This document shows, in pieces, positions 1 through 64,000 of a stretch of 64,000 nt of DNA. The stretch covers positions 62,001 to 126,000 of the forward strand of contig NZ_KZ319290.1 in the NCBI RefSeq assembly GCF_002744755.1. The letters run 5' to 3'. The notes beneath the pieces were generated by a model. The model saw only the letters and a program-made list of their open reading frames with translations, searched no databases and had not been told where the DNA came from. How positions within the stretch are numbered: position 1 is the stretch's first letter; every line of letters begins with the position of its first letter. Position numbers and translations under genes: made by a program. The DNA comes from Leeuwenhoekiella nanhaiensis (GTDB lineage Bacteria > Bacteroidota > Bacteroidia > Flavobacteriales > Flavobacteriaceae).

Positions 1-903
1 TCCTGATTCTCCTTTTAAAAGATCAATAAATGGAGCGGTTACGGCAAAATCGGTACGGCCATCTACTTCAAAGGCAATCCAGTAAGGAGATGCATTAATA
101 TTTGTTGTGCCATATTTCTGTATCGCGCTGTCCTCGTTAGAAGTCATTACACCAGCCTGCACAGCTGCTGTTATTGCACTGTTAGCAGTAGAAGGGTCAA
201 CTTCTCTAAGGTTGTTTGCAACTCTTAGGATAAGAGAATTAGCAAACTTTTTCCATTTAACAGGATCTCCATCAAAAATGTTATCACCACTGGTAAATAC
301 TGGAGCACTGGTGTTGATCATGTTTGAAGATTCTCTTAACTCTTTTAGAATATCGGCATAAATTTTCTCTTGCGGGGCAAATGCAGGTGCAAAAGATTGA
401 TCTACAGCCAAAGCTTGGAAATCAGGATCGTCTGATCCGTAAGAATAATAAGGAACATCCCCAAAGAAATTGGTTAGTTCGTAAAACATATACGAAAGCA
501 TAATTCTTGAAGCGGCAACCTGATTATCATTGTTACCCGAAGCAGCCGCGTCATCACGTGTAGCTTCATTGGTGTTGAAATCAATAATTGCTTTAAGATC
601 AGATGCTGCTAAATAGGTGTTTTGATATATACTTTCTGCAGTCGTTTCACGGTATAGGTAACGATCTTCATCTGCATAAGCAGTCTGTCCCCAGTACTGT
701 ACCCAGGCCTGAGTTAATCGCCCGGCATTAAAAGCATCACGACTAAAATCGGTAAAGCTTTTTGTTGCTGAGGCAAAAATATTTCCAGTAGGAACAACCT
801 CCGGATCATTCGGATTGGTGTTCACGTCTTCAAGACCCTCATCACAAGAACTAAATCCTGCAGAGACAAGGAGCATCAATAAGATTATAAATTTATTTTT
901 CAT
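1..903 (-). CDS. SusD/RagB-type outer-membrane lipoprotein, partial (susD1)
   Basis: This gene is cut by the left edge; 301 codons are visible from its ATG at 901-903. The N-terminus is a lipoprotein signal (MKNKFIILLMLLVSAGFSSC) with the lipid-bearing Cys at residue 20. The mature part begins with the NTNPNDPE-type segment common in SusD-like proteins, and later has WVQYWGQTAYADEDRY and a VKWKKFANSLILR helix, as in the SusD_2-like subfamily. SusD proteins sit on the cell surface as a lid on the SusC channel and help capture oligomeric substrate. The start lies only 6 bases after the susC1 stop, so the two are surely one operon. The substrate cannot be read from the sequence. The true C-terminus lies outside the window. 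Confidence 0.93.
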   Translation of the reverse strand, partial: MKNKFIILLMLLVSAGFSSCDEGLEDVNTNPNDPEVVPTGNIFASATKSFTDFSRDAFNAGRLTQAWVQYWGQTAYADEDRYLYRETTAESIYQNTYLAASDLKAIIDFNTNEATRDDAAASGNNDNQVAASRIMLSYMFYELTNFFGDVPYYSYGSDDPDFQALAVDQSFAPAFAPQEKIYADILKELRESSNMINTSAPVFTSGDNIFDGDPVKWKKFANSLILRVANNLREVDPSTANSAITAAVQAGVMTSNEDSAIQKYGTTNINASPYWIAFEVDGRTDFAVTAPFIDLLKGESG

Positions 904-909
904 TTTCTT

Positions 910-3900
910 TTAGAATTTTAATTGAACATTCAGTCCATATGAGCGGGTAGATGGTAAAGAACCACCTTCAGAACCCTGGATATTTCCACTACCGGAAGTT
1001 GCAACTTCAGGATCGAAGTTTGCATTGTCTAATCCCCAAACAAGAAGGTTTCTACCAAATGCAGTAACACGCACATCGCTTAGAGCATTACCTAACCATT
1101 TTTTAGGTAAGCTGTAGCCTAGAGTTACCTCCCTAAGTTTCCAATACGTAGCGTCAAAAACGTTTTGGTTGTCATTTCCGAAGAAATAATCGGTACCAAA
1201 TTGCTGCGCAGAGATTACTTGGGTATTTTCTGCAGTGTTAGTTACAGTGTAAGAACCATCGTCATTATAAGTAACATCACCTGTAACTCCCGGAAGGATT
1301 AAACCTTCTTCCCGGATATTGTTAGCAGCAGTTTGCTCTAAGATACCAGAGTAGTTACCCCAGATATTTGTAAGCGAACGGAATTTCCCTCCTTTTTGGT
1401 GGTCAATTAAGAAACCTAAGCTGATTCCTTTATAGGTAAAGCTGTTACGAATACCTAAATTATAGTCCGGTAGAATGGAACCTAAGTTCTGAACATCCTG
1501 TGTTTCTGCATAGCTACCGTTATCATTTACAACTTTATTGCCCTGATCGTCATAAACAAAGTTAGTACCTCTAATCTGACCATAACGCTCACCAACAACT
1601 GCATTTAGAGAAACACCATTAAATGGGAATCGTGCAATCTGCAAAGTTTCCAGACCAGCCGCAAGACTCAACAAGGTGTTTTCGTTTTTAGCAAAGTTAA
1701 AGGTCACATCCCAGCTAAAGTCATCTGTCATAAGCGGTGTAGCATTAACAAGAAGTTCAATACCCTTATTTTCTAATTCACCTGCATTAAGAACAGTTGA
1801 GGTAAAACCTGTTGAAGGATCTACCTGTACCGGAGTGATCAAATCTTTGGTTAATTCATTGTAATAGGTAATGTCAAAACCTAAGCGTCTGTTGAAGAAA
1901 GATGCTTCTACACCAAATTCATAAGTGCGCTTATCTTCTGGTCTCAATTCTGAATTTTTGTTACTGTTATTCAAAGAGAAAGGAACGCTCCCAAGAAATG
2001 GATCATCACCTATAAATACATTTCGTAATTGGTAAGGGTCTGTATCACTACCAACCTCAGCATAACCAGCTCTTAGCTTTAGGAAAGATAGCCAGTCAGC
2101 ATTAATAAATTGAGAAGCGATAAAACTACCACTGAATGATGGATAGAAATACGAGTTATTATCTGCTGGCAGCGTAGAAGACCAGTCGTTACGACCTGTT
2201 ACGGTTAAGTAAGCAAAATTGTCATAGCCTAAAGATACAGAACCAAATAAACTGTTGATTTGTCTTTGTGTATCTGTTTCGGAAACACTTGGATTTTCAG
2301 CCGAATTACTCAGATTATAAAAATTAGGAACAACGAGGCCACCATTTGTTGATGATGCAAGAGCGTGAAATTCATTGACCCGTCTGTTTCCACCCACAAA
2401 TGCGTTTATGCTAAGTTTATTGTCAAACACATTTTTATCAAAATGTACACGTGTTTCGTAGTTAATTTCTTGGAAATCACGATCAGACTCAGAATAACCC
2501 GGTAGAGCCTGAGATCCAACTGCAGTTCTTTGATTAACTCTGAAGTCATACGTGTCACCGTAAACTTTAGCAACAGCATATAACTCATCAGTGAAATTAT
2601 AAGTAGCACCTACAGTACCGTACCAACGTGTTCTTTTATCTTCCGCTGTATTCTTGTTGAGTACCCAGTATGGGTTATCGGTATATCTAGGAAGTGGGTT
2701 TGTAGCTGAAATACGGTTCCAGGTTCTTTGACGTCCGTCAGGTGTTTGGAAAGCCTGAAGACGGTTGTAGTCTAAAGAGGTTTGACCAAATTGATACAAT
2801 TGCAGGATAACACTTTCTCCTGTATAACCCACTGCCGGTCTGTTGAAACCATCTGTTACGGTGAAATTTACAGAGGCATCTACTTTTAATTTGTCTCCAA
2901 TTTTTGTTGATCCATTAAAATTAACCGACGTCTTGTTCAGTTTGGTATTTGGTAAAATACCTTCAGTTTGCGTGTTGTTTATTGACATACGCATATTGCT
3001 ATCCTCACCACCTTGTGAAAATGCTACACCATTGTTGTAAGAATATCCGGTTTGAAATAAGGTACTCCCGTCATTTTCAGGATACAACCAGGGTCGTGTT
3101 TGAAGATAGTCATCTTCAAATTCAGGGTCAAATGCATCCCAATGCAATACTTGTTGTCCTTCATAACGCGGCCCCCATGATTCATCAGTGGCGAAATCAA
3201 CTACATCAAAAGTAGTTCCATTTATGGTAGCCTGGTTAAAACCACCCTGATCACCAATGGTAAAGTTACCACCACCACCACCATAGAGCTTTTGAACTTT
3301 AGGTAGAATATTAACTTCTTCAAAGGTGATGCCTGAGTTTACAACTACCTCACCTTTTCCTTTTTTTCCAGATTTGGTTGTGATTTGAATAACACCATTG
3401 GATGCTCGTGAACCATAAAGTGCTGCTGCGGCACCACCTTTAAGCACGTTCATACTGGCTATGTCATCCGGGTTAATGTCAAAACCGGTATCACCAAAAT
3501 CACGACCACCACCACCGGCTTGGGTAGTTGATGAGTTGTAATTACTATTGTCTAAAGGAATACCATCAACTACAATAAGAGGTCTGTTTTCCTGAGTAAT
3601 AGAACCAATACCACGAATTACAATACGTGAAGATCCCCCAAGGTTACCTGTAGCGTTTGAAATTTGCACACCGGCAACTTTACCTGATAGGGCATTAAGT
3701 GCGTTTGTGTTACGTGTTTCTGTTAATTCTTCACTGCTTACTTCCTGTGTAGCGTAACCCAGAGATTTTTTCTCTCTTGAGATACCTAAAGCGGTAACAA
3801 CCACTTCTTCCAAAGCTTCACCAGCTTGTAAAGAAACATTGATTGTGCTGGAGGCGCCAACAACACGTTGTTCTTCTTGGAAACCTACATAGGAAAATAC

Positions 3901-4113
3901 AAGTGTTTCACCTGTAGCAACCTCAATGCTGTAGTTCCCGTCAAAGTCTGTTTGCGTTCCAGTAGTACTGTTTTGTACCAAAATGTTAACACCGGGTAGT
4001 GGAACACCACTCCCGTCAGTAACAGTTCCGGTAACTGTTTTTGTTTGTGCAAATGAAATTTGCACGACCAACGCCAATAAGAGCGTCAGCAATCCACTAA
4101 ATTTAGTTTTCAT
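910..4113 (-). CDS. SusC/RagA-type TonB-dependent outer-membrane transporter (susC1)
   Basis: 1067 residues, normal for SusC. Order of parts: signal peptide ending near ISFAQ (residue 23), a carboxypeptidase-D-like beta domain (about 26-100, TVTGTVTDGSGVPLPGVN), a TonB-box-like stretch (LEEVVVTALGI), a plug domain with VRGxGSI-type motifs (about 115-240), then a 22-strand barrel ending in aromatic LKF, as expected for an outer-membrane protein. It would import a ligand, often a glycan or peptide, using TonB energy together with the downstream SusD1. It is a paralogue of susC2 at 11757-14975; signal peptides and leader DNA are similar. A 755-base gap lies upstream. The ligand is unknown, since no glycoside hydrolase or peptidase is linked. 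Confidence 0.96.
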   Translation of the reverse strand: MKTKFSGLLTLLLALVVQISFAQTKTVTGTVTDGSGVPLPGVNILVQNSTTGTQTDFDGNYSIEVATGETLVFSYVGFQEEQRVVGASSTINVSLQAGEALEEVVVTALGISREKKSLGYATQEVSSEELTETRNTNALNALSGKVAGVQISNATGNLGGSSRIVIRGIGSITQENRPLIVVDGIPLDNSNYNSSTTQAGGGGRDFGDTGFDINPDDIASMNVLKGGAAAALYGSRASNGVIQITTKSGKKGKGEVVVNSGITFEEVNILPKVQKLYGGGGGNFTIGDQGGFNQATINGTTFDVVDFATDESWGPRYEGQQVLHWDAFDPEFEDDYLQTRPWLYPENDGSTLFQTGYSYNNGVAFSQGGEDSNMRMSINNTQTEGILPNTKLNKTSVNFNGSTKIGDKLKVDASVNFTVTDGFNRPAVGYTGESVILQLYQFGQTSLDYNRLQAFQTPDGRQRTWNRISATNPLPRYTDNPYWVLNKNTAEDKRTRWYGTVGATYNFTDELYAVAKVYGDTYDFRVNQRTAVGSQALPGYSESDRDFQEINYETRVHFDKNVFDNKLSINAFVGGNRRVNEFHALASSTNGGLVVPNFYNLSNSAENPSVSETDTQRQINSLFGSVSLGYDNFAYLTVTGRNDWSSTLPADNNSYFYPSFSGSFIASQFINADWLSFLKLRAGYAEVGSDTDPYQLRNVFIGDDPFLGSVPFSLNNSNKNSELRPEDKRTYEFGVEASFFNRRLGFDITYYNELTKDLITPVQVDPSTGFTSTVLNAGELENKGIELLVNATPLMTDDFSWDVTFNFAKNENTLLSLAAGLETLQIARFPFNGVSLNAVVGERYGQIRGTNFVYDDQGNKVVNDNGSYAETQDVQNLGSILPDYNLGIRNSFTYKGISLGFLIDHQKGGKFRSLTNIWGNYSGILEQTAANNIREEGLILPGVTGDVTYNDDGSYTVTNTAENTQVISAQQFGTDYFFGNDNQNVFDATYWKLREVTLGYSLPKKWLGNALSDVRVTAFGRNLLVWGLDNANFDPEVATSGSGNIQGSEGGSLPSTRSYGLNVQLKF

Positions 4114-4121
4114 GTTTGTTA

Positions 4122-4142
4122 TTTATTTGAATTTGCCAGTTG
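4122..4142 (-). promoter_or_regulatory. Leader segment shared with susC2
   Basis: Read on the plus strand, TTATTTGAATTTGCCAG just before susC1 matches TTATTTGAATTAGCCAG before susC2 (14984-15000) with one mismatch, and both are followed by TTGC (directly here, after a 7-base insertion at susC2). Conservation between paralogous 5' untranslated leaders suggests a common post-transcriptional role or simple recent duplication. Confidence 0.5.
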
Positions 4143-4304
4143 CGAATTTGTATAAATTATAATAAAACACCAATTTTATTATGATAAAGTTTTGATTAGT
4201 TATTGAAATAAAATCAGCAAAATGTTAATTTTACTATGTTTTATTTAACATTAAACCCGAAATTAATATAATTTTTGTAGGATTTTTAATTTTTTTTGAA
4301 TAGC

Positions 4305-4318
4305 TCAGTAATTACTGA
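4305..4318. repeat. Perfect 14-base palindrome TCAGTAATTACTGA
   Basis: The sequence equals its own reverse complement, as dimeric regulator sites do. It lies about 190 bases upstream of the susC1 start in the long gap. It is a candidate operator for whatever controls the susC1-susD1 pair; no regulator gene is adjacent. Confidence 0.45.
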
Positions 4319-4380
4319 TTGTCAGCGTAGAAGATGTTTTTTTCACATAATTTTTGTCGGAAAATTTAGATATATGTAGT

Positions 4381-4439
4381 CTAACGAGACTGAAATCTTA
4401 ATAGGTTTAACTTATTTCAATTTTTAAGTTTCTCGTTAG
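4381..4439. repeat. Inverted repeat CTAACGAGA / TCTCGTTAG with inner arms
   Basis: Outer 9-base arms at 4381-4389 and 4431-4439 are perfectly complementary, and an inner pair TGAAAT (4391-4396) / ATTTCA (4414-4419) nests inside them. A 59-base imperfect hairpin could form in RNA or DNA. It has no T-run on either side, so it is not an obvious terminator. Confidence 0.5.
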
Positions 4440-4734
4440 GAATCTATTTATAGTTTTTGCACAAACTTCTTTGGATATTTCATCTGCTAGTTTTAAGATT
4501 AACGCATTTTAAATTTTTGCCATTTACCTATTAAATAATAATGCAAGTGAGGACTTTTTGCTTGCCTGAATTCGATTAACTGTTTGTACTAGGTTTTAAG
4601 CCGTAGTATTATATTTCTGTCTATTAAATTATCAATAAGTGGTTGGTGGCTTAAATTTCTTAGAATCGTAGTAGTTTCCGTACCAGAGCTGATTGCTTTG
4701 GTTTAGTCTGGAGTCCCTGTCTTCTATGTACAGA

Positions 4735-4763
4735 AATAAAAAACCACCCATTTTGGGTGGTTT
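4735..4763 (-). terminator. Rho-independent terminator
   Basis: Perfect 10-base stem AAACCACCCA/TGGGTGGTTT with a 3-base loop (4741-4763). On the minus strand it is followed by a run of T (4743-4738). It ends the transcript of the secreted-protein gene at 4869-5624 and isolates it from susC1. Confidence 0.9.
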
Positions 4764-4868
4764 AGGCTTTATGACAAATTTTTTTACTTCTATTGTTTAT
4801 AATAATTATTGAACAATTAATTGATGATTAACGTAGGAGATTAATTTTCTAGGTACGCATAGGTTTAA

Positions 4869-5624
4869 CTACTGGTTATTGAGCATTTCGATAGCTTGAA
4901 TTAGATCTTCTTCATTTTTAATATTCAAATCCTGATTTTTTAAATAGGTATCGACTTTCTCTCTATCCTTCTTACTTAACATACGTGTGAACTTTTTATT
5001 TCTAAGGGGGATTTCATCAATTCGATTCACACCCTTTTCTTGAATATAATACTCTGTAAATTGGGAAAATCTATTAGGTTTGGCCTTTACAAATGTATTT
5101 TCAGCTTTTTGTCCCGGAGTGAACTTCACATTAATTCTTTTGAAGAGATCGTATTTTTCGCCTTCAAGCAGCGTATATAAATAGCCATTGAGAGTATTAT
5201 TACTCTTGTCTGTAAAGGTTTTAAAACTCAATTTATAGGTGTCGGCAATGATATAAACAGACTTGTCTTTGCTGAGTGCCGAAAATTCCTCTTCTGGCAG
5301 AAGGGTTTGCTTAATTTCTATTTCCTCATTGTGTGCATTGTAGCGATAATATACCTCACCTACTTTTTCTGCTTCGTAATAAATAGCGGTAGGTTTAAAT
5401 TCATTAGTTGCGTACGGAGAACCAGAAAATTCATCAATACCGGTCATCTCCGCAAGTCGTTCATTTTGACCTTTAATACCACCACTAGCTTGATTAACCA
5501 GCGCTTGGACATTCCCATTTGCATACGAATTGGTGACATTAGGTTGCCCCGCATATTGCGCGTACAACCCGCTAGTAATTAAGGATATAAGGCTTAAGTA
5601 GATGAATTTTTTCATAATTTTCAT
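4869..5624 (-). CDS. Secreted or periplasmic protein of unknown function
   Basis: 251 residues with a clear signal peptide (MKKFIYLSLISLITSGLYAQ) cut after about residue 22. I do not recognise the family. The mature protein has an Asn/Gln-rich start, a beta-rich middle with many Tyr and Lys (ELKPTAIYYEAEKVGEVYYRY-like strands, about 75-180), and a charged helical C-terminus (about 205-250) ending in a short acidic helix. No catalytic motif or Cys pair is visible. It starts 46 bases after the FG-GAP lipoprotein gene and is followed by a strong terminator, so it is probably the last gene of that transcript and may work with it at the envelope. A second ATG three codons in (5615) is possible. 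Confidence 0.75.
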   Translation of the reverse strand: MKIMKKFIYLSLISLITSGLYAQYAGQPNVTNSYANGNVQALVNQASGGIKGQNERLAEMTGIDEFSGSPYATNEFKPTAIYYEAEKVGEVYYRYNAHNEEIEIKQTLLPEEEFSALSKDKSVYIIADTYKLSFKTFTDKSNNTLNGYLYTLLEGEKYDLFKRINVKFTPGQKAENTFVKAKPNRFSQFTEYYIQEKGVNRIDEIPLRNKKFTRMLSKKDREKVDTYLKNQDLNIKNEEDLIQAIEMLNNQ

Positions 5625-5670
5625 TTTATTAAACTTACGATTTTTAATTGAAAACTTTTTTGGTTTTTTG

Positions 5671-8600
5671 TTATTCTTGATCTGATAGAAAAAATCCGCC
5701 TAATTTTGAATTATTGCGGCTGTATAGTAATAAGTCTTTATCCTGAAACTTCATATGTTGGATGTTTTTTACATTGCCATTCATATAAAGCCCTGTCTTA
5801 TAGGGCTGCAATGGAGTGTAATTTTGATCCCTGTCGGAGATTAATACCGTTGCACAAAAACTATCTAAGCGTGGAGTTTCGACCTCTGTTTCATACAAGT
5901 TTCCTGCTAGTATAAGGTCTTCGAAGCCATCCCCATTTATGTCATAAGATACTCCGCTCAAAATAGGTGATATTTGGGCTTCTTTAGGAAGAGCTTGTTT
6001 TTTGAATTTGGATTCTCCCTGGTTGATTAAAATGACAGAATTAAATTCTGTTGCCTCAGAGACATATGATTTTTCAAGTTTATCGCCATACACATCTTTT
6101 AAAGATGCGTGAGCAAAAGACGAGTAGGTTGGAAATTTCTCCTTTATAAATGGCATTTGCTGAGAGCTACATTCCCTGCCTCTTACAGGTACATATGTTC
6201 CCTTGTACTTTTTGCTCAAAACAATATCTGGTACTCCATTATTGTCAAAATCGTCCGTATAAATTTTAAAAGGCTTTTCTGGACTAGCAGAGAATTTTAT
6301 GTTTTCACCTACGTTACCAATGACGTAGTCTGGTTTGTCATCTCCATTGATATCTGTTTGCGTAATGGAAAACCACCATCCCTTATTGGTTGGGTTGTTT
6401 ATTATTGGTGAGGTTTTTTCAAATTTTCCGTTGTTATTTTTGAAAAAGCCAATATCAGTCCATTCGCCCACCACGATAAAATCAGGCTCCCCATCTGAAT
6501 TGTAGTCGGTTACAAAAATATCATTGACCATCCCAAACTCGCTCAGATCTGGTGCTACTTTTTCTGTAACATTTTTAAATACTCCATTATCATTTTCTAG
6601 AATTTGTGAAGCCATAGGTACAGGGTAATTTTGGGGTATAATGCGATTTCCAATAATTAAATCGTCATCCCCATCTTTATCAAAATCGATTTTGGCCACT
6701 GCTCTACCATTTGCAGCTTCGCCTGTGATGATATCCTTTGCCCGCTTGAAGGATTGACCTTTTTGATTTATGTAAAGCCTGTCTGTATAGGCAGCATCCT
6801 GGTCAAATTCATTACCTCCGCTTACAATATAAAGATCCATATACGAATCATTATTATAGTCAAAAAACAAGGCTTCCATATCTTCAAAACCTTTATCTTC
6901 AATTAAGGCTGGAACGCTCATCTGTTTAAAGCCTGTATCACTTTGAACAAAAATACCACCTGCTTGTCCACTCGCTCCTCCTATAAAAATATCCTCTAAA
7001 CCATCATTGTTGATGTCGCCTAAAGTGATGAATGGTCCCGGAGTAGATTGTTTATAGGGTAAAAGTATTTCTTTTATAAAATCATCATAGTCATTTTCCT
7101 TATGAGCAAAATCTAATCCTAATGACACCAGTTCTTGCCTTTCAAAAAGGGTTGGAGTTGTTTGGTGAGAGGGGCGAAGTATTGCATTTTCTTCATTGAT
7201 AACCAATAATGTATCTACGGGAGTATTTAATATTCTTTGAGATTTACCACTGGGCCAAAGAATATTTATGGTGTCTATAATTTGATGTTTCCCTAATCCG
7301 AAATAGGAAATATTTTCCTGAGCCGACATATAGCCACGCACTCTTTTACTCTCATCAAACTGTGTTTTACCTGAGTAATGAAGGGTGATCTTTGGAAACG
7401 ATTCAGAATTAGCACCAGCTACGGCCTTGATTTTTAAAAAATGTCTGTCCTGTGATTCGCGAGTTTTGTTTTGATAGATCAGAGCGGTATCGTCTATGTT
7501 GTTAACTACTAGGTCTAAATCTCCATCATTGTCAAGATCTCCCGCTGCAGCACCATTACTAAAGGTATAGTCATCCAAACCCCAGCTTAAAGCATTTTCC
7601 TCAAAGTCTAATAATCCCTTATTTTCATAAAGAATGTTTTGCAACTTTTCAGAAGGCATGGAGTTATATAGGTCTTGTTTTACTTCAAGTGGAACCTGCC
7701 CTCTAAACTTTATTTTGGCCTCAACCACTTTGTTCTGAAGGTCGTTATCTAAGGCATATTGTCTATACCCATTTGTTATATGAATGTCTTTATCTCCATC
7801 CATATCAAAATCCATCATGAGTACCGACCAACTCCAGTCTGTATTTGCTGTATGTGTAAGATGTGCAACGTTATCAAATTTGGAGAAACCTCTGTTGAGT
7901 TGTAAGGAATTGAACATGTATTGATGCTGAAATCCTGCTTCATTGACCAAATAATCAAATTGTGATGTGTTCATTGAAGCCATTAGCGTTTTAGATCTAA
8001 TGTGGTCGCTTGAGGCCATGTCTAAAACAAAAATGTCTTGAAGGGTGTCATTATTAGTGTCGGCGATATCTACACCCATGCCGTAATAGGATGTCTGATT
8101 GGTAAATTGCTTGATAGCATTGGTAAAACCACCGTTCTTTGTGTTTATGTATAGTGCATCGGGTATATAGTAGTCACTGGCAACATAAATATCCATCCAG
8201 CCATCGTTGTTGATATCACTTACGCAAAGACCTAACCCAAATAAGGGTTGAAGTAAACCAGCCTTTTCAGTTACATCAACATATTTTCCATTCTTATTTT
8301 CATACAAATGAGAGCTGTTGAAGTATTTAGACTCGTCATTTTTTTGACTTTCTTTAAGTAGGGCAACAGGCCCCAGGCCATAAAGCTCAGCCTCGTTCAT
8401 AACAAAACAATCCAAGTCTCCATCCTTATCGTAATCAAAAAATACTGATTGGGTACTTATGCCCATGTCTGCAAGACCATAAGACTCTGCTTGCTCTTCA
8501 AACTTACCATTACCCTGATTTACATAGAGTAGATTTTTTCGGTTATAGCGCTGATTGGGTCCGCCTTGACTTACATAAATATCTAATAAATCGTCTTGAT

Positions 8601-9009
8601 TTATGTCTACAAAAGTTACACCGTTAGACCAATTTTTCCCAATATTAATACCGGCTGATTCAGAGACATCCTCAAATACTAAATCGCCTTTGTTTAAATA
8701 GAGTTTGTTTTCTGCCTGATTTCCACAGAAAAAAATATCTAATTGATTGTCATTGTTCAGGTCTGCCAGGCCTACACCTGCACCATTGTAGAAATAGTCA
8801 AAATCAAATAAGTTGTTTAGACTATTTAAATTGGGTTCAATTTTATTTGAAAAGAAAATCTTACTTTGTTTTGGGCTTACTTTTTCAAAAACTTTAAATG
8901 TGCTTGACTGTAGGGGCTCTTTCGATTTTGTTTTCTGAGGGGTTTGATCTTTACAACATAATAGCAGGAGAGCTAGAATCATACTGAGAACGTAGACATT
9001 TTTTTTCAT
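5671..9009 (-). CDS. Very large VCBS/FG-GAP repeat surface lipoprotein with ASPIC/UnbV segment
   Basis: 1112 residues. The signal MKKNVYVLSMILALLLLCC makes a lipoprotein with Cys at 18 or 19. Many FG-GAP/VCBS repeats follow with the Ca-binding pattern DxNxDxxxD (DLNNDNQLDIFFCGN, DINQDDLLDIYVSQG, DYDKDGDLD, DLDNDGDLDLVVNN, DINGDDKPDYVIGN), most likely two beta-propellers. Between them (about 525-600) is an ASPIC/UnbV-like segment with NILWPSGKSQR. Such proteins in Bacteroidetes often lie beside SusC/SusD loci, where they are thought to bind ligand at the surface; the exact role is not known. It lies directly downstream of the susC2-susD2-lipoprotein terminator, so it may be partly uncoupled from that operon. 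Confidence 0.9.
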   Translation of the reverse strand: MKKNVYVLSMILALLLLCCKDQTPQKTKSKEPLQSSTFKVFEKVSPKQSKIFFSNKIEPNLNSLNNLFDFDYFYNGAGVGLADLNNDNQLDIFFCGNQAENKLYLNKGDLVFEDVSESAGINIGKNWSNGVTFVDINQDDLLDIYVSQGGPNQRYNRKNLLYVNQGNGKFEEQAESYGLADMGISTQSVFFDYDKDGDLDCFVMNEAELYGLGPVALLKESQKNDESKYFNSSHLYENKNGKYVDVTEKAGLLQPLFGLGLCVSDINNDGWMDIYVASDYYIPDALYINTKNGGFTNAIKQFTNQTSYYGMGVDIADTNNDTLQDIFVLDMASSDHIRSKTLMASMNTSQFDYLVNEAGFQHQYMFNSLQLNRGFSKFDNVAHLTHTANTDWSWSVLMMDFDMDGDKDIHITNGYRQYALDNDLQNKVVEAKIKFRGQVPLEVKQDLYNSMPSEKLQNILYENKGLLDFEENALSWGLDDYTFSNGAAAGDLDNDGDLDLVVNNIDDTALIYQNKTRESQDRHFLKIKAVAGANSESFPKITLHYSGKTQFDESKRVRGYMSAQENISYFGLGKHQIIDTINILWPSGKSQRILNTPVDTLLVINEENAILRPSHQTTPTLFERQELVSLGLDFAHKENDYDDFIKEILLPYKQSTPGPFITLGDINNDGLEDIFIGGASGQAGGIFVQSDTGFKQMSVPALIEDKGFEDMEALFFDYNNDSYMDLYIVSGGNEFDQDAAYTDRLYINQKGQSFKRAKDIITGEAANGRAVAKIDFDKDGDDDLIIGNRIIPQNYPVPMASQILENDNGVFKNVTEKVAPDLSEFGMVNDIFVTDYNSDGEPDFIVVGEWTDIGFFKNNNGKFEKTSPIINNPTNKGWWFSITQTDINGDDKPDYVIGNVGENIKFSASPEKPFKIYTDDFDNNGVPDIVLSKKYKGTYVPVRGRECSSQQMPFIKEKFPTYSSFAHASLKDVYGDKLEKSYVSEATEFNSVILINQGESKFKKQALPKEAQISPILSGVSYDINGDGFEDLILAGNLYETEVETPRLDSFCATVLISDRDQNYTPLQPYKTGLYMNGNVKNIQHMKFQDKDLLLYSRNNSKLGGFFLSDQE

Positions 9010-9043
9010 AGGGAAATTAAAATGATTTCATCAATTGATAGAG

Positions 9044-9082
9044 AAAAAAAAACGGCTCAACAAAATAGTTTGATGAGCCGTT
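9044..9082 (-). terminator. Rho-independent terminator after the susC2 operon
   Basis: Stem AACGGCTCA (9051-9059) / TGAGCCGTT (9074-9082) with further pairing CAAA/TTTG inside. On the minus strand it is followed by nine T (9052-9044). It stands between the third gene of the susC2 operon and the FG-GAP lipoprotein gene, whose ATG is only 35 bases beyond it. Confidence 0.88.
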
Positions 9083-9100
9083 ATTTTTAACAAGCTTTTT

Positions 9101-10024
9101 TTAAAGATTATCTGGGCAATAATCTAGCAATTCAACACCTGTTGCGGGATTTGGTCCTGCATCAATCACTGTGTTTCCATTGGCAGAAACAACTGTAAAA
9201 GTAACCTCTTCGTCAAAGTCTCCAGGATTGTACTGGATAGATATGGTAGAAGTTCCTGTGGGCACTTCAAGCGTATAGACTTGAGTCACTTCAGTTGGAT
9301 AGGGTCCTCCGGGATCGGTATTTGTAATTTCTATTGCAGTACCTCCATCTAGAACTACGGAAAGACTACCGCCATTCCAGCCATCGCCATAAGAATCGGT
9401 GGTCGTAAAAGTCCACGTTCCTGCTGTTGGGGTAGACGGTGAACAAACGATATTTGCAGTATACAGAAATGGAGACGAAAAGAATGACCCGGTTAGCGTA
9501 CCTGAGTTATCTTTAAACGAAAAACGTCTGCCGTCGGTCAATACCACTTCAAAGCGTATTAAAAACTGATCCCCGCCAAAGATTTGACTTCCGCTAAGTC
9601 CTAAGGCCGTTTGAATTTCATTGGCAGTAGCAGCAAATTCATAACGAGGTAAGCCAAACTCACCTTCGGTAAATGCGGAAGCAGGGATGGTCTCATAAAG
9701 CACATTATCTGCTATGTCAAAATCTTGTGCACCCGGATCTACGGTATTGTCCCGGAATCCTAAGTACACTTCTACTTCCGATAGAAGAGCTCCATCCTCA
9801 AGATCCTGCTCTTCAATAATAACTGCGAAGCCACCTCCTGTAATCGAGCTCGAACCGGTGCTAAACAGTACTTCGTTTTCAAGAATGTCTATTGTTCTCA
9901 AAACAGCGCCTCTGGTGGTGTCTGCCACTACCTGATCGATCACATTATCTCCATCTTCGCATGAAAGTATGCCGATGCCCAAGAGTGACAAAAGAATAAT
10001 TAAATATTTATTGAATTTTTTCAT
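9101..10024 (-). CDS. Surface lipoprotein downstream of SusC/SusD, unknown ligand
   Basis: 307 residues. The lipoprotein signal MKKFNKYLIILLSLLGIGILSC has its Cys at 22 and is followed by an acidic EDGDN stretch, the kind of acidic sequence often seen behind surface-exposed Bacteroidetes lipid anchors. The first half (about 30-190) is beta-rich with no motif I can name. The C-terminal half contains TWTFTTTDSYGDGWNGG, a motif seen in secreted beta-sandwich domains of marine Bacteroidetes, then an all-beta end closing with a Cys (CPDNL). It starts 14 bases after susD2 stops and ends at a terminator, so it is the third gene of that operon. By position it corresponds to SusE/SusF-type accessory binding proteins, but similarity to those is not evident. 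Confidence 0.8.
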   Translation of the reverse strand: MKKFNKYLIILLSLLGIGILSCEDGDNVIDQVVADTTRGAVLRTIDILENEVLFSTGSSSITGGGFAVIIEEQDLEDGALLSEVEVYLGFRDNTVDPGAQDFDIADNVLYETIPASAFTEGEFGLPRYEFAATANEIQTALGLSGSQIFGGDQFLIRFEVVLTDGRRFSFKDNSGTLTGSFFSSPFLYTANIVCSPSTPTAGTWTFTTTDSYGDGWNGGSLSVVLDGGTAIEITNTDPGGPYPTEVTQVYTLEVPTGTSTISIQYNPGDFDEEVTFTVVSANGNTVIDAGPNPATGVELLDYCPDNL

Positions 10025-10038
10025 AAGTACTTCTGTTT

Positions 10039-11724
10039 TTAGTTAGCAACTGGAAAGGTAGGGCTAGGAGGGTTGGTATCCCAGAAAACCTGCTCGGTTA
10101 ATGTTTGCTTTTGATCTAAATTAGGGTTTGTGATAACCTCATTTTGCGGGTATAGAAAAGATCTTGGAAATGCGCCCGGATCTGGTTCCCAGCTTGGGAG
10201 AACTGTAGTGGGGTAGCCTGTTCTTCTGTAAAAATTGTAGGCCTCAGTACCGCTACCGTACTGTGTTATGAAATATTGCTCTCCTAAAATATTCATTTGC
10301 TCTTCTGATGTGCCTGCTACATAGCTATCTTCAATGCCTTGTAAATAGTCATCAACCTCACTGGAAGTTGGGGCAAATGAATTTAGATCAGCACCAGGAT
10401 CTAATGAACCAAACGACATGACTTTATCTATATGCTTTTCAAGACCTGAGCGAATCAGAGCTGCAACATTTGCTGCGGGTTGATTTTGCATAGCAGCGAT
10501 TTCTGCTCTCCAAAAATCTACGTAGGCACTAAGTATTATAGGTTCAATTCCTGCACCTCCGCCTCCTAAACCAAGGCCAACAACGTCAAAACTGTTATCA
10601 TCAAAGCGGCCTGCTGCAGGGTAAACGCCTACAGCCGTTCTTAAAAAGTTATCAGGAGGAGTTCCTTCGTCATTCCCATGAGAACGTCCCCAGTAACCCA
10701 TGCCAACACTACAATAAGTGTAATTTCCGTCTACATAATGCTGGGGCGGAGTCACAAGAGAACAAGCTAGGGTTTCCTCATTTGGGTCTGCGTCAGCACC
10801 TGGAGTTTCATCTACCTGACGGTAAAAATAATATCTAATACGAGGATCATTATTATCTAACATGGTTTCCATAAGCCAATTGGACTGATAGATGTTAGCC
10901 CCTGAAGGGGTGTAATCGCTGGCGTAATCAGGATGTCTGGTATCCGGCTGCAATTCACTTGAGCCATAAGTAAATTGGAAGTCGTCTTCATTGCTTGAAA
11001 TGTAGTCACCAGAGTTTACAATTGTGTTAAAAGAGGCTACATCTCCAGTAGTAACATAAGCTTTCAAGCGAATGGTGTTCACGAGCTTTTGCCATTTGTC
11101 AAGATCTCCGTCGTAAAAAAGGTCTGATGCACCCTGAGGTCCTGCGCTATCTGTAAAAAGTGCTTCAGCATCATCTAGTAATGATAATGCAGCTTGATAT
11201 ACCGCTTCCCCTTCATCAAGATTCGGTGCTGGAAATTCAGCGGCATTTCCGGCTTCAGATAATGCTGTTTTTCCGAGGTAATCAACCAAAAGCATTAGCA
11301 TGTGAGCTTTTAAAGTTTTTCCTACACCTACGTGAAACGAATAGTCAATGTCTGAATTTGCATCAATATCTTCTAAAGCGGCAACATTGGAAAAGATTCC
11401 AACAGCAACTCCACGTCCTGGAATGTTAGTGCCACTACTATAGGTGCGTGCCCAAATAGCGCTAAATGTGTTACCGGGATAGTTATTGAAATAATCTCTT
11501 CCGAACATATAATCAATTCGAGTCAACTCAGAACCTAAGTCGCCAATGGCATACATGTTTGAGGCATAGGCCAGTTGAATCGCATTGAGAACAAGGTTTG
11601 GATCAGCTTGATCCGCTGCTAAATCGTTCGGGCTAACACGCAAATCGAGGTCTGTTTGCTCACAAGAGCTTATAAACCCTGCCGTTACCAGAACAATTAA
11701 AATATATTTAAATCTTTTTTTCAT
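10039..11724 (-). CDS. SusD/RagB-type outer-membrane lipoprotein (susD2)
   Basis: 561 residues. The signal MKKRFKYILIVLVTAGFISSC places the lipid-bearing Cys at 21. N-terminal LRVSPNDLAADQADPN and the helical segment DLDKWQKLVNTIRLKAYV are hallmarks of SusD-like proteins of the SusD_2 type, and a W-rich C-terminal end (VFWDTNPPSPTFPVAN) closes the protein. It would cap the SusC2 transporter at the cell surface and bind the same ligand. The start lies 32 bases after the susC2 stop. The sequence is well diverged from the partial susD1 at the window edge, so the two pairs probably take different substrates. Confidence 0.95.
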   Translation of the reverse strand: MKKRFKYILIVLVTAGFISSCEQTDLDLRVSPNDLAADQADPNLVLNAIQLAYASNMYAIGDLGSELTRIDYMFGRDYFNNYPGNTFSAIWARTYSSGTNIPGRGVAVGIFSNVAALEDIDANSDIDYSFHVGVGKTLKAHMLMLLVDYLGKTALSEAGNAAEFPAPNLDEGEAVYQAALSLLDDAEALFTDSAGPQGASDLFYDGDLDKWQKLVNTIRLKAYVTTGDVASFNTIVNSGDYISSNEDDFQFTYGSSELQPDTRHPDYASDYTPSGANIYQSNWLMETMLDNNDPRIRYYFYRQVDETPGADADPNEETLACSLVTPPQHYVDGNYTYCSVGMGYWGRSHGNDEGTPPDNFLRTAVGVYPAAGRFDDNSFDVVGLGLGGGGAGIEPIILSAYVDFWRAEIAAMQNQPAANVAALIRSGLEKHIDKVMSFGSLDPGADLNSFAPTSSEVDDYLQGIEDSYVAGTSEEQMNILGEQYFITQYGSGTEAYNFYRRTGYPTTVLPSWEPDPGAFPRSFLYPQNEVITNPNLDQKQTLTEQVFWDTNPPSPTFPVAN

Positions 11725-11756
11725 AATATATATACTATATAATTAGTGTGCGTTTT

Positions 11757-14700
11757 TTAGAAACTGGCTTTAATACTCAAACCATATCTTCTTGCGCTGG
11801 GGCCGTTAATAAAGTCAAAACCTTGACTGTTACCAATACCAGCACCCTGTACGTTAGGATCAAAGTTTGCACCCTTCGGAGTATTATATGCGTCATACCA
11901 CAGATTAAATCCTTGTGCAGTAATTGAAAGCGCACCAAACGGAGTTTTATCCAAAAACTTGCTTGGGAATGTATAACCAAAAGATAGTTCTTGCAATCTT
12001 AATACAGAGGCATCATATACTTTGAGCTCTGCAGGGCCAAAAAGTAAATTGTTGAAATAATACGTAGAGTTATTGATTTGAACATTATTAGGCTCGCCAG
12101 TACTTTGACTTACCCCTGGTAAAATATAAGTGTTCTCTCTGTTAAGAGTCTCTGTAATCAAACCTCTACCTAGTAACACACCTATCGTGCTTGACATAAT
12201 ATCACCTCCTTTTATATGACTAAACTGGAAACCTAAGTTAAAGTTTTTATAGGATAGTGTATTAATCAGGTTCATCGTGTAGTCCGGGTTTGGATCCCCA
12301 ATTACCGGTATGTTGCCATCATTATCTTGTTCTGAAATAACGTAATTACCTGCAGAATTAATGAGGAAATTACCATTCTCATCGCGGTCAATTGCTGTAC
12401 CTACAATTGCTCCAAGCGGTTGCCCTTTAATAGCTGCATTACCCCCTATGAATAATTGAGTACTTCCTGCATAGATAATAGCGTCCTGTTCTTGTTCAGT
12501 TACAACTGGGTTGTATGTTGAAAAGTTTACCTGAGTTTTCCAGTTGAAGCCAGTTGGATCAGCGCTTCTAATCCAGTCTATAGAAGCATCAATCTCAATA
12601 CCGTCACCTTGGATTTCACCAACATTACTTTGTGTGAAGGTAAAACCTGTAGAAGGTGATAAGGGCTCTCTTACAATAAGATTCTTGGTTACTCGGTCAA
12701 AATAAGTAAAGTCGAAAGATACACGGTTATCCAAAAGACGTGATTCAAAACCTACCTCATATTCTGAAAGGAGTTCTGGTTTTAGATCAGGGTTTGCGCG
12801 GAAGCCGGCAATTTGGTTTGTGGTTATTCCACCGCCATCTCCATATACCTGAGTGTTTTGCTCAACAATACCAACAGTTGGATATCCTGTAGGGAACGTT
12901 GCAGATTGCCCAAGTCCGACTCTTAGTTTCAAGTAATTTAATGCATCAGATTTTAGCGATGGAAATGCAGATGTGGGTAAAAAGGATGCACTAACACTAG
13001 GATAGGACTGGCTATTATTCTCTGTCGTGAGGTTAGAAACCCAGTCTGTTCGGGTAGAGGCTGTTAAGAATAGGAAATTGTCATAATCAAAAGTAGCTTG
13101 ACCTAGAACACCTACGATGTTTCGCTTTTCAGTAAACTGTATCGGTGTTTGATTTGCGTAATTAAAATGCCTTTGAACATTAAATACAATTTGACCTGTA
13201 CTTGCAACTCCTTGTTGATCAAATGTTGTAGATCTGGTAGTAGCACCCACGTTAAAGGTCATTCCTAATTTATCAGAAAGATCATATGCCCCATTAAGAG
13301 CAGCATAATGATCCCAAATAATGTTATTGTTATCGTAGGTGTTTAAATAACCAAAGATGGCTCCGGTAAACTCTACACCTCCTTTATTAGAGTATTGAAC
13401 ATTTCGCTCATTATAAAAATCTGCTCCACCTCTATACGTAAGGTCAAGATTGTCGTTGATTTCATAACTCACAGATGCGTTCCAGAATACGCGATTAGTT
13501 AGCTGTGTGTTTTTTATGTTGGCACCTATCCATCGCGGATTTATGATGTCGTTCCCGTTTCGATAATACACACTTGAGCCGTCTATAGGGTTTTGAAAGG
13601 GTAGCCCCATTAAATCAACACTTCTCGGTGTAAAGAACACATTGGCAAAAAGAGAAAGACCCAGTGTACCATTACCTCGGCTCGCTGCTACAGGAGGAGT
13701 GCTGTAGTCGGTCCTTGAATAATTCATAGTTCCTGAAACTGTGAACTTGTTAGAAAGCTGTGATCGTCCACCAACGGAAAAATTGGTACGGGTCAGCGAG
13801 TTGCCAGGAACAAAACTTTCCTCATCTAAATACCCTAAATTAGCATTGAAAGAGGATTTTCCATCAGCAGAAGCTCCATTGATGTTTACGGAAGTATTAC
13901 TGGAATAACCCGGACTGAAGAATTCTTCAACAGAATTGTAAGGTTTCCAGTCGTAGCGTGCTCCTTGTAATTCGGGAAATGCAGCCCTTGTAGCAGCCAC
14001 AGCTGTTGTTGAATAAGGGTGTTCAAGTGTTGCGTTTTCGTCAATAGCTGGTTGATTACCCCAACCAGATACGCCTCCTTCTCTAAAACTAGGCCCCCAG
14101 TTACTGAAGAACCAACCGAAAGACTGGTCAAAGCCATTACCATATTCATTCTGATAATCAGGTAAAGAAGCAAGTTCTAGGGTGTTATAAGTTTGTGACA
14201 CCGTAATTTCTGTTTTTTTCTTACCTGCTTTTGCTGCTCCAGCTTTGGTTGTAATGAGGATAACCCCATTCTTACCTTGTGTTCCGTACAACGTTGCTGC
14301 AGCCAGACCTTTAAGGACCTCCACATTGGCGATGTTATTAGGATCCAAATCTAAGAATCGAGAAGAACCAGTGTTACCTGAAATAAAGTCGCCAGACGCA
14401 TTAGTGTCACTTGCAAATGGAATACCATCTACTACGAAAAGCGCTTGATTGCTCCCGCTAAATGAGCTCAATCCACGAATAACCACATTCGTACCAGACC
14501 CAGACATACCACCGGCGGCTGTTATGGTTACACCTGATGCTTTACCAGATAGTACGCGGGCGACATCTCCTTCAGATCGTTGTTCTAATTGGTCTGATCC
14601 TACTGAAGATACCGAATAACCTAAGGCCTTCTTCTCGCGGCGAATACCTTGAGCGGTTACGACTACCTCTTCAAGTGATTCACCTTGTAGCATTGTGATG

Positions 14701-14975
14701 TTGATAGTTTCTTCTGCTCCTACTTTGACACTTTGCGGAGCAAACCCAACATAAGTGAATGAAAGTATAGCGCCTGGATCTGCTTGAATGGTATACTTAC
14801 CATCAAAATCAGTTTGAGTACCCGTACTGGTGCCTTGAACAACAATATTTACCCCGGGAAGGGGTACACCATCATTGTCAACGACAGTACCGGTAATTGT
14901 TTTTGTTTGTGCAAATGATATCTGCACAACTAATACTGCAAATAGTACTAGTAATCCCTGTAAACGTTTTTTCAT
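11757..14975 (-). CDS. SusC/RagA-type TonB-dependent outer-membrane transporter (susC2)
   Basis: 1072 residues. Signal peptide to about residue 23 (VVQISFAQ), carboxypeptidase-D-like domain about 26-100 (TITGTVVDNDGVPLPGVN), TonB-box-like LEEVVVTAQGIRRE, plug about 115-235 with VVIRGLSSF and the TLYGTQGKNGVILITTK end typical of SusC plugs, then the barrel ending in KASF. It is the first gene of an operon with susD2 and a lipoprotein, closed by the terminator at 9044-9082. The ligand is unknown. The first 120 residues closely resemble those of susC1, whereas the barrels differ, which fits duplication followed by change of substrate. Confidence 0.96.
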   Translation of the reverse strand: MKKRLQGLLVLFAVLVVQISFAQTKTITGTVVDNDGVPLPGVNIVVQGTSTGTQTDFDGKYTIQADPGAILSFTYVGFAPQSVKVGAEETINITMLQGESLEEVVVTAQGIRREKKALGYSVSSVGSDQLEQRSEGDVARVLSGKASGVTITAAGGMSGSGTNVVIRGLSSFSGSNQALFVVDGIPFASDTNASGDFISGNTGSSRFLDLDPNNIANVEVLKGLAAATLYGTQGKNGVILITTKAGAAKAGKKKTEITVSQTYNTLELASLPDYQNEYGNGFDQSFGWFFSNWGPSFREGGVSGWGNQPAIDENATLEHPYSTTAVAATRAAFPELQGARYDWKPYNSVEEFFSPGYSSNTSVNINGASADGKSSFNANLGYLDEESFVPGNSLTRTNFSVGGRSQLSNKFTVSGTMNYSRTDYSTPPVAASRGNGTLGLSLFANVFFTPRSVDLMGLPFQNPIDGSSVYYRNGNDIINPRWIGANIKNTQLTNRVFWNASVSYEINDNLDLTYRGGADFYNERNVQYSNKGGVEFTGAIFGYLNTYDNNNIIWDHYAALNGAYDLSDKLGMTFNVGATTRSTTFDQQGVASTGQIVFNVQRHFNYANQTPIQFTEKRNIVGVLGQATFDYDNFLFLTASTRTDWVSNLTTENNSQSYPSVSASFLPTSAFPSLKSDALNYLKLRVGLGQSATFPTGYPTVGIVEQNTQVYGDGGGITTNQIAGFRANPDLKPELLSEYEVGFESRLLDNRVSFDFTYFDRVTKNLIVREPLSPSTGFTFTQSNVGEIQGDGIEIDASIDWIRSADPTGFNWKTQVNFSTYNPVVTEQEQDAIIYAGSTQLFIGGNAAIKGQPLGAIVGTAIDRDENGNFLINSAGNYVISEQDNDGNIPVIGDPNPDYTMNLINTLSYKNFNLGFQFSHIKGGDIMSSTIGVLLGRGLITETLNRENTYILPGVSQSTGEPNNVQINNSTYYFNNLLFGPAELKVYDASVLRLQELSFGYTFPSKFLDKTPFGALSITAQGFNLWYDAYNTPKGANFDPNVQGAGIGNSQGFDFINGPSARRYGLSIKASF

Positions 14976-14983
14976 GTTTTGAA

Positions 14984-15011
14984 TTATTTGAATTAGCCAG
15001 GGCTAAGTTGC
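14984..15011 (-). promoter_or_regulatory. Leader segment shared with susC1
   Basis: TTATTTGAATTAGCCAG on the plus strand matches the susC1 leader (4122 onwards) with one mismatch, followed after a 7-base insertion by the shared TTGC. The insertion creates AGCCAGGGCT, a small self-complementary element. No convincing TAnnTTTG core was found for this operon. Confidence 0.45.
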
Positions 15012-15106
15012 AATATTTTTACAAAACATCAAAAAAAAGTTAAATTAAGTTAAAAGCTAATTAATTTTCATTGTCTATGTTAATAAAGGTGTGTTTTTTA
15101 CATTTA

Positions 15107-16792
15107 TTAAAAATTATTTAAGAGGCTGATATGCAGAACAGTGTTGGATGTCTCAAAGCTATTATTTTGACTTACAGGCGCAGCGATATTAATGCGTAAC
15201 CATCCTGCCTGAGTAAGAATGCTGCCGCCCAGACCAACTCCAAAAAATAATTCAGATTGCTGAGAAATTGAGTTTTCGTAATACGCAGCGTCTAGAACTG
15301 AATTAATTATAATGTTGTTTTGGGGCTTAAAGCGATATTCTGTTTGTAAGGTGGAGAAAAAGGAAGCGTAGAAGTTGTTCTCTTTGTAGCCTCTAATAGT
15401 CTGCATACCCCCAAACCGGTGCAATTCATTTTCAAGTAGTCTTTTTGGACTTATATAGGAGGTCGTATTCTTTAGGTAGAATTTATGCTTTGTGTTGAGA
15501 TCAAAAGTGTAAGATGATTCGCTGTTTAACAGGAACTGTTGCTGTGAGGTAGCTTGAGTTCCGATTTTGCGTATGGCGTACCCGCCGTCAAAGCTTAGGT
15601 AGTTGTATTCAAAGGGTGCTTTAGTGGAGTTGTCGCCTGTTAATTCAAAACCTGTAGAAAGAATGGTTTTTGTGAAATTTTCAATAGGAGCTAATGGTCC
15701 GGCTTCAAGGCGGTTTGATTTGAGCTGTCCCAGTTGGGTGTTTACCAGGAATTTTGGTGACCAGGTGTAATCAATTTTAAGTTGCGTTTGGCTGTTTGAG
15801 AAGCTGCTATCCTGTCTGAATAACTTTAAGCTTGGCGTTATGCTTAATGGGGATTTGAAAATGTAGGGCATCCGTAAAGATGCGTCTAGTTGCTGCTGGT
15901 CATCCCCATTTCCTCTAAACTGAATTTGTAATTCCTCTCCGTAATTTAAAGTATTGTTTAGTTTTAGGTTCAGGTAGCCATTAATACGCAGGCCATTTGT
16001 GTTTTCTTTATTGGCAAAACCCAAAAAACCTTCAAATTGATTTGAGCCCTCTTTTTCCAGATAGAGGTAGAGCGTTGTTGAGTCATTCTTAAAAAGAATG
16101 TCCGGCTGTTTTATTTGTTTAATAAAGTTCAGCTCATTTAGATAAGTTGTGCTTTGTGTTACTTTTTCTTCGCTATAAAGTGTATTTGTTCTGAGCTTTG
16201 CAAAATGTTTTAAAAAACTTTTAGGAAACTTCTCGTATCCTTTTATAACGATTGTGTTCAGTTTTTGAGTTTGGTTATTACTTACGGTTAATTCAGCGAA
16301 AGCTGTGTCTTGAAATAAATTGATGTGTTTAAGAGCGTAGCTTGAGAAAGGTCTTCCCTTTCTTAAGTCGATGTTGACGAACGCTTCAAGTGTATATTGA
16401 AGTTCTTCAGGTCTTATATATATATATGTAGAGTCTGAATTAAGTTTTAGGACTTTAGCATACTCCGGGATGTGTTGAGTATTGTGTTTCAGTTTAAGTA
16501 GTTTAACTCTTTTTCCGCTGAAGAATTTGACCTTATAGATGGAATCAATTTGAGTAGTATTTTGGATGGTGGACTGAAGGTATCCTGCCTGGTAGAGAAG
16601 CTCCCTGAACTTATCGAGTGCGTTTTTGATGTCTTGCCGACTTTTATATTCTCTTTGCGGAAGGTAGATTTCAGCAATACTGTCATCTGGCTGATTGTTG
16701 GTTTCTACTTCAAGTCTCAAACGTTGAGCTGAGCCAATTCCCTGTATGGAAACAAAAATTACCAAGAAGATAGCTAGAGCTCTATGCGTCAT
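15107..16792 (-). CDS. Omp85-family outer-membrane protein with POTRA-like region (BamA/TamA-like)
   Basis: 561 residues from the ATG at 16792; a TTG 14 codons upstream is open, but the ATG gives a clean signal peptide (MTHRALAIFLVIFVSIQGIGSAQ). Residues about 25-220 form alternating alpha/beta modules such as YKSRQDIKNALDKFRELLYQAGYLQ and LNTIVIKGYEKFPKSFLKHF, consistent with divergent POTRA domains. The rest is a beta-barrel with the L6-loop signature FGGMQTIRGY (the [V/I]RG[F/Y] motif of the Omp85 family) about 100 residues from the C-terminal Phe. It is too short and divergent for the essential BamA (usually about 800 residues or more), so it is more likely a TamA-like or secretion-type member. 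It lies 131 bases upstream of susC2 on the same strand. Confidence 0.82.
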   Translation of the reverse strand: MTHRALAIFLVIFVSIQGIGSAQRLRLEVETNNQPDDSIAEIYLPQREYKSRQDIKNALDKFRELLYQAGYLQSTIQNTTQIDSIYKVKFFSGKRVKLLKLKHNTQHIPEYAKVLKLNSDSTYIYIRPEELQYTLEAFVNIDLRKGRPFSSYALKHINLFQDTAFAELTVSNNQTQKLNTIVIKGYEKFPKSFLKHFAKLRTNTLYSEEKVTQSTTYLNELNFIKQIKQPDILFKNDSTTLYLYLEKEGSNQFEGFLGFANKENTNGLRINGYLNLKLNNTLNYGEELQIQFRGNGDDQQQLDASLRMPYIFKSPLSITPSLKLFRQDSSFSNSQTQLKIDYTWSPKFLVNTQLGQLKSNRLEAGPLAPIENFTKTILSTGFELTGDNSTKAPFEYNYLSFDGGYAIRKIGTQATSQQQFLLNSESSYTFDLNTKHKFYLKNTTSYISPKRLLENELHRFGGMQTIRGYKENNFYASFFSTLQTEYRFKPQNNIIINSVLDAAYYENSISQQSELFFGVGLGGSILTQAGWLRINIAAPVSQNNSFETSNTVLHISLLNNF

Positions 16793-16883
16793 TGTAATGG
16801 CGGAATACGGATTTTTTTTCAAAGTGTTTAACAATCTTAAAAAGCAAGATGGTAAAATACCTTTGAAAATTAATGATTTATAG

Positions 16884-16914
16884 CTTGATTTACTCGATTT
16901 ATTTTATACCTTTG
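16884..16914 (+). promoter_or_regulatory. Bacteroidetes-type promoter of the str-S10-spc-alpha operon
   Basis: CTTG (16884-16887), 19 bases, then TACCTTTG (16907-16914): a near-perfect match to TTTG-N19-TAnnTTTG. Transcription should start near 16918-16920, just where a small hairpin AGCCCTT/AAGGGGCT (16917-16935) begins, which may protect the 5' end of this long mRNA. rpsL starts about 50 bases later. Confidence 0.85.
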
Positions 16915-16968
16915 CAAGCCCTTAGAAAAGGGGCTATTAGAATAACTATAATTTAGGTAAAAGAAATT

Positions 16969-17343
16969 ATGCCAACAATTTCACAATTAGTACGAAAAGG
17001 AAGAGCCAAGATGACCAAGAAGAGTAAATCGGCTGCTTTAGATTCGTGCCCACAACGCCGCGGGGTTTGTACCCGTGTGTACACCACTACACCTAAGAAA
17101 CCTAACTCGGCTATGCGTAAAGTTGCCCGTGTTAGATTGACTAACGGTAAAGAGGTGAACGCATACATCGGTGGTGAAGGTCACAATCTACAAGAGCACT
17201 CGATAGTATTGGTAAGAGGCGGAAGGGTAAAAGATTTGCCAGGTGTTAGATATCACATTGTACGTGGAGCTTTGGATACCGCAGGTGTTCAGGGAAGACT
17301 ACAGCGTCGTTCTAAATATGGTGCAAAACGCCCTAAAAAGTAA
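16969..17343 (+). CDS. rpsL: 30S ribosomal protein S12 (uS12)
   Basis: 124 residues, standard length. S12 sits at the decoding centre and takes part in codon proofreading. The loop [10 protein letters not shown] carries the wild-type Lys whose change gives streptomycin resistance in other bacteria, so the encoded protein looks streptomycin-sensitive. [13 protein letters not shown] holds the Asp that RimO methylthiolates in some bacteria. It is the first gene of the operon; the promoter lies at 16884-16914. A 76-base gap rich in heptamer repeats follows before rpsG. Confidence 0.99.
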
Positions 17344-17409
17344 ACTGTTAACTGTTAACCGCTTAAGGTAACACTTTTGACGAATAACGATTAACGATTA
17401 ACATTTAAC
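17343..17409. repeat. Degenerate heptamer repeats (AACnnTT) in the rpsL-rpsG gap
   Basis: AACTGTT occurs twice in tandem followed by AACC (17343-17360), and AACGATT twice followed by AACATTT and AAC (17386-17409). All copies share an AACnnTT pattern with a 7-base period. The repeats fill most of the 76-base spacer inside an otherwise tight ribosomal operon. Confidence 0.7.
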
Positions 17410-17419
17410 AAACACAGAA

Positions 17420-17896
17420 ATGAGAAAAAGACAGGCCAAAAAAAGACCACTTTTGCCAGATCCACGTTTTAATGATCAGCTGGTTACACGTTTTGTAAAC
17501 ATGATGATGTGGGATGGTAAAAAATCGGTAGCCTTTAAAATTTTCTACGATGCAATGGATATCGTAGAGGAAAAGAAAAACAACGACGAGAAAACAGCTC
17601 TTGAAGTTTGGAAAGACGCCCTTTCTAATGTTATGCCGCACGTGGAGGTGCGTAGCCGTAGAGTAGGTGGTGCGACTTTTCAAATCCCTATGCAAATCAG
17701 ACCAGATCGCAAGATTTCTACTGCGATGAAGTGGTTGATTAGCTATGCGCGTAAACGCAACGAGAAATCAATGGCTTCTAAACTTGCAGCTGAAGTGTTA
17801 GCTGCTGCAAAAGAAGAAGGTGCAGCTGTTAAGAAGCGTACAGATACTCATAAGATGGCGGAAGCTAATAAAGCATTCTCTCACTTTAGATTCTAA
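17420..17896 (+). CDS. rpsG: 30S ribosomal protein S7 (uS7)
   Basis: 158 residues, the usual bacterial length. S7 is a primary binder of the 3' major domain of 16S rRNA and starts assembly of the 30S head; it also contacts tRNA in the E site. Seen: basic N-terminus [19 protein letters not shown], the conserved helix [18 protein letters not shown], and the beta-arm region [18 protein letters not shown]. fusA begins 6 bases downstream, as in the classical str operon. Confidence 0.99.
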
Positions 17897-17902
17897 AAAA
17901 AA

Positions 17903-20035
17903 ATGGCACAAAGAGATTTAAAATTTACAAGAAATATAGGTATTGCGGCTCACATTGACGCGGGTAAAACCACGACAACAGAGCGTATACTTTATTATAC
18001 AGGTGTGAGCCATAAAATTGGTGAGGTGCACGATGGTGCGGCTACAATGGACTGGATGGAGCAAGAGCAGGAGCGTGGTATTACAATTACTTCAGCGGCT
18101 ACTACTTGTACATGGAAGTTCCCAATGGAGAATGCTCAGCCTTTGCCTGAAACAAAAGATTATAACTTCAACATTATTGACACTCCGGGACACGTTGACT
18201 TTACCGTAGAGGTAAACCGTTCTTTACGTGTTCTTGATGGTTTGGTATTCTTATTTAGTGCGGTTGATGGTGTTGAGCCACAATCTGAAACTAACTGGAG
18301 ACTTGCTGATAACTACAAAGTCCCTCGTATGGGCTTTGTAAATAAAATGGACCGTCAGGGATCTAATTTCCTTGAGGTTTGTAAGCAGGTTAAAGAGATG
18401 CTAGGTTCTAATGCAGTGCCTATCGTTTTGCCTATTGGAGATGAAGCAGACTTTAGAGGAATTATTGACCTGGTTAAGAATCGTGCTGTTGTTTGGCATG
18501 ATGAAACGCAAGGGGCTACCTTTGATGTTGTTGATATCCCTGAAGAACTAAAAGCTGAAGTTAAGAAATATCGTGGTTTGCTAATCGAAGAGGTTGCAGC
18601 TTACGATGAGAATCTACTTGAAAAATATATGGAGGATGAAGATTCTATTACTGAAGATGAGGTGCACGCTGCACTTCGTGCTGCGGTAATGGATATGTCC
18701 ATTATCCCAATGATTTGTGGTTCCGCCTTTAAAAATAAAGGTGTGCAGTTCTTACTAGATGCTGTATGTCGTTACTTGCCTTCTCCTGTAGATAAGGAAG
18801 GTATCAAAGGTATCAACCCAGATACTGAAAAAGAAGAAATTCGTAAGCCTGATGTAACTGCTCCTTTTGCGGCATTAGCATTTAAGATTGCTACAGATCC
18901 TTTCGTGGGTCGTTTGGCATTCTTCCGTACCTATTCAGGTCGTCTTGATGCAGGTTCTTACGTGCTGAACAACCGTTCAGGTAATAAAGAGCGTATTTCT
19001 CGTATTTATCAAATGCATGCTAATAAGCAAAATGCAATTGATTATATCGAGGCTGGAGATATAGGTGCTGCTGTTGGTTTTAAAGATATTAAGACTGGTG
19101 ATACGCTTACCGATGAGAAGCACCCTATCGTGCTTGAAAGTATGGAATTCCCAGATCCGGTAATTGGTATTGCGGTTGAGCCTAAAACTAAGGCTGACGT
19201 GGATAAATTGGGTATGGCTTTAGCAAAACTTGCTGAAGAAGATCCAACCTTCCAGGTTCGTACTGATGAGGCTTCAGGTCAGACTATCATCTCTGGTATG
19301 GGTGAGCTTCACTTAGATATTATTGTTGACCGTCTTAAGCGTGAGTTTAAGGTAGAGGTTAACCAGGGTCAACCTCAGGTTGAGTACAAAGAAGCGATTA
19401 CTAAAACTGCTGATCACCGTGAGGTTTATAAGAAACAATCAGGTGGTCGTGGTAAATTCGCAGACATCGTATTTACACTTGCGCCTGCTGAAGAAGGAAA
19501 AGTAGGTCTTGAATTCGTGAACGAAGTAAAAGGGGGTAACGTTCCTAAGGAATATATTCCATCTGTAGAGAAAGGGTTTAAGGCTGCTATGAAGAATGGT
19601 CCTTTGGCTGGTTTTGAAGTAGATGCTATGAAAGTAACGCTTAAGGATGGTTCGTTCCACCCTGTGGATTCTGATGCATTGTCTTTTGAGCTTGCGGCTA
19701 AGCTTGGTTTTAAAGCTGCTGCTAAAGCTGCCGGTGCTGTAGTTATGGAGCCTATTATGAAGGTTGAAGTAATTACTCCTGAAGAAAATATGGGTGATAT
19801 CGTAGGTGACCTTAACCGTCGTCGTGGTCAGATGAGCAGCATGGGTGACCGTGCTGGTGCAAAAGTGGTTAAAGCTTTAGTGCCTCTTTCTGAAATGTTC
19901 GGTTATGTGACTACGCTACGTACGCTTTCTTCTGGTCGTGCAACTTCTACAATGGAGTTTGCTCACTATGCAGAAACGCCTTCTAACGTATCGCAGGATG
20001 TTATTGCAGCTGCAAAAGGAACCGCTAACGCTTAA
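17903..20035 (+). CDS. fusA: Translation elongation factor G
   Basis: 710 residues. EF-G is the GTPase that drives translocation of tRNA and mRNA and, with RRF, ribosome recycling. GTPase motifs: [19 protein letters not shown] (P-loop), DTPGHVDF, and NKMD. Domain II follows (about 300-400), then domains III-V with [10 protein letters not shown] and the C-terminal [20 protein letters not shown]. No separate switch or deletion is seen, so it looks like the canonical translational form rather than a recycling-only EF-G2. The tuf gene, which follows fusA in many bacteria, is absent here; rpsJ comes 11 bases later. Confidence 0.99.
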
Positions 20036-20046
20036 TTTACTAAGAA

Positions 20047-20352
20047 ATGAGTCAGAAAATCAGAATAAAACTTAAATCTTACGATCACAACTTAGTAGAT
20101 AAGTCTGCTGAGAAAATCGTAAAAACGGTAAAAAGTACCGGTGCTGTAGTAACTGGGCCAATCCCACTTCCTACACACAAAAAAATCTTTACAGTATTGC
20201 GCTCTCCTCACGTAAACAAGAAGTCTCGTGAGCAGTTTGAGCTTAGCTCTTACAAGCGCTTACTTGATATCTACAGTTCATCTTCAAAAACCATTGATGC
20301 GTTGATGAAGCTTGAATTGCCAAGTGGTGTCGAGGTAGAGATTAAAGTGTAA
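20047..20352 (+). CDS. rpsJ: 30S ribosomal protein S10 (uS10)
   Basis: 101 residues. S10 is a head protein of the 30S subunit and, as NusE, a partner of NusB/NusG in transcription antitermination. Conserved [29 protein letters not shown] is shared with the family and includes the extended loop that reaches into the head. It follows fusA by 11 bases and is separated from rplC by an unusual 226-base gap with hairpins. Confidence 0.99.
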
Positions 20353-20360
20353 GGCTTTTC

Positions 20361-20380
20361 ACTTCCGCGTAGGCGGAAGT
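20361..20380. repeat. Intergenic palindrome ACTTCCGC-GTAG-GCGGAAGT
   Basis: Perfect 8-base stem with a 4-base loop, 8 bases after the rpsJ stop. CG-rich palindromes of the type TTCCGC...GCGGAA occur as scattered intergenic repeats in several Bacteroidetes genomes; I infer that this is one copy. No T-run follows directly, so termination here is unlikely. Confidence 0.6.
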
Positions 20381-20423
20381 CTCTCAACGAGTAGCTAAGA
20401 ACACTTTTGGGAAAGATTGAAAG

Positions 20424-20444
20424 ATCCTGAAACAAGTTCAGGAT
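20424..20444. repeat. Intergenic palindrome ATCCTGAA-ACAAG-TTCAGGAT
   Basis: Perfect 8-base stem, 5-base loop. A third TCCTGA copy at 20452-20457 could compete for pairing. This TCCTGAA...TTCAGGA form is another scattered repeat type I associate with flavobacterial intergenic regions. It stands in the rpsJ-rplC gap. Confidence 0.6.
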
Positions 20445-20481
20445 TTACATGTCCTGAGCTGCGGGCGAGGGAAAAACGGTA

Positions 20482-20521
20482 AAAATACATTCAGGGTCGA
20501 ACGTATTTTGACCCTGTTTTT
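20482..20521 (+). terminator. Terminator-like hairpin with competing arm between rpsJ and rplC
   Basis: CAGGGTC (20492-20498) pairs with GACCCTG (20510-20516), followed by TTTTT. Just upstream AAAATAC (20482-20488) is complementary to GTATTTT (20503-20509), which lies inside the terminator loop and touches its 3' arm. The two hairpins cannot easily form together, so this could be a conditional attenuator, or a partial terminator that sets the ratio of str-operon to S10-operon mRNA. Confidence 0.5.
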
Positions 20522-20578
20522 ATTTCGGCGAGAGCCAAACAACAAAAAGTAAATTAGTAATAATCAATAATAATTAAT

Positions 20579-21190
20579 ATGTCTGGGTTAATTGGAAAAA
20601 AAGTAGGTATGACCAGCATCTTTGATGAGAACGGAAAAAACATTCCGTGTACCGTTATCGAAGCAGGTCCCTGCGTTGTTACCCAAGTCAGAACCGAAGA
20701 GGTTGACGGGTATAGTGCCCTTCAGTTAGGTTTCGATGACGCAAAGACTGCAAATAAAGCTGCTCAAGGCCACGCCAAGAAAGCAGGTACAGTTGCAAAG
20801 CGTAAAGTTGTCGAGTTCCAGGACTTTGAAGGAGAGTTTAAATTAGGCGATGCAGTAACTGTAGATGTCTTTAAAGAAGGTCAGTTTGTTGACGTTGTGG
20901 GAACCTCTAAAGGTAAAGGTTTTCAGGGGGTTGTAAAACGCCACGGTTTTGGTGGTGTTGGGCAATCAACGCACGGTCAGCATAACCGTTTGAGAGCACC
21001 CGGTTCTATCGGTGCTGCTTCGTATCCTGCACGAGTATTCAAAGGAATGCGTATGGCGGGTCAAATGGGTAATGAGCGAGTAAAAGTTCAAAATTTAAGA
21101 GTTCTTAAAGTAGTTGCTGAAAAGAACCTACTTGTGGTTAAAGGTTGTGTACCTGGTCACAAAAACTCTTATGTAATTATTGAAAGGTAA
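20579..21190 (+). CDS. rplC: 50S ribosomal protein L3 (uL3)
   Basis: 203 residues. L3 is an early assembly protein of the 50S subunit whose long loop approaches the peptidyl transferase centre. Seen: [17 protein letters not shown] start, [15 protein letters not shown], and APGSIGAAS...[11 protein letters not shown]. In E. coli a Gln methylated by PrmB follows GSIG; here it is Ala, so that modification site is missing. The L3 stop overlaps the rplD start by one base. Confidence 0.99.
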
Positions 21191-21819
21191 TGAAAGTAGC
21201 AGTAGTTGATATTAAAGGAAAAGAAACAGGGAGAGAGGCAAACCTTTCTGATGCTGTTTTTGGTATAGAGCCTAACGATCACGCTATTTATTTAGATGTT
21301 AAGCAGCACCTTGCTAACAAAAGACAAGGTACTCACAAATCTAAAGAGCGTGCAGAGATCGCAGGTAGTACCCGTAAGATCAAAAAACAAAAAGGTACCG
21401 GTACCGCAAGAGCTGGTAGCATTAAGTCTGGTGTATTTAAAGGTGGAGGTAGAATGTTTGGTCCTAGACCACGCAACTATTCCTTCAAATTAAATAAAGG
21501 ACTTAAGCGTTTAGCTCGTCGTTCGGCTTTAACACTTAAAGCAAAAGACAACGCGATTACGGTTATTGAGGACTTTAATTTTGATACCCCAAAAACCAAA
21601 GAATTCATCAATGTTTTGGCTGGTTTAGGGCTTGAAAATAAAAAGTCTCTATTTGTATTGGGAGCTTCAAATAATAATGTATATTTGTCGTCACGCAATT
21701 TAAAGACCTCTGAGGTCATAACGAGTTCAGAATTAAGCACTTACAAAATTATGAATGCTCATAATGTAGTGTTTTTGGAAGGTTCTCTAGAAGAAATTGA
21801 GCAAACTTTAAGTAAGTAA
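21190..21819 (+). CDS. rplD: 50S ribosomal protein L4 (uL4)
   Basis: 209 residues. L4 lines the exit tunnel through its extended loop, seen here as KKQKGTGTARAGSIKSG with the neighbouring GGGRMFGPRPRNY; changes in this loop give macrolide resistance in other bacteria, and none is apparent. In E. coli L4 also represses its own operon through a leader upstream of rpsJ. Start overlaps the rplC stop (coupled translation); rplW follows after 4 bases. Confidence 0.99.
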   Translation: MKVAVVDIKGKETGREANLSDAVFGIEPNDHAIYLDVKQHLANKRQGTHKSKERAEIAGSTRKIKKQKGTGTARAGSIKSGVFKGGGRMFGPRPRNYSFKLNKGLKRLARRSALTLKAKDNAITVIEDFNFDTPKTKEFINVLAGLGLENKKSLFVLGASNNNVYLSSRNLKTSEVITSSELSTYKIMNAHNVVFLEGSLEEIEQTLSK

Positions 21820-21823
21820 CAAC

Positions 21824-22114
21824 ATGAGTATTTTAATAAAACCCGTGATTACCGAAAAAGCTACAACTGATAGCGAGCTTCACAGCCGTTATACATTTGA
21901 AGTAAATCCCGGTTCGAATAAGATCGAAATTAAAAACGCTGTAGAGGCGGCTTATGGTGTTTCGGTAATTAAAGTAAGAACAATGAACGTTCGCCCAGAT
22001 CGCAATACCAAGTTTACAAAATCTGGTATGATCACTGGTAAAACAAGCGGCTATAAAAAGGCGATTGTACAGGTGGCGGAAGGTGATGTGATTGATTTTT
22101 ATAGTAACATTTAA
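21824..22114 (+). CDS. rplW: 50S ribosomal protein L23 (uL23)
   Basis: 96 residues. L23 lies at the tunnel exit and is the docking site for trigger factor and for SRP (whose protein, ffh, is at 53514). The family pattern SILIKPVITEKAT, YTFEVNPGSNKIEIKNAVEAAYGVSV and a C-terminal basic strand are all present. Tightly packed in the S10 operon, 4 bases after rplD and 9 before rplB. Confidence 0.99.
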   Translation: MSILIKPVITEKATTDSELHSRYTFEVNPGSNKIEIKNAVEAAYGVSVIKVRTMNVRPDRNTKFTKSGMITGKTSGYKKAIVQVAEGDVIDFYSNI

Positions 22115-22123
22115 GACTAAAAA

Positions 22124-22948
22124 ATGTCAGTAAGAAAATTAAAACCAATCACTCCAGGACAGCGATTTAGAGTAGTAAATGGGTTTGACGCCATCACTAC
22201 TGATAAGCCGGAAAAAAGCCTATTGGCTCCGATTAAAAAGTCTGGAGGGAGAAACAGTCAAGGAAAAATGACCATGCGCTACAAAGGTGGTGGTCATAAA
22301 AAGCGCTATCGCGTTATTGATTTCAAAAGAAATAAGGAAGGTGTTCCTGCAACTGTAGCTTCTATTGAGTATGATCCTAATCGTACTGCTTTTATTGCTT
22401 TGTTGAACTATCAGGATGGTGAGAAGCGATACATTATCGCTCCAAACGGTCTTCAGGTTGATCAGAACGTTGTTTCTGGAACCGGAGCTGCTCCTGAAAT
22501 AGGAAATGCACTTCCGCTTTCTGATATTCCTTTGGGAACTATCATTTCTTGTATCGAACTGCGTCCGGGTCAGGGTGCTATTATGGCACGTAGTGCTGGT
22601 GCTTTTGCTCAGCTGATGGCTCGTGATGGTAAGTTTGCAACCGTTAAGTTGCCTTCTGGTGAGACGCGTTTGATTCTTGCAAATTGTATGGCTACCATAG
22701 GTGCTGTTTCTAACAGTGATCACCAGCTTATTGTATCTGGTAAAGCAGGTAGAAAACGTTGGTTAGGTCGCCGTCCACGTACAAGACCAGTAGTAATGAA
22801 CCCAGTCGATCACCCAATGGGTGGTGGTGAAGGTCGTGCTTCAGGAGGTCACCCACGTTCTAGAAAAGGTATACCTGCTAAAGGTTACAGAACGCGTACG
22901 AAGACAAAAGCGAGTAATAAATATATTGTAGAACGTAGAAAGAAATAA
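22124..22948 (+). CDS. rplB: 50S ribosomal protein L2 (uL2)
   Basis: 274 residues. L2 is among the most conserved 50S proteins, needed for subunit joining and close to the peptidyl transferase centre. Seen: [18 protein letters not shown] near the start, [14 protein letters not shown] in the middle, and [13 protein letters not shown] near the end. In E. coli the last motif reads DHPHGGGEG; here the second His is Met, a change I believe to be common in Bacteroidetes. The C-terminus is strongly basic. Confidence 0.99.
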
Positions 22949-22954
22949 TAAGAT

Positions 22955-23233
22955 ATGGCACGTTCATTAAAAAAAGGACCTTACGTTCACTATAAGTTAG
23001 AGCAGAAAGTTGCAGCTAATATTGAATCTAACAAGAAAACGGTAATCAAAACCTGGTCAAGAGCCTCGATGATTACTCCAGATTTTGTTGGTCAAACAAT
23101 AGCTGTACACAATGGTCGCCAGTTTGTTCCTGTTTATGTGACAGAAAACATGGTAGGTCATAAGTTAGGAGAATTTTCACCTACGCGATCTTTTAGAGGT
23201 CACACAGGGTCAAAAAATAAAGGTAAAAAATAA
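22955..23233 (+). CDS. rpsS: 30S ribosomal protein S19 (uS19)
   Basis: 92 residues. S19 forms a head complex with S13 and contacts A-site tRNA and the bridge to 50[20 protein letters not shown] and the signature region [18 protein letters not shown] are typical. It lies 6 bases after rplB and 8 before rplV in the S10 operon. Confidence 0.99.
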
Positions 23234-23241
23234 TTGAAGCT

Positions 23242-23652
23242 ATGGGAGTTCGTAAAAAGGAAAAAGCAGAGCAGAGAAAAGAGGCTAAACGTAATATAGC
23301 CTTTGCTAAACTGAACAACTGCCCTACTTCACCACGTAAAATGCGTTTAGTTGCAGATTTAGTACGTGGTCAGCAAGTAGAGAAAGCGCTTCAAATATTG
23401 AAGTTTAGTAACAAGGAAGCATCTCGTCGTGTTGAGAAATTAGTTCTTTCTGCTATTTCAAACTGGCAGGAGAAAAACGAGGATGCAAATATTGAAGATG
23501 CAGACTTGATTATTAAAGAGATCCGTGTTGATGGAGGAAGTATGTTAAAACGACTTCGTCCTGCACCACAAGGTCGCGCACACAGAATAAGAAAACGCAG
23601 CAATCACGTTACAGTTGTGCTTGGTGCTAAAGATAACACACAAAGCAATTAA
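23242..23652 (+). CDS. rplV: 50S ribosomal protein L22 (uL22)
   Basis: 136 residues. The extended beta-hairpin of L22 lines the exit tunnel; here [21 protein letters not shown] is the hairpin tip and looks wild type with respect to known macrolide-resistance deletions. The N-terminus carries an extra charged helix ([16 protein letters not shown]) of about 15 residues relative to E. coli L22. rpsC follows after 3 bases. Confidence 0.99.
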
Positions 23653-23655
23653 TAA

Positions 23656-24375
23656 ATGGGACAGAAGACAAATCCAATCGGGAATCGCCTAGGTATTATC
23701 AGAGGATGGGAGTCTAACTGGTATGGTGGTAACGACTACGGTGATAAGCTTGCCGAAGACGATAAGATTAGAAAGTACATTCACGCTCGTTTATCAAAAG
23801 CTAGTGTGTCTAGAGTAATTATTGAGCGTACGCTTAAGCTTGTAACCGTTACTATCACTACGGCTCGTCCAGGTATCATTATTGGTAAAGGAGGTCAAGA
23901 GGTAGACAAGTTAAAAGAAGAACTTAAACAAATTACTAATAAGGAAGTTCAGATCAATATTTTTGAGATCAAACGTCCGGAACTTGATGCTTTCTTGGTG
24001 GCATCCTCTATAGCCCGCCAGATCGAAAGCCGTATCTCTTACCGTCGTGCAACTAAAATGGCTATTGCGGCTGCAATGCGCATGAACGCTGAGGGTATTA
24101 AGGTTCAGATTTCAGGTCGTTTGAACGGGGCAGAGATGGCTCGTCAGGAATCTTACAAAGAAGGTCGTATTCCTTTATCAACATTCAGAGCTGATATTGA
24201 TTATGCTTTGGTTGAAGCTCACACTACTTATGGTAGATTGGGTATCAAAGTATGGATCATGAAAGGTGAGGTTTACGGAAAGAGAGAATTATCTCCTTTA
24301 GTAGGTCTTGCTAAGAAGCAAGGAGGAAAGGCTGGTCGTGCATCAGGAGCACCTAAAGCACGCCGCAGAAAGTAA
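23656..24375 (+). CDS. rpsC: 30S ribosomal protein S3 (uS3)
   Basis: 239 residues. S3 forms part of the mRNA entry channel and helicase of the 30S subunit. The type-2 KH domain is visible at about 60-105 with [19 protein letters not shown], followed by the C-terminal domain [28 protein letters not shown] basic Gly/Ala tail ([17 protein letters not shown]) ends the protein. Neighbours rplV and rplP as in all S10 operons. Confidence 0.99.
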
Positions 24376-24394
24376 TTTTTTAAAGTAAAACAAG

Positions 24395-24817
24395 ATGTTA
24401 CAGCCTAAAAAGACAAAATTCCGTAAGCAACAGAAGGGCCGCATGAAAGGTAATGCCGGAAGAGGGCATCAACTTTCAAATGGTACTTTTGGGATTAAAT
24501 CATTAGATTCTAATTTTCTTACGTCAAGACAAATAGAAGCAGCGCGTATCGCGGCTACACGTTATATGAAACGTGAAGGTTCTTTATGGATACGTATTTT
24601 CCCTGATAAACCTATTACTAAGAAGCCTCTTGAGGTACGTATGGGTAAAGGTAAAGGTGCTGTTGAGTATTGGGCAGCTGTCGTTAAACCCGGCAGAATG
24701 CTTTTTGAGATAGGGGGAGTATCTGAGCCAGTGGCTCGTGAAGCATTAAGACTTGCTGCACAAAAACTTCCTGTAAGAACAAAATATGTAATCGCTCGGG
24801 ATTATCAAGCTGACTAA
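24395..24817 (+). CDS. rplP: 50S ribosomal protein L16 (uL16)
   Basis: 140 residues. L16 is a late assembly protein that helps position A-site tRNA. Conserved [16 protein letters not shown] near the start and the signature [20 protein letters not shown] with Arg- and Lys-rich surroundings identify it. Spacing is 19 bases from rpsC and 11 to rpmC. Confidence 0.99.
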
Positions 24818-24828
24818 ATTCTAGAAAA

Positions 24829-25020
24829 ATGAAACAATCAGAAGTAAAAGAACTATCTGTAGCAGAATTACAGGAGGAGCTGGTAAAAGCAAAAAGAGCT
24901 TATACCGATTTGAAAATGGCACACGCTATTTCTCCTTTGGAAAATCCCATTCAGCTTAGAGGTCTGAGAAGATCTGTAGCCCGTATAGCTACCGAACTTA
25001 CAAAACGCGAATTACAATAA
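24829..25020 (+). CDS. rpmC: 50S ribosomal protein L29 (uL29)
   Basis: 63 residues, two long helices ([20 protein letters not shown] and [20 protein letters not shown]). L29 lies beside L23 at the tunnel exit. Its last base overlaps an in-frame alternative ATG of rpsQ, but the more likely rpsQ start is 12 bases further on. Confidence 0.98.
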
Positions 25021-25031
25021 TGCTGCTTAAG

Positions 25032-25289
25032 ATGGAAAAAAGAAATTTAAGAAAAGAACGTATAGGTGTAGTTACCAGTAATAAAATGCAGAAGTCAATC
25101 GTGGTTTCTGAAGTTAAAAAGGTAAAGCACCCTATGTATGGTAAATTCGTTTTGAAAACGAAAAAATACGTAGCACACGACGAGCAAAATGACTGCAATA
25201 TCGGAGATACTGTAAGGATTATGGAAACACGTCCTTTAAGTAAATCAAAGAGTTGGAGACTTGTAGAAATCATTGAAAGAGCTAAGTAA
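25032..25289 (+). CDS. rpsQ: 30S ribosomal protein S17 (uS17)
   Basis: 85 residues from the ATG at 25032 ([19 protein letters not shown]), the usual start for this family; an ATG at 25020 that overlaps the rpmC stop would add MLLK. S17 is a primary 16S rRNA-binding protein with an OB fold. Motifs [19 protein letters not shown] and the C-terminal [14 protein letters not shown] are typical. Confidence 0.97.
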
Positions 25290-25291
25290 TT

Positions 25292-25660
25292 ATGTTACAA
25301 CAAGAATCAAGATTAAGAGTAGCTGACAACACCGGTGCAAAAGAAGTTTTGACTATCCGTGTGTTAGGTGGTACCAAAAGAAGATATGCTTCTGTAGGTG
25401 ATAAGATTGTTGTTTCTGTTAAAGATGCAACACCTAACGGCCAGGTTAAGAAAGGTGCCGTTTCTACAGCAGTTGTAGTGCGTACACGCAAAGAAGTACG
25501 TCGTCCTGACGGATCTTATATCCGTTTTGATGACAACGCTTGTGTGTTGCTAAATGCTCAGGGAGAAATGCGCGGTACTCGTGTGTTCGGTCCTGTTGCG
25601 AGAGAACTTCGTGATAAGCAATTCATGAAGATTGTATCATTAGCGCCAGAGGTGCTTTAA
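25292..25660 (+). CDS. rplN: 50S ribosomal protein L14 (uL14)
   Basis: 122 residues, standard. L14 sits at the subunit interface, bridges to 16S rRNA, and is the target of the silencing factor RsfS. It opens with [19 protein letters not shown] and has the signature [20 protein letters not shown]. Starts 2 bases after the rpsQ stop codon. Confidence 0.99.
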
Positions 25661-25671
25661 TACGAATTAAG

Positions 25672-25983
25672 ATGACAAAGCTTAAAATAAAAGTTGGAGA
25701 TACCGTTCGTGTTACTGCCGGAGATCATAAAGGTCAGGAAGGTAAAGTGCAGCGCGTTATTAAAGATAAAAACAAAGCAATCGTTGAGGGTGTAAACTTG
25801 GTTTCTAAACATGAGAAGCCTAGTGCATCTAATCCTCAGGGTGGTATTGCTAAGAAAGAAGCTGCTTTGCACATTTCAAACCTGTCTTTAGTAGACGGTA
25901 ATGGTGACGCTACCCGTGTAGGTTACCGTATGGAAGGTGACAAAAAAGTACGCTATTCTAAAAAATCAAATGAAGTAATTTAG
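25672..25983 (+). CDS. rplX: 50S ribosomal protein L24 (uL24)
   Basis: 103 residues. L24 is one of the two assembly-initiating proteins of the 50S subunit. The KOW motif lies at the start ([20 protein letters not shown]), followed by [19 protein letters not shown]. It ends 2 bases before rplE. Confidence 0.99.
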
Positions 25984-25985
25984 TT

Positions 25986-26537
25986 ATGGCTTACACTTCA
26001 AGACTTAAGACAGAATATAAAGAGCGCGTAATTGCGGCTCTTAAGGAAGAATTTGGGTATGCAAATATTATGCAGGTTCCTAAATTGAAGAAAATTGTAA
26101 TCTCAAGAGGCGTAGGTGCTGCGGTTGCAGATAAGAAATTGATCGACTATTCGGTTGAAGAACTTACTACAATTGCCGGTCAGCGTGCGGTTGCGACTGT
26201 TTCTAAGAAAGACGTTGCAGCTTTTAAATTGAGAAAAGGCATGCCTATCGGGGCTAAAGTTACTTTACGTGGAGAGCGTATGTATGAATTTTTAGATCGT
26301 TTGATCACTTCTGCATTGCCACGTGTACGTGACTTTAACGGAATCAATGCTACCGGTTTTGACGGTCGTGGAAACTATAGCTTAGGTGTTACTGAGCAAA
26401 TTATTTTCCCTGAGATTGATATCGACAAAGTGCGTAAGATTGAGGGTATGAATATTACCTTTGAAACTTCTGCTGAAACCGATAAGGAAGCAAAAGCATT
26501 ATTAACTCAATTGGGGCTACCCTTTAAAAAGAAGTAA
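25986..26537 (+). CDS. rplE: 50S ribosomal protein L5 (uL5)
   Basis: 183 residues. L5 binds 5S rRNA together with L18 and forms an intersubunit bridge with S13. Seen: [18 protein letters not shown], the conserved [22 protein letters not shown] and [19 protein letters not shown]. rpsN begins 3 bases after the stop. Confidence 0.99.
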
Positions 26538-26540
26538 ATT

Positions 26541-26810
26541 ATGGCAAAAGAATCAATGAAAGCACGCGAAAGAAAGCGTGAGAGAATGGCAGCCAAATAT
26601 GCTGAAAAAAGAAAAGCCTTAAAAGAGGCTGGTGATTATGAAGCATTGCAAAAGTTGCCTAAGAACTCATCTCCTGTACGTCAGCACAACCGTTGCAAGT
26701 TGACTGGTCGTCCTAAAGGATATATGAGAACTTTTGGAATCTCTCGTGTAATGTTTCGCGAAATGGCCAATCAAGGTCTTATACCAGGTGTTAAAAAGGC
26801 AAGCTGGTAA
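26541..26810 (+). CDS. rpsN: 30S ribosomal protein S14 (uS14), zinc-free form
   Basis: 89 residues. S14 is a head protein near the decoding region. The signature [19 protein letters not shown] is present, but only one Cys occurs in the whole protein, so this is the long C-minus form that binds no zinc. A 72-base spacer with weak pairing (TGGTTT / AAAACCA) follows before rpsH. Confidence 0.99.
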
Positions 26811-26882
26811 ACTAAGGATAAACTGGTTTCAGGTTCATTTGCATCAAGTGCAGGTGAAAACCAAAACCGCAATTTAATATAA

Positions 26883-27281
26883 ATGTATACAGATACTATT
26901 GCAGATTTTCTAACTAGGATTAGAAACGCAGCAGCAGCAAACCACAGAGTTGTGGAAATTCCTGCTTCAAACCTTAAGAAAGAGATTACCAAGATCTTGT
27001 TTGATCAAGGTTACATTTTGAGCTACAAATTTGAGGATAAGACCGCTCAGGGAACTATCAAAATAGCTCTTAAGTATGACAAAGAGACTAAAGAGTCTGT
27101 CATAAAAGATATTCAAAGAATCAGTAAGCCTGGTTTACGTAAATATGCATCTTCTAAAGATGTGCCTCGTATTCTTAATGGTTTAGGAATTTCAATTGTT
27201 TCTACTTCTAAAGGTGTAATGACCGGAAAGCAGGCTCAACAAGAGAATGTAGGAGGGGAAGTACTTTGCTACGTATATTAA
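26883..27281 (+). CDS. rpsH: 30S ribosomal protein S8 (uS8)
   Basis: 132 residues. S8 is a primary binder of the central domain of 16S rRNA and in E. coli represses the spc operon by binding its mRNA. MYTDTIADFLTRIRNAA opens the protein and the C-terminal signature ISIVSTSKGVMTGKQA is intact. The gap upstream is the largest within the spc part of this operon. Confidence 0.99.
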   Translation: MYTDTIADFLTRIRNAAAANHRVVEIPASNLKKEITKILFDQGYILSYKFEDKTAQGTIKIALKYDKETKESVIKDIQRISKPGLRKYASSKDVPRILNGLGISIVSTSKGVMTGKQAQQENVGGEVLCYVY

Positions 27282-27301
27282 TCAGTTAAAAAAACAGAGC
27301 A

Positions 27302-27844
27302 ATGTCAAGAATAGGAAAAAACCCAATTACTATACCGTCTGGAGTTACTGTAGATGTAGCTGATAATATGATTACGGTAAAAGGGAAGTTAGGAGAGCTT
27401 AAGCAAGAGTATTCTAACATCGATATTAAAGTTGAAGAAGGTGTCATTACTTTAGAGCGCTCTTCTGATAAGAAAGAAGATAAAGCAAAGCATGGTTTAT
27501 ACCGTGCCCTTATCGCTAATATGATTGAAGGTGTTTCTAATGGATACACCAAATCTCTCGAGTTAGTTGGTGTAGGTTATAGAGCCAGCAACCAGGGTCA
27601 GAAATTAGACCTTGCATTAGGTTTCTCGCACAACATCATCTTAGAAGTTGCACCAGAGGTAACCGTTGAGACTGTTACTGAAAAAGGTAAGAACCCTGTT
27701 GTAAAACTTACTTCTTATGACAAGCAGTTAGTAGGACAGGTTGCAGCTAAAATCAGAAGCTTCCGTAAGCCAGAGCCATATAAAGGTAAAGGTATCAAGT
27801 TTGTAGGAGAACAAATCAGAAGAAAAGCAGGTAAATCTGCATAA
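27302..27844 (+). CDS. rplF: 50S ribosomal protein L6 (uL6)
   Basis: 180 residues. L6 binds near the sarcin-ricin loop and the factor-binding site. Two tandem domains are visible: [15 protein letters not shown] in the first, and [19 protein letters not shown] with [10 protein letters not shown] in the second, the family signature. Spacing 20 bases from rpsH and 11 to rplR. Confidence 0.99.
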
Positions 27845-27855
27845 TATATAGCGTT

Positions 27856-28209
27856 ATGGCATTTTCAAAATACACAAGAAGAAATAAAATACGTCGCAGA
27901 ATCCGTAAGTCACTTACCGGTACTGCAGAGCGTCCGAGACTTTCTGTATATAGAAGTAATAAAGAAATATACGCACAGATCATTGACGATACTACCGGAA
28001 AAACTTTAAGCGCTGCGTCTTCAAGAGACAAAGGCTTTAAAGCTAACGGAAACAAGGCAGAGGTTGCTAAAGAAGTAGGTAAAGCAATTGCCGAAAAAGC
28101 AAAAGAGGCTGGTATCGAAGCAGTAGCATTTGACAGAGGTGGGTATTTATACCACGGTAGAGTAAAACAATTAGCAGAAGGAGCCCGAGAAGGCGGATTA
28201 AAATTCTAA
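27856..28209 (+). CDS. rplR: 50S ribosomal protein L18 (uL18)
   Basis: 117 residues. L18 binds 5S rRNA with L5 and L25 in the central protuberance. Conserved [20 protein letters not shown] and the end [20 protein letters not shown], which is the family signature. rpsE starts 6 bases after. Confidence 0.99.
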
Positions 28210-28215
28210 GAAGTT

Positions 28216-28740
28216 ATGTATCAAAAATATAAAAACGTAGAGTTAGTAAAACCAAGCGGACTAGATCTTAAAGATCGTTTAGTTGGTGTGCAACGTGTGA
28301 CCAAAGTAACGAAAGGTGGTAGAGCTTTTGGTTTTTCTGCTATTGTTGTTGTAGGTGATGAGCACGGTGTTGTAGGTCAGGGTCTTGGTAAGTCTAAAGA
28401 TGTTGCCAGTGCGATTGCTAAAGCTGTTGAAGACGCAAAGAAAAACCTTGTGCGTATTCCACTTAACAAAAGCACAATCCCACACGAACAAAAAGGAAAA
28501 TACGGCGGAGCACGCGTATTGTTAATGCCAGCAGCTCCTGGTACAGGGGTTATCGCCGGTGGTGCAATACGTTCAGTACTTGAATCTGTAGGGATTCACG
28601 ACGTATTATCAAAAAATCAGGGATCTTCTAACCCACATAACGTGGTAAAAGCTACCTTTGATGCCCTTTTACAAATGAGAAGTGCAGAAACTGTAGCTAA
28701 GCAAAGAGGAATTTCTTTAGATAAAGTTTTTAAAGGATAA
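28216..28740 (+). CDS. rpsE: 30S ribosomal protein S5 (uS5)
   Basis: 174 residues. S5 lies at the mRNA entry and affects decoding accuracy. The double-stranded-RNA-binding-like N-terminal domain has [20 protein letters not shown], followed by [20 protein letters not shown] and [19 protein letters not shown], all typical. rpmD follows after 10 bases. Confidence 0.99.
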
Positions 28741-28750
28741 TTGTAAGACA

Positions 28751-28930
28751 ATGGCAAAGATTAAAGTAACTAAGGTAAGAAGTGCTATCAACCGCACTCA
28801 GAACCAGAAGAGAACACTTGAGGCCTTGGGTCTTAAAAAAATGGGCCAGGTTGTGGAGCATGAGAATACTCCAAACATCCTTGGTATGATCAACAAAGTA
28901 AGTCATCTAGTTTCTGTAGAGGAAGCTTAA
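28751..28930 (+). CDS. rpmD: 50S ribosomal protein L30 (uL30)
   Basis: A short gene of 59 residues read directly from the sequence: ATG at 28751, TAA at 28928-28930. It opens [20 protein letters not shown] and contains [19 protein letters not shown], matching L30, which binds domains II and V of 23S rRNA. Position between rpsE and rplO is the usual one. Confidence 0.98.
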
Positions 28931-28941
28931 ACAGTTATAAA

Positions 28942-29394
28942 ATGGGTTTAAACAATCTAAAACCGGCAGCAGGCTCGGTAAAAAAGAACGACAGCAGGCG
29001 AGGTCGTGGTGAAGCCACAGGAAATGGTGGAACCGCTGGCCGTGGGCACAAAGGTGCGAAGTCACGATCAGGATATTCTAAAAAAGTAGGTTTTGAAGGT
29101 GGGCAAATGCCACTTCAAAGACGTGTTCCTAAATTCGGTTTTAACAATATTAACCGTAAGGAGTACACCGGGGTGAACCTTGATACTTTACAGGAGTATG
29201 TTGATGCTGGAAGAATTAAAGATGAAGTAACTCTTGATGTTTTAGTAGAAAACAGACTAGCGGGTAAAAATGATTTAGTTAAGATTTTAGGTCGTGGTGA
29301 GCTAAAAGCTAAACTAAAAGTTAGTGCTCATAAATTTACAGCCTCGGCACAAAAAGCTATTGAAGCAGCAGGCGGAGAAGCAGTAACTTTATAA
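28942..29394 (+). CDS. rplO: 50S ribosomal protein L15 (uL15)
   Basis: 150 residues. L15 is a late assembly protein that reaches into the core of the 50S subunit. The glycine-rich extended N-terminus ([20 protein letters not shown]) and the fold region [15 protein letters not shown] are typical. secY starts 10 bases later, as in nearly all bacteria. Confidence 0.99.
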
Positions 29395-29404
29395 CACACG
29401 CAGC

Positions 29405-30742
29405 ATGAAGGCTATAGAAACGATTAAAAATATCTGGAAGATTGAAGAGTTGAAGAATCGCATTCTTCTTACCCTTGGGTTGCTATTAGTATACCGTTTT
29501 GGGGCTCAGATCGTGCTTCCGGGTATTGACGCTTCTCAGCTGGCCAACCTTTCTGCTCAGACAGATGGTGGTTTGCTTGGGTTGCTTAATGCATTTACAG
29601 GTGGGGCATTTTCTAATGCTTCCGTTTTTGCATTAGGTATCATGCCGTACATTTCTGCTTCGATCGTAGTGCAACTTATGGGTATTGCGGTACCGTATTT
29701 GCAGAAACTACAGAAAGAAGGGGAAAGCGGGCGTCGCAAAATAAATCAGATCACCAGATGGTTAACCATCGCAATTACTTTAATTCAGGGACCCGGGTAT
29801 ATCACAAACTTATTTAGTATTCTCCCTCCTGAAGCTTTTGTAATGCAAAGTCAGGTGATGTTCATCATCTCCTCGGTAATTATCCTTACAACCGGATGTA
29901 TTTTTGCAATGTGGTTGGGAGAGAAGATTACTGATAAGGGTATTGGAAATGGTATTTCACTTCTTATTATGGTGGGTATCATCGCACGTTTACCACAGTC
30001 ATTCCTTCAGGAGTGGGTGTCACGTGTGACTGAATCTAACGGTGGTTTGATCATGATCTTGATTGAACTTGTAATTTGGTTTGTGATAATTCTGCTGTCG
30101 GTATTACTCGTAATGGCTGTACGACAGATTCCGGTTCAATATGCAAGAAGAACTGCCAGCGGTAGTTATGAGCGTAATGTTTTTGGAAGCAGACAGTATA
30201 TTCCCTTAAAGCTAAATGCATCAGGTGTAATGCCTATCATTTTTGCTCAGGCGATTATGTTTATTCCTGGCGCGGTTATTGGACTTTCTGATTCTGATAC
30301 TGCTCAGACAATCGCCGGTGAATTCACAAACATATTTGGTTTTTGGTACAATCTGGTATTTGGTTTACTGATTATCATCTTCACCTATTTTTACACGGCA
30401 ATTACAGTGCCTACTAATAAAATGGCAGATGATTTGAAACGCAGCGGTGGTTTTATCGCTGGCATCAGACCGGGTTCTGAGACTGCTGAATATTTAGATC
30501 GAATTATGTCTCAGATAACCCTTCCGGGATCTATTTTCCTTGCTTTAATTGCAGTGTTCCCTGCAGTAGCAGTAAGTGTACTGGGTATGCAGCAAGGTTG
30601 GGCGTTGTTTTACGGTGGTACTTCGTTACTTATCCTTGTAGGGGTTTCGATTGATACTATGCAGCAGGTAAATTCATACTTGTTGAATAGACATTATGAC
30701 GGATTGATGAAAACAGGTAAGAACAGAAAAGCAGTAGCATAA
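29405..30742 (+). CDS. secY: Protein translocase channel subunit SecY
   Basis: 445 residues, ten predicted membrane helices. SecY forms the protein-conducting channel of the inner membrane with SecE and SecG, powered by SecA and supplied by SRP. Seen: [22 protein letters not shown] (plug region, shown in part: [20 protein letters not shown]), the cytoplasmic loop with [13 protein letters not shown], and the late loop [13 protein letters not shown]. The stop overlaps the infA start by one base. adk and map, which often lie between secY and infA, are absent. Confidence 0.99.
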
Positions 30743-30957
30743 TGGCAAAACAACAAGCAATAGAACAAGACGGTTCAATCATTGAAGCATTGTCTAACGC
30801 AATGTTTCGCGTTGAGCTAGAAAATGGTCATATCGTGACCGCACACATCTCGGGGAAAATGCGTATGCATTACATCAAATTATTACCGGGAGACAAAGTA
30901 AAACTTGAAATGAGCCCATACGATTTATCTAAGGCTCGTATAACTTATAGATACTAG
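30742..30957 (+). CDS. infA: Translation initiation factor IF-1
   Basis: 71 residues, an OB-fold protein that occupies the A site during initiation. Family pattern: [40 protein letters not shown], and [23 protein letters not shown] overlaps the secY stop (translational coupling), and rpmJ begins 4 bases after its stop codon. Confidence 0.99.
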
Positions 30958-30961
30958 TAAG

Positions 30962-31078
30962 ATGAAAGTAAGAGCATCAGTAAAGAAAAGAAGCGCAGAC
31001 TGCAAGATTGTACGTCGCAAAGGAAGATTATACGTTATTAACAAAAAGAACCCTAAGTTCAAACAAAGACAAGGTTAA
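30962..31078 (+). CDS. rpmJ: 50S ribosomal protein L36 (bL36), zinc-free form
   Basis: 38 residues, read directly: ATG at 30962, TAA at 31076-31078. [20 protein letters not shown] with [19 protein letters not shown] is typical L36. Only one Cys is present and no His, so the zinc ribbon CxxC...C...H is lost (C-minus form). It lies between infA and rpsM as usual. Confidence 0.97.
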
Positions 31079-31083
31079 GGATT

Positions 31084-31458
31084 ATGGCTAGAATTGCAGG
31101 GGTAGATATCCCAAAACAAAAACGAGGTGTAATCGCTTTGACGTACATCTTTGGAATCGGAAAAAGTAGAGCTCAGAAAATATTAGCTGAAGCTGGTGTT
31201 GATGAGAACCTGAAAGTTACGGAATGGGACGATGATCAAATTGGTCGTATTCGTGACGCTGTAGGTGCCTACAAGATCGAAGGAGAACTTAGAAGTGAGG
31301 TTTCTATGAGTATCAAGCGTCTTATGGACATTGGTTGCTACCGTGGTATCAGACACCGTTCTGGTTTGCCACTTCGCGGTCAACGTACCAAGAACAACTC
31401 TAGAACCCGAAAAGGTAAGCGTAAAACGGTTGCTAACAAGAAGAAAGCAACTAAATAA
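31084..31458 (+). CDS. rpsM: 30S ribosomal protein S13 (uS13)
   Basis: 124 residues. S13 is at the top of the 30S head, contacts P-site tRNA with its tail and L5 in the intersubunit bridge. [20 protein letters not shown], the helix-two-turn-helix [13 protein letters not shown], and the signature [19 protein letters not shown] are clear. The Lys-rich tail ends NKKKATK. Confidence 0.99.
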
Positions 31459-31467
31459 TAAGTAAGA

Positions 31468-31890
31468 ATGGCAAAGCAAAACACTAAAGGCGGAGGAAAA
31501 AACGCGAAAGCTGCAAAAAGCACAAAAAAGCGTAAAGTTGTTATTGAATCTGTAGGTGAAGCTCACGTTTCAGCATCATTCAACAACATTTTGATTTCTT
31601 TGACTAATAAGAAAGGTGATGTGATCTCTTGGTCTTCAGCCGGCAAAATGGGCTTTAGAGGATCTAAGAAAAATACTCCTTATGCTGCTCAGTTAGCTGC
31701 AGAGGATGCAAGTAAAGTTGCTCACGAAGCTGGTTTGCGTAAAGTGAAAGTGTATGTGAAAGGACCAGGTAATGGTCGTGAATCTGCAATTCGCTCTATC
31801 CACAACAGCGGTATCGAAGTAACTGAGATCATTGATGTGACTCCACTACCACACAACGGATGTCGTCCACCTAAACGAAGAAGAGTTTAA
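31468..31890 (+). CDS. rpsK: 30S ribosomal protein S11 (uS11)
   Basis: 140 residues. S11 is in the platform and contacts the mRNA/anti-Shine-Dalgarno region. After a Lys-rich start it has [20 protein letters not shown] and [19 protein letters not shown], ending with the signature [18 protein letters not shown]. An 85-base gap follows before rpsD. Confidence 0.99.
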
Positions 31891-31975
31891 TTAATTTTTA
31901 TATCAATCGGGGAGTACTGATTTTGCGAAGGACTAGACCTTAATTCCTTAATCACCCTAACTAATACACTATACA

Positions 31976-32581
31976 ATGGCAAGATATACCGGTCCTAAGA
32001 CTAAAATCGCACGTAAATTTGGTGAGGCGATTTTTGGAGATGATAAATCTTTTGAAAAAAGAAATTATCCTCCAGGTCAACACGGAAACAACAGACGTCG
32101 CGGTAAGAAGTCTGAATATGCAATACAGCTTCAAGAGAAGCAAAAAGCAAAATATACTTACGGAATTTTAGAGAATCAATTCCGTAATATGTTTGAAAAG
32201 GCTACCCGCGCTACCGGAATTACCGGGGTTGTTTTACTTCAGCTTTGCGAATCACGTCTTGACAATGTAGTTTTCAGAATGGGAATCGCTCCTTCTAGAA
32301 GATCTGCACGTCAATTAGTATCGCACAGACATATTACTGTTAATGGAGAGTTGGTAAACATACCATCTTACCAAATCAAAGCAGGAGATGTTGTTGCGGT
32401 ACGTGAAAAGTCAAAATCCTTGACAGCTATCCAAGATTCACTTTCTAACGCAAGCCACGTTTACGAGTGGATATCTTGGAACAACGATAAAAAAGAAGGT
32501 ACATTCGTTTCAGTTCCTGAGCGTATTCAGATTCCTGAAAACATCAACGAGCAGTTCATCGTTGAATTGTACTCTAAATAA
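31976..32581 (+). CDS. rpsD: 30S ribosomal protein S4 (uS4)
   Basis: 201 residues. S4 starts 30S assembly by binding the 5' domain of 16S rRNA; in E. coli it also represses the alpha operon. [20 protein letters not shown] opens the protein, and the S4 RNA-binding domain (about 93-155) has [20 protein letters not shown] and [18 protein letters not shown]. The 85-base leader upstream is the natural place for S4 autoregulation, but no E. coli-like pseudoknot is obvious to me. Confidence 0.99.
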
Positions 32582-32607
32582 TAATATCAACTCTTAGAAA
32601 ACAGAAT

Positions 32608-33600
32608 ATGGCATTACTAAATTTCCAAAAGCCTGATAAGGTCATAATGATCGACTCTACCGACTTTGAGGGTAAGTTTGAATTCAGACCCTTAGAGCCA
32701 GGATATGGTTTGACTGTTGGTAACGCGCTTCGAAGAGTATTGCTATCTTCATTAGAAGGTTTTGCAATCACCTCGGTACGTGTTGAAGGTGTAGATCATG
32801 AGTTTTCAACTATTGCAGGAGTTGTAGAAGATTTTACAGAAATCATTCTTAACCTGAAGCAGGTACGTTTTAAAAGACAGATCGATGAGATCGACAATGA
32901 GACCGTTACCATTTCTGTTTCAGATAAGGAACAATTAACAGCCGGTGACTTCCAAAAGTTTATCTCCGGTTTCCAAATTCTTAATCCTGATTTGGTTATC
33001 GCCAATATGGAGAAGAACGTTAGCATTAACATGGAGATCACTGTTGAAAAAGGCCGTGGTTATGTTCCTGCAGAAGAAAACAAAAAGCAAAATGCTCCGG
33101 TGGGTACCATCTTTACTGACTCTATTTATACTCCCATAAAAAATGTGAAGTATAGCATAGAAAACTATCGTGTAGAGCAGAAGACTGACTACGAGAAACT
33201 TGTTTTTGAAATCATTACAGATGGTTCTATTCATCCTAAGGATGCATTGACTGAAGCAGCAAAAACACTTATCCACCACTTTATGTTGTTCTCTGACGAG
33301 CGCATCACTCTTGAGGCAGATGAGATTGCTCAAACTGAAACTTATGATGAAGAATCGCTTCACATGAGACAGCTTCTTAAGACCAAATTGGTTGATATGG
33401 ATCTTTCAGTGCGTGCACTTAACTGTTTAAAAGCTGCTGAAGTTGAAACTCTTGGAGATCTTGTTTCTTACAACAAGAATGACTTGATGAAATTCAGAAA
33501 CTTCGGTAAAAAATCACTTACAGAGCTTGAAGAGCTTGTAAACGTGAAAGGTCTTAACTTCGGTATGGATCTTTCAAAATATAAATTAGATAAAGACTAG
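32608..33600 (+). CDS. rpoA: DNA-directed RNA polymerase subunit alpha
   Basis: 330 residues. The alpha dimer nucleates RNA polymerase assembly; the C-terminal domain binds activators and upstream promoter DNA. N-terminal domain: [21 protein letters not shown]-terminal domain (about 255-325): [22 protein letters not shown] (shown in part: [20 protein letters not shown]) and [13 protein letters not shown], the helix-hairpin-helix signature. A 64-base gap separates it from rplQ. Confidence 0.99.
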
Positions 33601-33664
33601 TAATGCTCCATATTTTGCTCCTCAAAAAGGGTTGAGCAAGATGGTGGCTTAAATTTAAAATGTC

Positions 33665-34156
33665 ATGAGACACGGAAAAAAAATCAATCATCTAGGGCGT
33701 AAAACTGCGCACAGAAAATCAATGCTTGCTAATATGGCTTGCTCACTTATAGAGCACAAACGTATTAACACTACTGTAGCAAAAGCTAAAGCGCTTAAGC
33801 AGTTTGTAGAGCCTTTAGTAACAAAATCTAAAGAAGATACTACGCACAATCGTCGTATCGTAATGAGCAAATTGCGTCAAAAGGATGCGGTTGCCGAGCT
33901 TTTTAGAGATGTTGCTGTAAAAGTTGGTGATCGTCCGGGAGGATATACCCGTATCATTAAGTTGGGTAATCGTCTTGGGGATAACGCAGATATGGCGATG
34001 ATTGAATTAGTTGATTATAACGAGTTATACAACTCTGGTAAGACTAAAAAGAAATCTACTCGTAGAGCAGGTAAAAAGACTTCTGCGGCAGCTGCGGCTC
34101 CTAAGAAAGAAGATGCGCCGGTTCAAGAGAAAAAAGCTTCTGATGAGGAAGAATAA
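33665..34156 (+). CDS. rplQ: 50S ribosomal protein L17 (bL17)
   Basis: 163 residues. L17 lies near the tunnel exit. The core (1-120) has [20 protein letters not shown] and [20 protein letters not shown]. It carries an extra tail of about 40 residues that is first Lys/Ala-rich ([20 protein letters not shown]) and ends in an acidic EKKASDEEE, a feature absent from the E. coli protein. Last gene of the super-operon; a strong terminator follows. Confidence 0.98.
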
Positions 34157-34181
34157 GAAAATCTTTAGCATTGCATAAAGT

Positions 34182-34217
34182 AAAAAGGATAAGCCGTTTC
34201 GGTTTATCCTTTTTTTT
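34182..34217 (+). terminator. Rho-independent terminator of the ribosomal operon
   Basis: A 14-base stem AAAAAGGATAAGCC / GGTTTATCCTTTTT (one G-U pair) with loop GTTTC, then a T-run to 34217. It closes the roughly 17-kb unit that starts at the promoter 16884-16914. Confidence 0.93.
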
Positions 34218-34261
34218 ATAATTATTTTTGAAAAAAATCTAACACTTTACAGGAACACGAG

Positions 34262-35374
34262 ATGAAGTACCAGACAAACAGAAAAGCCTTAATTCTTTTA
34301 GCGGACGGAACCATTTTTTATGGAAAGTCTGTTGCCAATAAAGAGGGTACGGCCTTTGGAGAGGTATGTTTTAACACCGGGATGACCGGTTATCAGGAAA
34401 TTTTTACAGACCCTTCTTACTATGGTCAGTTAATGGTTACCACAAACGCGCATATTGGTAATTATGGCGGTAACAACGAGGAGACCGAATCTGATACCGT
34501 AAAAATAGCCGGACTTATTTGCCGTAATTTCAGCTACAATTACTCCAGAAAACAGGTTGATGAATCTTTGCTTTCTTTTTTAGATAAAAACAACCTCTTC
34601 GTTATTTCAGATGTTGATACCCGTGCCCTTGTAGCGTATATACGTGATAATGGGGCTATGAATGCGGTAATCTCTTCAGATGTTGATAATATTGAAGGTC
34701 TTAAGAAGCAACTGGCAGAGGTTCCTGATATGAATGGTCTTGAGCTGGCTTCAAAGGTTTCAACAAAAGAGCCTTACTTTTTTGGTGATGAAAATGCTAA
34801 ATACAAAGTGGCTGCAATTGATTTGGGGATAAAGAAAAACATCCTGCGTAATATGGCCAAGCGAGATATGTATATCAAAGTGTTCCCATATGATGCTTCT
34901 TTTGAAGAAATGAAATCTTTTGAGCCTGATGGTTTCTTCCTGTCTAATGGCCCAGGAGATCCTGAGCCGCTTAAAGAAGTAATTAAGACTGCAAAACAAA
35001 TTATAGACGCAGATTATCCGCTGTTTGGTATTTGCCTGGGGCATCAGATCATTGCCCTGGCAAACGGTATCAGTACGTTTAAAATGCATCACGGTCACAG
35101 AGGAATCAACCATCCTGTTTTGAATAATCAAACCGGACGAGGCGAGATAACTTCACAGAACCACGGTTTTTCAGTAAACTACGATGAAGCTGCAAACAAT
35201 CCTGATATTGAGGTAACCCATAAACACCTCAATGATAATACGGTGATGGGTTTGCGTATGAAGAATAAAAACTGTTTTTCGGTACAATATCACCCGGAAG
35301 CAGGTCCCGGTCCTAATGACGCGACCTACCTCTTTGATGAATTTATCGAGCGTATGTCAAAGCAAACAGTATAA
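34262..35374 (+). CDS. carA: Carbamoyl-phosphate synthase small (glutaminase) subunit
   Basis: 370 residues. CarA hydrolyses glutamine and passes ammonia to CarB for carbamoyl phosphate, the precursor of pyrimidines and arginine. N-terminal CPSase domain: GMTGYQEIFTDPSYYGQLMV and VDTRALVAYIRDNGAMN. Class I glutamine amidotransferase domain: SNGPGDPEPL, nucleophile Cys in LFGICLGHQI, and the His-Glu pair in QYHPEAGPGP. carB is not adjacent, since eno follows after a terminator. A possible -7 element TATTTTTG lies at 34223-34230, without a clear upstream box. Confidence 0.98.
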   Translation: MKYQTNRKALILLADGTIFYGKSVANKEGTAFGEVCFNTGMTGYQEIFTDPSYYGQLMVTTNAHIGNYGGNNEETESDTVKIAGLICRNFSYNYSRKQVDESLLSFLDKNNLFVISDVDTRALVAYIRDNGAMNAVISSDVDNIEGLKKQLAEVPDMNGLELASKVSTKEPYFFGDENAKYKVAAIDLGIKKNILRNMAKRDMYIKVFPYDASFEEMKSFEPDGFFLSNGPGDPEPLKEVIKTAKQIIDADYPLFGICLGHQIIALANGISTFKMHHGHRGINHPVLNNQTGRGEITSQNHGFSVNYDEAANNPDIEVTHKHLNDNTVMGLRMKNKNCFSVQYHPEAGPGPNDATYLFDEFIERMSKQTV

Positions 35375-35380
35375 GTCTAC

Positions 35381-35409
35381 AAAGCCCCGTTTTATCGGGG
35401 CTTTTTTTT
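35381..35409 (+). terminator. Rho-independent terminator of carA
   Basis: Stem AAAGCCCCG / CGGGGCTTT with a 6-base loop, followed by eight T (35402-35409), 7 bases after the carA stop codon. Confidence 0.94.
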
Positions 35410-35581
35410 GATGAATATCTTCCGGAATACGAGCTTTATTGCACTTCTTCTGCTCAAACAGGTTAAAGGTGCGCGTGTTTTAAATAATTATTAAAAGACC
35501 GTTTTAGGAGCTGCTATATCTGTTAAATAGTGCAGTATTGCGTATATTGCGCATACTTAATTAACCTATCAATTTTATTAG

Positions 35582-36874
<1,293 letters not shown>

Positions 36875-36880
36875 CTCGTA

Positions 36881-36907
36881 AAACACCCCAATCGGGGTGT
36901 TTTTTTT
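36881..36907 (+). terminator. Rho-independent terminator of eno
   Basis: Stem AACACCCC / GGGGTGTT with loop AATC and an eight-base T-run (36900-36907), directly after the eno stop. Confidence 0.94.
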
Positions 36908-37109
36908 GCCTTTTAAGTTTCCATTTAAATAAAAGTCATAAGCTCGGTTTATTCTTGTAAAAAATTCTTTAGTTCATATTTAAACGATTAAGTGTATATT
37001 TTTTACGATGTGAAGTATTTTATTAAAAAGAAAAAGAGTACATTCGTACATCTCAAAAGATAATTCATTTTAGATTCTTTAACCCAACAGTATCTGTAAA
37101 CAGATCTGA

Positions 37110-37128
37110 AAATTTTGAAGTTGGGTGA
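37110..37128 (+). repeat. 19-base direct repeat, copy 1
   Basis: AAATTTTGAAGTTGGGTGA, identical to 37187-37205. Each copy is followed within a few bases by an intrinsic terminator, so the repeat marks a duplicated RNA 3' module. Confidence 0.9.
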
Positions 37129-37169
37129 AAGAGCGGTTCTGAAAACTGAAGTAAGTATCGCTCTTTTTT
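37128..37169 (+). terminator. Terminator of the first RNA unit
   Basis: Stem AAAGAGCG / CGCTCTTT (37128-37135 and 37159-37166) with a 23-base loop and a T-run to 37169. No coding gene precedes it on this strand after the eno terminator, which implies a non-coding transcript. Confidence 0.8.
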
Positions 37170-37186
37170 ATCCAAACACGGAATCT

Positions 37187-37205
37187 AAATTTTGAAGTTG
37201 GGTGA
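37187..37205 (+). repeat. 19-base direct repeat, copy 2
   Basis: Second exact copy of AAATTTTGAAGTTGGGTGA (copy 1 at 37110-37128). Confidence 0.9.
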
Positions 37206-37243
37206 GGGGTTTAACGATGCTTTGCAGCGTTGCCCCTTTTTTT
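37206..37243 (+). terminator. Terminator of the second RNA unit
   Basis: Outer stem GGGG / CCCC (37206-37209, 37233-37236) and inner stem AACG-A-TGC / GCA-G-CGTT with a 3-base loop, followed by seven T (37237-37243). Its sequence differs entirely from the first terminator although the preceding 19 bases are identical. Confidence 0.82.
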
Positions 37244-37363
37244 ATGTCCTAAATTTTTAGGTGTGATAGTTTCATTTTGATCGAATTTTAAAACAATACT
37301 TCCTAAATCCACAGTATTAGGCCTGATTTAAATATTTTTTAACCTTGTGGCAAGGCTTTAAAC

Positions 37364-37394
37364 TTTAATAATCGCCGCTATTTTCGTACTTTAG
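37364..37394 (+). promoter_or_regulatory. Likely gltA promoter
   Basis: TTTA (37364-37367), 19 bases, TACTTTAG (37387-37394): the Bacteroidetes pattern TTTG-N19-TAnnTTTG with G-to-A in the first box and TTAG for TTTG in the second. It places the start about 38 bases upstream of the gltA ATG, downstream of both RNA-unit terminators. Confidence 0.6.
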
Positions 37395-37438
37395 CGACTC
37401 TTGAATTTTTTGATAATCAGCTAAAAATATATTAGATA

Positions 37439-38725
37439 ATGGCAGATAATGCTAAACTTATTATAGGAGACAAATCCTATGAATTTCCAATCGTTGAAGG
37501 TTCTGAAAAAGAGCTTGCAATCGATATAGCTAGTCTTAGAGGAGTTACTGGTGGTTATACTACACTTGATCCTGGTTTTAAAAATACCGGTAGTTGTGAA
37601 AGCGCAATTACATTCCTAAATGGAGAAGAAGGTATTCTAAGATACCGCGGTTATGCTATTGAAGAACTTGCGGAAAAAGCCTCGTTCCTGGAGGTAACCT
37701 ACCTCTTGATTTTTGGCGAATTACCTACACGTGATCAGTTAGAAAAATTTCACAAAGACATAAAAGAAGAAAATCACGTTGATGAGGATATTAAGAAAAT
37801 CCTTAATGGTTTTCCTAAATCAGCACACCCTATGGGCGTGTTGGCCTCGTTAACATCTGCGCTTACTGCATTTAATCCGGATGCTGTAAATGTAGATTCT
37901 GAAGAAGATATGTATAATGCCATAGTGAAGCTTTTAGGTAAATTCCCGGTTTTAGTAGCCTGGACGATGCGCACTAAAATGAGCAAGCCACTTGACTATG
38001 GTGATGACAGCTTAAGCTACGTAGAGAACCTGCATAAAATGATGTTCTCTAAGCCTAACAGTGAGTATAAGCTTGATCCCGTCATTATTGAAGCTTTAGA
38101 TAAATTATTGATCCTTCACGCTGATCACGAGCAAAACTGCTCTACGTCCACTGTGCGTATTGTAGGTTCTTCTCACGCTGGTTTATTTGCTTCCATATCT
38201 GCAGGTATTTCTGCGTTGTGGGGCCCACTTCACGGTGGTGCAAACCAGGCTGTTATCGAAATGCTTGAAGGTATTAAAGCAGATGGTGGTGATACTAAAA
38301 AATATATGGCTAAAGCAAAAGACAAGGAAGATCCATTCCGTTTGATGGGCTTTGGTCACCGCGTATACAAGAACTTTGACCCGCGTGCAAAGATTATCAA
38401 GAAAGCCGCAGATGACGTATTAAATCAACTGGGTGTAGAAGATGAAGTTCTTGATATTGCTAAGGGACTTGAAAAGGAGGCTTTAGAAGACGACTACTTC
38501 GTAAAACGCAAGCTGTATCCAAACGTAGATTTCTATTCGGGAATTATTTACAGAGCTTTAGGAATACCTGTAGAAATGTTTACCGTAATGTTTGCGATGG
38601 GTCGCGTACCAGGATGGATTGCCCAGTGGCGCGAGATGCGTTTGCGTAAAGAGCCTATTGGTCGTCCGCGACAGGTTTATATAGGTGAAACGCTTCGATC
38701 TTTTAAACCGATGGAAGAGCGATAG
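37439..38725 (+). CDS. gltA: Citrate synthase, type II
   Basis: 428 residues. Condenses oxaloacetate and acetyl-CoA, the entry step of the TCA cycle. The N-terminal beta domain (1-50) marks the large type II form. Catalytic regions: LHADHEQNCSTSTVRIVGS, GPLHGGANQAVIEML with the catalytic His, GFGHRVYKNFDPRAKI with the second His, and NVDFYSGIIYRALGIP with the catalytic Asp. The gene is preceded by a structured non-coding region and followed by a modest terminator. Confidence 0.99.
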   Translation: MADNAKLIIGDKSYEFPIVEGSEKELAIDIASLRGVTGGYTTLDPGFKNTGSCESAITFLNGEEGILRYRGYAIEELAEKASFLEVTYLLIFGELPTRDQLEKFHKDIKEENHVDEDIKKILNGFPKSAHPMGVLASLTSALTAFNPDAVNVDSEEDMYNAIVKLLGKFPVLVAWTMRTKMSKPLDYGDDSLSYVENLHKMMFSKPNSEYKLDPVIIEALDKLLILHADHEQNCSTSTVRIVGSSHAGLFASISAGISALWGPLHGGANQAVIEMLEGIKADGGDTKKYMAKAKDKEDPFRLMGFGHRVYKNFDPRAKIIKKAADDVLNQLGVEDEVLDIAKGLEKEALEDDYFVKRKLYPNVDFYSGIIYRALGIPVEMFTVMFAMGRVPGWIAQWREMRLRKEPIGRPRQVYIGETLRSFKPMEER

Positions 38726-38751
38726 ATCGCTAACTCAAAGATAACAGGAAG

Positions 38752-38789
38752 CGGGTTTTTGATTTCAGGTCAGAAACCCGTTTATGTTT
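38752..38789 (+). terminator. Probable terminator of gltA
   Basis: Stem CGGGTTT (38752-38758) / AAACCCG (38774-38780) with a 15-base loop, followed by TTTATGTTTTTAT. The T-tract is interrupted, so it may be leaky into the next gene, whose ATG is 36 bases on. Confidence 0.6.
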
Positions 38790-38815
38790 TTATATTTACG
38801 CCAATTTTTTAAGCC

Positions 38816-39730
38816 ATGATAAAACTGAATGTAAACGACGAAACTTCCCGACTGCGATCGGTTTTGCTTGGCACCGCCCGAAGCAATGGCGGTGTGCCTG
38901 CTTTGGATGAAGCTTACGATCCCAAGTCTATGCTTCATATCAAGCAAAAAACCTATCCCAAAGAGGAAGATATGGTACGCGAAATCGAAGCCGTTGAAGC
39001 TGTGTTTAATAAATACGGAGTTCAGGTTTTTCGCCCAAAAATCATTGAAAATTACAATCAGATTTTTGCACGGGATATTGGGTTTGTGATTGATAACGTC
39101 TTTATTAAAGCAAATATCTTACCTGATCGGGAGCAGGAACTTGACGCTATTCAGCACGTGTTAAGCCAGATTGATCCTGAGAAAATCATCAGGTTTCCTG
39201 AGGAAGCACATATTGAAGGTGGTGATGTTATGCCTCACGGCGATTATATTTTTGTGGGAACGTATCGCGGTAAAGATTATCCGGATTACATTATCGCCCG
39301 TACTAATATGAAAGCGGTTGAATACCTACAAAAGGCATTTCCGAACAAAAAAGTGGTTTCTTTTAACCTGCGAAAATCAAATACCAATGCTTATGAAAAT
39401 GCTCTGCATTTAGATTGCTGTTTTCAGCCTGTAGGCGATAAATATGCGATCATTCATAAAAATGGATTTCTTGTTGAAGAGGAATATCAGTGGCTGGTTG
39501 ATCATTTTGGAACTGAACATGTTTTTGAAATAACAGCTGAAGAAATGTTTAATATGAATTCAAACATTTTTTCCATCGCTCCTGATGTTGTTATTTCCGA
39601 ACGCAATTTCACCCGTCTTAATGAGTGGCTTCGTTCTAAAGGCATTACCGTAGAAGAAGTGCCTTATGCTGAAATCTCCAAGCAGGAAGGCCTCTTGCGA
39701 TGCAGCACGCTTCCGCTTGTACGCGAATAA
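38816..39730 (+). CDS. Dimethylarginine dimethylaminohydrolase / arginine deiminase-related hydrolase
   Basis: 304 residues of the guanidino-group-modifying enzyme superfamily (beta/alpha propeller). Substrate and catalytic elements: QIFARDIGFVIDN, HIEGGDVMPHGDYIFVG with Glu-Gly-Gly-Asp, a catalytic-type His in NALHLDCCFQPVG, and the nucleophile Cys296 in LLRCSTLPL. It probably removes the guanidino nitrogen from arginine, methylarginine or a related compound, forming citrulline. The next gene (24 bases on) is a second member of the same superfamily, so they likely act on the same pathway. Exact substrate cannot be told from sequence. Confidence 0.85.
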   Translation: MIKLNVNDETSRLRSVLLGTARSNGGVPALDEAYDPKSMLHIKQKTYPKEEDMVREIEAVEAVFNKYGVQVFRPKIIENYNQIFARDIGFVIDNVFIKANILPDREQELDAIQHVLSQIDPEKIIRFPEEAHIEGGDVMPHGDYIFVGTYRGKDYPDYIIARTNMKAVEYLQKAFPNKKVVSFNLRKSNTNAYENALHLDCCFQPVGDKYAIIHKNGFLVEEEYQWLVDHFGTEHVFEITAEEMFNMNSNIFSIAPDVVISERNFTRLNEWLRSKGITVEEVPYAEISKQEGLLRCSTLPLVRE

Positions 39731-39754
39731 AATTAGAAATACTAAAAACCCCTA

Positions 39755-40687
39755 ATGAAACAGATTACAAATACCCTATTGATGGTGCGCCCTGCCGCAT
39801 TCCGTATGAATGAGCAAACTGCGGTGAACAATTATTTTCAGGAAAAACTTGCGATAAATAATGAGGAAATCAATGCTCAGGCGCAGCAGGAATTTGATGC
39901 TTTTGTCTTAAAACTAAGAAATCACGGCATTGAAGTTTTGGTTTTACAGGATCAGAAAGAACTCGATACGCCAGACTCTATTTTCCCCAATAATTGGGTG
40001 AGCACGCACGAGAATGGTAATGTGGCCATTTACCCGATGTATGCCGAAAACCGTAGAAAAGAACGACGTGAGGAATTTTTTGAGCTACTGGAAGAATCAG
40101 GCTTTAAGATTAAGAGCGTGGTAGATTATACGGAAGCTGAGGAAGAAGGTATTTTTCTGGAGGGCACAGGAAGTATCGTGCTTGACCGCCAAAATGAGCT
40201 TGCCTATTGCGCTCTTTCGGCACGTGCTGACGAAGAGCTCTTCATCGAATTCTGTGAAGATTTTGAATATTTTCCGGTGGTTTTCAATGCTTATCAAACA
40301 GTTGAAGGCAAACGTCTACCTATATACCACACCAATGTGATGATGTGCGTGGCCGAAGAATTTTGCGTGATTTGTCTGGATACGATTGACGATAAGAAAG
40401 AGCGCAAATTAGTGATTGATCAGCTTAAAAAATCAGGAAAAGAGATCATCGCTATTTCAGAAGAGCAGATGCATCAGTTTGCCGGGAATATGCTGCAGGT
40501 TAGAAATAATCAGGGCGAAAAGTTTCTGATTATGAGTGCTAGTGCACATAACGCACTCAATACACAGCAAACCGCACAGATTACTAAGTATTGCCAAATT
40601 TTAAGCAGTGATTTACATACCATCGAAACCTGTGGTGGCGGAAGCGCTCGCTGTATGATGGCCGAAGTATTTCTGCCAAAAGCCTAA
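39755..40687 (+). CDS. ctlX: CtlX-type amidinotransferase-family hydrolase (citrulline utilisation)
   Basis: 310 residues. The start NTLLMVRPAAFRMNEQT is the recognisable opening of the CtlX group. Other elements are IFPNNWVSTHENGNVAIYPM, the catalytic Glu in GIFLEGTGSIVLDR, His in YHTNVMMCVA, and Cys300 in GGGSARCMMAEV. Members of this group are annotated as citrulline-utilisation hydrolases; the biochemical assignment is family knowledge, not proven here. Paired with the DDAH-like gene upstream. Its stop overlaps the end of the convergent BCCT gene by 4 bases. Confidence 0.85.
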   Translation: MKQITNTLLMVRPAAFRMNEQTAVNNYFQEKLAINNEEINAQAQQEFDAFVLKLRNHGIEVLVLQDQKELDTPDSIFPNNWVSTHENGNVAIYPMYAENRRKERREEFFELLEESGFKIKSVVDYTEAEEEGIFLEGTGSIVLDRQNELAYCALSARADEELFIEFCEDFEYFPVVFNAYQTVEGKRLPIYHTNVMMCVAEEFCVICLDTIDDKKERKLVIDQLKKSGKEIIAISEEQMHQFAGNMLQVRNNQGEKFLIMSASAHNALNTQQTAQITKYCQILSSDLHTIETCGGGSARCMMAEVFLPKA

Positions 40688-42192
40688 TGGGTGTTCTTGT
40701 TCCAGTTTTTAAGGTTTACCAGCCATTTGTAGCCCATAATGACAATAAAAAGGCTTAAGGGAAGGGAGGTGATGATGAGCAGTTTTTGGGCTGCGACAAG
40801 AACATCGCTTTCCGGTCTGGACGCTCCAAGCAATACGAGTCCGCAGGCACTGGTAGTTAAAATGATGCTCCAGATGATGCGGTGTTTTTTTGAAGGCTCT
40901 TCTTCAGTAGTAGAAGTAAAACTGCTTAAAACATAAATGGCAGAGTCTAATGAAGTCACCAAAAAGCTGATGAGTAAAATAATCACAACAATACTCGTAA
41001 GGCCTTGCAGGGGATATTCCGCCAGGAAAATAAAAAGCGAACTGAATACATTGTCAAATTCTCCCTGGTAGTTTCCCCAGTTTTCGATGATTTCAAATGC
41101 AGAAGTGCCAAAAACGCTGAACCAAAAAAACGTGCCCAGAGATGGAATTAGCAAAGTGCCAATGATGATTTTTCGTAGGGTTCTTCCTCTTGAAATACGT
41201 GCGATGAAAATACCGGTGAATGGCGCCCAGGCGACCCAGAATGCCCAATAGTAATAGGTCCAATCTGTTAGAAAGGCTGTGCCGGGGTCGTAGTTCCCAA
41301 TCGCAAGACTCATGGGAATAAAATCGATGAGGTAATGATAGGATGCTAAGCTCAGTTGCTTTAAGGTTGCGAGCATATCGCTCTGTAAAAAGACAAAGGT
41401 TAGAAGCGCAAGTGTGACGTAAATGTTCAGCGTTGAAAGGCGTTTGATTCCTTTTTCAATCCCGCTCCAGGCAGAAAGAAGCGCAAGCGCGCCAATAAGC
41501 ACAACCAGGGCAATAATATAGTTTGCACTTAGTAGGCTATCTGTAAGATAATCAATACCGCCTTTTATTTGACTTGCTCCCAATCCTACCGCTGCAACCA
41601 GGCCAAAAACCGTAGTGATTATAGTGAGCTGATCTAGCGAAGCGGCTCCTATAGATTTATAAAATTTGCTTGATTTCGATATATCGAAAACCGTACTGCT
41701 TATGAGTACCGGTCGCTTTAACTTAAAAACGACCGTGCCAATGGCCAGGGCAAAAATGGCATAAAACGCCCAGGCTGTAAAGCCCCACTGATAAAAAGTA
41801 AATTCCAGTGCGAGTGTTTTAGGATCTGCGCCATTTTGTAGGGGTGGGTTTTGCTGCATAAAAACAGGTTCCTGTACTGCGCGTAGTAGAATTCCGGCAC
41901 CCATACCTGCGCTGTATAGCATTGCGATCCAGGCGCCATTTGAAAACCTGGGTTTTTCTTCAGGTCTGCCTAATTTGTGGTTTCCCCACGGGGATATCGC
42001 AACAGCTATCAAAATCAGGACACAGGCTAAACCCAAAGCCAAATAGAAGGTGCCAAAATAGTGACGTACAGATAAAGAGAGCGCTTCGATAAACATGTAA
42101 CTGGCTTCAGTATAGGAGTAAAAAAACACACATACGACTGCCAAGGTCAATGTCGCAATGAGAAGAGAAATATGACTGCGCAGAAAATTCAC
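40684..42192 (-). CDS. BCCT-family betaine/carnitine/choline transporter
   Basis: 502 residues with about 12 membrane helices. The BCCT signature is plain in WTYYYWAFWVAWAPFTGIFI followed by ARISRGRTLRK. The substrate-site segment, GMGxGLxFxGxxEP in well-studied members, reads GMGAGILLRAVQEP here, so the aromatic after Leu is missing and the substrate may differ. It would import a quaternary-ammonium or similar compound with Na+ or H+. The start codon is GTG (42190-42192); no ATG is available nearby. It is 12 bases downstream of the SDR gene, in the same operon, and its 3' end overlaps ctlX. Confidence 0.9.
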   Translation of the reverse strand: MNFLRSHISLLIATLTLAVVCVFFYSYTEASYMFIEALSLSVRHYFGTFYLALGLACVLILIAVAISPWGNHKLGRPEEKPRFSNGAWIAMLYSAGMGAGILLRAVQEPVFMQQNPPLQNGADPKTLALEFTFYQWGFTAWAFYAIFALAIGTVVFKLKRPVLISSTVFDISKSSKFYKSIGAASLDQLTIITTVFGLVAAVGLGASQIKGGIDYLTDSLLSANYIIALVVLIGALALLSAWSGIEKGIKRLSTLNIYVTLALLTFVFLQSDMLATLKQLSLASYHYLIDFIPMSLAIGNYDPGTAFLTDWTYYYWAFWVAWAPFTGIFIARISRGRTLRKIIIGTLLIPSLGTFFWFSVFGTSAFEIIENWGNYQGEFDNVFSSLFIFLAEYPLQGLTSIVVIILLISFLVTSLDSAIYVLSSFTSTTEEEPSKKHRIIWSIILTTSACGLVLLGASRPESDVLVAAQKLLIITSLPLSLFIVIMGYKWLVNLKNWNKNTH

Positions 42193-42204
42193 AAACGGGT
42201 TGAT

Positions 42205-43641
42205 TTAGGTTTTCGGTTGATAATTCGCAATATTGCGAATCATGCCGCTAAAAATAAAATAGTGAAAGGGTAGCATACTAAACCAGTAGAGCCTTCCCCA
42301 TAAACCTTTCGGTCTGAATGTAGCGGTTTGGTGCAGCACATTGTCTTCATCAATTTCCCAATCAAGCCAGGCCTCACCGGGTACGCGCATTTCAGCAAAA
42401 AGCAACAAACGGCGCTCCTCTTTATCGGCCAATAAAACTCTCCAGAAGTCCAGTGAGTCGCCTTCGTAAATCTCGTTGCTGTGTGTGCGCCCGCGTCTTA
42501 AACCCACACCACCCGCGATTTTGTCTATAAAGCCGCGTATTTTCCAAAGGAAATCAGCATAATACCAGCCGCGGTTTCCGCCTATAGACCAGATGTTCTC
42601 CAACGCCTGCTCCGGATTTTCAAGCTTGATGCTTTGCCGGTCTTTTAAACAACCAAATTCGGGTACCTTCACATAATGGCTGAGGTCTTTTCTAAAACGC
42701 CCGCTGACCATAGAATCTTTCCAGCTGGAGACCACCTGATTTTGTTCTATTTTTTCAAAAGCTAACTTAATCGCATCAACATAATTGATGGGTTTGATTT
42801 TGAGCAACTCCTGAAGACGGGTATCTTTAGATATCACTTCAACCCGCATACTGTCTACTAAATTGAGCGCGAGTTTGTAACTGGTTGAGGTTACAAAGTA
42901 CAGCCAGTAGGAAGAAATCTTGGGGCTCATAACCGGCACGTCAATAATGGTAAGGGAAAGTTTTCGCACCCGTGCGTAAAGCAACATCATTTGTTTATAA
43001 GACAGGATATCTGGACCACCAATGTCAAACGACTCGTTGTAGCATTTTTCGTTACCCAGCACACCGGTGAGGTACTGCAGGACATTGCGTATGGCGATGG
43101 GCTGGCAGCGGGTCTTCACCCATTTGGGCGTGATCATTATAGGTAGTTTTTCGCACAAGTCCCGTATAATCTCAAAAGATGAACTGCCCGAGCCTACAAT
43201 AATCGCTGCCCGCAAAACGGTCAGATTAAAATTTCCCTGATAGAGTACATCTTCCACGCGCTTGCGGGACTGCAGGTGTTTACTTAGGTTTTCTTCATTG
43301 ACAATTCCGCTTAAGTACACTACCTGTTTGCAATCTGTCGCTTCAAGATAGGTATTGAAATTACGTGCAGAACGTTCCTCTTTCTCATCAAAATCAGAAG
43401 TAGAAGAGGTCATAGAATGTATGAGGTAATAGGCCGCATCTAAATCTTTCGGAAGTTTATCCGGTTGCGGGTCGTCTAAAAAATCGATCTCCACAATCTC
43501 AATTTGTTCGCGGGTTTTTGCATTTACAGACAGGCGGTTTTTATCACGAACCGCACAAACAATCTCGTGCCCCGCTTCAAGAAGGAGTGGTAGCAGGCGC
43601 ATCCCGATATAGCCGTTAGCTCCGGTAAGCAGTATTTTCAT
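42205..43641 (-). CDS. SDR-family NAD(P)-binding protein with DUF2867 domain
   Basis: 478 residues. The N-terminal Rossmann fold opens with MKILLTGANGYIGMRLLPLL (TGxxGxxG dinucleotide motif), extends to about residue 300, and resembles NmrA/YbjT-like atypical SDRs: LDAAYYLIHSMTSS and VVYLSGIV. The C-terminal 150 residues (GGNRGWYYADFLWKIRGFID and a SRPBCC-like end) correspond to DUF2867. The true substrate is unknown. First gene of a two-gene operon with the BCCT transporter. A possible -7 element TATCTTTA (complement 43655-43662) lies 14 bases upstream. Confidence 0.88.
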   Translation of the reverse strand: MKILLTGANGYIGMRLLPLLLEAGHEIVCAVRDKNRLSVNAKTREQIEIVEIDFLDDPQPDKLPKDLDAAYYLIHSMTSSTSDFDEKEERSARNFNTYLEATDCKQVVYLSGIVNEENLSKHLQSRKRVEDVLYQGNFNLTVLRAAIIVGSGSSSFEIIRDLCEKLPIMITPKWVKTRCQPIAIRNVLQYLTGVLGNEKCYNESFDIGGPDILSYKQMMLLYARVRKLSLTIIDVPVMSPKISSYWLYFVTSTSYKLALNLVDSMRVEVISKDTRLQELLKIKPINYVDAIKLAFEKIEQNQVVSSWKDSMVSGRFRKDLSHYVKVPEFGCLKDRQSIKLENPEQALENIWSIGGNRGWYYADFLWKIRGFIDKIAGGVGLRRGRTHSNEIYEGDSLDFWRVLLADKEERRLLLFAEMRVPGEAWLDWEIDEDNVLHQTATFRPKGLWGRLYWFSMLPFHYFIFSGMIRNIANYQPKT

Positions 43642-43737
43642 AGTGGCTTTTTAATAAAGATACACATTTAAACAGGCTTTTTTAGAGATGAAAACCGCTC
43701 AAAGTAGTATCTTATGACAATTTTAAACCTAATCCTT

Positions 43738-43941
43738 ATGAATTCAACCATGCGTACAATTACAGTGGTGGTAGGTCTTGTTTTGATCGCTCTGGGTCTT
43801 TATCAGGCTTTTGTTCCTCAACAGGTGGTAGATTTTGGTCCTCTTGAGGTATCAGCTAAAGAAGGTCTTACTACAGAGTCACTTGTGTTAATAGGCCTCG
43901 GGGTGCTTGCTCTGGTTGTCAGTTTCCTGAAGAGGAAGTAA
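43738..43941 (+). CDS. Small two-helix membrane protein, unknown function
   Basis: 67 residues from the ATG at 43738; ATGs at 43714 and 43750 are also in frame. Two hydrophobic segments (ITVVVGLVLIALGLYQAF and LVLIGLGVLALVVSFL) flank a short polar stretch FGPLEVSAKEGLTTES, and the protein ends FLKRK, suggesting both ends on the cytoplasmic side. I do not recognise the family beyond general likeness to small DUF3185-type membrane proteins. Its stop codon abuts the stop of the convergent gene at 43942. Confidence 0.65.
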   Translation: MNSTMRTITVVVGLVLIALGLYQAFVPQQVVDFGPLEVSAKEGLTTESLVLIGLGVLALVVSFLKRK

Positions 43942-44373
43942 CTACAAATCTTCCGGCCCCAGAGGCAAATGCGCAGCCTTGTAATCAAGAATCTTCTTCA
44001 TAAAATTATGCGTGGCTTTGTCTTTTGCTTTCGCCCGTATTTTTATAAAATACTGGTCCTTGTAAATGCTGTATTCTTCTGCCTTGCCCTTGTATAGATT
44101 GAGTTTGTAATAGGGTATAATCAGCGCAAACGACTCCAGCAAAGAACGGAAGCCCACGATGATTCCATTGGGTCGCATCTCGATATTGCAGGTATTCACA
44201 TAACTGTCCAGAACCAGTAAGTTGTGAATCTCAATACTGGTGGTGGTGATAAATAGTTTAGAAGAGCCGATGCCGCGCATTTTGATGCGTTCGCGTAAGG
44301 TAAATGGCGGTCCCACGGCCTCAGTTATTTTTCGCTTGACTTCGGGATTGTTATACGAAACGTTTAAAAGCAT
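43942..44373 (-). CDS. Conserved hypothetical cytoplasmic protein
   Basis: 143 residues from the ATG at 44373 (MLLNVSYNNPEVKRKITEAV). An ATG at 44409 and a GTG at 44427 are open in frame, but both lie in or before a promoter-like sequence (44383-44412), so the shorter form is preferred. Not recognised. It has a mixed alpha/beta composition with RIKMRGIGSSKLFITTTSIE and a YKLNLYKGKAEEYSIYKDQY stretch; no signal peptide, no membrane helix and no catalytic motif. It may bind a small ligand or act in signalling. It is convergent with the small membrane-protein gene without any spacer. Confidence 0.6.
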   Translation of the reverse strand: MLLNVSYNNPEVKRKITEAVGPPFTLRERIKMRGIGSSKLFITTTSIEIHNLLVLDSYVNTCNIEMRPNGIIVGFRSLLESFALIIPYYKLNLYKGKAEEYSIYKDQYFIKIRAKAKDKATHNFMKKILDYKAAHLPLGPEDL

Positions 44374-44382
44374 TTTTTCTTT

Positions 44383-44412
44383 TAAAGATACGGCATCGCA
44401 GACAAACATAAA
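44383..44412 (-). promoter_or_regulatory. Likely promoter of the hypothetical gene
   Basis: On the minus strand TTTA (44412-44409), 18 bases, TATCTTTA (44390-44383). It lies directly before the ATG at 44373, giving a very short leader, and argues against the longer starts. Confidence 0.5.
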
Positions 44413-44507
44413 GATTGAAACGATCACTAGAATTTAGGAATAGGGGGCTAAATTTCTAAATGTGTATCAATTTTTAAGCTTGAGGTCTTCTCCCAAGCTA
44501 GTTTACG

Positions 44508-44515
44508 TATCTTTG
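44508..44515 (+). promoter_or_regulatory. -7 promoter element of argS
   Basis: TATCTTTG fits TAnnTTTG exactly, 20 bases upstream of the argS ATG. No good TTTG box is found 19 bases upstream, so the match is one-sided. Confidence 0.55.
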
Positions 44516-44535
44516 CGGCTTCAGAAATACGACTC

Positions 44536-46311
44536 ATGAATTTATCAGAAAAGCTTACTCAAGCCGTTAAAGACGCGGTACAGCATCTCTTTAAAGCCGA
44601 ATTGGAAACCGTTGAAATTCAGCCTACCCGTAAGGATTTTGAAGGCGATCTTACCGTGGTGGTGTTTCCCATTTTGCGGGTGGCCAAAGGTAATCCTGCG
44701 GTAATTGGAGAGCAAATAGGGGCTTATGTAAAAGAACATCTTGCCGAAATTTCTGATTTCAATGTGGTTAAAGGCTTTCTAAATCTGGTGGTTGCAGATG
44801 CCTATTATCTGGATTTTTTCGAAAGTATTCGTCCTGATAAAAACTTTGGTCACAAAGCACCGGAAGGTAAAGCCGTGATGGTCGAGTACTCTTCGCCTAA
44901 TACCAATAAACCCCTGCACCTGGGCCATATTAGGAACAACTTATTGGGCTATTCGGTTGCCGAAATATTAAAGGCTTCCGGTAAAAAAGTTTACAAAACC
45001 CAAATCATCAACGACCGGGGTATTCATATTTGCAAAAGTATGCTGGCCTGGCAGAAATTTGGTGATGGCGAGACGCCGGAGTCAACCGGACTTAAGGGCG
45101 ATAAGCTTGTGGGTAATTACTACGTGAAGTTTGATAAAGCCTATAAAGAGGAGCAATCCTATTTAGTTGCTCAGGGTAAAACCAAAGAGGAAGCCGAAAA
45201 AGAAGCACCACTCATTCTTGAAGCTCAGGATATGCTCCGCAAATGGGAGGCAGGCGATGCTGAAGTGGTCGCCCTCTGGGAAAAAATGAACGGCTGGGTA
45301 TATGCAGGTTTTGAAGAAACCTATAAAAACCTGGGTGTTGATTTTGACAGCTATTACTACGAAAGCAATACTTACTTATTAGGGAAAGACAATATTGAAG
45401 AAGGCCTTAAAAAAGGCGTGTTTTATAAAAAGGAAGACGGTTCGGTTTGGTGTGATCTAACCGAAGATGGTCTGGATGAAAAGCTGGTCTTACGCAGTGA
45501 CGGTACTGCCGTGTATATGACTCAGGATATTGGTACCGCCATTCAGCGGGTAAAAGATCATCCTGATGTAGGCGGAATGATTTATACCGTGGGGAATGAG
45601 CAGGATTATCATTTTAAAGTACTTTTTTTAATACTGAAAAAACTGGGATATGACTGGGCCGAAAATCTGTATCATCTAAGTTATGGGATGGTAGATTTAC
45701 CTAGCGGAAAAATGAAAAGCCGCGAAGGTACCGTGGTTGATGCCGATGATCTGGTTTCAGAAATGGCAGAAACCGCCGGAAAAATCGCTGAAGAATTAGG
45801 TAAACTTGACGGCTACAGCAATGCAGAAAAGCAGGAGCTCTACAAAACCATCGGTCTGGGGGCGTTGAAATATTACATCTTAAAAGTAGATCCTAAAAAG
45901 CGCATTCTATTTAATCCCGAAGAGTCTGTAGATTTTCAGGGAAATACAGGGCCTTTCATTCAATATACCTACGCTCGTATTCAGTCTATCTTGAGAAAGG
46001 CCGAAGAACTCAAAGTGCCGGTGACGCTTCGTTATGAAAATCTTCAACCCAAAGAAAAAGAACTCATCAAGCAAATTGCCCTGTACCCGGAAACGGTTCA
46101 GCTTGCAGCAGAAAACCACAGTCCGGCGCTGATTGCCAACTATACCTACGATCTGGTGAAGGAATTTAATTCATTCTACCAGCAGATTTCCATTTTGGGA
46201 GCAGATACCGATGCAGAGAAAAGTTTCCGCGTAGCCTTGTCAAAAAAAGTAGCAGAGGTCATTGAATCTGCTTTTGGTTTACTAGGGATTGATGTGCCCG
46301 AGCGGATGTAA
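44536..46311 (+). CDS. argS: Arginyl-tRNA synthetase
   Basis: 591 residues, a class I synthetase that charges tRNA-Arg. N-terminal Arg-specific domain (1-110), then the HIGH-type motif in SSPNTNKPLHLGHIRNNLLG, the KMSKS-like KMKSREGTVVDADDL (here KMKSR), and the DALR anticodon-binding domain ending in FGLLGIDVPERM. The stop codon abuts the stop of the convergent TonB receptor (46311/46312), leaving no space for an intrinsic terminator between them. Confidence 0.98.
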   Translation: MNLSEKLTQAVKDAVQHLFKAELETVEIQPTRKDFEGDLTVVVFPILRVAKGNPAVIGEQIGAYVKEHLAEISDFNVVKGFLNLVVADAYYLDFFESIRPDKNFGHKAPEGKAVMVEYSSPNTNKPLHLGHIRNNLLGYSVAEILKASGKKVYKTQIINDRGIHICKSMLAWQKFGDGETPESTGLKGDKLVGNYYVKFDKAYKEEQSYLVAQGKTKEEAEKEAPLILEAQDMLRKWEAGDAEVVALWEKMNGWVYAGFEETYKNLGVDFDSYYYESNTYLLGKDNIEEGLKKGVFYKKEDGSVWCDLTEDGLDEKLVLRSDGTAVYMTQDIGTAIQRVKDHPDVGGMIYTVGNEQDYHFKVLFLILKKLGYDWAENLYHLSYGMVDLPSGKMKSREGTVVDADDLVSEMAETAGKIAEELGKLDGYSNAEKQELYKTIGLGALKYYILKVDPKKRILFNPEESVDFQGNTGPFIQYTYARIQSILRKAEELKVPVTLRYENLQPKEKELIKQIALYPETVQLAAENHSPALIANYTYDLVKEFNSFYQQISILGADTDAEKSFRVALSKKVAEVIESAFGLLGIDVPERM

Positions 46312-48837
46312 TTAGAAATTGATTCGCAGCGAAGCATTTGGCGTAAAACCCAGCGAATTGTTCCGAATGGCGAGCGCTCTCGTAGTATCTTCCGGATTTA
46401 CGATGTAGTATTGCTGGATAGGATTTTCGGCATTGAGTACGTTTAAAGCACCCAGGGTAACTTTACCCTGAATGGGCCCGGCCTCAAAACTGTAATTTAC
46501 AGAGGCATCTACACGTAAAAAATCATCCAGATTTTCAGCATTGGGCGAGGCGTAGTTTACAATACGCCCGTTACCCGAAGAGATCGTTTCTACACCCGAA
46601 ATAGGAACCGTGTAAGGCCTGCCGGTATGGTAGGTGGTGCCCAGCGCGATATCCAGGTTCTTTAAGATCGAATAGTTGCCGGCTAAATTGAGAGAGTGTC
46701 TCAAATCGGTATTATTTGGGAATTTATCGGGAATTAGACTTTCGAACTGATAATCATTGGTTGAAAAGGTATAGGTGAGGTAAACGCTGTACTTTTTTTC
46801 GGTTTTATTCAAAATGAATTCAAGTCCTTTAACTTCATAGGAGCCTGAGGTTTTTATAAACTGAAACTGATTCTGAAAACCCTGGTTGGAGGCCGTTATA
46901 CCATCCACATTTTTGTAAAAAGCACTTAGATCAAGCAACCAGCCATTCTTTTTAAATTCCATGCCACCCGAAAATTGCTTGCTGCGTATTAGCGGAATGT
47001 CGTTGTCGTTAGCCAAAATCCATCTACGGTTTTCAACGCCCAGAAAATCTTCTTCAAAATCAATTATTTGAGTTGCGGTCTGGTATTTAAACTCGCCCTG
47101 AGCCTTGAGGGCAACATGGGCTCCCAGTTTTTGCCTGGCGTTAAGCCGGGGCTCGAGTCTCAGTTTTTCAAACTTTTCAAAATACGAAGCTCTCAGGCCC
47201 GCTCTTAAAAAAGTTTTTGAGGATTGAAAGGTTAGATCTGTAAAGGCGCTGTGACTGCGTACCACATCTTTTTGGCGTTGGGAAAATAACGGATTACTCA
47301 CACGAGTACCGTTGCGAATGCCGGTTTCGGTAAATTGGTAGCCATGCAGCCATTCCAGATTTTTACCAATCTGCTGAATACCTTTCAGTTTAATCCCGGT
47401 TTCTAGCACTTCATTTTCCTGCAGTAATTCCTGCTCCGATTCGGTAAAAAATTCGCGGGAATCAATATTGTATTTGGTCAAATAGGCATTTACAAACGTG
47501 GAATAGTTTGCAGACCAGGTTGAGCTTAAGTTTCCGCCTATGGCGATATTTTGCTGATCGAGATTGCTGGTTTTGGTAACATTTGCTGTCGCTGCATTCT
47601 GTTCTGCGTAAAAAAGTTCGTTGCTGATTTGTATAAAACTAACGCGGGCTTTGTGATTTTCATTTAAGTCTACCAAAAGTTTTGCGGTATAGTCGTAGAA
47701 TTTAAAATCAGATTGGGCACCATCCTCTAAGGAGGTGTTGTTTTCGTCTTCAATCTCCGAATCCTGAAAACTGCGTTTAAAATACGCCTGATAGGTGGGC
47801 GTTTGCAGTTGGTCTGCAATAGAATGTCTGCCGGAAAGTTGCAGGGCAACGGCTTTACCTAAGGGGATTTGTATGAAAGCGTCTGCACTTAGTCCGTTAA
47901 GACCTACACCGCCGCTTATTTTGGTGCCGATCTCATTTTCGGTATTCATGCGTATGGTGCTGCTCACTCCGCCGCCGTATTCAGAAGGGGTTCCGTTTTT
48001 TATCACCGAAACTTTTTTGGTGAGATTGGGATTATAAGCCGAGATAAGTCCAAAAAAATGACCGGAATGATACATTACGATATCATCCCACAGCATCAGG
48101 TTTTCGTCCTGAGTACCACCACGTACATTGATGTTGTTGATGCTTTCGTCAATACTTTCCACTCCCGGAAGCACCTGAATGGTTTGTAAAATATCAGGAT
48201 CTACCAGCCCCGGAAGTATGCCAAACTGCTCACTGTTTATAATAAACTGGTCGTCTACGCTTTTTTGCAAACCACGGGTCAAAAAACGGGAAACTACAAT
48301 TTCAGGAAGCTCAAAATCCTGCAGTTTGAGATAGAGTTCTTTACAGTTTCCGCCCTGCGAAATCAAATCAGCGGCTTCTACAATTAAGCGTTCATAGCCC
48401 AAGTAGCTGATTTCAAGCTCTGCACTTGGAGCTATATCACGAAGTTGAAATTGGCCCTCAGAGCCTGAAATACCACCTTGATTGGTGCCTGTTACGCGTA
48501 TTTCAGCCCCGGCTAAAACCGAAAAGTTTGTAGCATCTTTCAGGATAGCGCAGTAGCTTAGCGTGCTGGTTTTTAGCTTAAGTGCAATATAGCGATCACT
48601 TAGTTTTTCAACCTCAAGCGGACTTTTCTCCTGTATATACTCTAAAGCAAGTGTCAGGTTTTCAAAAGTAGCAGATCGTATTTTCAGGTGCTCCAGATCT
48701 TCTGTTTTGTAAGCAAATTTTACGTCAAACTGCGATTCCAGTGTATTTAGAAATGGAATGACTGCTGTTTGTTCCTGAGCTTTCAGACTCAGAAAACCGA
48801 AAAGTACGATCGCAGTGATGTAGATTTTAAGGAGCAT
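46312..48837 (-). CDS. FecA-like TonB-dependent receptor with N-terminal STN-type domain
   Basis: 841 residues. Signal peptide to about 20 (LFGFLSLKAQ); an STN-like signalling domain (about 24-90, FLNTLESQFDVKFAYKTEDL), a carboxypeptidase-D-like domain (about 95-170, AGAEIRVTGTNQGGISGSEG), a plug (about 200-310, NNINVRGGTQDENLMLWDDI), and a barrel ending in ASLRINF. STN domains pass a ligand signal to a FecR anti-sigma factor, and fecR is directly upstream with an 11-base overlap, fecI before that. So it is a transport-and-signalling receptor; iron chelate or other ligand cannot be decided. It is shorter than the SusC proteins and has no SusD partner. Confidence 0.93.
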   Translation of the reverse strand: MLLKIYITAIVLFGFLSLKAQEQTAVIPFLNTLESQFDVKFAYKTEDLEHLKIRSATFENLTLALEYIQEKSPLEVEKLSDRYIALKLKTSTLSYCAILKDATNFSVLAGAEIRVTGTNQGGISGSEGQFQLRDIAPSAELEISYLGYERLIVEAADLISQGGNCKELYLKLQDFELPEIVVSRFLTRGLQKSVDDQFIINSEQFGILPGLVDPDILQTIQVLPGVESIDESINNINVRGGTQDENLMLWDDIVMYHSGHFFGLISAYNPNLTKKVSVIKNGTPSEYGGGVSSTIRMNTENEIGTKISGGVGLNGLSADAFIQIPLGKAVALQLSGRHSIADQLQTPTYQAYFKRSFQDSEIEDENNTSLEDGAQSDFKFYDYTAKLLVDLNENHKARVSFIQISNELFYAEQNAATANVTKTSNLDQQNIAIGGNLSSTWSANYSTFVNAYLTKYNIDSREFFTESEQELLQENEVLETGIKLKGIQQIGKNLEWLHGYQFTETGIRNGTRVSNPLFSQRQKDVVRSHSAFTDLTFQSSKTFLRAGLRASYFEKFEKLRLEPRLNARQKLGAHVALKAQGEFKYQTATQIIDFEEDFLGVENRRWILANDNDIPLIRSKQFSGGMEFKKNGWLLDLSAFYKNVDGITASNQGFQNQFQFIKTSGSYEVKGLEFILNKTEKKYSVYLTYTFSTNDYQFESLIPDKFPNNTDLRHSLNLAGNYSILKNLDIALGTTYHTGRPYTVPISGVETISSGNGRIVNYASPNAENLDDFLRVDASVNYSFEAGPIQGKVTLGALNVLNAENPIQQYYIVNPEDTTRALAIRNNSLGFTPNASLRINF

Positions 48838-49744
48838 CGGGCGAAATTTTTACCACAGCATCTTTAATCTCGTAGCTGAGGTTGAGCGGGATGCAAACCG
48901 ATTGAAGCGCCAGTTGCAGGTCAGTATTGCTAAAGCCTCCTGAATACAGTTGCCTGGTGTCTACCGCAGAAGCTTCGATTTCAATATCAAATTGGCGTTG
49001 CATTTCTTCAAAAACCAGCTCAAGCGGTACAGCATCAAAAAGGCTTTCCTTGTCTAACCAGGCCGGTTTGGCATCAGTAAGACCCGTGATTTTTTCACCT
49101 GTACCATTTAAAAAACGATAGCGTTCTCCCGGTTCTAAAATAAGGCTGTCTGTCGCCCGGGTAACGCTAACCCTTCCTTCATAACAATGTACTTCAAAGT
49201 ACGAATCGCGCTCTTTTACATTGAATTGCGTCCCCAAAACCTGCACATCACCCGCTGAGGTGTGAACGGTGAATTTTTTTCCTTTGGTGACCTTAAAAAA
49301 AGCTTCGCCATTCAGGTTGACTTTTCGGTTTCCGGTGTCCCAGTTTTTTTCGTTTATAGTTAAGGAACTGCCTGCGTTTAGAATGACTTCAGAGTCATCG
49401 GGCAGTTGGGTTTGAGCAATCTCGCCAAAGCCGGTTTTCGTGTCAATTCCGTCAGAGCCCAAAAAGAACCAGGTAGAGATTAGCACGGCCACCACTGCTG
49501 CAGCGGCATAGCGCACCCAGCCAAAGTTCGGTTTGATTACTTTAGGCTCTTTTTTCACCGATTGCAGACGCTTCTCAAGATCCTGATAGCTTTGCTCGGT
49601 ATCCAGAAGTTCGGATTTGAGCTCCTTTGAAAAGTCGGCAATTTTAGCATAAGCCTTGTAATCTTCGGTTTTCTTGAATGCTTCCAGCTCTTCGGGCGTT
49701 AAGTCACCGTTTAACCATTTTAATATGAGCTTTTCGTTTTTCAT
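48827..49744 (-). CDS. fecR: FecR-family anti-sigma factor
   Basis: 305 residues from the ATG at 49744 (MKNEKLILKWLNGDLTPEEL). A TTG 10 codons upstream is in frame but lies inside the promoter motif. The N-terminal cytoplasmic part would hold FecI; one membrane helix follows (YAAAAVVAVLISTWFFLG, about 77-95); the periplasmic FecR domain has GEAFFKVTKGKKFTVHTSAG and LGTQFNVKERD, and a C-terminal STN-like domain (about 230-300, SLFDAVPLELVFEEMQRQFD). It relays the receptor state to the sigma factor. Overlap of 11 bases with the receptor gene implies coupled translation. Confidence 0.94.
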   Translation of the reverse strand: MKNEKLILKWLNGDLTPEELEAFKKTEDYKAYAKIADFSKELKSELLDTEQSYQDLEKRLQSVKKEPKVIKPNFGWVRYAAAAVVAVLISTWFFLGSDGIDTKTGFGEIAQTQLPDDSEVILNAGSSLTINEKNWDTGNRKVNLNGEAFFKVTKGKKFTVHTSAGDVQVLGTQFNVKERDSYFEVHCYEGRVSVTRATDSLILEPGERYRFLNGTGEKITGLTDAKPAWLDKESLFDAVPLELVFEEMQRQFDIEIEASAVDTRQLYSGGFSNTDLQLALQSVCIPLNLSYEIKDAVVKISPDAP

Positions 49745-49766
49745 TATTCTTGCTTGTGGGCATCTG

Positions 49767-49798
49767 TAAGACAACTAAATACCGTTTTACCCTACCCT
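49767..49798 (-). promoter_or_regulatory. Candidate ECF promoter upstream of fecR
   Basis: On the minus strand: AGGGTAGGGTAAAA (49798-49785), 9 bases, GTTGTCTTA (49775-49767). The same two blocks with the same 9-base spacing occur before the divergent lipoprotein gene (50385-50416). The arrangement fits ECF -35 and -10 elements (GTC-containing -10). It lies after the fecI stop, so fecR and the receptor can be transcribed separately from fecI. Confidence 0.72.
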
Positions 49799-49805
49799 TA
49801 ATTTG

Positions 49806-50324
49806 TTAAATATTTGGAATTTGTTCACGAAGGCTTGCCAAAGCCTGGCTCATACGCTTTTCTACGGCTTTGACAGAGAGGTCTAGAGTTTCGGCAATCT
49901 CGCGGTATTTCTTACCGTCTATACGGTTCATTAAAAAAACTTCGCGTTGAGCTTCGGTTAAATTAGCAATGGCATCGCTTAATTTGGCTTTAAATTCCTT
50001 TTCTTCTAAAATATATTCGGGATCCTGAAAAGACCGGTTTTCCTTAGTGTTATTTTTTTCGTAATTGAGCATCACTTTTTGATGCTTCACCGCATTTAGG
50101 AAAAGGTTGTTTATGGTGGTAAACAGGTAGGTTTTCGCTTTGCTTAAATTAATATCTGCACAATTTTGCCATATTTTTACGAAAGCCTCCTGCGTGAGAT
50201 CAAGCGCCTGTGCCTCATCTCCACACTTATAAAGGGCAAAGTTTTTAGCGCCCTGTACATAGGAGGTGTAAAAAGCTTTGTAAGTTGGCTCCTTACATAA
50301 ATTTTCTGAGTCGCTGTTTTTCAA
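49806..50324 (-). CDS. ECF sigma factor, FecI type
   Basis: 172 residues. Region 2 is visible in ALDLTQEAFVKIWQNCAD and KAKTYLFTTINNLFLNAV (about 40-75). Region 4 is NLTEAQREVFLMNRIDGKKY and REIAETLDLSVKAVEKRMSQ (about 115-165), with the helix-turn-helix for the -35 element. No ATG is available before region 2; the first codon is TTG at 50324-50322. Low initiation efficiency would keep the sigma factor scarce. Followed by fecR and the receptor: a complete cell-surface signalling set. Its likely targets are the two copies of the shared two-part motif. Confidence 0.93.
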   Translation of the reverse strand: MKNSDSENLCKEPTYKAFYTSYVQGAKNFALYKCGDEAQALDLTQEAFVKIWQNCADINLSKAKTYLFTTINNLFLNAVKHQKVMLNYEKNNTKENRSFQDPEYILEEKEFKAKLSDAIANLTEAQREVFLMNRIDGKKYREIAETLDLSVKAVEKRMSQALASLREQIPNI

Positions 50325-50384
50325 GGGAATTTGCAGGGGTTTGGTATTGTTAAATTTAGTTAAAAATAAAATTTCTGCTTATTT

Positions 50385-50416
50385 AGGGTAGGGTAAAATT
50401 ACGTTGGGTTGTCTTA
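50385..50416 (+). promoter_or_regulatory. Candidate ECF promoter upstream of the acidic lipoprotein
   Basis: AGGGTAGGGTAAAA (50385-50398), 9 bases, GTTGTCTTA (50408-50416). Twenty-three conserved positions in two blocks match the copy before fecR. Start of transcription would be near 50423, and the lipoprotein ATG at 50464. Confidence 0.72.
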
Positions 50417-50463
50417 TTCACGAAAACGAATTAAAACCGAATCGTAATTTTAAATTTAATAAA

Positions 50464-51516
50464 ATGAAAAAACTAAAATCAATTTTGAGCATAGCTGTTT
50501 TGGCAGCTTTTACATTTACTTCCTGCCAGACTGAAGAAAGTGAACTAATCAATGAGGGCGAAAGCACAAACAGTGCTAGCAGCAAAACAGCAGACTTGTT
50601 GGTGCGCAGTTCGGCTTCAGACGGTTCTGATGACGATATTTTAGACGGAATAAGTTGCGCGTCTGTCGTCTACCCCGTAGTAGCAGAAATTAATGGTCAG
50701 GAATATACGTTTACCAATGAAGCTATGCTTTCAATCGTAGTGGAGATTTTTGGAAGCATTAAAGGAGATGATGATTTTGTGGAATTCAAGTTCCCCATCC
50801 AAATGCAATTGAGCAACTACACGGTAGTAACTATTAATAATGAAGATGAGTTTGAAGCATTAAAAGATGCGTGCGAAGATGCTGATGATTCACGTGATGA
50901 CATCATTAAATGTTTAGATATTGACTATCCGGTTACTTTACTCACTTTTGACGCCAGTGCACAGCAAACCGGAAGCGTGGTAATTACCGGAAAGCGTGAG
51001 ATGTACAACTTTATTGACGACCTTGAGGACAATCAGTTCTTTAGTATAGATTATCCTATTACGGCTACGTCAGCAAGTTCAGGTACTATAACCATTACTT
51101 CTGATGCACAACTTGCTCAGGAATTAGAAAGCTGTGAGGCCGAAGATGATGCGCGTGATGAGGCTGAGGATCGTGCCGATGATCTGGAAGATGAACTTGA
51201 AGATATAATGGCTGATGTAAACTTTAGAATTGAGTCTACTTTAAGTACGATGGCTTTTTTGGCAGATTATACTTTTGAGTTTGCCAATGACGGGGAGATC
51301 ATTGTGAGAAATGCAGCTACCGGAATTATTCAGGATGTAGAAGGCGAGTATGATTTTGAATCGGAGACCGAAGTCTTTGTGGAGATCGAATTTGAAGGCA
51401 GTACTATTTTTAGCGTACTTGAGGGTACTTATGAAGTCGTATCTCAAACTGCAACCCGAATCGAGTTACAAAGCACAACAAATGCCGCTTTAAAACTGAC
51501 ACTTTTAAAATCGTAG
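50464..51516 (+). CDS. Acidic lipoprotein with two repeated Cys-containing modules, likely FecI target
   Basis: 350 residues from the ATG at 50464; an upstream TTG at 50404 is in frame but falls within the promoter motif. The signal MKKLKSILSIAVLAAFTFTS is followed by Cys21. Two modules of about 80 residues follow: the first begins CASVVYPVVAEINGQEYTFT and ends LKDACEDADD, the second begins CLDIDYPVTLLTFDASAQQT and ends LESCEAEDD. Each starts with Cys and YPV, contains a second (F/D)YPI- or FPI-type strand and closes on Cys. A very acidic helix (DARDEAEDRADDLEDELEDI) links to a C-terminal beta domain (about 265-350). Function unknown; I infer surface binding, perhaps of metal ions, from acidity and regulation. 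Confidence 0.8.
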   Translation: MKKLKSILSIAVLAAFTFTSCQTEESELINEGESTNSASSKTADLLVRSSASDGSDDDILDGISCASVVYPVVAEINGQEYTFTNEAMLSIVVEIFGSIKGDDDFVEFKFPIQMQLSNYTVVTINNEDEFEALKDACEDADDSRDDIIKCLDIDYPVTLLTFDASAQQTGSVVITGKREMYNFIDDLEDNQFFSIDYPITATSASSGTITITSDAQLAQELESCEAEDDARDEAEDRADDLEDELEDIMADVNFRIESTLSTMAFLADYTFEFANDGEIIVRNAATGIIQDVEGEYDFESETEVFVEIEFEGSTIFSVLEGTYEVVSQTATRIELQSTTNAALKLTLLKS

Positions 51517-51538
51517 ATACCAGGTTGTACTTATACTG

Positions 51539-51563
51539 AAACCCCGTGATTAGCGGGGTTTTC
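51539..51563 (+). terminator. Rho-independent terminator of the acidic lipoprotein gene
   Basis: Stem AACCCCG / CGGGGTT (51540-51546, 51554-51560) with a 7-base loop and a short T-run, 23 bases after the stop. Confidence 0.88.
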
Positions 51564-51599
51564 TTATTGAGATTGGTGCAAAATGGATGAAGTAGAAGT

Positions 51600-51632
51600 A
51601 AAAAAAATGGTTTCCCGATAAGGAAACCATTT
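51600..51632 (-). terminator. Rho-independent terminator of proteorhodopsin
   Basis: Stem AAATGGTTTCC / GGAAACCATTT (51605-51615, 51622-51632). On the minus strand it runs into seven T (51607-51601). It lies 26 bases after the rhodopsin stop and back-to-back with the lipoprotein terminator. Confidence 0.9.
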
Positions 51633-51658
51633 CTCATTTAACGCTAATTAAAAAAGTT

Positions 51659-52399
51659 TTATGCAGCAGCTTTTTTACTACCTGAAGAGCTTACGGCCAA
51701 ATTATAAACAACAAGACCAAAACCAATTTTATTGATGGCATCACCTATGTTGTAGATAACATCCATACTCAGGCCGTCAAAAAGCCCGTCATACCAGCCC
51801 GGAGTTCCTGCCATATATCCTAACGGATAAATTGCCCATCCTACCAGTACAAACCAGCATAAAGTTTTATGTGCTTTTAATACATTTCCACCGGCACTGG
51901 TAGCGAGTTGTTTAGCCTTACCAAGCCAGATGTCGTATACGATGATGAAGTATGCGATACCTGAAATTAAGCCCCATAACCAGGCCTGATCACGAAATAC
52001 AGCTTCTCCCAAATAACCAGTTACCAGCATAATTACAGAAAGAATAATCAAACGCCACATCAGTGAACGTTTTGCTCCGGCAGCTCTAAGAATGAGGAAA
52101 AATTCAACGCACATCAATGGTACAGTCAGAACCCAATCTACATAACGGAAAAATGTTGGGGACTCCCCAAAGCTTTCCCAGTAGCCGCGCATGTAGAAAT
52201 AATGCACTGCGGCAATAAAAGTAATAAGACCAGAAACCAAAATAGACGTCTTCCACTTACGGTCGAAGTCGTTCATTGATAAAAAGAAAAAAGCTGACGC
52301 GGCCATCATAGCCATGCTCCCTACGAAAAATGTAAAGCCGACGTAGTCGTCTGCCGCCATTTTTGAAATTTCGGCGAGAGCCAAAGTAAATGTTTTCAT
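51659..52399 (-). CDS. Proteorhodopsin, light-driven proton pump (green type)
   Basis: 246 residues, seven membrane helices. Helix C reads RYVDWVLTVPLMCVEF: Asp88 (proton acceptor), Thr92 and Glu99 (proton donor) form the DTE triad of proton-pumping rhodopsins, not the NDQ or NTQ triads of ion pumps. Met96 is at the colour-tuning position (105 in the reference protein), which predicts green absorption. His66 in AAVHYFYMRG corresponds to the His near the acceptor, and Lys224 in DAINKIGFGLVVY is the retinal-binding residue. It makes a proton gradient in light. Divergent from blh, which makes its retinal, and followed by its own terminator. Confidence 0.97.
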   Translation of the reverse strand: MKTFTLALAEISKMAADDYVGFTFFVGSMAMMAASAFFFLSMNDFDRKWKTSILVSGLITFIAAVHYFYMRGYWESFGESPTFFRYVDWVLTVPLMCVEFFLILRAAGAKRSLMWRLIILSVIMLVTGYLGEAVFRDQAWLWGLISGIAYFIIVYDIWLGKAKQLATSAGGNVLKAHKTLCWFVLVGWAIYPLGYMAGTPGWYDGLFDGLSMDVIYNIGDAINKIGFGLVVYNLAVSSSGSKKAAA

Positions 52400-52413
52400 A
52401 GCAAAATATTTTT

Positions 52414-52445
52414 TTGTTTAACTAAATTTAAAAATAGTTAAACAA
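52414..52445. promoter_or_regulatory. Perfect 11-bp inverted repeat between proteorhodopsin and blh
   Basis: TTGTTTAACTA (52414-52424) and TAGTTAAACAA (52435-52445) are exact reverse complements separated by 10 bases. Further half-sites of the type GTTAAA/GTTTAA occur at 52458-52473. The repeat lies 15 bases upstream of the rhodopsin ATG. It is a good candidate operator; a light-responsive MerR/CarH-type regulator is possible, but none is encoded in the window. Confidence 0.6.
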
Positions 52446-52508
52446 ACTAAATACGCATTTAACAAAACTTAAACCTTTATTTTGAGTATTTAATAAGAAT
52501 TTCACGGG

Positions 52509-53375
52509 ATGAAAGCAATAATGATAGTTTTGACCTTTTTTGCCTTATGGCTTACCTCGTTTCTTTCGGCTTCCGGAGAAAATGTGTTAGCCATTATTTT
52601 GATCTTGACTATTGGTATTTTGCACGGGTCTAATGACATCAAACTCCTTCTCAATTTGAAGGAAAGTTTTGGCCTCAAGATGAACAAACAGCAGTATCTT
52701 TTACTGTACATAGCAGTTGTTCTCTTGGGGGCTATTTGTTTTTACCTGATACCCCTAGTTACTCTGGTGCTCTTTGTAGGTATAAGTGCCTATCATTTTG
52801 GAGAACAGCACTGGTCTGATAAAGTACATAAGCATTCCAAGTTCTTTATTGGCTACACCACAATCTATGGTCTTTCTATATTTGCTTTACTCTTCTATTT
52901 CAATCAGCCTGAGGTTATTGAGGTTGTCGATGATTTATGCGGATTTCGGCTCAAGCACGCCTTTTTTGCTCCGTTTCTGATCATTAATTTGGGTGTTCTC
53001 TTAATTTTAAGTGCTTTTGGTCATAAAAAATTCACCTGTAATTTTATTCTCGAAGCTTTTTACCTTCTGGTCTTTGGCCTCATTTTTAGCATTGCTCCCT
53101 TAATTTTAGGTTTTGCACTCTACTTTACAATTTGGCACAGCTTACCTTCTTTAAACGATCAAATCAAGTTCCTATACGGGGATATTTCTAAAGAATCATT
53201 ATTCAAGTACCTTACAAATTCGCTGGTTTACTGGTTTAGCGCTCTTTTGGGGCTTTTGGCGATTTACTATATAATAGGAAGTGATGATTCACTTTTTCTT
53301 CCGGTTTTATTTTCATTTCTGGCGGCAATTACCTTTCCCCACGTTTTTGTAATTGAGCAAATTGAACGGGAGTAA
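52509..53375 (+). CDS. blh: Beta-carotene 15,15'-dioxygenase, Brp/Blh family
   Basis: 288 residues, integral membrane protein with 7-8 helices. It cleaves beta-carotene to two retinal molecules. Family residues: the His in GILHGSNDIKLL, the pair in SAYHFGEQHW, FTIWHSLPSL, and the C-terminal FPHVFVIEQI, which supply the His ligands of the non-haem iron. Divergent from proteorhodopsin, 109 bases apart, forming the minimal photosystem apart from carotenoid synthesis genes, which are not in the window. Confidence 0.95.
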   Translation: MKAIMIVLTFFALWLTSFLSASGENVLAIILILTIGILHGSNDIKLLLNLKESFGLKMNKQQYLLLYIAVVLLGAICFYLIPLVTLVLFVGISAYHFGEQHWSDKVHKHSKFFIGYTTIYGLSIFALLFYFNQPEVIEVVDDLCGFRLKHAFFAPFLIINLGVLLILSAFGHKKFTCNFILEAFYLLVFGLIFSIAPLILGFALYFTIWHSLPSLNDQIKFLYGDISKESLFKYLTNSLVYWFSALLGLLAIYYIIGSDDSLFLPVLFSFLAAITFPHVFVIEQIERE

Positions 53376-53378
53376 ATC

Positions 53379-53409
53379 TTTAAACTCAGACCTAAAATCA
53401 TTAAATTTG
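53379..53409 (+). promoter_or_regulatory. Likely ffh promoter
   Basis: TTTA (53379-53382), 19 bases, TAAATTTG (53402-53409): close match to TTTG-N19-TAnnTTTG. It begins 4 bases after the blh stop. A hairpin TTCCAC-AAA-GTGGAA (53416-53430) lies at the expected 5' end of the roughly 100-base leader. Confidence 0.7.
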
Positions 53410-53513
53410 CAGCCCTTCCACAAAGTGGAAAGCCGCACGGTTGCCAGCAGCTGTGTTTTTAAAGTTCAACACCAAAACTCTTGCAGGTCAAGAGCATATT
53501 TAGAATACAAGCT

Positions 53514-54842
53514 ATGTTTGATAATTTAAGTGATAAGTTAGATAAGGCGATGCACGTGCTTAAAGGGCACGGTCAGATTACAGAAGTCAATGTTGCCGAA
53601 ACCCTTAAAGAAATACGTCGCGCCCTTGTAGATGCTGATGTTAACTATAAAATTGCAAAAGATTTTACCAGTACGGTAAAAGAAAAAGCGCTGGGTCAGG
53701 ATGTACTTACGGCTTTGAAGCCGGGTCAGTTAATGACCAAACTCGTCAAGGATGAGCTAACCGAACTGATGGGTGGCGATGCAGAAGGCATCAATCTTTC
53801 GGGTAATCCTTCGGTAATCCTGATGTCTGGTTTGCAGGGTAGTGGTAAAACTACCTTTTCCGGTAAACTGGCCAATTACTTAAAAAACAAAAAAACTAAA
53901 AAGCCACTTTTGGTTGCCTGTGATGTATATCGTCCTGCGGCGATAGATCAGCTTCATGTAGTGGGAGACCAGATAGGTGTTGAGGTTTTTTCCAATAAAG
54001 AAGAAAAAGATCCGGTTAAGATTTCGGAGGCTGCGATTGCTCACGCCAAAGCCAATGGCTTTAATGTGGTGATTATTGATACCGCGGGTCGTCTTGCAGT
54101 AGACCAGGTGATGATGAACGAGATCGCAGCAATTCATCAGGCTATTCGCCCACAGGAAACCCTGTTTGTTGTAGATTCTATGACGGGTCAGGATGCTGTA
54201 AATACTGCAAAAGCGTTTAATGACGTTCTAAATTTTGACGGGGTAATTCTTACCAAATTAGATGGTGATACTCGTGGTGGTGCCGCTCTTTCTATTAAAA
54301 CAGTAGTTGATAAGCCTATCAAATTCATCGGTACCGGTGAAAAGATGGAAGCCATTGATGTGTTCTATCCTTCCCGTATGGCAGACCGTATTCTTGGCAT
54401 GGGAGATGTTGTATCTCTTGTAGAGCGTGCTCAGGAGCAGTTTGATGAAGAAGAAGCCCGAAAGCTGCAGAAGAAAATCGCCAAGAATCAATTTGGTTTT
54501 GATGATTTCCTTAAGCAAATACAGCAGATCAAAAAGATGGGTAATATGAAAGACCTGATCGGGATGATTCCCGGTGCCGGTAAGGCGCTTAAAGGTCTTG
54601 ATATTGATGACGACGCCTTTAAAGGTATTGAAGCCATCATTCACAGTATGACGCCAGATGAGCGTACCCAACCGTCTATCATCAACAGCAGCCGTAAAAA
54701 GCGCATCAGTAAAGGTAGCGGTACATCGGTTCAGGAAGTAAATCAGTTGCTCAAACAATTCAATCAAATGAGCAAAATGATGAAAATGATGCAAGGCGGT
54801 GGTGGCGCCAAGATGATGCAGATGATGAACAATATGAGATAG
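53514..54842 (+). CDS. ffh: Signal recognition particle protein Ffh (SRP54)
   Basis: 442 residues from the ATG at 53514 (MFDNLSDKLDKAMHVLKGHG); a TTG 11 codons upstream is less likely. Ffh with 4.5S RNA targets nascent membrane proteins to SecYEG. N domain (1-90), G domain with GLQGSGKTTFSGKLANYL, DVYRPAAIDQL, DTAGRLAVDQ and TKLDGDTRGGAA, then the M domain (about 300-442) with the Met-rich end MSKMMKMMQGGGGAKMMQMM that binds signal sequences. The stop codon overlaps the start of a heptamer repeat tract. Confidence 0.98.
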   Translation: MFDNLSDKLDKAMHVLKGHGQITEVNVAETLKEIRRALVDADVNYKIAKDFTSTVKEKALGQDVLTALKPGQLMTKLVKDELTELMGGDAEGINLSGNPSVILMSGLQGSGKTTFSGKLANYLKNKKTKKPLLVACDVYRPAAIDQLHVVGDQIGVEVFSNKEEKDPVKISEAAIAHAKANGFNVVIIDTAGRLAVDQVMMNEIAAIHQAIRPQETLFVVDSMTGQDAVNTAKAFNDVLNFDGVILTKLDGDTRGGAALSIKTVVDKPIKFIGTGEKMEAIDVFYPSRMADRILGMGDVVSLVERAQEQFDEEEARKLQKKIAKNQFGFDDFLKQIQQIKKMGNMKDLIGMIPGAGKALKGLDIDDDAFKGIEAIIHSMTPDERTQPSIINSSRKKRISKGSGTSVQEVNQLLKQFNQMSKMMKMMQGGGGAKMMQMMNNMR

Positions 54843-54870
54843 TTTAGAGTTTATAGTTTGCAGTTTCAGT
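54841..54870. repeat. Tandem heptamers AGTTTNN upstream of the four-helix-bundle gene
   Basis: AGTTTAG, AGTTTAT, AGTTTGC, AGTTTCA, then GT, exactly in 7-base phase, beginning within the ffh stop codon. The last 16 bases (54855-54870) are almost the reverse complement of 55255-55271 on the other side of the small gene. Confidence 0.8.
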
Positions 54871-54893
54871 AAGCAGGAATTAATTTTTTGATT

Positions 54894-55259
54894 ATGGGTG
54901 TTGAAGATTTAATTGCTTATCAAAAAGCTTTTGATCTGGCGATGGAAATTTTTGAGGTTTCTAAATCTTTTCCAAAAGAGGAATGCTATTCTTTAACTGA
55001 TCAAATTAGAAGATGCTCCAGGTCGGTGTGTGCAAATATGTCTGAAGCCTACAGAAAGCGGAAGTACGAAAGACATTTTATAAGCAAATTGACTGATTGT
55101 GATGCAGAAAACGGTGAAACTCAGACTTGGTTACGCTTTGCTTTTGCTTGCGAATACATATCTGAAGAATATTATAATTCTAAACTTGAGAAGAGTAAGG
55201 AAATAGGGAAGCTCATAAACTATATGATTAATAATCCAGGAAAGTTTGGCTGTAACTGA
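54894..55259 (+). CDS. Four-helix-bundle protein, IVS/S23 family
   Basis: 121 residues from the ATG at 54894; a TTG 6 bases upstream is also open. The pattern [49 protein letters not shown] and the C-terminal [20 protein letters not shown] is that of the 23S rRNA intervening-sequence (S23) proteins, related to the Avd accessory protein of diversity-generating retroelements. Function of free-standing copies is unknown; they are thought to bind RNA. It sits between ffh and folD, flanked on both sides by heptamer repeats that form an inverted repeat, and its stop codon lies inside the right-hand repeat. This looks like an inserted cassette. Confidence 0.88.
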
Positions 55260-55287
55260 AAACTGCCAACTGATACTGCCAACTGAA
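55255..55287. repeat. Right-hand repeat: ACTGCCAACTGA twice
   Basis: ACTGAAAACTGCCAACT (55255-55271) matches the reverse complement of the left repeat with one inserted base and one change. ACTGCCAACTGA then occurs as two copies in tandem, one base apart (55262-55286). The stop codon of the four-helix-bundle gene (55257-55259) is part of it, and folD starts 7 bases after it. Confidence 0.78.
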
Positions 55288-55293
55288 TTAAAA

Positions 55294-56175
55294 ATGACAA
55301 TACTAGACGGAAAGAAAACCAGCAACGATATTAAAAATGAGATTGCTGAAGAAGTAAAAGCAATGAAAGAGCGGGGCGAAAAGGTTCCGCACCTCGCAGC
55401 TGTTTTGGTAGGGAATGATGGAGCTAGTTTAACCTACGTGGGCAGTAAGGTGAAAGCCTGCGAGCGTATTGGTTTTGAATCTACCCTTATCCGTCTTCCG
55501 GAAGAAACTACTGAAGAAGAATTGCTTGATCAGATCAAAAAGCTTAATGCAGATCCTGAAATTGATGGATATATCGTTCAGCTTCCGTTACCGAAACATA
55601 TTGATGAGCAAAAAGTGCTACTTGCTGTTGACGCTGATAAGGATGTAGACGGTTTTCACCCTACAAACTTTGGTAAGATGGCTCAGGATATGCCGGTTTT
55701 TATTCCTGCAACTCCTTTTGGTATTATGGAATTGCTTAAACGCTATGAAGTTCCTACCGAAGGTAAACACACCGTGGTTATTGGTCGCAGCCATATCGTT
55801 GGTCGACCTATGAGTATTTTAATGTCTCAAAAAGGAAACCCCGGAAACAGCACCGTAACCCTGGCGCACAGCCGCACCAAAAATCTGGAAGAGCTTACCA
55901 AACAAGCCGATATCATCATCACGGCATTAGGGGTGCCCGAATTTTTAAAGGCTGATATGGTTAAAGATAATGTCACCATTATTGATGTGGGGATTACCCG
56001 CGTGCCCGATACGACTAAAGAACGCGGTTACCGCATTACAGGTGACGTAGATTATGATGCAGTAAGCAAAAAAGCAGATTTTATTACGCCGGTACCCGGT
56101 GGAGTAGGACCAATGACGATCGCAATGCTGTTGAAGAACACCCTACTGGCGCGAGCACGTCACAATAAAAACTAA
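55294..56175 (+). CDS. folD: Bifunctional methylene-THF dehydrogenase / methenyl-THF cyclohydrolase
   Basis: 293 residues from the ATG at 55294 ([20 protein letters not shown]); an upstream TTG is within the repeat. FolD interconverts 5,10-methylene- and 10-formyl-tetrahydrofolate with NADP. Signatures: [16 protein letters not shown] with the catalytic Lys, [13 protein letters not shown], the NADP motif [11 protein letters not shown], and [19 protein letters not shown]. Slightly longer than average, with no unusual insertion. A bidirectional terminator follows. Confidence 0.98.
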
Positions 56176-56194
56176 GCGGAAAATTACTTGAATT

Positions 56195-56222
56195 AAAAAA
56201 GAGGCTTTTAAGCCTCTTTTTT
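56195..56222. terminator. Bidirectional terminator between folD and the glucokinase gene
   Basis: GAGGCTT / AAGCCTC flanked by A6 on the left and T6 on the right (56195-56222). The symmetric A and T runs let it stop both the folD transcript and the convergent minus-strand gene. Confidence 0.92.
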
Positions 56223-56229
56223 AGTGTTA

Positions 56230-56973
56230 TTATTTCAAAAGATGCCGTGCTCCTAGCGCAGCGCCTATGATACCCGCGTGATTGCGTGTATGTGCAGCCA
56301 TAATGGGGATATCGGTTTTAAGGTATTTGATATATTCATCAAGATTTTTACTGGCTCCCCCGCCTATGATAATCAATTCGGGCTGTGAGATGGTGCTTAG
56401 CATTTGAATGAATTTATTGAAGCGTTTACCCCATTTTTTAAAACTCATATCATTGTCCAGACGCACACGTCTTGAGGCATATTCCTCAATTGAAGTTTTC
56501 TTTTTATAGCGCATTTGACCGAGTTCAAAATTTGGGATGAGTTCGCCATTAAAAAAGACGCCACTGCCAATACCGGTTCCAATAGTCACCACAACAACAA
56601 GACCTTTTACGCCTTTACCCACGCCAAATTCCATTTCAGCGAGACCTGCAGCATCTGCATCGTTCATAACATTTACCGGGAGGCCTATGCGTTGCGAAAT
56701 CATATCATCAACCTGAACACCTAGCCAGGATTTGTCGAGATTTCCGTGTTCTAATGCCTTTCCCCTGTGGATAACGGTGGGGAAGCCCACACCAACGGGA
56801 CCTTTCCAGTCCCAGTGTTTTACCACTTGTGCAATAGTCTCGACCATCGCTTTGGGTTCACGGGGAACGGGCGTGTCAAGTCTGAAACGCTCTCCCAGAT
56901 ATTCTTCTTTCGTTAAATTTACAGGTACCCCTTTGATGCCTGAACCTCCTACATCAACGCCCAGTATTGCCAT
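56230..56973 (-). CDS. ROK-family polyphosphate/ATP glucokinase (PpgK type)
   Basis: 247 residues. The N-terminal phosphate motif is GVDVGGSGIKG, the catalytic Asp is in VNVMNDADAAGLAEM, the second phosphate loop VVVTIGTGIGSGVF, and the adenosine loop IIIGGGASKN. The zinc-binding Cys cluster of most ROK sugar kinases is missing, as in PpgK proteins, and NFELGQMRYKKKTSIEEYAS matches the PpgK-type substrate loop. It would phosphorylate glucose to glucose-6-phosphate with polyphosphate and/or ATP. A small palindrome GCTGAAA-T-TTTCAGC (56994-57008) lies just upstream. Confidence 0.88.
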   Translation of the reverse strand: MAILGVDVGGSGIKGVPVNLTKEEYLGERFRLDTPVPREPKAMVETIAQVVKHWDWKGPVGVGFPTVIHRGKALEHGNLDKSWLGVQVDDMISQRIGLPVNVMNDADAAGLAEMEFGVGKGVKGLVVVVTIGTGIGSGVFFNGELIPNFELGQMRYKKKTSIEEYASRRVRLDNDMSFKKWGKRFNKFIQMLSTISQPELIIIGGGASKNLDEYIKYLKTDIPIMAAHTRNHAGIIGAALGARHLLK

Positions 56974-57031
56974 AAAGATCTATTAAATTTTAGGCTGAAA
57001 TTTTCAGCATGAGTTAAAATGAATAAGCAAT

Positions 57032-57508
57032 TTATAGAAAAACCATAAAAAAGACGGCAAAAAGGGCCAGAATATAAATGAGCCAATACGGCTTAAACCG
57101 CAAAGGGTTACTGCCGAAAAGTATTTTAGTCAGCTTAAACATCAAAGGCCTGTTTTTCGCGATATAATTGTAACCGTGATCACTAAGCTTTCTAAATGTT
57201 GCATTTTGGGTGTACCAGCGATGGTAGGGATACTTCTTAGACGAATAATCATAGCTGCGGTAAGCCGAGTCAGGACCGGCATAAACAGAACCGTCCGTTT
57301 CAATAAGGCGGCTTGCTTTTTTAAATTCTTTTAAAGGAATATCAGGAAAATCTGCTGCAGCCTGCTGAAAGCTTCGGTATTCGATGGAATCTCCCGTCAT
57401 GTTTTGCCAACGGGTTACCCAATACTTACAGAACTCGCACTTACCGTCCCAGATAAGTACCGGTTTATCTTTTGGAGGAAATTCAGTCTGTGGTATCTTC
57501 TGAAACAT
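57032..57508 (-). CDS. DCC-family (DUF393) thiol-disulfide oxidoreductase-like protein
   Basis: 158 residues. The DCC signature at the start reads VLIWDGKCEFCKYWVTRW (DGxCxxC), followed by YRSFQQAAADFPDI, typical of DUF393. A membrane helix is predicted at the C-terminus (YWLIYILALFAVFFMVFL). Function of the family is not settled; redox activity is inferred from the CxxC. It overlaps the upstream AI-2E gene by 26 bases, so it is the last gene of that operon. Confidence 0.87.
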   Translation of the reverse strand: MFQKIPQTEFPPKDKPVLIWDGKCEFCKYWVTRWQNMTGDSIEYRSFQQAAADFPDIPLKEFKKASRLIETDGSVYAGPDSAYRSYDYSSKKYPYHRWYTQNATFRKLSDHGYNYIAKNRPLMFKLTKILFGSNPLRFKPYWLIYILALFAVFFMVFL

Positions 57509-58544
57509 GTTCTTCCTGATGTTTTTCGAGTAAGGTATCGGGATCGCCGTATTCCTGTTTGTAAATTTTCACAATCAGCAAAAACAGGCTAATGAGTAAG
57601 GGTCCAAAGATTAGTCCGATAAATCCAAAAAGCGGTACCCCAACGATTACACCTATAAGTGTTACCAGAGGGTGTACATTGGCCAGTCGCTCTAAAACAT
57701 ACAGGCGTATCAGATTGTCTGTTGAGCCCACAACGACCAGGCCATAGATCCCAATTCCAAGAGCCTGAAGGTTATTGCCACTGGCTATCATAAGTATTAC
57801 GACCGGAGCTATCCCTAGCAAGGTGCCTACAAAAGGAATCATGCTTCCTATTGCTGTGATGACAAACCAGAAAAAGGGATCAGGTACACCGAATATAAAA
57901 AAGCCTATCAGCGCCACAATTCCCTGAGCTAACGCTACAAGCGGAATGCCCAACGCATTACTTTTTACCATGGCCCGGCTTTCTTCGCCTATACGTTTTA
58001 TATTGTCTTTACCAAGCGGAATAAACGCGTAAAGATAGTCGTGTAGTTTTTCGCGATTGACCAGCATGTAGTAGAGAATGAAATACATGATTCCTACCGC
58101 GATAAATACATTAAAGGTACCTCCTGCCAGATTTTGTAAGTTGGTGGATACCCAGCTTGTTATGGAATTGGTGTCGATAGATTCACTCACTTTGAAGCCA
58201 AGATCTGCCTCCCAGACCCCTATTTGATCTTTTATAACCTCAATGACCCGCTCAGAATTGTTTACCGCTTTACCAATTTTATTGGTCAGCATCATTACGG
58301 TCAGACCAATAGGTACTAAAATCACCACAAACGAGCCCAGCATCGCCAGACCTGCGGCATAGCCCGCTTTCCAGCCTCTTTTTATAAGTCGTTCTACGCT
58401 ATTCGTTAAAAGAACATACAAGGTAATGGCTCCCAAAACTCCCGATAAATACGGGGTCATTTCTTCAATAATTAATACCGAAAGAAATAAGATGAGCAGT
58501 ATTAAAAAGAGTTGCCTTACCAGTTCGGGTTTGAGTCTGTTCAT
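57483..58544 (-). CDS. AI-2E family transporter (PerM-like permease)
   Basis: 353 residues with about eight membrane helices: two near the N-terminus ([18 protein letters not shown]), a soluble region about 85-145, and several after 150, including [20 protein letters not shown] and the conserved [18 protein letters not shown] and [14 protein letters not shown]. The family includes the putative AI-2 exporter TqsA and a sodium/proton antiporter, so the substrate cannot be named. The start overlaps the VOC gene stop by 4 bases (ATGA), and the end overlaps the DCC gene. Confidence 0.92.
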
Positions 58545-58960
58545 TTGGCGAAAAGTTGAGAGATGTCTTTAAAGCTCTTAAACTCCAAAGCGTTTCCGCA
58601 GGGATCATAAAAGAACAAGGTAGCCTGTTCTCCGGGTAAACCTTCAAACCTGATGTAAGGTTCGATCACAAACTCAATATTTTTTTGCTTCAGCTTTTCT
58701 GCAAACTGATGAAAATCATCCCAGGGAAGCACTACCCCAAAGTGTGGAATGGGGACTTCCTTGCCGTCAACCGAATTGTGATGTACGTCATCCTGAGCAC
58801 TTTTGGGTTTGTAATGAATCACCAGCTGGTGACCAAAGAAATCAAAATCAACCCAGTGATCGCTGCTGCGACCTTCGGTTAGTTCAAGGGTGTCCCTGTA
58901 AAAAATTCGGGCTTTCTGTACATCATCAACAGGAATAGCCAGGTGAAATGGTGCGGGCAT
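58541..58960 (-). CDS. VOC-family (glyoxalase/dioxygenase fold) protein
   Basis: 139 residues. Paired beta-alpha-beta-beta-beta modules: [20 protein letters not shown] with His at position 6, and [20 protein letters not shown]-terminal [15 protein letters not shown] ends in the Glu metal-ligand motif (GNxLEF). Metal-dependent lyase or resistance activity is possible; the substrate is not evident. First gene of the VOC/AI-2E/DCC group. Confidence 0.88.
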
Positions 58961-58979
58961 TGGTTAGTTTTTTGGTTGT

Positions 58980-59225
58980 TTAGTTATTGCGCAGGGCTTT
59001 GATAAGCTCGCTTTTGCTCATCTTTGAGCGGCCTTCAATGCCAACTTCCTGAGCTTGTTTGTAGAGTTCTTCTTTGGTTCGGTCCTCATAATCTTTGGCT
59101 TTGCCTCCTTTTTTACCCGCATTAGGGGTATTGGCAATGCGTGCGGACTTTTCTTTGCTGTAACCTTGTTCTCTTAGCGCTTCATACTGGTCCTCATTTT
59201 TAACGGAAGGTCTGTCATCTGCCAT
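58980..59225 (-). CDS. Small protein with Rho N-terminal/SAP-like domain
   Basis: 81 residues. The C-terminal half, YEDRTKEELYKQAQEVGIEG with MSKSELIKALRNN, is the small helical Rho-N/SAP fold that binds nucleic acid. The N-terminal part EDQYEALREQGYSKEKSARI with NTPNAGKKGGK is conserved in short stress-type proteins in many bacteria. Probably a DNA- or RNA-binding accessory protein; precise function unknown. Confidence 0.8.
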   Translation of the reverse strand: MADDRPSVKNEDQYEALREQGYSKEKSARIANTPNAGKKGGKAKDYEDRTKEELYKQAQEVGIEGRSKMSKSELIKALRNN

Positions 59226-59318
59226 ACTAAATAATTCTAAAGTGGTTTCTTTAAAAATACTGGGAATTTACGAGTTGCAGGGTATGATTAACACAGGTTT
59301 ATAAACTGAAGTAAATCA

Positions 59319-60119
59319 CTACTCTTTTCGGCGTCTTCTCGGTCCGGAAGGAGTAAATCCTTTGCGGGCGGTAGCTTCAGCTGGTTGGTCATTGTAGGTT
59401 TTAGAACTGCCTTCCAGAAGCGTATTGAGCTCTCTGAGTTCGGCAGGGGTGAAGTGTCGATATTTGCCCACTGCAACATCCAGATGAATATTCATTATAC
59501 GCACGCGTTTAAGGCGGGTTACCTCGTAGCCTAGATACTCGCACATACGGCGTATCTGACGGTTAAGTCCCTGAGTCAGGACAATCTTAAACCGGTTTTT
59601 CCCCAGTTGCTCTACCTCGCATTTTCGGGTGATGGTATCGAGTATGGGTAAACCATCAGACATACGCTTTACAAATGATGCCGTGACCGGTTTGTCAACT
59701 TCCACAATATATTCCTTATCGTGATTATTACGGGCACGCAGAATTTTATTGACGATATCGCCGTCATTGGTTAAAAAGATAAGCCCTTCACTGGCTTTGT
59801 CAAGACGACCAACGGGAAAGATACGCGTGGGATAATTGATAAAATCAATGATGTTGTCTTTTTCAACCCGTGTGTCTGTGGTGCACACAATCCCTACCGG
59901 TTTGTTGAAAACAAGGTAAACCGGTTTGTCTTTCTCCTGCACCACCAGTTTGCCGTCTACGCGAATCTCGTCTGCTGTCGTAACTTTTGTGCCCATTTCG
60001 GGTACAGCGCCATTTATGGTAATACGACCGGCATCTATAAGCTTATCGGCTTCCCTGCGCGAGCAGAATCCGAGTTCGCTGAGGTATTTGTTAATTCGGG
60101 TAGGTGTTTCGCCGGCCAT
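59319..60119 (-). CDS. rluF: 23S rRNA pseudouridine synthase RluF
   Basis: 266 residues. An S4 RNA-binding domain (about 6-55, RINKYLSELGFCSRREADKL) precedes the RsuA-type catalytic domain with the Asp in PVGRLDKASEGLIFLTNDG. The stretch VNKILRARNNHDKEYIV and GLNRQIRRMCEYLGYEV closely match E. coli RluF rather than RluB/E, so it probably modifies the uridine corresponding to 2604 of 23S rRNA. A basic tail ends GPRRRRKE. It starts 10 bases after the alpha/beta-hydrolase stop, likely the same mRNA. Confidence 0.92.
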   Translation of the reverse strand: MAGETPTRINKYLSELGFCSRREADKLIDAGRITINGAVPEMGTKVTTADEIRVDGKLVVQEKDKPVYLVFNKPVGIVCTTDTRVEKDNIIDFINYPTRIFPVGRLDKASEGLIFLTNDGDIVNKILRARNNHDKEYIVEVDKPVTASFVKRMSDGLPILDTITRKCEVEQLGKNRFKIVLTQGLNRQIRRMCEYLGYEVTRLKRVRIMNIHLDVAVGKYRHFTPAELRELNTLLEGSSKTYNDQPAEATARKGFTPSGPRRRRKE

Positions 60120-60129
60120 AGGTATTGGT

Positions 60130-60969
60130 TTATTTCGAAAGGAACTGTATTATTTTCTCATTGACCTCCTTGTCGTACAGGCTATGATTGAGTCCTTCGG
60201 TTTCTATATATTCTGAATTTTTCAGTGCTTTATGAATCGTCCGGGAGCCTGAAGCAGGCGTTATGGTATCTTCCTTGTCGTGAATGAGCAGGGTAGGAGT
60301 CTGTATTTTTTTCGCGAATGCGGAAGAAGAAAAGTCTTTAGTTTTAAAATTGAAGCGTCTTTTGAAAAACGCTTCCAGAGCATCAATGGCTTTCTGATTA
60401 AGACCTAAAATAGTCCGGTATTGATCAACCAGGCTTTCCAGTTTATCAGGAGCGCCTAAGATAACCAGTTTCTCCATTTGCAGTGCTGAATCTTGCGCCT
60501 GATTATACAAAACGGTCATACCACCCATAGAATGTCCTATCAGGAATGCCGGTTGATAGATCTCAATAACCTGATCAAGAACCTTACTGTAGATGGGAAC
60601 ATACAAATATTTACCATCACTATACCCGTGAGCAGGTGCGTCAAAAGCTATGATGTTGTAGTTTTCTTTTTGGAGTCTGAGAATCATTTCCTTCCAGCGG
60701 TGCGAATGACTTTCCCAGCCGTGTACCAATACAATGGTTTTGCCGGTTCCTTTCCACCTGTAGGGTTGAATGGAGAGCCTTTCAATTTCCAGTTTGGGCT
60801 CCAGATTAGAGTCTAAAAAATCCTGATGATGCGGTCCTATCTTTCCCTGGCGGGGTTTGCTAAAAACGCGAAAGGCTTTTCTGGCTGAAGCTCGCGGACT
60901 TAAGTAAGCCAGCGTATTTATATAAAATCCTAAAGATCCTACTACGAGTTTTTTGAAAAGTTTTTGCAT
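60130..60969 (-). CDS. Alpha/beta-fold hydrolase
   Basis: 279 residues. The oxyanion motif VLVHGWESHSHRWKEM is at about 80-95, nucleophile Ser in FLIGHSMGGMTVL (GxSxG), acid in LLIHDKEDTITPASGS and His in EGLNHSLYDKEV, completing the triad. An N-terminal basic/hydrophobic segment may anchor it to the membrane. Probably an esterase or lipase of unknown substrate. Its ATG is directly beside a terminator hairpin of the upstream gene, and a TATATTTG promoter element overlaps the hairpin. Confidence 0.88.
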   Translation of the reverse strand: MQKLFKKLVVGSLGFYINTLAYLSPRASARKAFRVFSKPRQGKIGPHHQDFLDSNLEPKLEIERLSIQPYRWKGTGKTIVLVHGWESHSHRWKEMILRLQKENYNIIAFDAPAHGYSDGKYLYVPIYSKVLDQVIEIYQPAFLIGHSMGGMTVLYNQAQDSALQMEKLVILGAPDKLESLVDQYRTILGLNQKAIDALEAFFKRRFNFKTKDFSSSAFAKKIQTPTLLIHDKEDTITPASGSRTIHKALKNSEYIETEGLNHSLYDKEVNEKIIQFLSK

Positions 60970-60995
60970 AAAAAAGCCCTCCTGATTGGGAGGGC
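60970..60995 (-). terminator. Terminator of the small membrane-protein gene, overlapping the next promoter
   Basis: On the minus strand GCCCTCC (60995-60989), 6-base loop, GGAGGGC (60982-60976), T6 (60975-60970). It lies immediately before the hydrolase ATG at 60969. Confidence 0.9.
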
Positions 60996-61002
60996 AAATA
61001 TA
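60995..61002 (-). promoter_or_regulatory. -7 promoter element of the alpha/beta-hydrolase gene
   Basis: TATATTTG on the minus strand fits TAnnTTTG exactly; its G is the first base of the terminator stem. Transcription would begin a few bases later, inside the hairpin. No good TTTG box is seen 19 bases upstream. Confidence 0.6.
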
Positions 61003-61017
61003 CGATTTAGCAGGCTG

Positions 61018-61221
61018 TTACTTCTTGCTTTCAGATTCAATTACATCAGTATCTTTTCGGTATTTGAGAAGCGATATCCCCGAAAGGAAAAATATACCAC
61101 CCAAAATAGCCAGAGCCCAGGGACTTAATCCCGTGCTTAAACTTCCAAAAATACCCATTACTCCGGCTACTAATGCAATTGCTCCACCTACTACCATGAT
61201 GATTGCTAATATCTTGATCAT
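61018..61221 (-). CDS. Small two-helix membrane protein, unknown function
   Basis: 67 residues: two hydrophobic segments (ILAIIMVVGGAIALVAGVMG and PWALAILGGIFFLSGISLL) separated by a short loop, with a charged tail KYRKDTDVIESESKK. I do not recognise the family. It stands alone in its transcript, with its own terminator at 60970-60995. A 138-base gap without clear signals separates it from the cupin gene upstream. Confidence 0.65.
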   Translation of the reverse strand: MIKILAIIMVVGGAIALVAGVMGIFGSLSTGLSPWALAILGGIFFLSGISLLKYRKDTDVIESESKK

Positions 61222-61359
61222 AATTTTTAAAATATTGGTTATGGAGCTAATGTACAGGAATGCAGCGACTGCTTAATATAGATTAACGAGCCTTTAAGCA
61301 AGAATTAATACATATTTATAAATTACTGCATTTTAGAGAATTAGGGTTGTTGCCAATTA

Positions 61360-61725
61360 TCACTCTGCCTCGCGATTAACTTTTTCAAAGTCAAAAGCAG
61401 ATTTACACACGGAGATATAGGTGCACGGCGCATCAAAAGGATTGCTGTAACGCACCCGCGTCCCTGCCTTGATCTGAATAGATTCGCCTGCTTTTAACGT
61501 GAGTTGCTCGCCATTAATGTCAAACTGCTTTTGCCCGCTAATAATAAACGTGTACTCGTCAAACTCAGGAGTTTGAAAAGGTTCACTCCAATGCGGCGGG
61601 GCAACCATATGGGCAATGCTCAGGTCACTCTGACCGGTGCTGGCTTTGCCAAAATGTTCACCGATGTATTTTCCGTCATCGGTAGGTACGACAAAAGGTT
61701 TTTTTTGAATGAAATAGGAACTCAC
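61360..61725 (-). CDS. Cupin-fold protein
   Basis: 121 residues. A single cupin barrel is inferred from PHWSEPFQTPEFDEYTFIIS (about 53-72; the family's motif 1 has HxH, here only PHW and two Glu), and QLTLKAGESIQIKAGTRVRY (motif 2 region). Metal binding may be altered because of the missing His. The start codon is GTG. Probably a small-molecule enzyme or binding protein; the substrate is unknown. It starts 26 bases after the lipoprotein gene stop. Confidence 0.78.
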   Translation of the reverse strand: MSSYFIQKKPFVVPTDDGKYIGEHFGKASTGQSDLSIAHMVAPPHWSEPFQTPEFDEYTFIISGQKQFDINGEQLTLKAGESIQIKAGTRVRYSNPFDAPCTYISVCKSAFDFEKVNREAE

Positions 61726-61751
61726 TGCTTTGATTTTTTTAAACTGAATAA

Positions 61752-62297
61752 TTACCAGCCTATCATAAAGTATTTGATTTTCGCGGCGTCAGGGATCTCT
61801 GCTTCGGTCACTTTGGCTTCCATATCAAAGCGAAGCTCGCCCTGAAGCTCTTTGCGATCAATCGTAAAATACGCATTGATGTCGTCAACAAAAACCACCA
61901 CACTGCTTATGAGCGTTTCGATACGCGAAATTTCGTAAGCATCTGTGAGGTCTTTAAAAGTAGAGTTGAGGTTAATCCCGGCTTCAGTGGTATATCGGGG
62001 GTCAAAGATTTGTACGGTTCTAATGGTCTTTGGTTCTCCTTCTTTTATCGGCATCAGGCTTAAAAGCTGCTTTCCGCCTTTCTCATATACTTCAATGGCA
62101 TTGATGTTCAATTCTTCGCTGAGTCCGCTGTTTTGATCTACCACGCTGTCATTTGCGAAAACAGTTTTCAGATCGCTTACAGGAGTTTCTTTAGTAAGTG
62201 GCCCCACCTGTGTGGGTGTTACCTGAAACGGATTTTCTTTTGAACAAGAGGTTACCAGCATACCGGCAAAAAGACCGGCTAAAAGTATTTTTTTCAT
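61752..62297 (-). CDS. Lipoprotein of unknown function
   Basis: 181 residues from the ATG at 62297 (MKKILLAGLFAGMLVTSCSK); a TTG 10 codons upstream is in frame but the ATG gives a proper lipoprotein signal with Cys18. The mature part has SDLKTVFANDSVVDQNSGLS, an EVYEKGGKQLLSLMPI stretch and a beta-rich end (SSVVVFVDDINAYFTIDRKE). No known domain is evident. It probably faces the periplasm. Located between the cupin and the HerA-like ATPase genes. Confidence 0.72.
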   Translation of the reverse strand: MKKILLAGLFAGMLVTSCSKENPFQVTPTQVGPLTKETPVSDLKTVFANDSVVDQNSGLSEELNINAIEVYEKGGKQLLSLMPIKEGEPKTIRTVQIFDPRYTTEAGINLNSTFKDLTDAYEISRIETLISSVVVFVDDINAYFTIDRKELQGELRFDMEAKVTEAEIPDAAKIKYFMIGW

Positions 62298-62413
62298 ATA
62301 ATGGTGAATAGGGTGTTTGATGGGCAATGCTCAGGAATACTAAAGCCTGAGGTCTGCCTCGAATTTAAAAATTTAGTTCTTACGACTACTTTAAGGGTGT
62401 CGCCCAAGGTAGT

Positions 62414-63937
62414 TTATTTTTTAATCATTTTGTTTAAAATCCCCAGAACCCCCCGTATGACAGTGGCACTGGTGAGTACTTTTATAATAGCTTTTTCAGT
62501 TGTATTGCTACTAGAACGACTGCTGCTGCGCTTAACTGTTGCACGCTCTTCTTTAGCTTTTTCTTTAGCCTCCTCCGTTTCCGCCTTTTTTATCTTGGCA
62601 TTAAGGATTTCATATGCGCTCTCACGATCGATATTGTCGTTGTATTTCGGTATTAAAGCCGACTTTCTGTTGATTTGTTCAATTTCAGACTGACTTAGAA
62701 TATCCATTCGCGACATAGGTGCGCGCATCATAGTAGCCGCAAGCGGTGTGGGGCGTCCTTTTTCATCAAGTGCAGAAACCAGAGCTTCTCCGGTTCCCAG
62801 AGAAGTGAGCACTTCGGTGGTGTCGTAATATTCAGAAATAGGGTAGTTTTCGGCGGTGAGCATAATTGCTTTTCGGTCTTTTGCGGTAAAAGCGCGAAGG
62901 GCGTGCTGAATCTTTAAGCCTAACTGACTTAACACACCGTCAGGAACATCGGTAGGATTTTGAGTTACAAAATACAAACCAACCCCTTTAGAGCGGATGA
63001 GTTTTACAATGCTTTCAATTTGATTGTGCAAAGCTTTAGAAGCTTCCTGAAATATGAGGTGTGCTTCATCAATAAAGATGACCAGTTCGGGCTGATCGCT
63101 GTCTCCCTGCTCCGGGAACGTACTGTAAATTTCAGCCAGTAAACTCAGCATAAAAGTCGAAAACAGCTTCGGGCGATCCTGAATATCGGTAAGCCGAATG
63201 ATGTTGATCTTTCCTCTTCCGTTTTCGTCCAGACGCATAAGGTCATTTACTTCAAAAGACTTTTCACCAAAAAAGATATCGGCGCCCTGTTGTTCAAGCT
63301 GAACAATTTTTCGCAGAATAGAACCCGCCGAAGAGGTTGAAATACGCCCGTACAATTCCTGAATCTCCTCGCTGCCTTCATCGGTTGCATATTGCAACAC
63401 CTTTTTAAAATCATTAAGGTCCAAAAGTGGCAAACTCTTGTCGTCGCAATATTTAAAAAGGATGGCAATAATACCGGCTTGAGCATCTGAAGCATCCAGA
63501 ATACGCGAAAATAACACGGGGCCAAATTCACTCACCGTTGCCCGAAGTCGCACCCCATTTTGTTCTGAAAGGGTCAAAAGCTCTACGGGAAAATCTTTGG
63601 CTTCAAACGGAAGGCCTATTTTCTCGTGCCGCTCGTCAATTTTTGGATGTCCGGGGCTTGCTTTGGCGATTCCGCTTAAGTCCCCTTTCATATCCATCAG
63701 CAGTACGGGTACTCCTTTTTCTGAAAGGTTTTCGGCCAGTACCTGAAGGGTTTTTGTTTTTCCGGTACCGGTAGCTCCTGCGATTAAACCATGGCGATTC
63801 ATGGTTTTTAAGGGAATTTTGACGTGTGCGCCGGTAATGGTCTGCCCGTTAAGCATGGCAGCACCTACAGCAATTGACTCTCCCTTAAAGGTATTGCCTG
63901 CAATGATGTGTTCTTTAAAAGCTTCCGTTTGATCCAT
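62414..63937 (-). CDS. HerA-like ATPase, DUF853 family
   Basis: 507 residues. P-loop in GLIAGATGTGKTKTLQVLAE (about 50-69), MDMKGDLSGIAKASPG, Walker B in ELVIFIDEAHLIFQEA, and an arginine-finger-like segment near FVTQNPTDVPDGVLSQLGLK. The C-terminus is a charged coiled-coil (ILNAKIKKAETEEAKEKAKE) followed by a basic hydrophobic end (VIRGVLGILNKMIKK). Related to bipolar DNA-translocating helicases of the FtsK-HerA superfamily; the cellular role of DUF853 proteins is not established. The 63 bases upstream to the window edge contain no gene. Confidence 0.92.
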   Translation of the reverse strand: MDQTEAFKEHIIAGNTFKGESIAVGAAMLNGQTITGAHVKIPLKTMNRHGLIAGATGTGKTKTLQVLAENLSEKGVPVLLMDMKGDLSGIAKASPGHPKIDERHEKIGLPFEAKDFPVELLTLSEQNGVRLRATVSEFGPVLFSRILDASDAQAGIIAILFKYCDDKSLPLLDLNDFKKVLQYATDEGSEEIQELYGRISTSSAGSILRKIVQLEQQGADIFFGEKSFEVNDLMRLDENGRGKINIIRLTDIQDRPKLFSTFMLSLLAEIYSTFPEQGDSDQPELVIFIDEAHLIFQEASKALHNQIESIVKLIRSKGVGLYFVTQNPTDVPDGVLSQLGLKIQHALRAFTAKDRKAIMLTAENYPISEYYDTTEVLTSLGTGEALVSALDEKGRPTPLAATMMRAPMSRMDILSQSEIEQINRKSALIPKYNDNIDRESAYEILNAKIKKAETEEAKEKAKEERATVKRSSSRSSSNTTEKAIIKVLTSATVIRGVLGILNKMIKK

Positions 63938-64000
63938 CGCTTAGATTTTGGTTTAAAAATAAGGATAAGATTGATATTACAAGCGGTCCGCTAAAATTAC

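Follow-up and report, generated by a model that had tools for sequence, protein, structure and literature searches.

The gap between the eno and gltA genes of Leeuwenhoekiella nanhaiensis carries, at positions 37069-37243 on the forward strand of the window (the whole 64,000-nucleotide stretch of DNA analysed here), what is, judged from its sequence, a real and clade-specific structured RNA, which the genomes searched show only in Leeuwenhoekiella, Dokdonia and a third genus. The reading that we prefer, and to which we give about an even chance of being right, is that the element is an independent gene for a small non-coding RNA, in which the motif is duplicated and self-paired and which probably works by base-pairing. 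The argument starts from what the genomes establish directly, namely the sequence itself, the covariation of its stems, the conservation of its motif, its distribution over the clade and the dispensability of its second unit.

The flanking genes, which we take from familiarity with their families to be eno and gltA, lie at 35585-36874 and 37439-38725. The eno gene is followed by its own terminator (36880-36903, with a T-run), after which comes the element, whose parts and surroundings are as follows.

36984-37016, forward strand: upstream block, ACGATTAAGTG with a similar ACGATGTGAAG 21 bases later; possible regulator site
37039-37046, forward strand: putative -7 promoter box TACATTCG, preceded by A-rich sequence; predicted start near 37051
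37069-37077, forward strand: 5' strand of the outer stem P1, TTTAGATTC, complementary to 37181-37189
37082-37088, forward strand: anti-motif ACCCAAC, pairing with motif copy 1 in a duplex test
37092-37105, forward strand: small hairpin ATCTG/CAGAT in the interval between anti-motif and motif copy 1 (predicted fold)
37118-37128, forward strand: motif copy 1, AAGTTGGGTGA; exact AAGTTGGGTRA in synteny-defined gaps
37128-37169, forward strand: terminator hairpin 1 and U-run; pairing in 15 orthologs
37181-37189, forward strand: 3' strand of the outer stem P1, GAATCTAAA; duplex test
37195-37205, forward strand: motif copy 2, AAGTTGGGTGA; exact copies in synteny-defined gaps
37206-37243, forward strand: terminator hairpin 2 and U-run; consensus terminator scan, pairing in 15 orthologs
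37388-37395, forward strand: putative gltA promoter box TACTTTAG, outside the element; TAnnTTNG match

The first-pass annotation of this DNA had described a 19-base repeat, each copy of which is followed by an intrinsic terminator, together with one upstream ACCCAAC able to pair with either copy, a 9-bp outer stem and no open frame, and every part of that description holds. The repeat is exact, base for base, at 37110-37128 and 37187-37205 (both AAATTTTGAAGTTGGGTGA), and its 16-base core TTTTGAAGTTGGGTGA has no other exact occurrence in the genome. A stem with a T-run follows each copy (at about 37128-37169 and 37206-37243), ACCCAAC appears with both partners in predicted folds, the outer strands TTTAGATTC and GAATCTAAA are complementary, and no open reading frame of at least 40 amino acids overlaps 37069-37243. 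A consensus terminator scan called only the second hairpin terminator-like, the first being skipped because its loop exceeds the 8 bases that the scan permits. Within that loop (37134-37158 and its Leeuwenhoekiella orthologs), TGAA...AGTA-like letters, which we presume to echo a bulged-G (loop E) module, are kept despite changes in the stem, with one locus (L010) departing from them. Ahead of the element, the first box of the upstream block, ACGATTAAGTG, is recognisable in eight of ten aligned Leeuwenhoekiella gaps; within the window, at up to two mismatches, its frequency is not above chance (6 found, 5.6 expected). The sole gathering-level Rfam match in the window lies at 31919-31953 and is to the S4-Flavobacteria ribosomal protein leader (RF03141), with a score of 36 bits where 35.2 is the cut-off.

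The predicted fold of 37045-37243 reaches -55.5 kcal/mol (z = -3.84), a stability equalled by none of 200 shuffled sequences, and that of 37069-37169 has z = -3.02, with one shuffle in 200 as stable. A covariance model of the double element built from Leeuwenhoekiella only (R1) finds all five Dokdonia loci, with E values from 3.7e-7 to 6.7e-12. For an alignment of 15 sequences covering both hairpins (A5), which was fitted to its structure and whose counts therefore lean that way, 97.4% of 310 cells are paired, both sides change in 12 of 21 pairs, and no shuffle out of 500 equals the alignment on any of five measures; when the partner is slid, pairing drops to 40-75%. Taken singly over the 15 orthologs, hairpin 1 has 97.3% of its cells paired and both-side changes in three of ten pairs, and hairpin 2 has both-side changes in nine of 11. 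Conservation of the paired bases in relatives had been named beforehand as a point on which the element could fall; the hairpins covary, and it stands. With two such covarying hairpins, each ending in a U-run, the element has the form of a short non-coding transcript that ends in an intrinsic terminator.

The outer stem is more restricted. The P1 duplex gives p ≤0.030 in ten of ten Leeuwenhoekiella and p < 0.05 in one of five Dokdonia, where local hairpins are predicted ahead of motif 2. In many Leeuwenhoekiella, P1 is predicted to reach into motif 2, so that the second motif would then have a partner of its own. Because RNAalifold, applied to alignments A2 and A3, pairs the motifs differently from the single-sequence folds, duplex tests were relied on instead.

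The motif AAGUUGGGURA is constant and its upstream partner is not. The partner strands read ACCCAAC, ACCUAAC, ACCUGAC, ACCCAGC, AUCCAAU, GCCCAGC, ACCUGGC, ACCCGGC and others, largely by way of G-U pairs, with GUUGGGU unchanged throughout. In each of 16 loci the duplex of anti-motif and motif 1 is more stable than that of a control window upstream; against shuffles, the per-locus p ranges from 0.002 to 0.387, and the Fisher p is 3e-8 for ten representatives that share ancestry. Were pairing within the RNA the only constraint, both strands would be expected to drift. That one strand stays fixed while the other tracks it through G-U pairs thus argues for a further, sequence-specific job of the fixed strand, which we infer to be either pairing with other RNAs or the binding of a protein. 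A conserved short recognition motif is also what one finds in trans-acting intergenic small RNAs. Between anti-motif and motif 1, 16 of the 18 Dokdonia-genus loci (L316-L333, except L322 and L332) carry the stretch GTTAGTGAATRAACA, for which the single locus of the third genus (L245) has GTTAGTGAAATG as a counterpart; none was seen in Leeuwenhoekiella.

If the element is a small RNA gene, its transcript would start near 37051 and run to terminator 1, a length of about 119 nt, and read-through to terminator 2 would yield about 193 nt. The working part would be AAGUUGGGURA, which adjoins each terminator stem and which the upstream anti-motif would hold in a G-U-tolerant helix. Most likely GUUGGGU(G/A)A would pair in trans with mRNAs bearing ACCCAAC-like sites, the anti-motif would limit or time the exposure of the motif, and the second unit would serve as a second copy of the pairing site. 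A bolder form of this proposal is a self-masked, tandem-seed RNA, in which an invariant 11-nt seed has been duplicated along with its terminator and given its own anti-seeds, such that termination at the first or the second terminator would decide if one seed or two are made, and which of these lie exposed. If true, it would be a dose-setting RNA of a new kind at the glycolysis/TCA boundary in marine flavobacteria, and we give it little credence.

A search for target mRNAs turned up no enrichment of complementary sites. Across six genomes, YACCCAACTT occurs at 143 sites, 12 of which are the element's own copies; the 131 outside the element compare with 127 for a reversed-pattern control, so the 10-mer complement is not enriched in these genomes, G007 alone being high (31 vs 17). 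The 80 complementary sites examined divide into 33 sense-coding, 30 antisense and 17 intergenic. In 15 of 18 genomes a 15-mer complement is commoner than its control, and with one mismatch allowed it occurs 164 times in carriers (the element's 31 copies removed) as against 107 in the control; two non-carriers give 22 vs 15, the same ratio, and an excess specific to carriers was not seen. In the window genome, none of 14 near-perfect 15-mer sites falls just before a start codon (two were judged by eye), and among the sites examined none is conserved across the clade, the best being present in five of 13 Leeuwenhoekiella. In single species, some sites do fall immediately ahead of a start codon: that of a leucine-rich-repeat-like gene (window genome), that of pgi (a Dokdonia) and, in one Leeuwenhoekiella genome (G005), those of an oxidoreductase-like and a thioredoxin-like gene. 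These names, like that of the peroxiredoxin-like gene below, are presumed from the families to which the genes seem to belong. The Dokdonia site, TACCCAACTT, found in one genome, precedes the start of pgi, like eno a gene of glycolysis, by 14 nt (L153, G232:C12:311449-313858).

The best target lead, and no more than a lead, comes from the gap between a peroxiredoxin-like and a thioredoxin-like gene, where CUUUCACCCAACUUCA is found in four Leeuwenhoekiella genomes (G003, G005, G009, G010) and, with one base different, in a fifth (G011), offering a 16-17-nt complement to the motif in five species. L. marinoflava has this site. It is held at that level because the 17-nt match has a BLAST E value of 0.20-0.24 per genome. 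At these five loci (L225-L229), a possible hairpin TTTCTTT...AAAGAAA carries CACCCAACTTCA in its loop; the corresponding gap in other Leeuwenhoekiella has other hairpins or none. As a general target the thioredoxin-like gene was rejected: the site is missing from eight of 13 Leeuwenhoekiella, the window genome included, and from all three Dokdonia loci read, one of which holds only 66 upstream bases.

The same lack of enrichment in complementary sites speaks for the strongest alternative, in which AAGUUGGGURA beside its stem is a protein-binding site and the RNA a decoy or scaffold whose two sites raise avidity. A motif that is fixed while its partner strand varies, each copy abutting a stem in similar context, is what such a protein site would look like. 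On the other hand, no candidate protein emerged, the window genome having no match to RRM_1 (the one family searched), and the long complement present in five genomes is better suited to an RNA partner. We consider protein binding unlikely, if still the alternative most deserving of attention.

For the distribution of the element we rely on synteny alone, since a two-motif pattern search is biased towards a constant motif; gltA was searched for and the preceding gap read, the motif not being used as a query. The constancy of the motif in loci L039-L081 was imposed by the search pattern, and unbiased counts are those of the synteny surveys, with the proviso that loci within one genus are not independent. 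Of 31 eno-gltA gaps surveyed across the clade, 29 contain the element (ten of 12 in Leeuwenhoekiella, 18 of 18 in the Dokdonia genus and one of a third genus), and together these hold 53 exact copies of AAGTTGGGTRA. Motif 1 is exact in 18 of 18 Dokdonia-genus and ten of 12 Leeuwenhoekiella gaps, and motif 2 in 14 of 18 and ten of 12, respectively. The ten Leeuwenhoekiella gaps have both units, and the two remaining ones (G001 and G008) have neither; elsewhere in these two genomes R1 gave only weak matches (E ≥0.046), and in G012, which is 81% complete, none.

The second unit is dispensable, being altered or lost in four of the 18 Dokdonia-genus gaps. It has one base changed (AAGTTGGATAA) with its hairpin intact in L330, is degenerate (AAGCTGGGTAA) with a broken, decayed terminator hairpin in L324, and is gone from L320 and L325, which keep unit 1 alone; L324 and L330 look like second units caught in mid-decay. 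In the third genus (G216, locus L245), the eno-gltA gap contains just one unit. Such single-unit forms bear out the earlier suggestion that a motif-plus-terminator module was partially duplicated, and since unit 1 alone survives in some Dokdonia, the basic function would need one motif and one terminator.

Searches of other kinds return the same clade. When 40 relatives were searched at the DNA level, the element came up between eno and gltA in seven other Leeuwenhoekiella (E ≤7.7e-26) as well as in G007 (E 3.1e-5) and G006 (E 0.07). The exact two-motif pattern hit 43 contigs of the named genome collection, 13 of them Leeuwenhoekiella- or Dokdonia-like with eno and/or gltA at the match; the other 30 were dismissed by eye as tandem repeats or chance, among them L041, where gltA is matched only in part and at a long distance from the pattern. 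In three of 299 family genomes the pattern also occurs. Among 397 sampled family genomes, R1 matched 18 at E ≤0.1, of which five are real: the window genome (G000), G003, G009, the Dokdonia G232 and the third-genus G216. The fetched loci of the remaining 13, and of a second match in G003, had neither eno nor gltA, and no further eno-gltA-syntenic case was found in this sample. A single-unit model (R2) proved too permissive, matching 300 of the 397 genomes at E ≤0.3; within the sample, the five carriers have nine units, all scoring at least 41.8 bits, against at most 32.4 outside the clade, where the 15 best loci have neither eno nor gltA and look like chance. Because some true units score only 27.8-31.8 in R2, and a decayed unit 20.3, diverged single units elsewhere could be missed.

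In 18 loci from other genera, eno lies directly upstream of gltA in 13, the gap being 154-304 bases long at 11 of these and about 1 kb at the other two, and AAGTTGGGTRA is absent from all 18; since these genera keep the gene pair without the element, the pair is older than the element. One such locus (L105) has two TTGGGT words 139 bases apart and no model match. A GltA tree of 36 rows, rooted for drawing only, places the carriers in one branch (support 99/97), inside which G001 and G008 are sisters (91/82). The simplest history would be one gain and one loss.

The comparison also bears on the possibility of a cis-acting leader or attenuator of gltA, in which tandem terminators are switched by alternative pairing and read-through continues into gltA. 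The element does lie upstream of gltA and on its strand in all 29 carriers read, and alternative pairings are predicted in the window RNA: in the short RNA, ACCCAAC would pair with motif 1, and in the full-length RNA with motif 2, leaving motif 1 to AUCCAAAC behind the first U-run. The CCAA strand that follows the first U-run is present in nine of ten Leeuwenhoekiella, but in none of the 18 Dokdonia-genus loci, so that alternative pairing is possible for one genus and not general. The first-pass annotation had offered a switch between two stop points as one of its readings; the pairings it envisaged could form in Leeuwenhoekiella, whereas a choice between two stop points is not the general function, because unit 2 is altered or lost in four Dokdonia-genus genomes and the third genus has a single unit. 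The leader reading would further call for a fairly fixed placement, but the last exact motif lies anywhere from 156 to 596 bases before the gltA start in the 29 carriers. Finally, a TAnnTTNG box, presumably a promoter, stands within 110 bases before gltA whether or not the element is there (raw counts: 11 of 12 loci in Leeuwenhoekiella, 18 of 18 in the Dokdonia genus and 12 of 13 elsewhere that have eno upstream). We regard a gltA leader as improbable. The earlier preference for an independent small RNA over a leader is supported: because the spacing to gltA varies and other genera keep eno-gltA without the element, mostly across a short gap, an independent gene is favoured on balance.

Such a gene would need a promoter of its own. 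The box TACATTCG at 37039-37046 resembles the TAnnTTTG consensus that the available portion of a study of Flavobacterium psychrophilum quotes (PMC9723704). It is a weakly supported candidate, an AAAAAG..TAnnTT box being found by strict pattern in only six of 28 two-genus loci.

If each unit gave a separate small RNA, with its own start and a role distinct from the other's, that would account for the motif and terminator in each unit and for units that occur singly, as in L320, L325 and L245. However, an unsystematic look picked out no separate promoter between the units, and the outer stem joins both of them in Leeuwenhoekiella; we think this very improbable. A coding or leader-peptide gene is scarcely credible, for although 16 of the 18 Dokdonia-genus loci have a frame that opens at GTGAAT, within the loop ahead of motif 1, and in several it runs through the motif, this frame stops at varying places 5 to 37 residues on and is absent from Leeuwenhoekiella, the window element has no frame of 40 amino acids or more, and the stems vary by compensating pairs.

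The small-RNA reading thus draws its support from hairpins that covary, a motif fixed while its partner changes and the retention of unit 1; from presence in 29 of 31 gaps on a single carrier branch with variable spacing to gltA; and from the 16-17-nt complement before a thioredoxin-like gene in five Leeuwenhoekiella. It is weakened by complements that are not enriched, the lack of a clade-wide target, a weak promoter box, a motif predicted to be paired, unlike a typical open seed, and the lack of an RRM_1 protein.

In our judgment the RNA is new as a family and ordinary as a kind, with its masking and duplication of moderate interest. Our searches of the open-licence literature brought up few small RNAs of marine Flavobacteriaceae, none from Leeuwenhoekiella or Dokdonia, and no report of this one. 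What is gained is a defined RNA family in cultured species, with a fixed motif, and with natural losses (G001, G008) and single-unit variants (L320, L325, L245) that offer controls for testing the seed, the masking and the duplication one by one. The cultured species include L. blandensis MED217, which has the element (L043), and D. sinensis (L059).

No family of Rfam 15 matches the element or 13 related loci; 19 permissive matches were rejected as lying far below gathering scores. RNAs that repeat a short motif and pair with mRNAs or titrate a protein include LhrC of Listeria and the CsrB family. The element shares the repetition and differs in having every repeat directly against a terminator of its own, with an anti-motif upstream. 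Flavo-1 (RF01705), which the earlier annotation had singled out for an Rfam check and which appears among the RNA motifs in the available part of PMC2864571, is likewise a candidate non-coding RNA of Bacteroidetes; the element differs in having no Rfam match to it, Flavo-1 finding nothing in the window, at E ≤10 in 36870-37445, or in the 13 related loci.

FopS and GibS of Bacteroides thetaiotaomicron, small RNAs that are also of the Bacteroidota, as described in the accessible text of PMC11697453 combine a short conserved seed with a terminator hairpin, GibS having two seeds. According to the same text, the FopS seed sits in a single-stranded 5' stretch, whereas the motifs of the element are 3', beside its terminators and predicted to be paired; FopS belongs to a 14-member paralogous family, whereas the element has one locus per genome read; and FopS is bound by RbpB, whereas a search of the window genome for an RRM_1 protein like RbpB came back empty, with a Bacteroides control positive. 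The nearest studied small RNA of the Flavobacteriaceae that we met in the literature is, by description, Rfp18 of F. psychrophilum, presented in the available portion of PMC9723704 as a structured intergenic small RNA thought to pair with mRNAs. Compared by description only, the two differ in range, Rfp18 being reported there as conserved in Flavobacterium and the element being confined to its own clade in the genomes searched.
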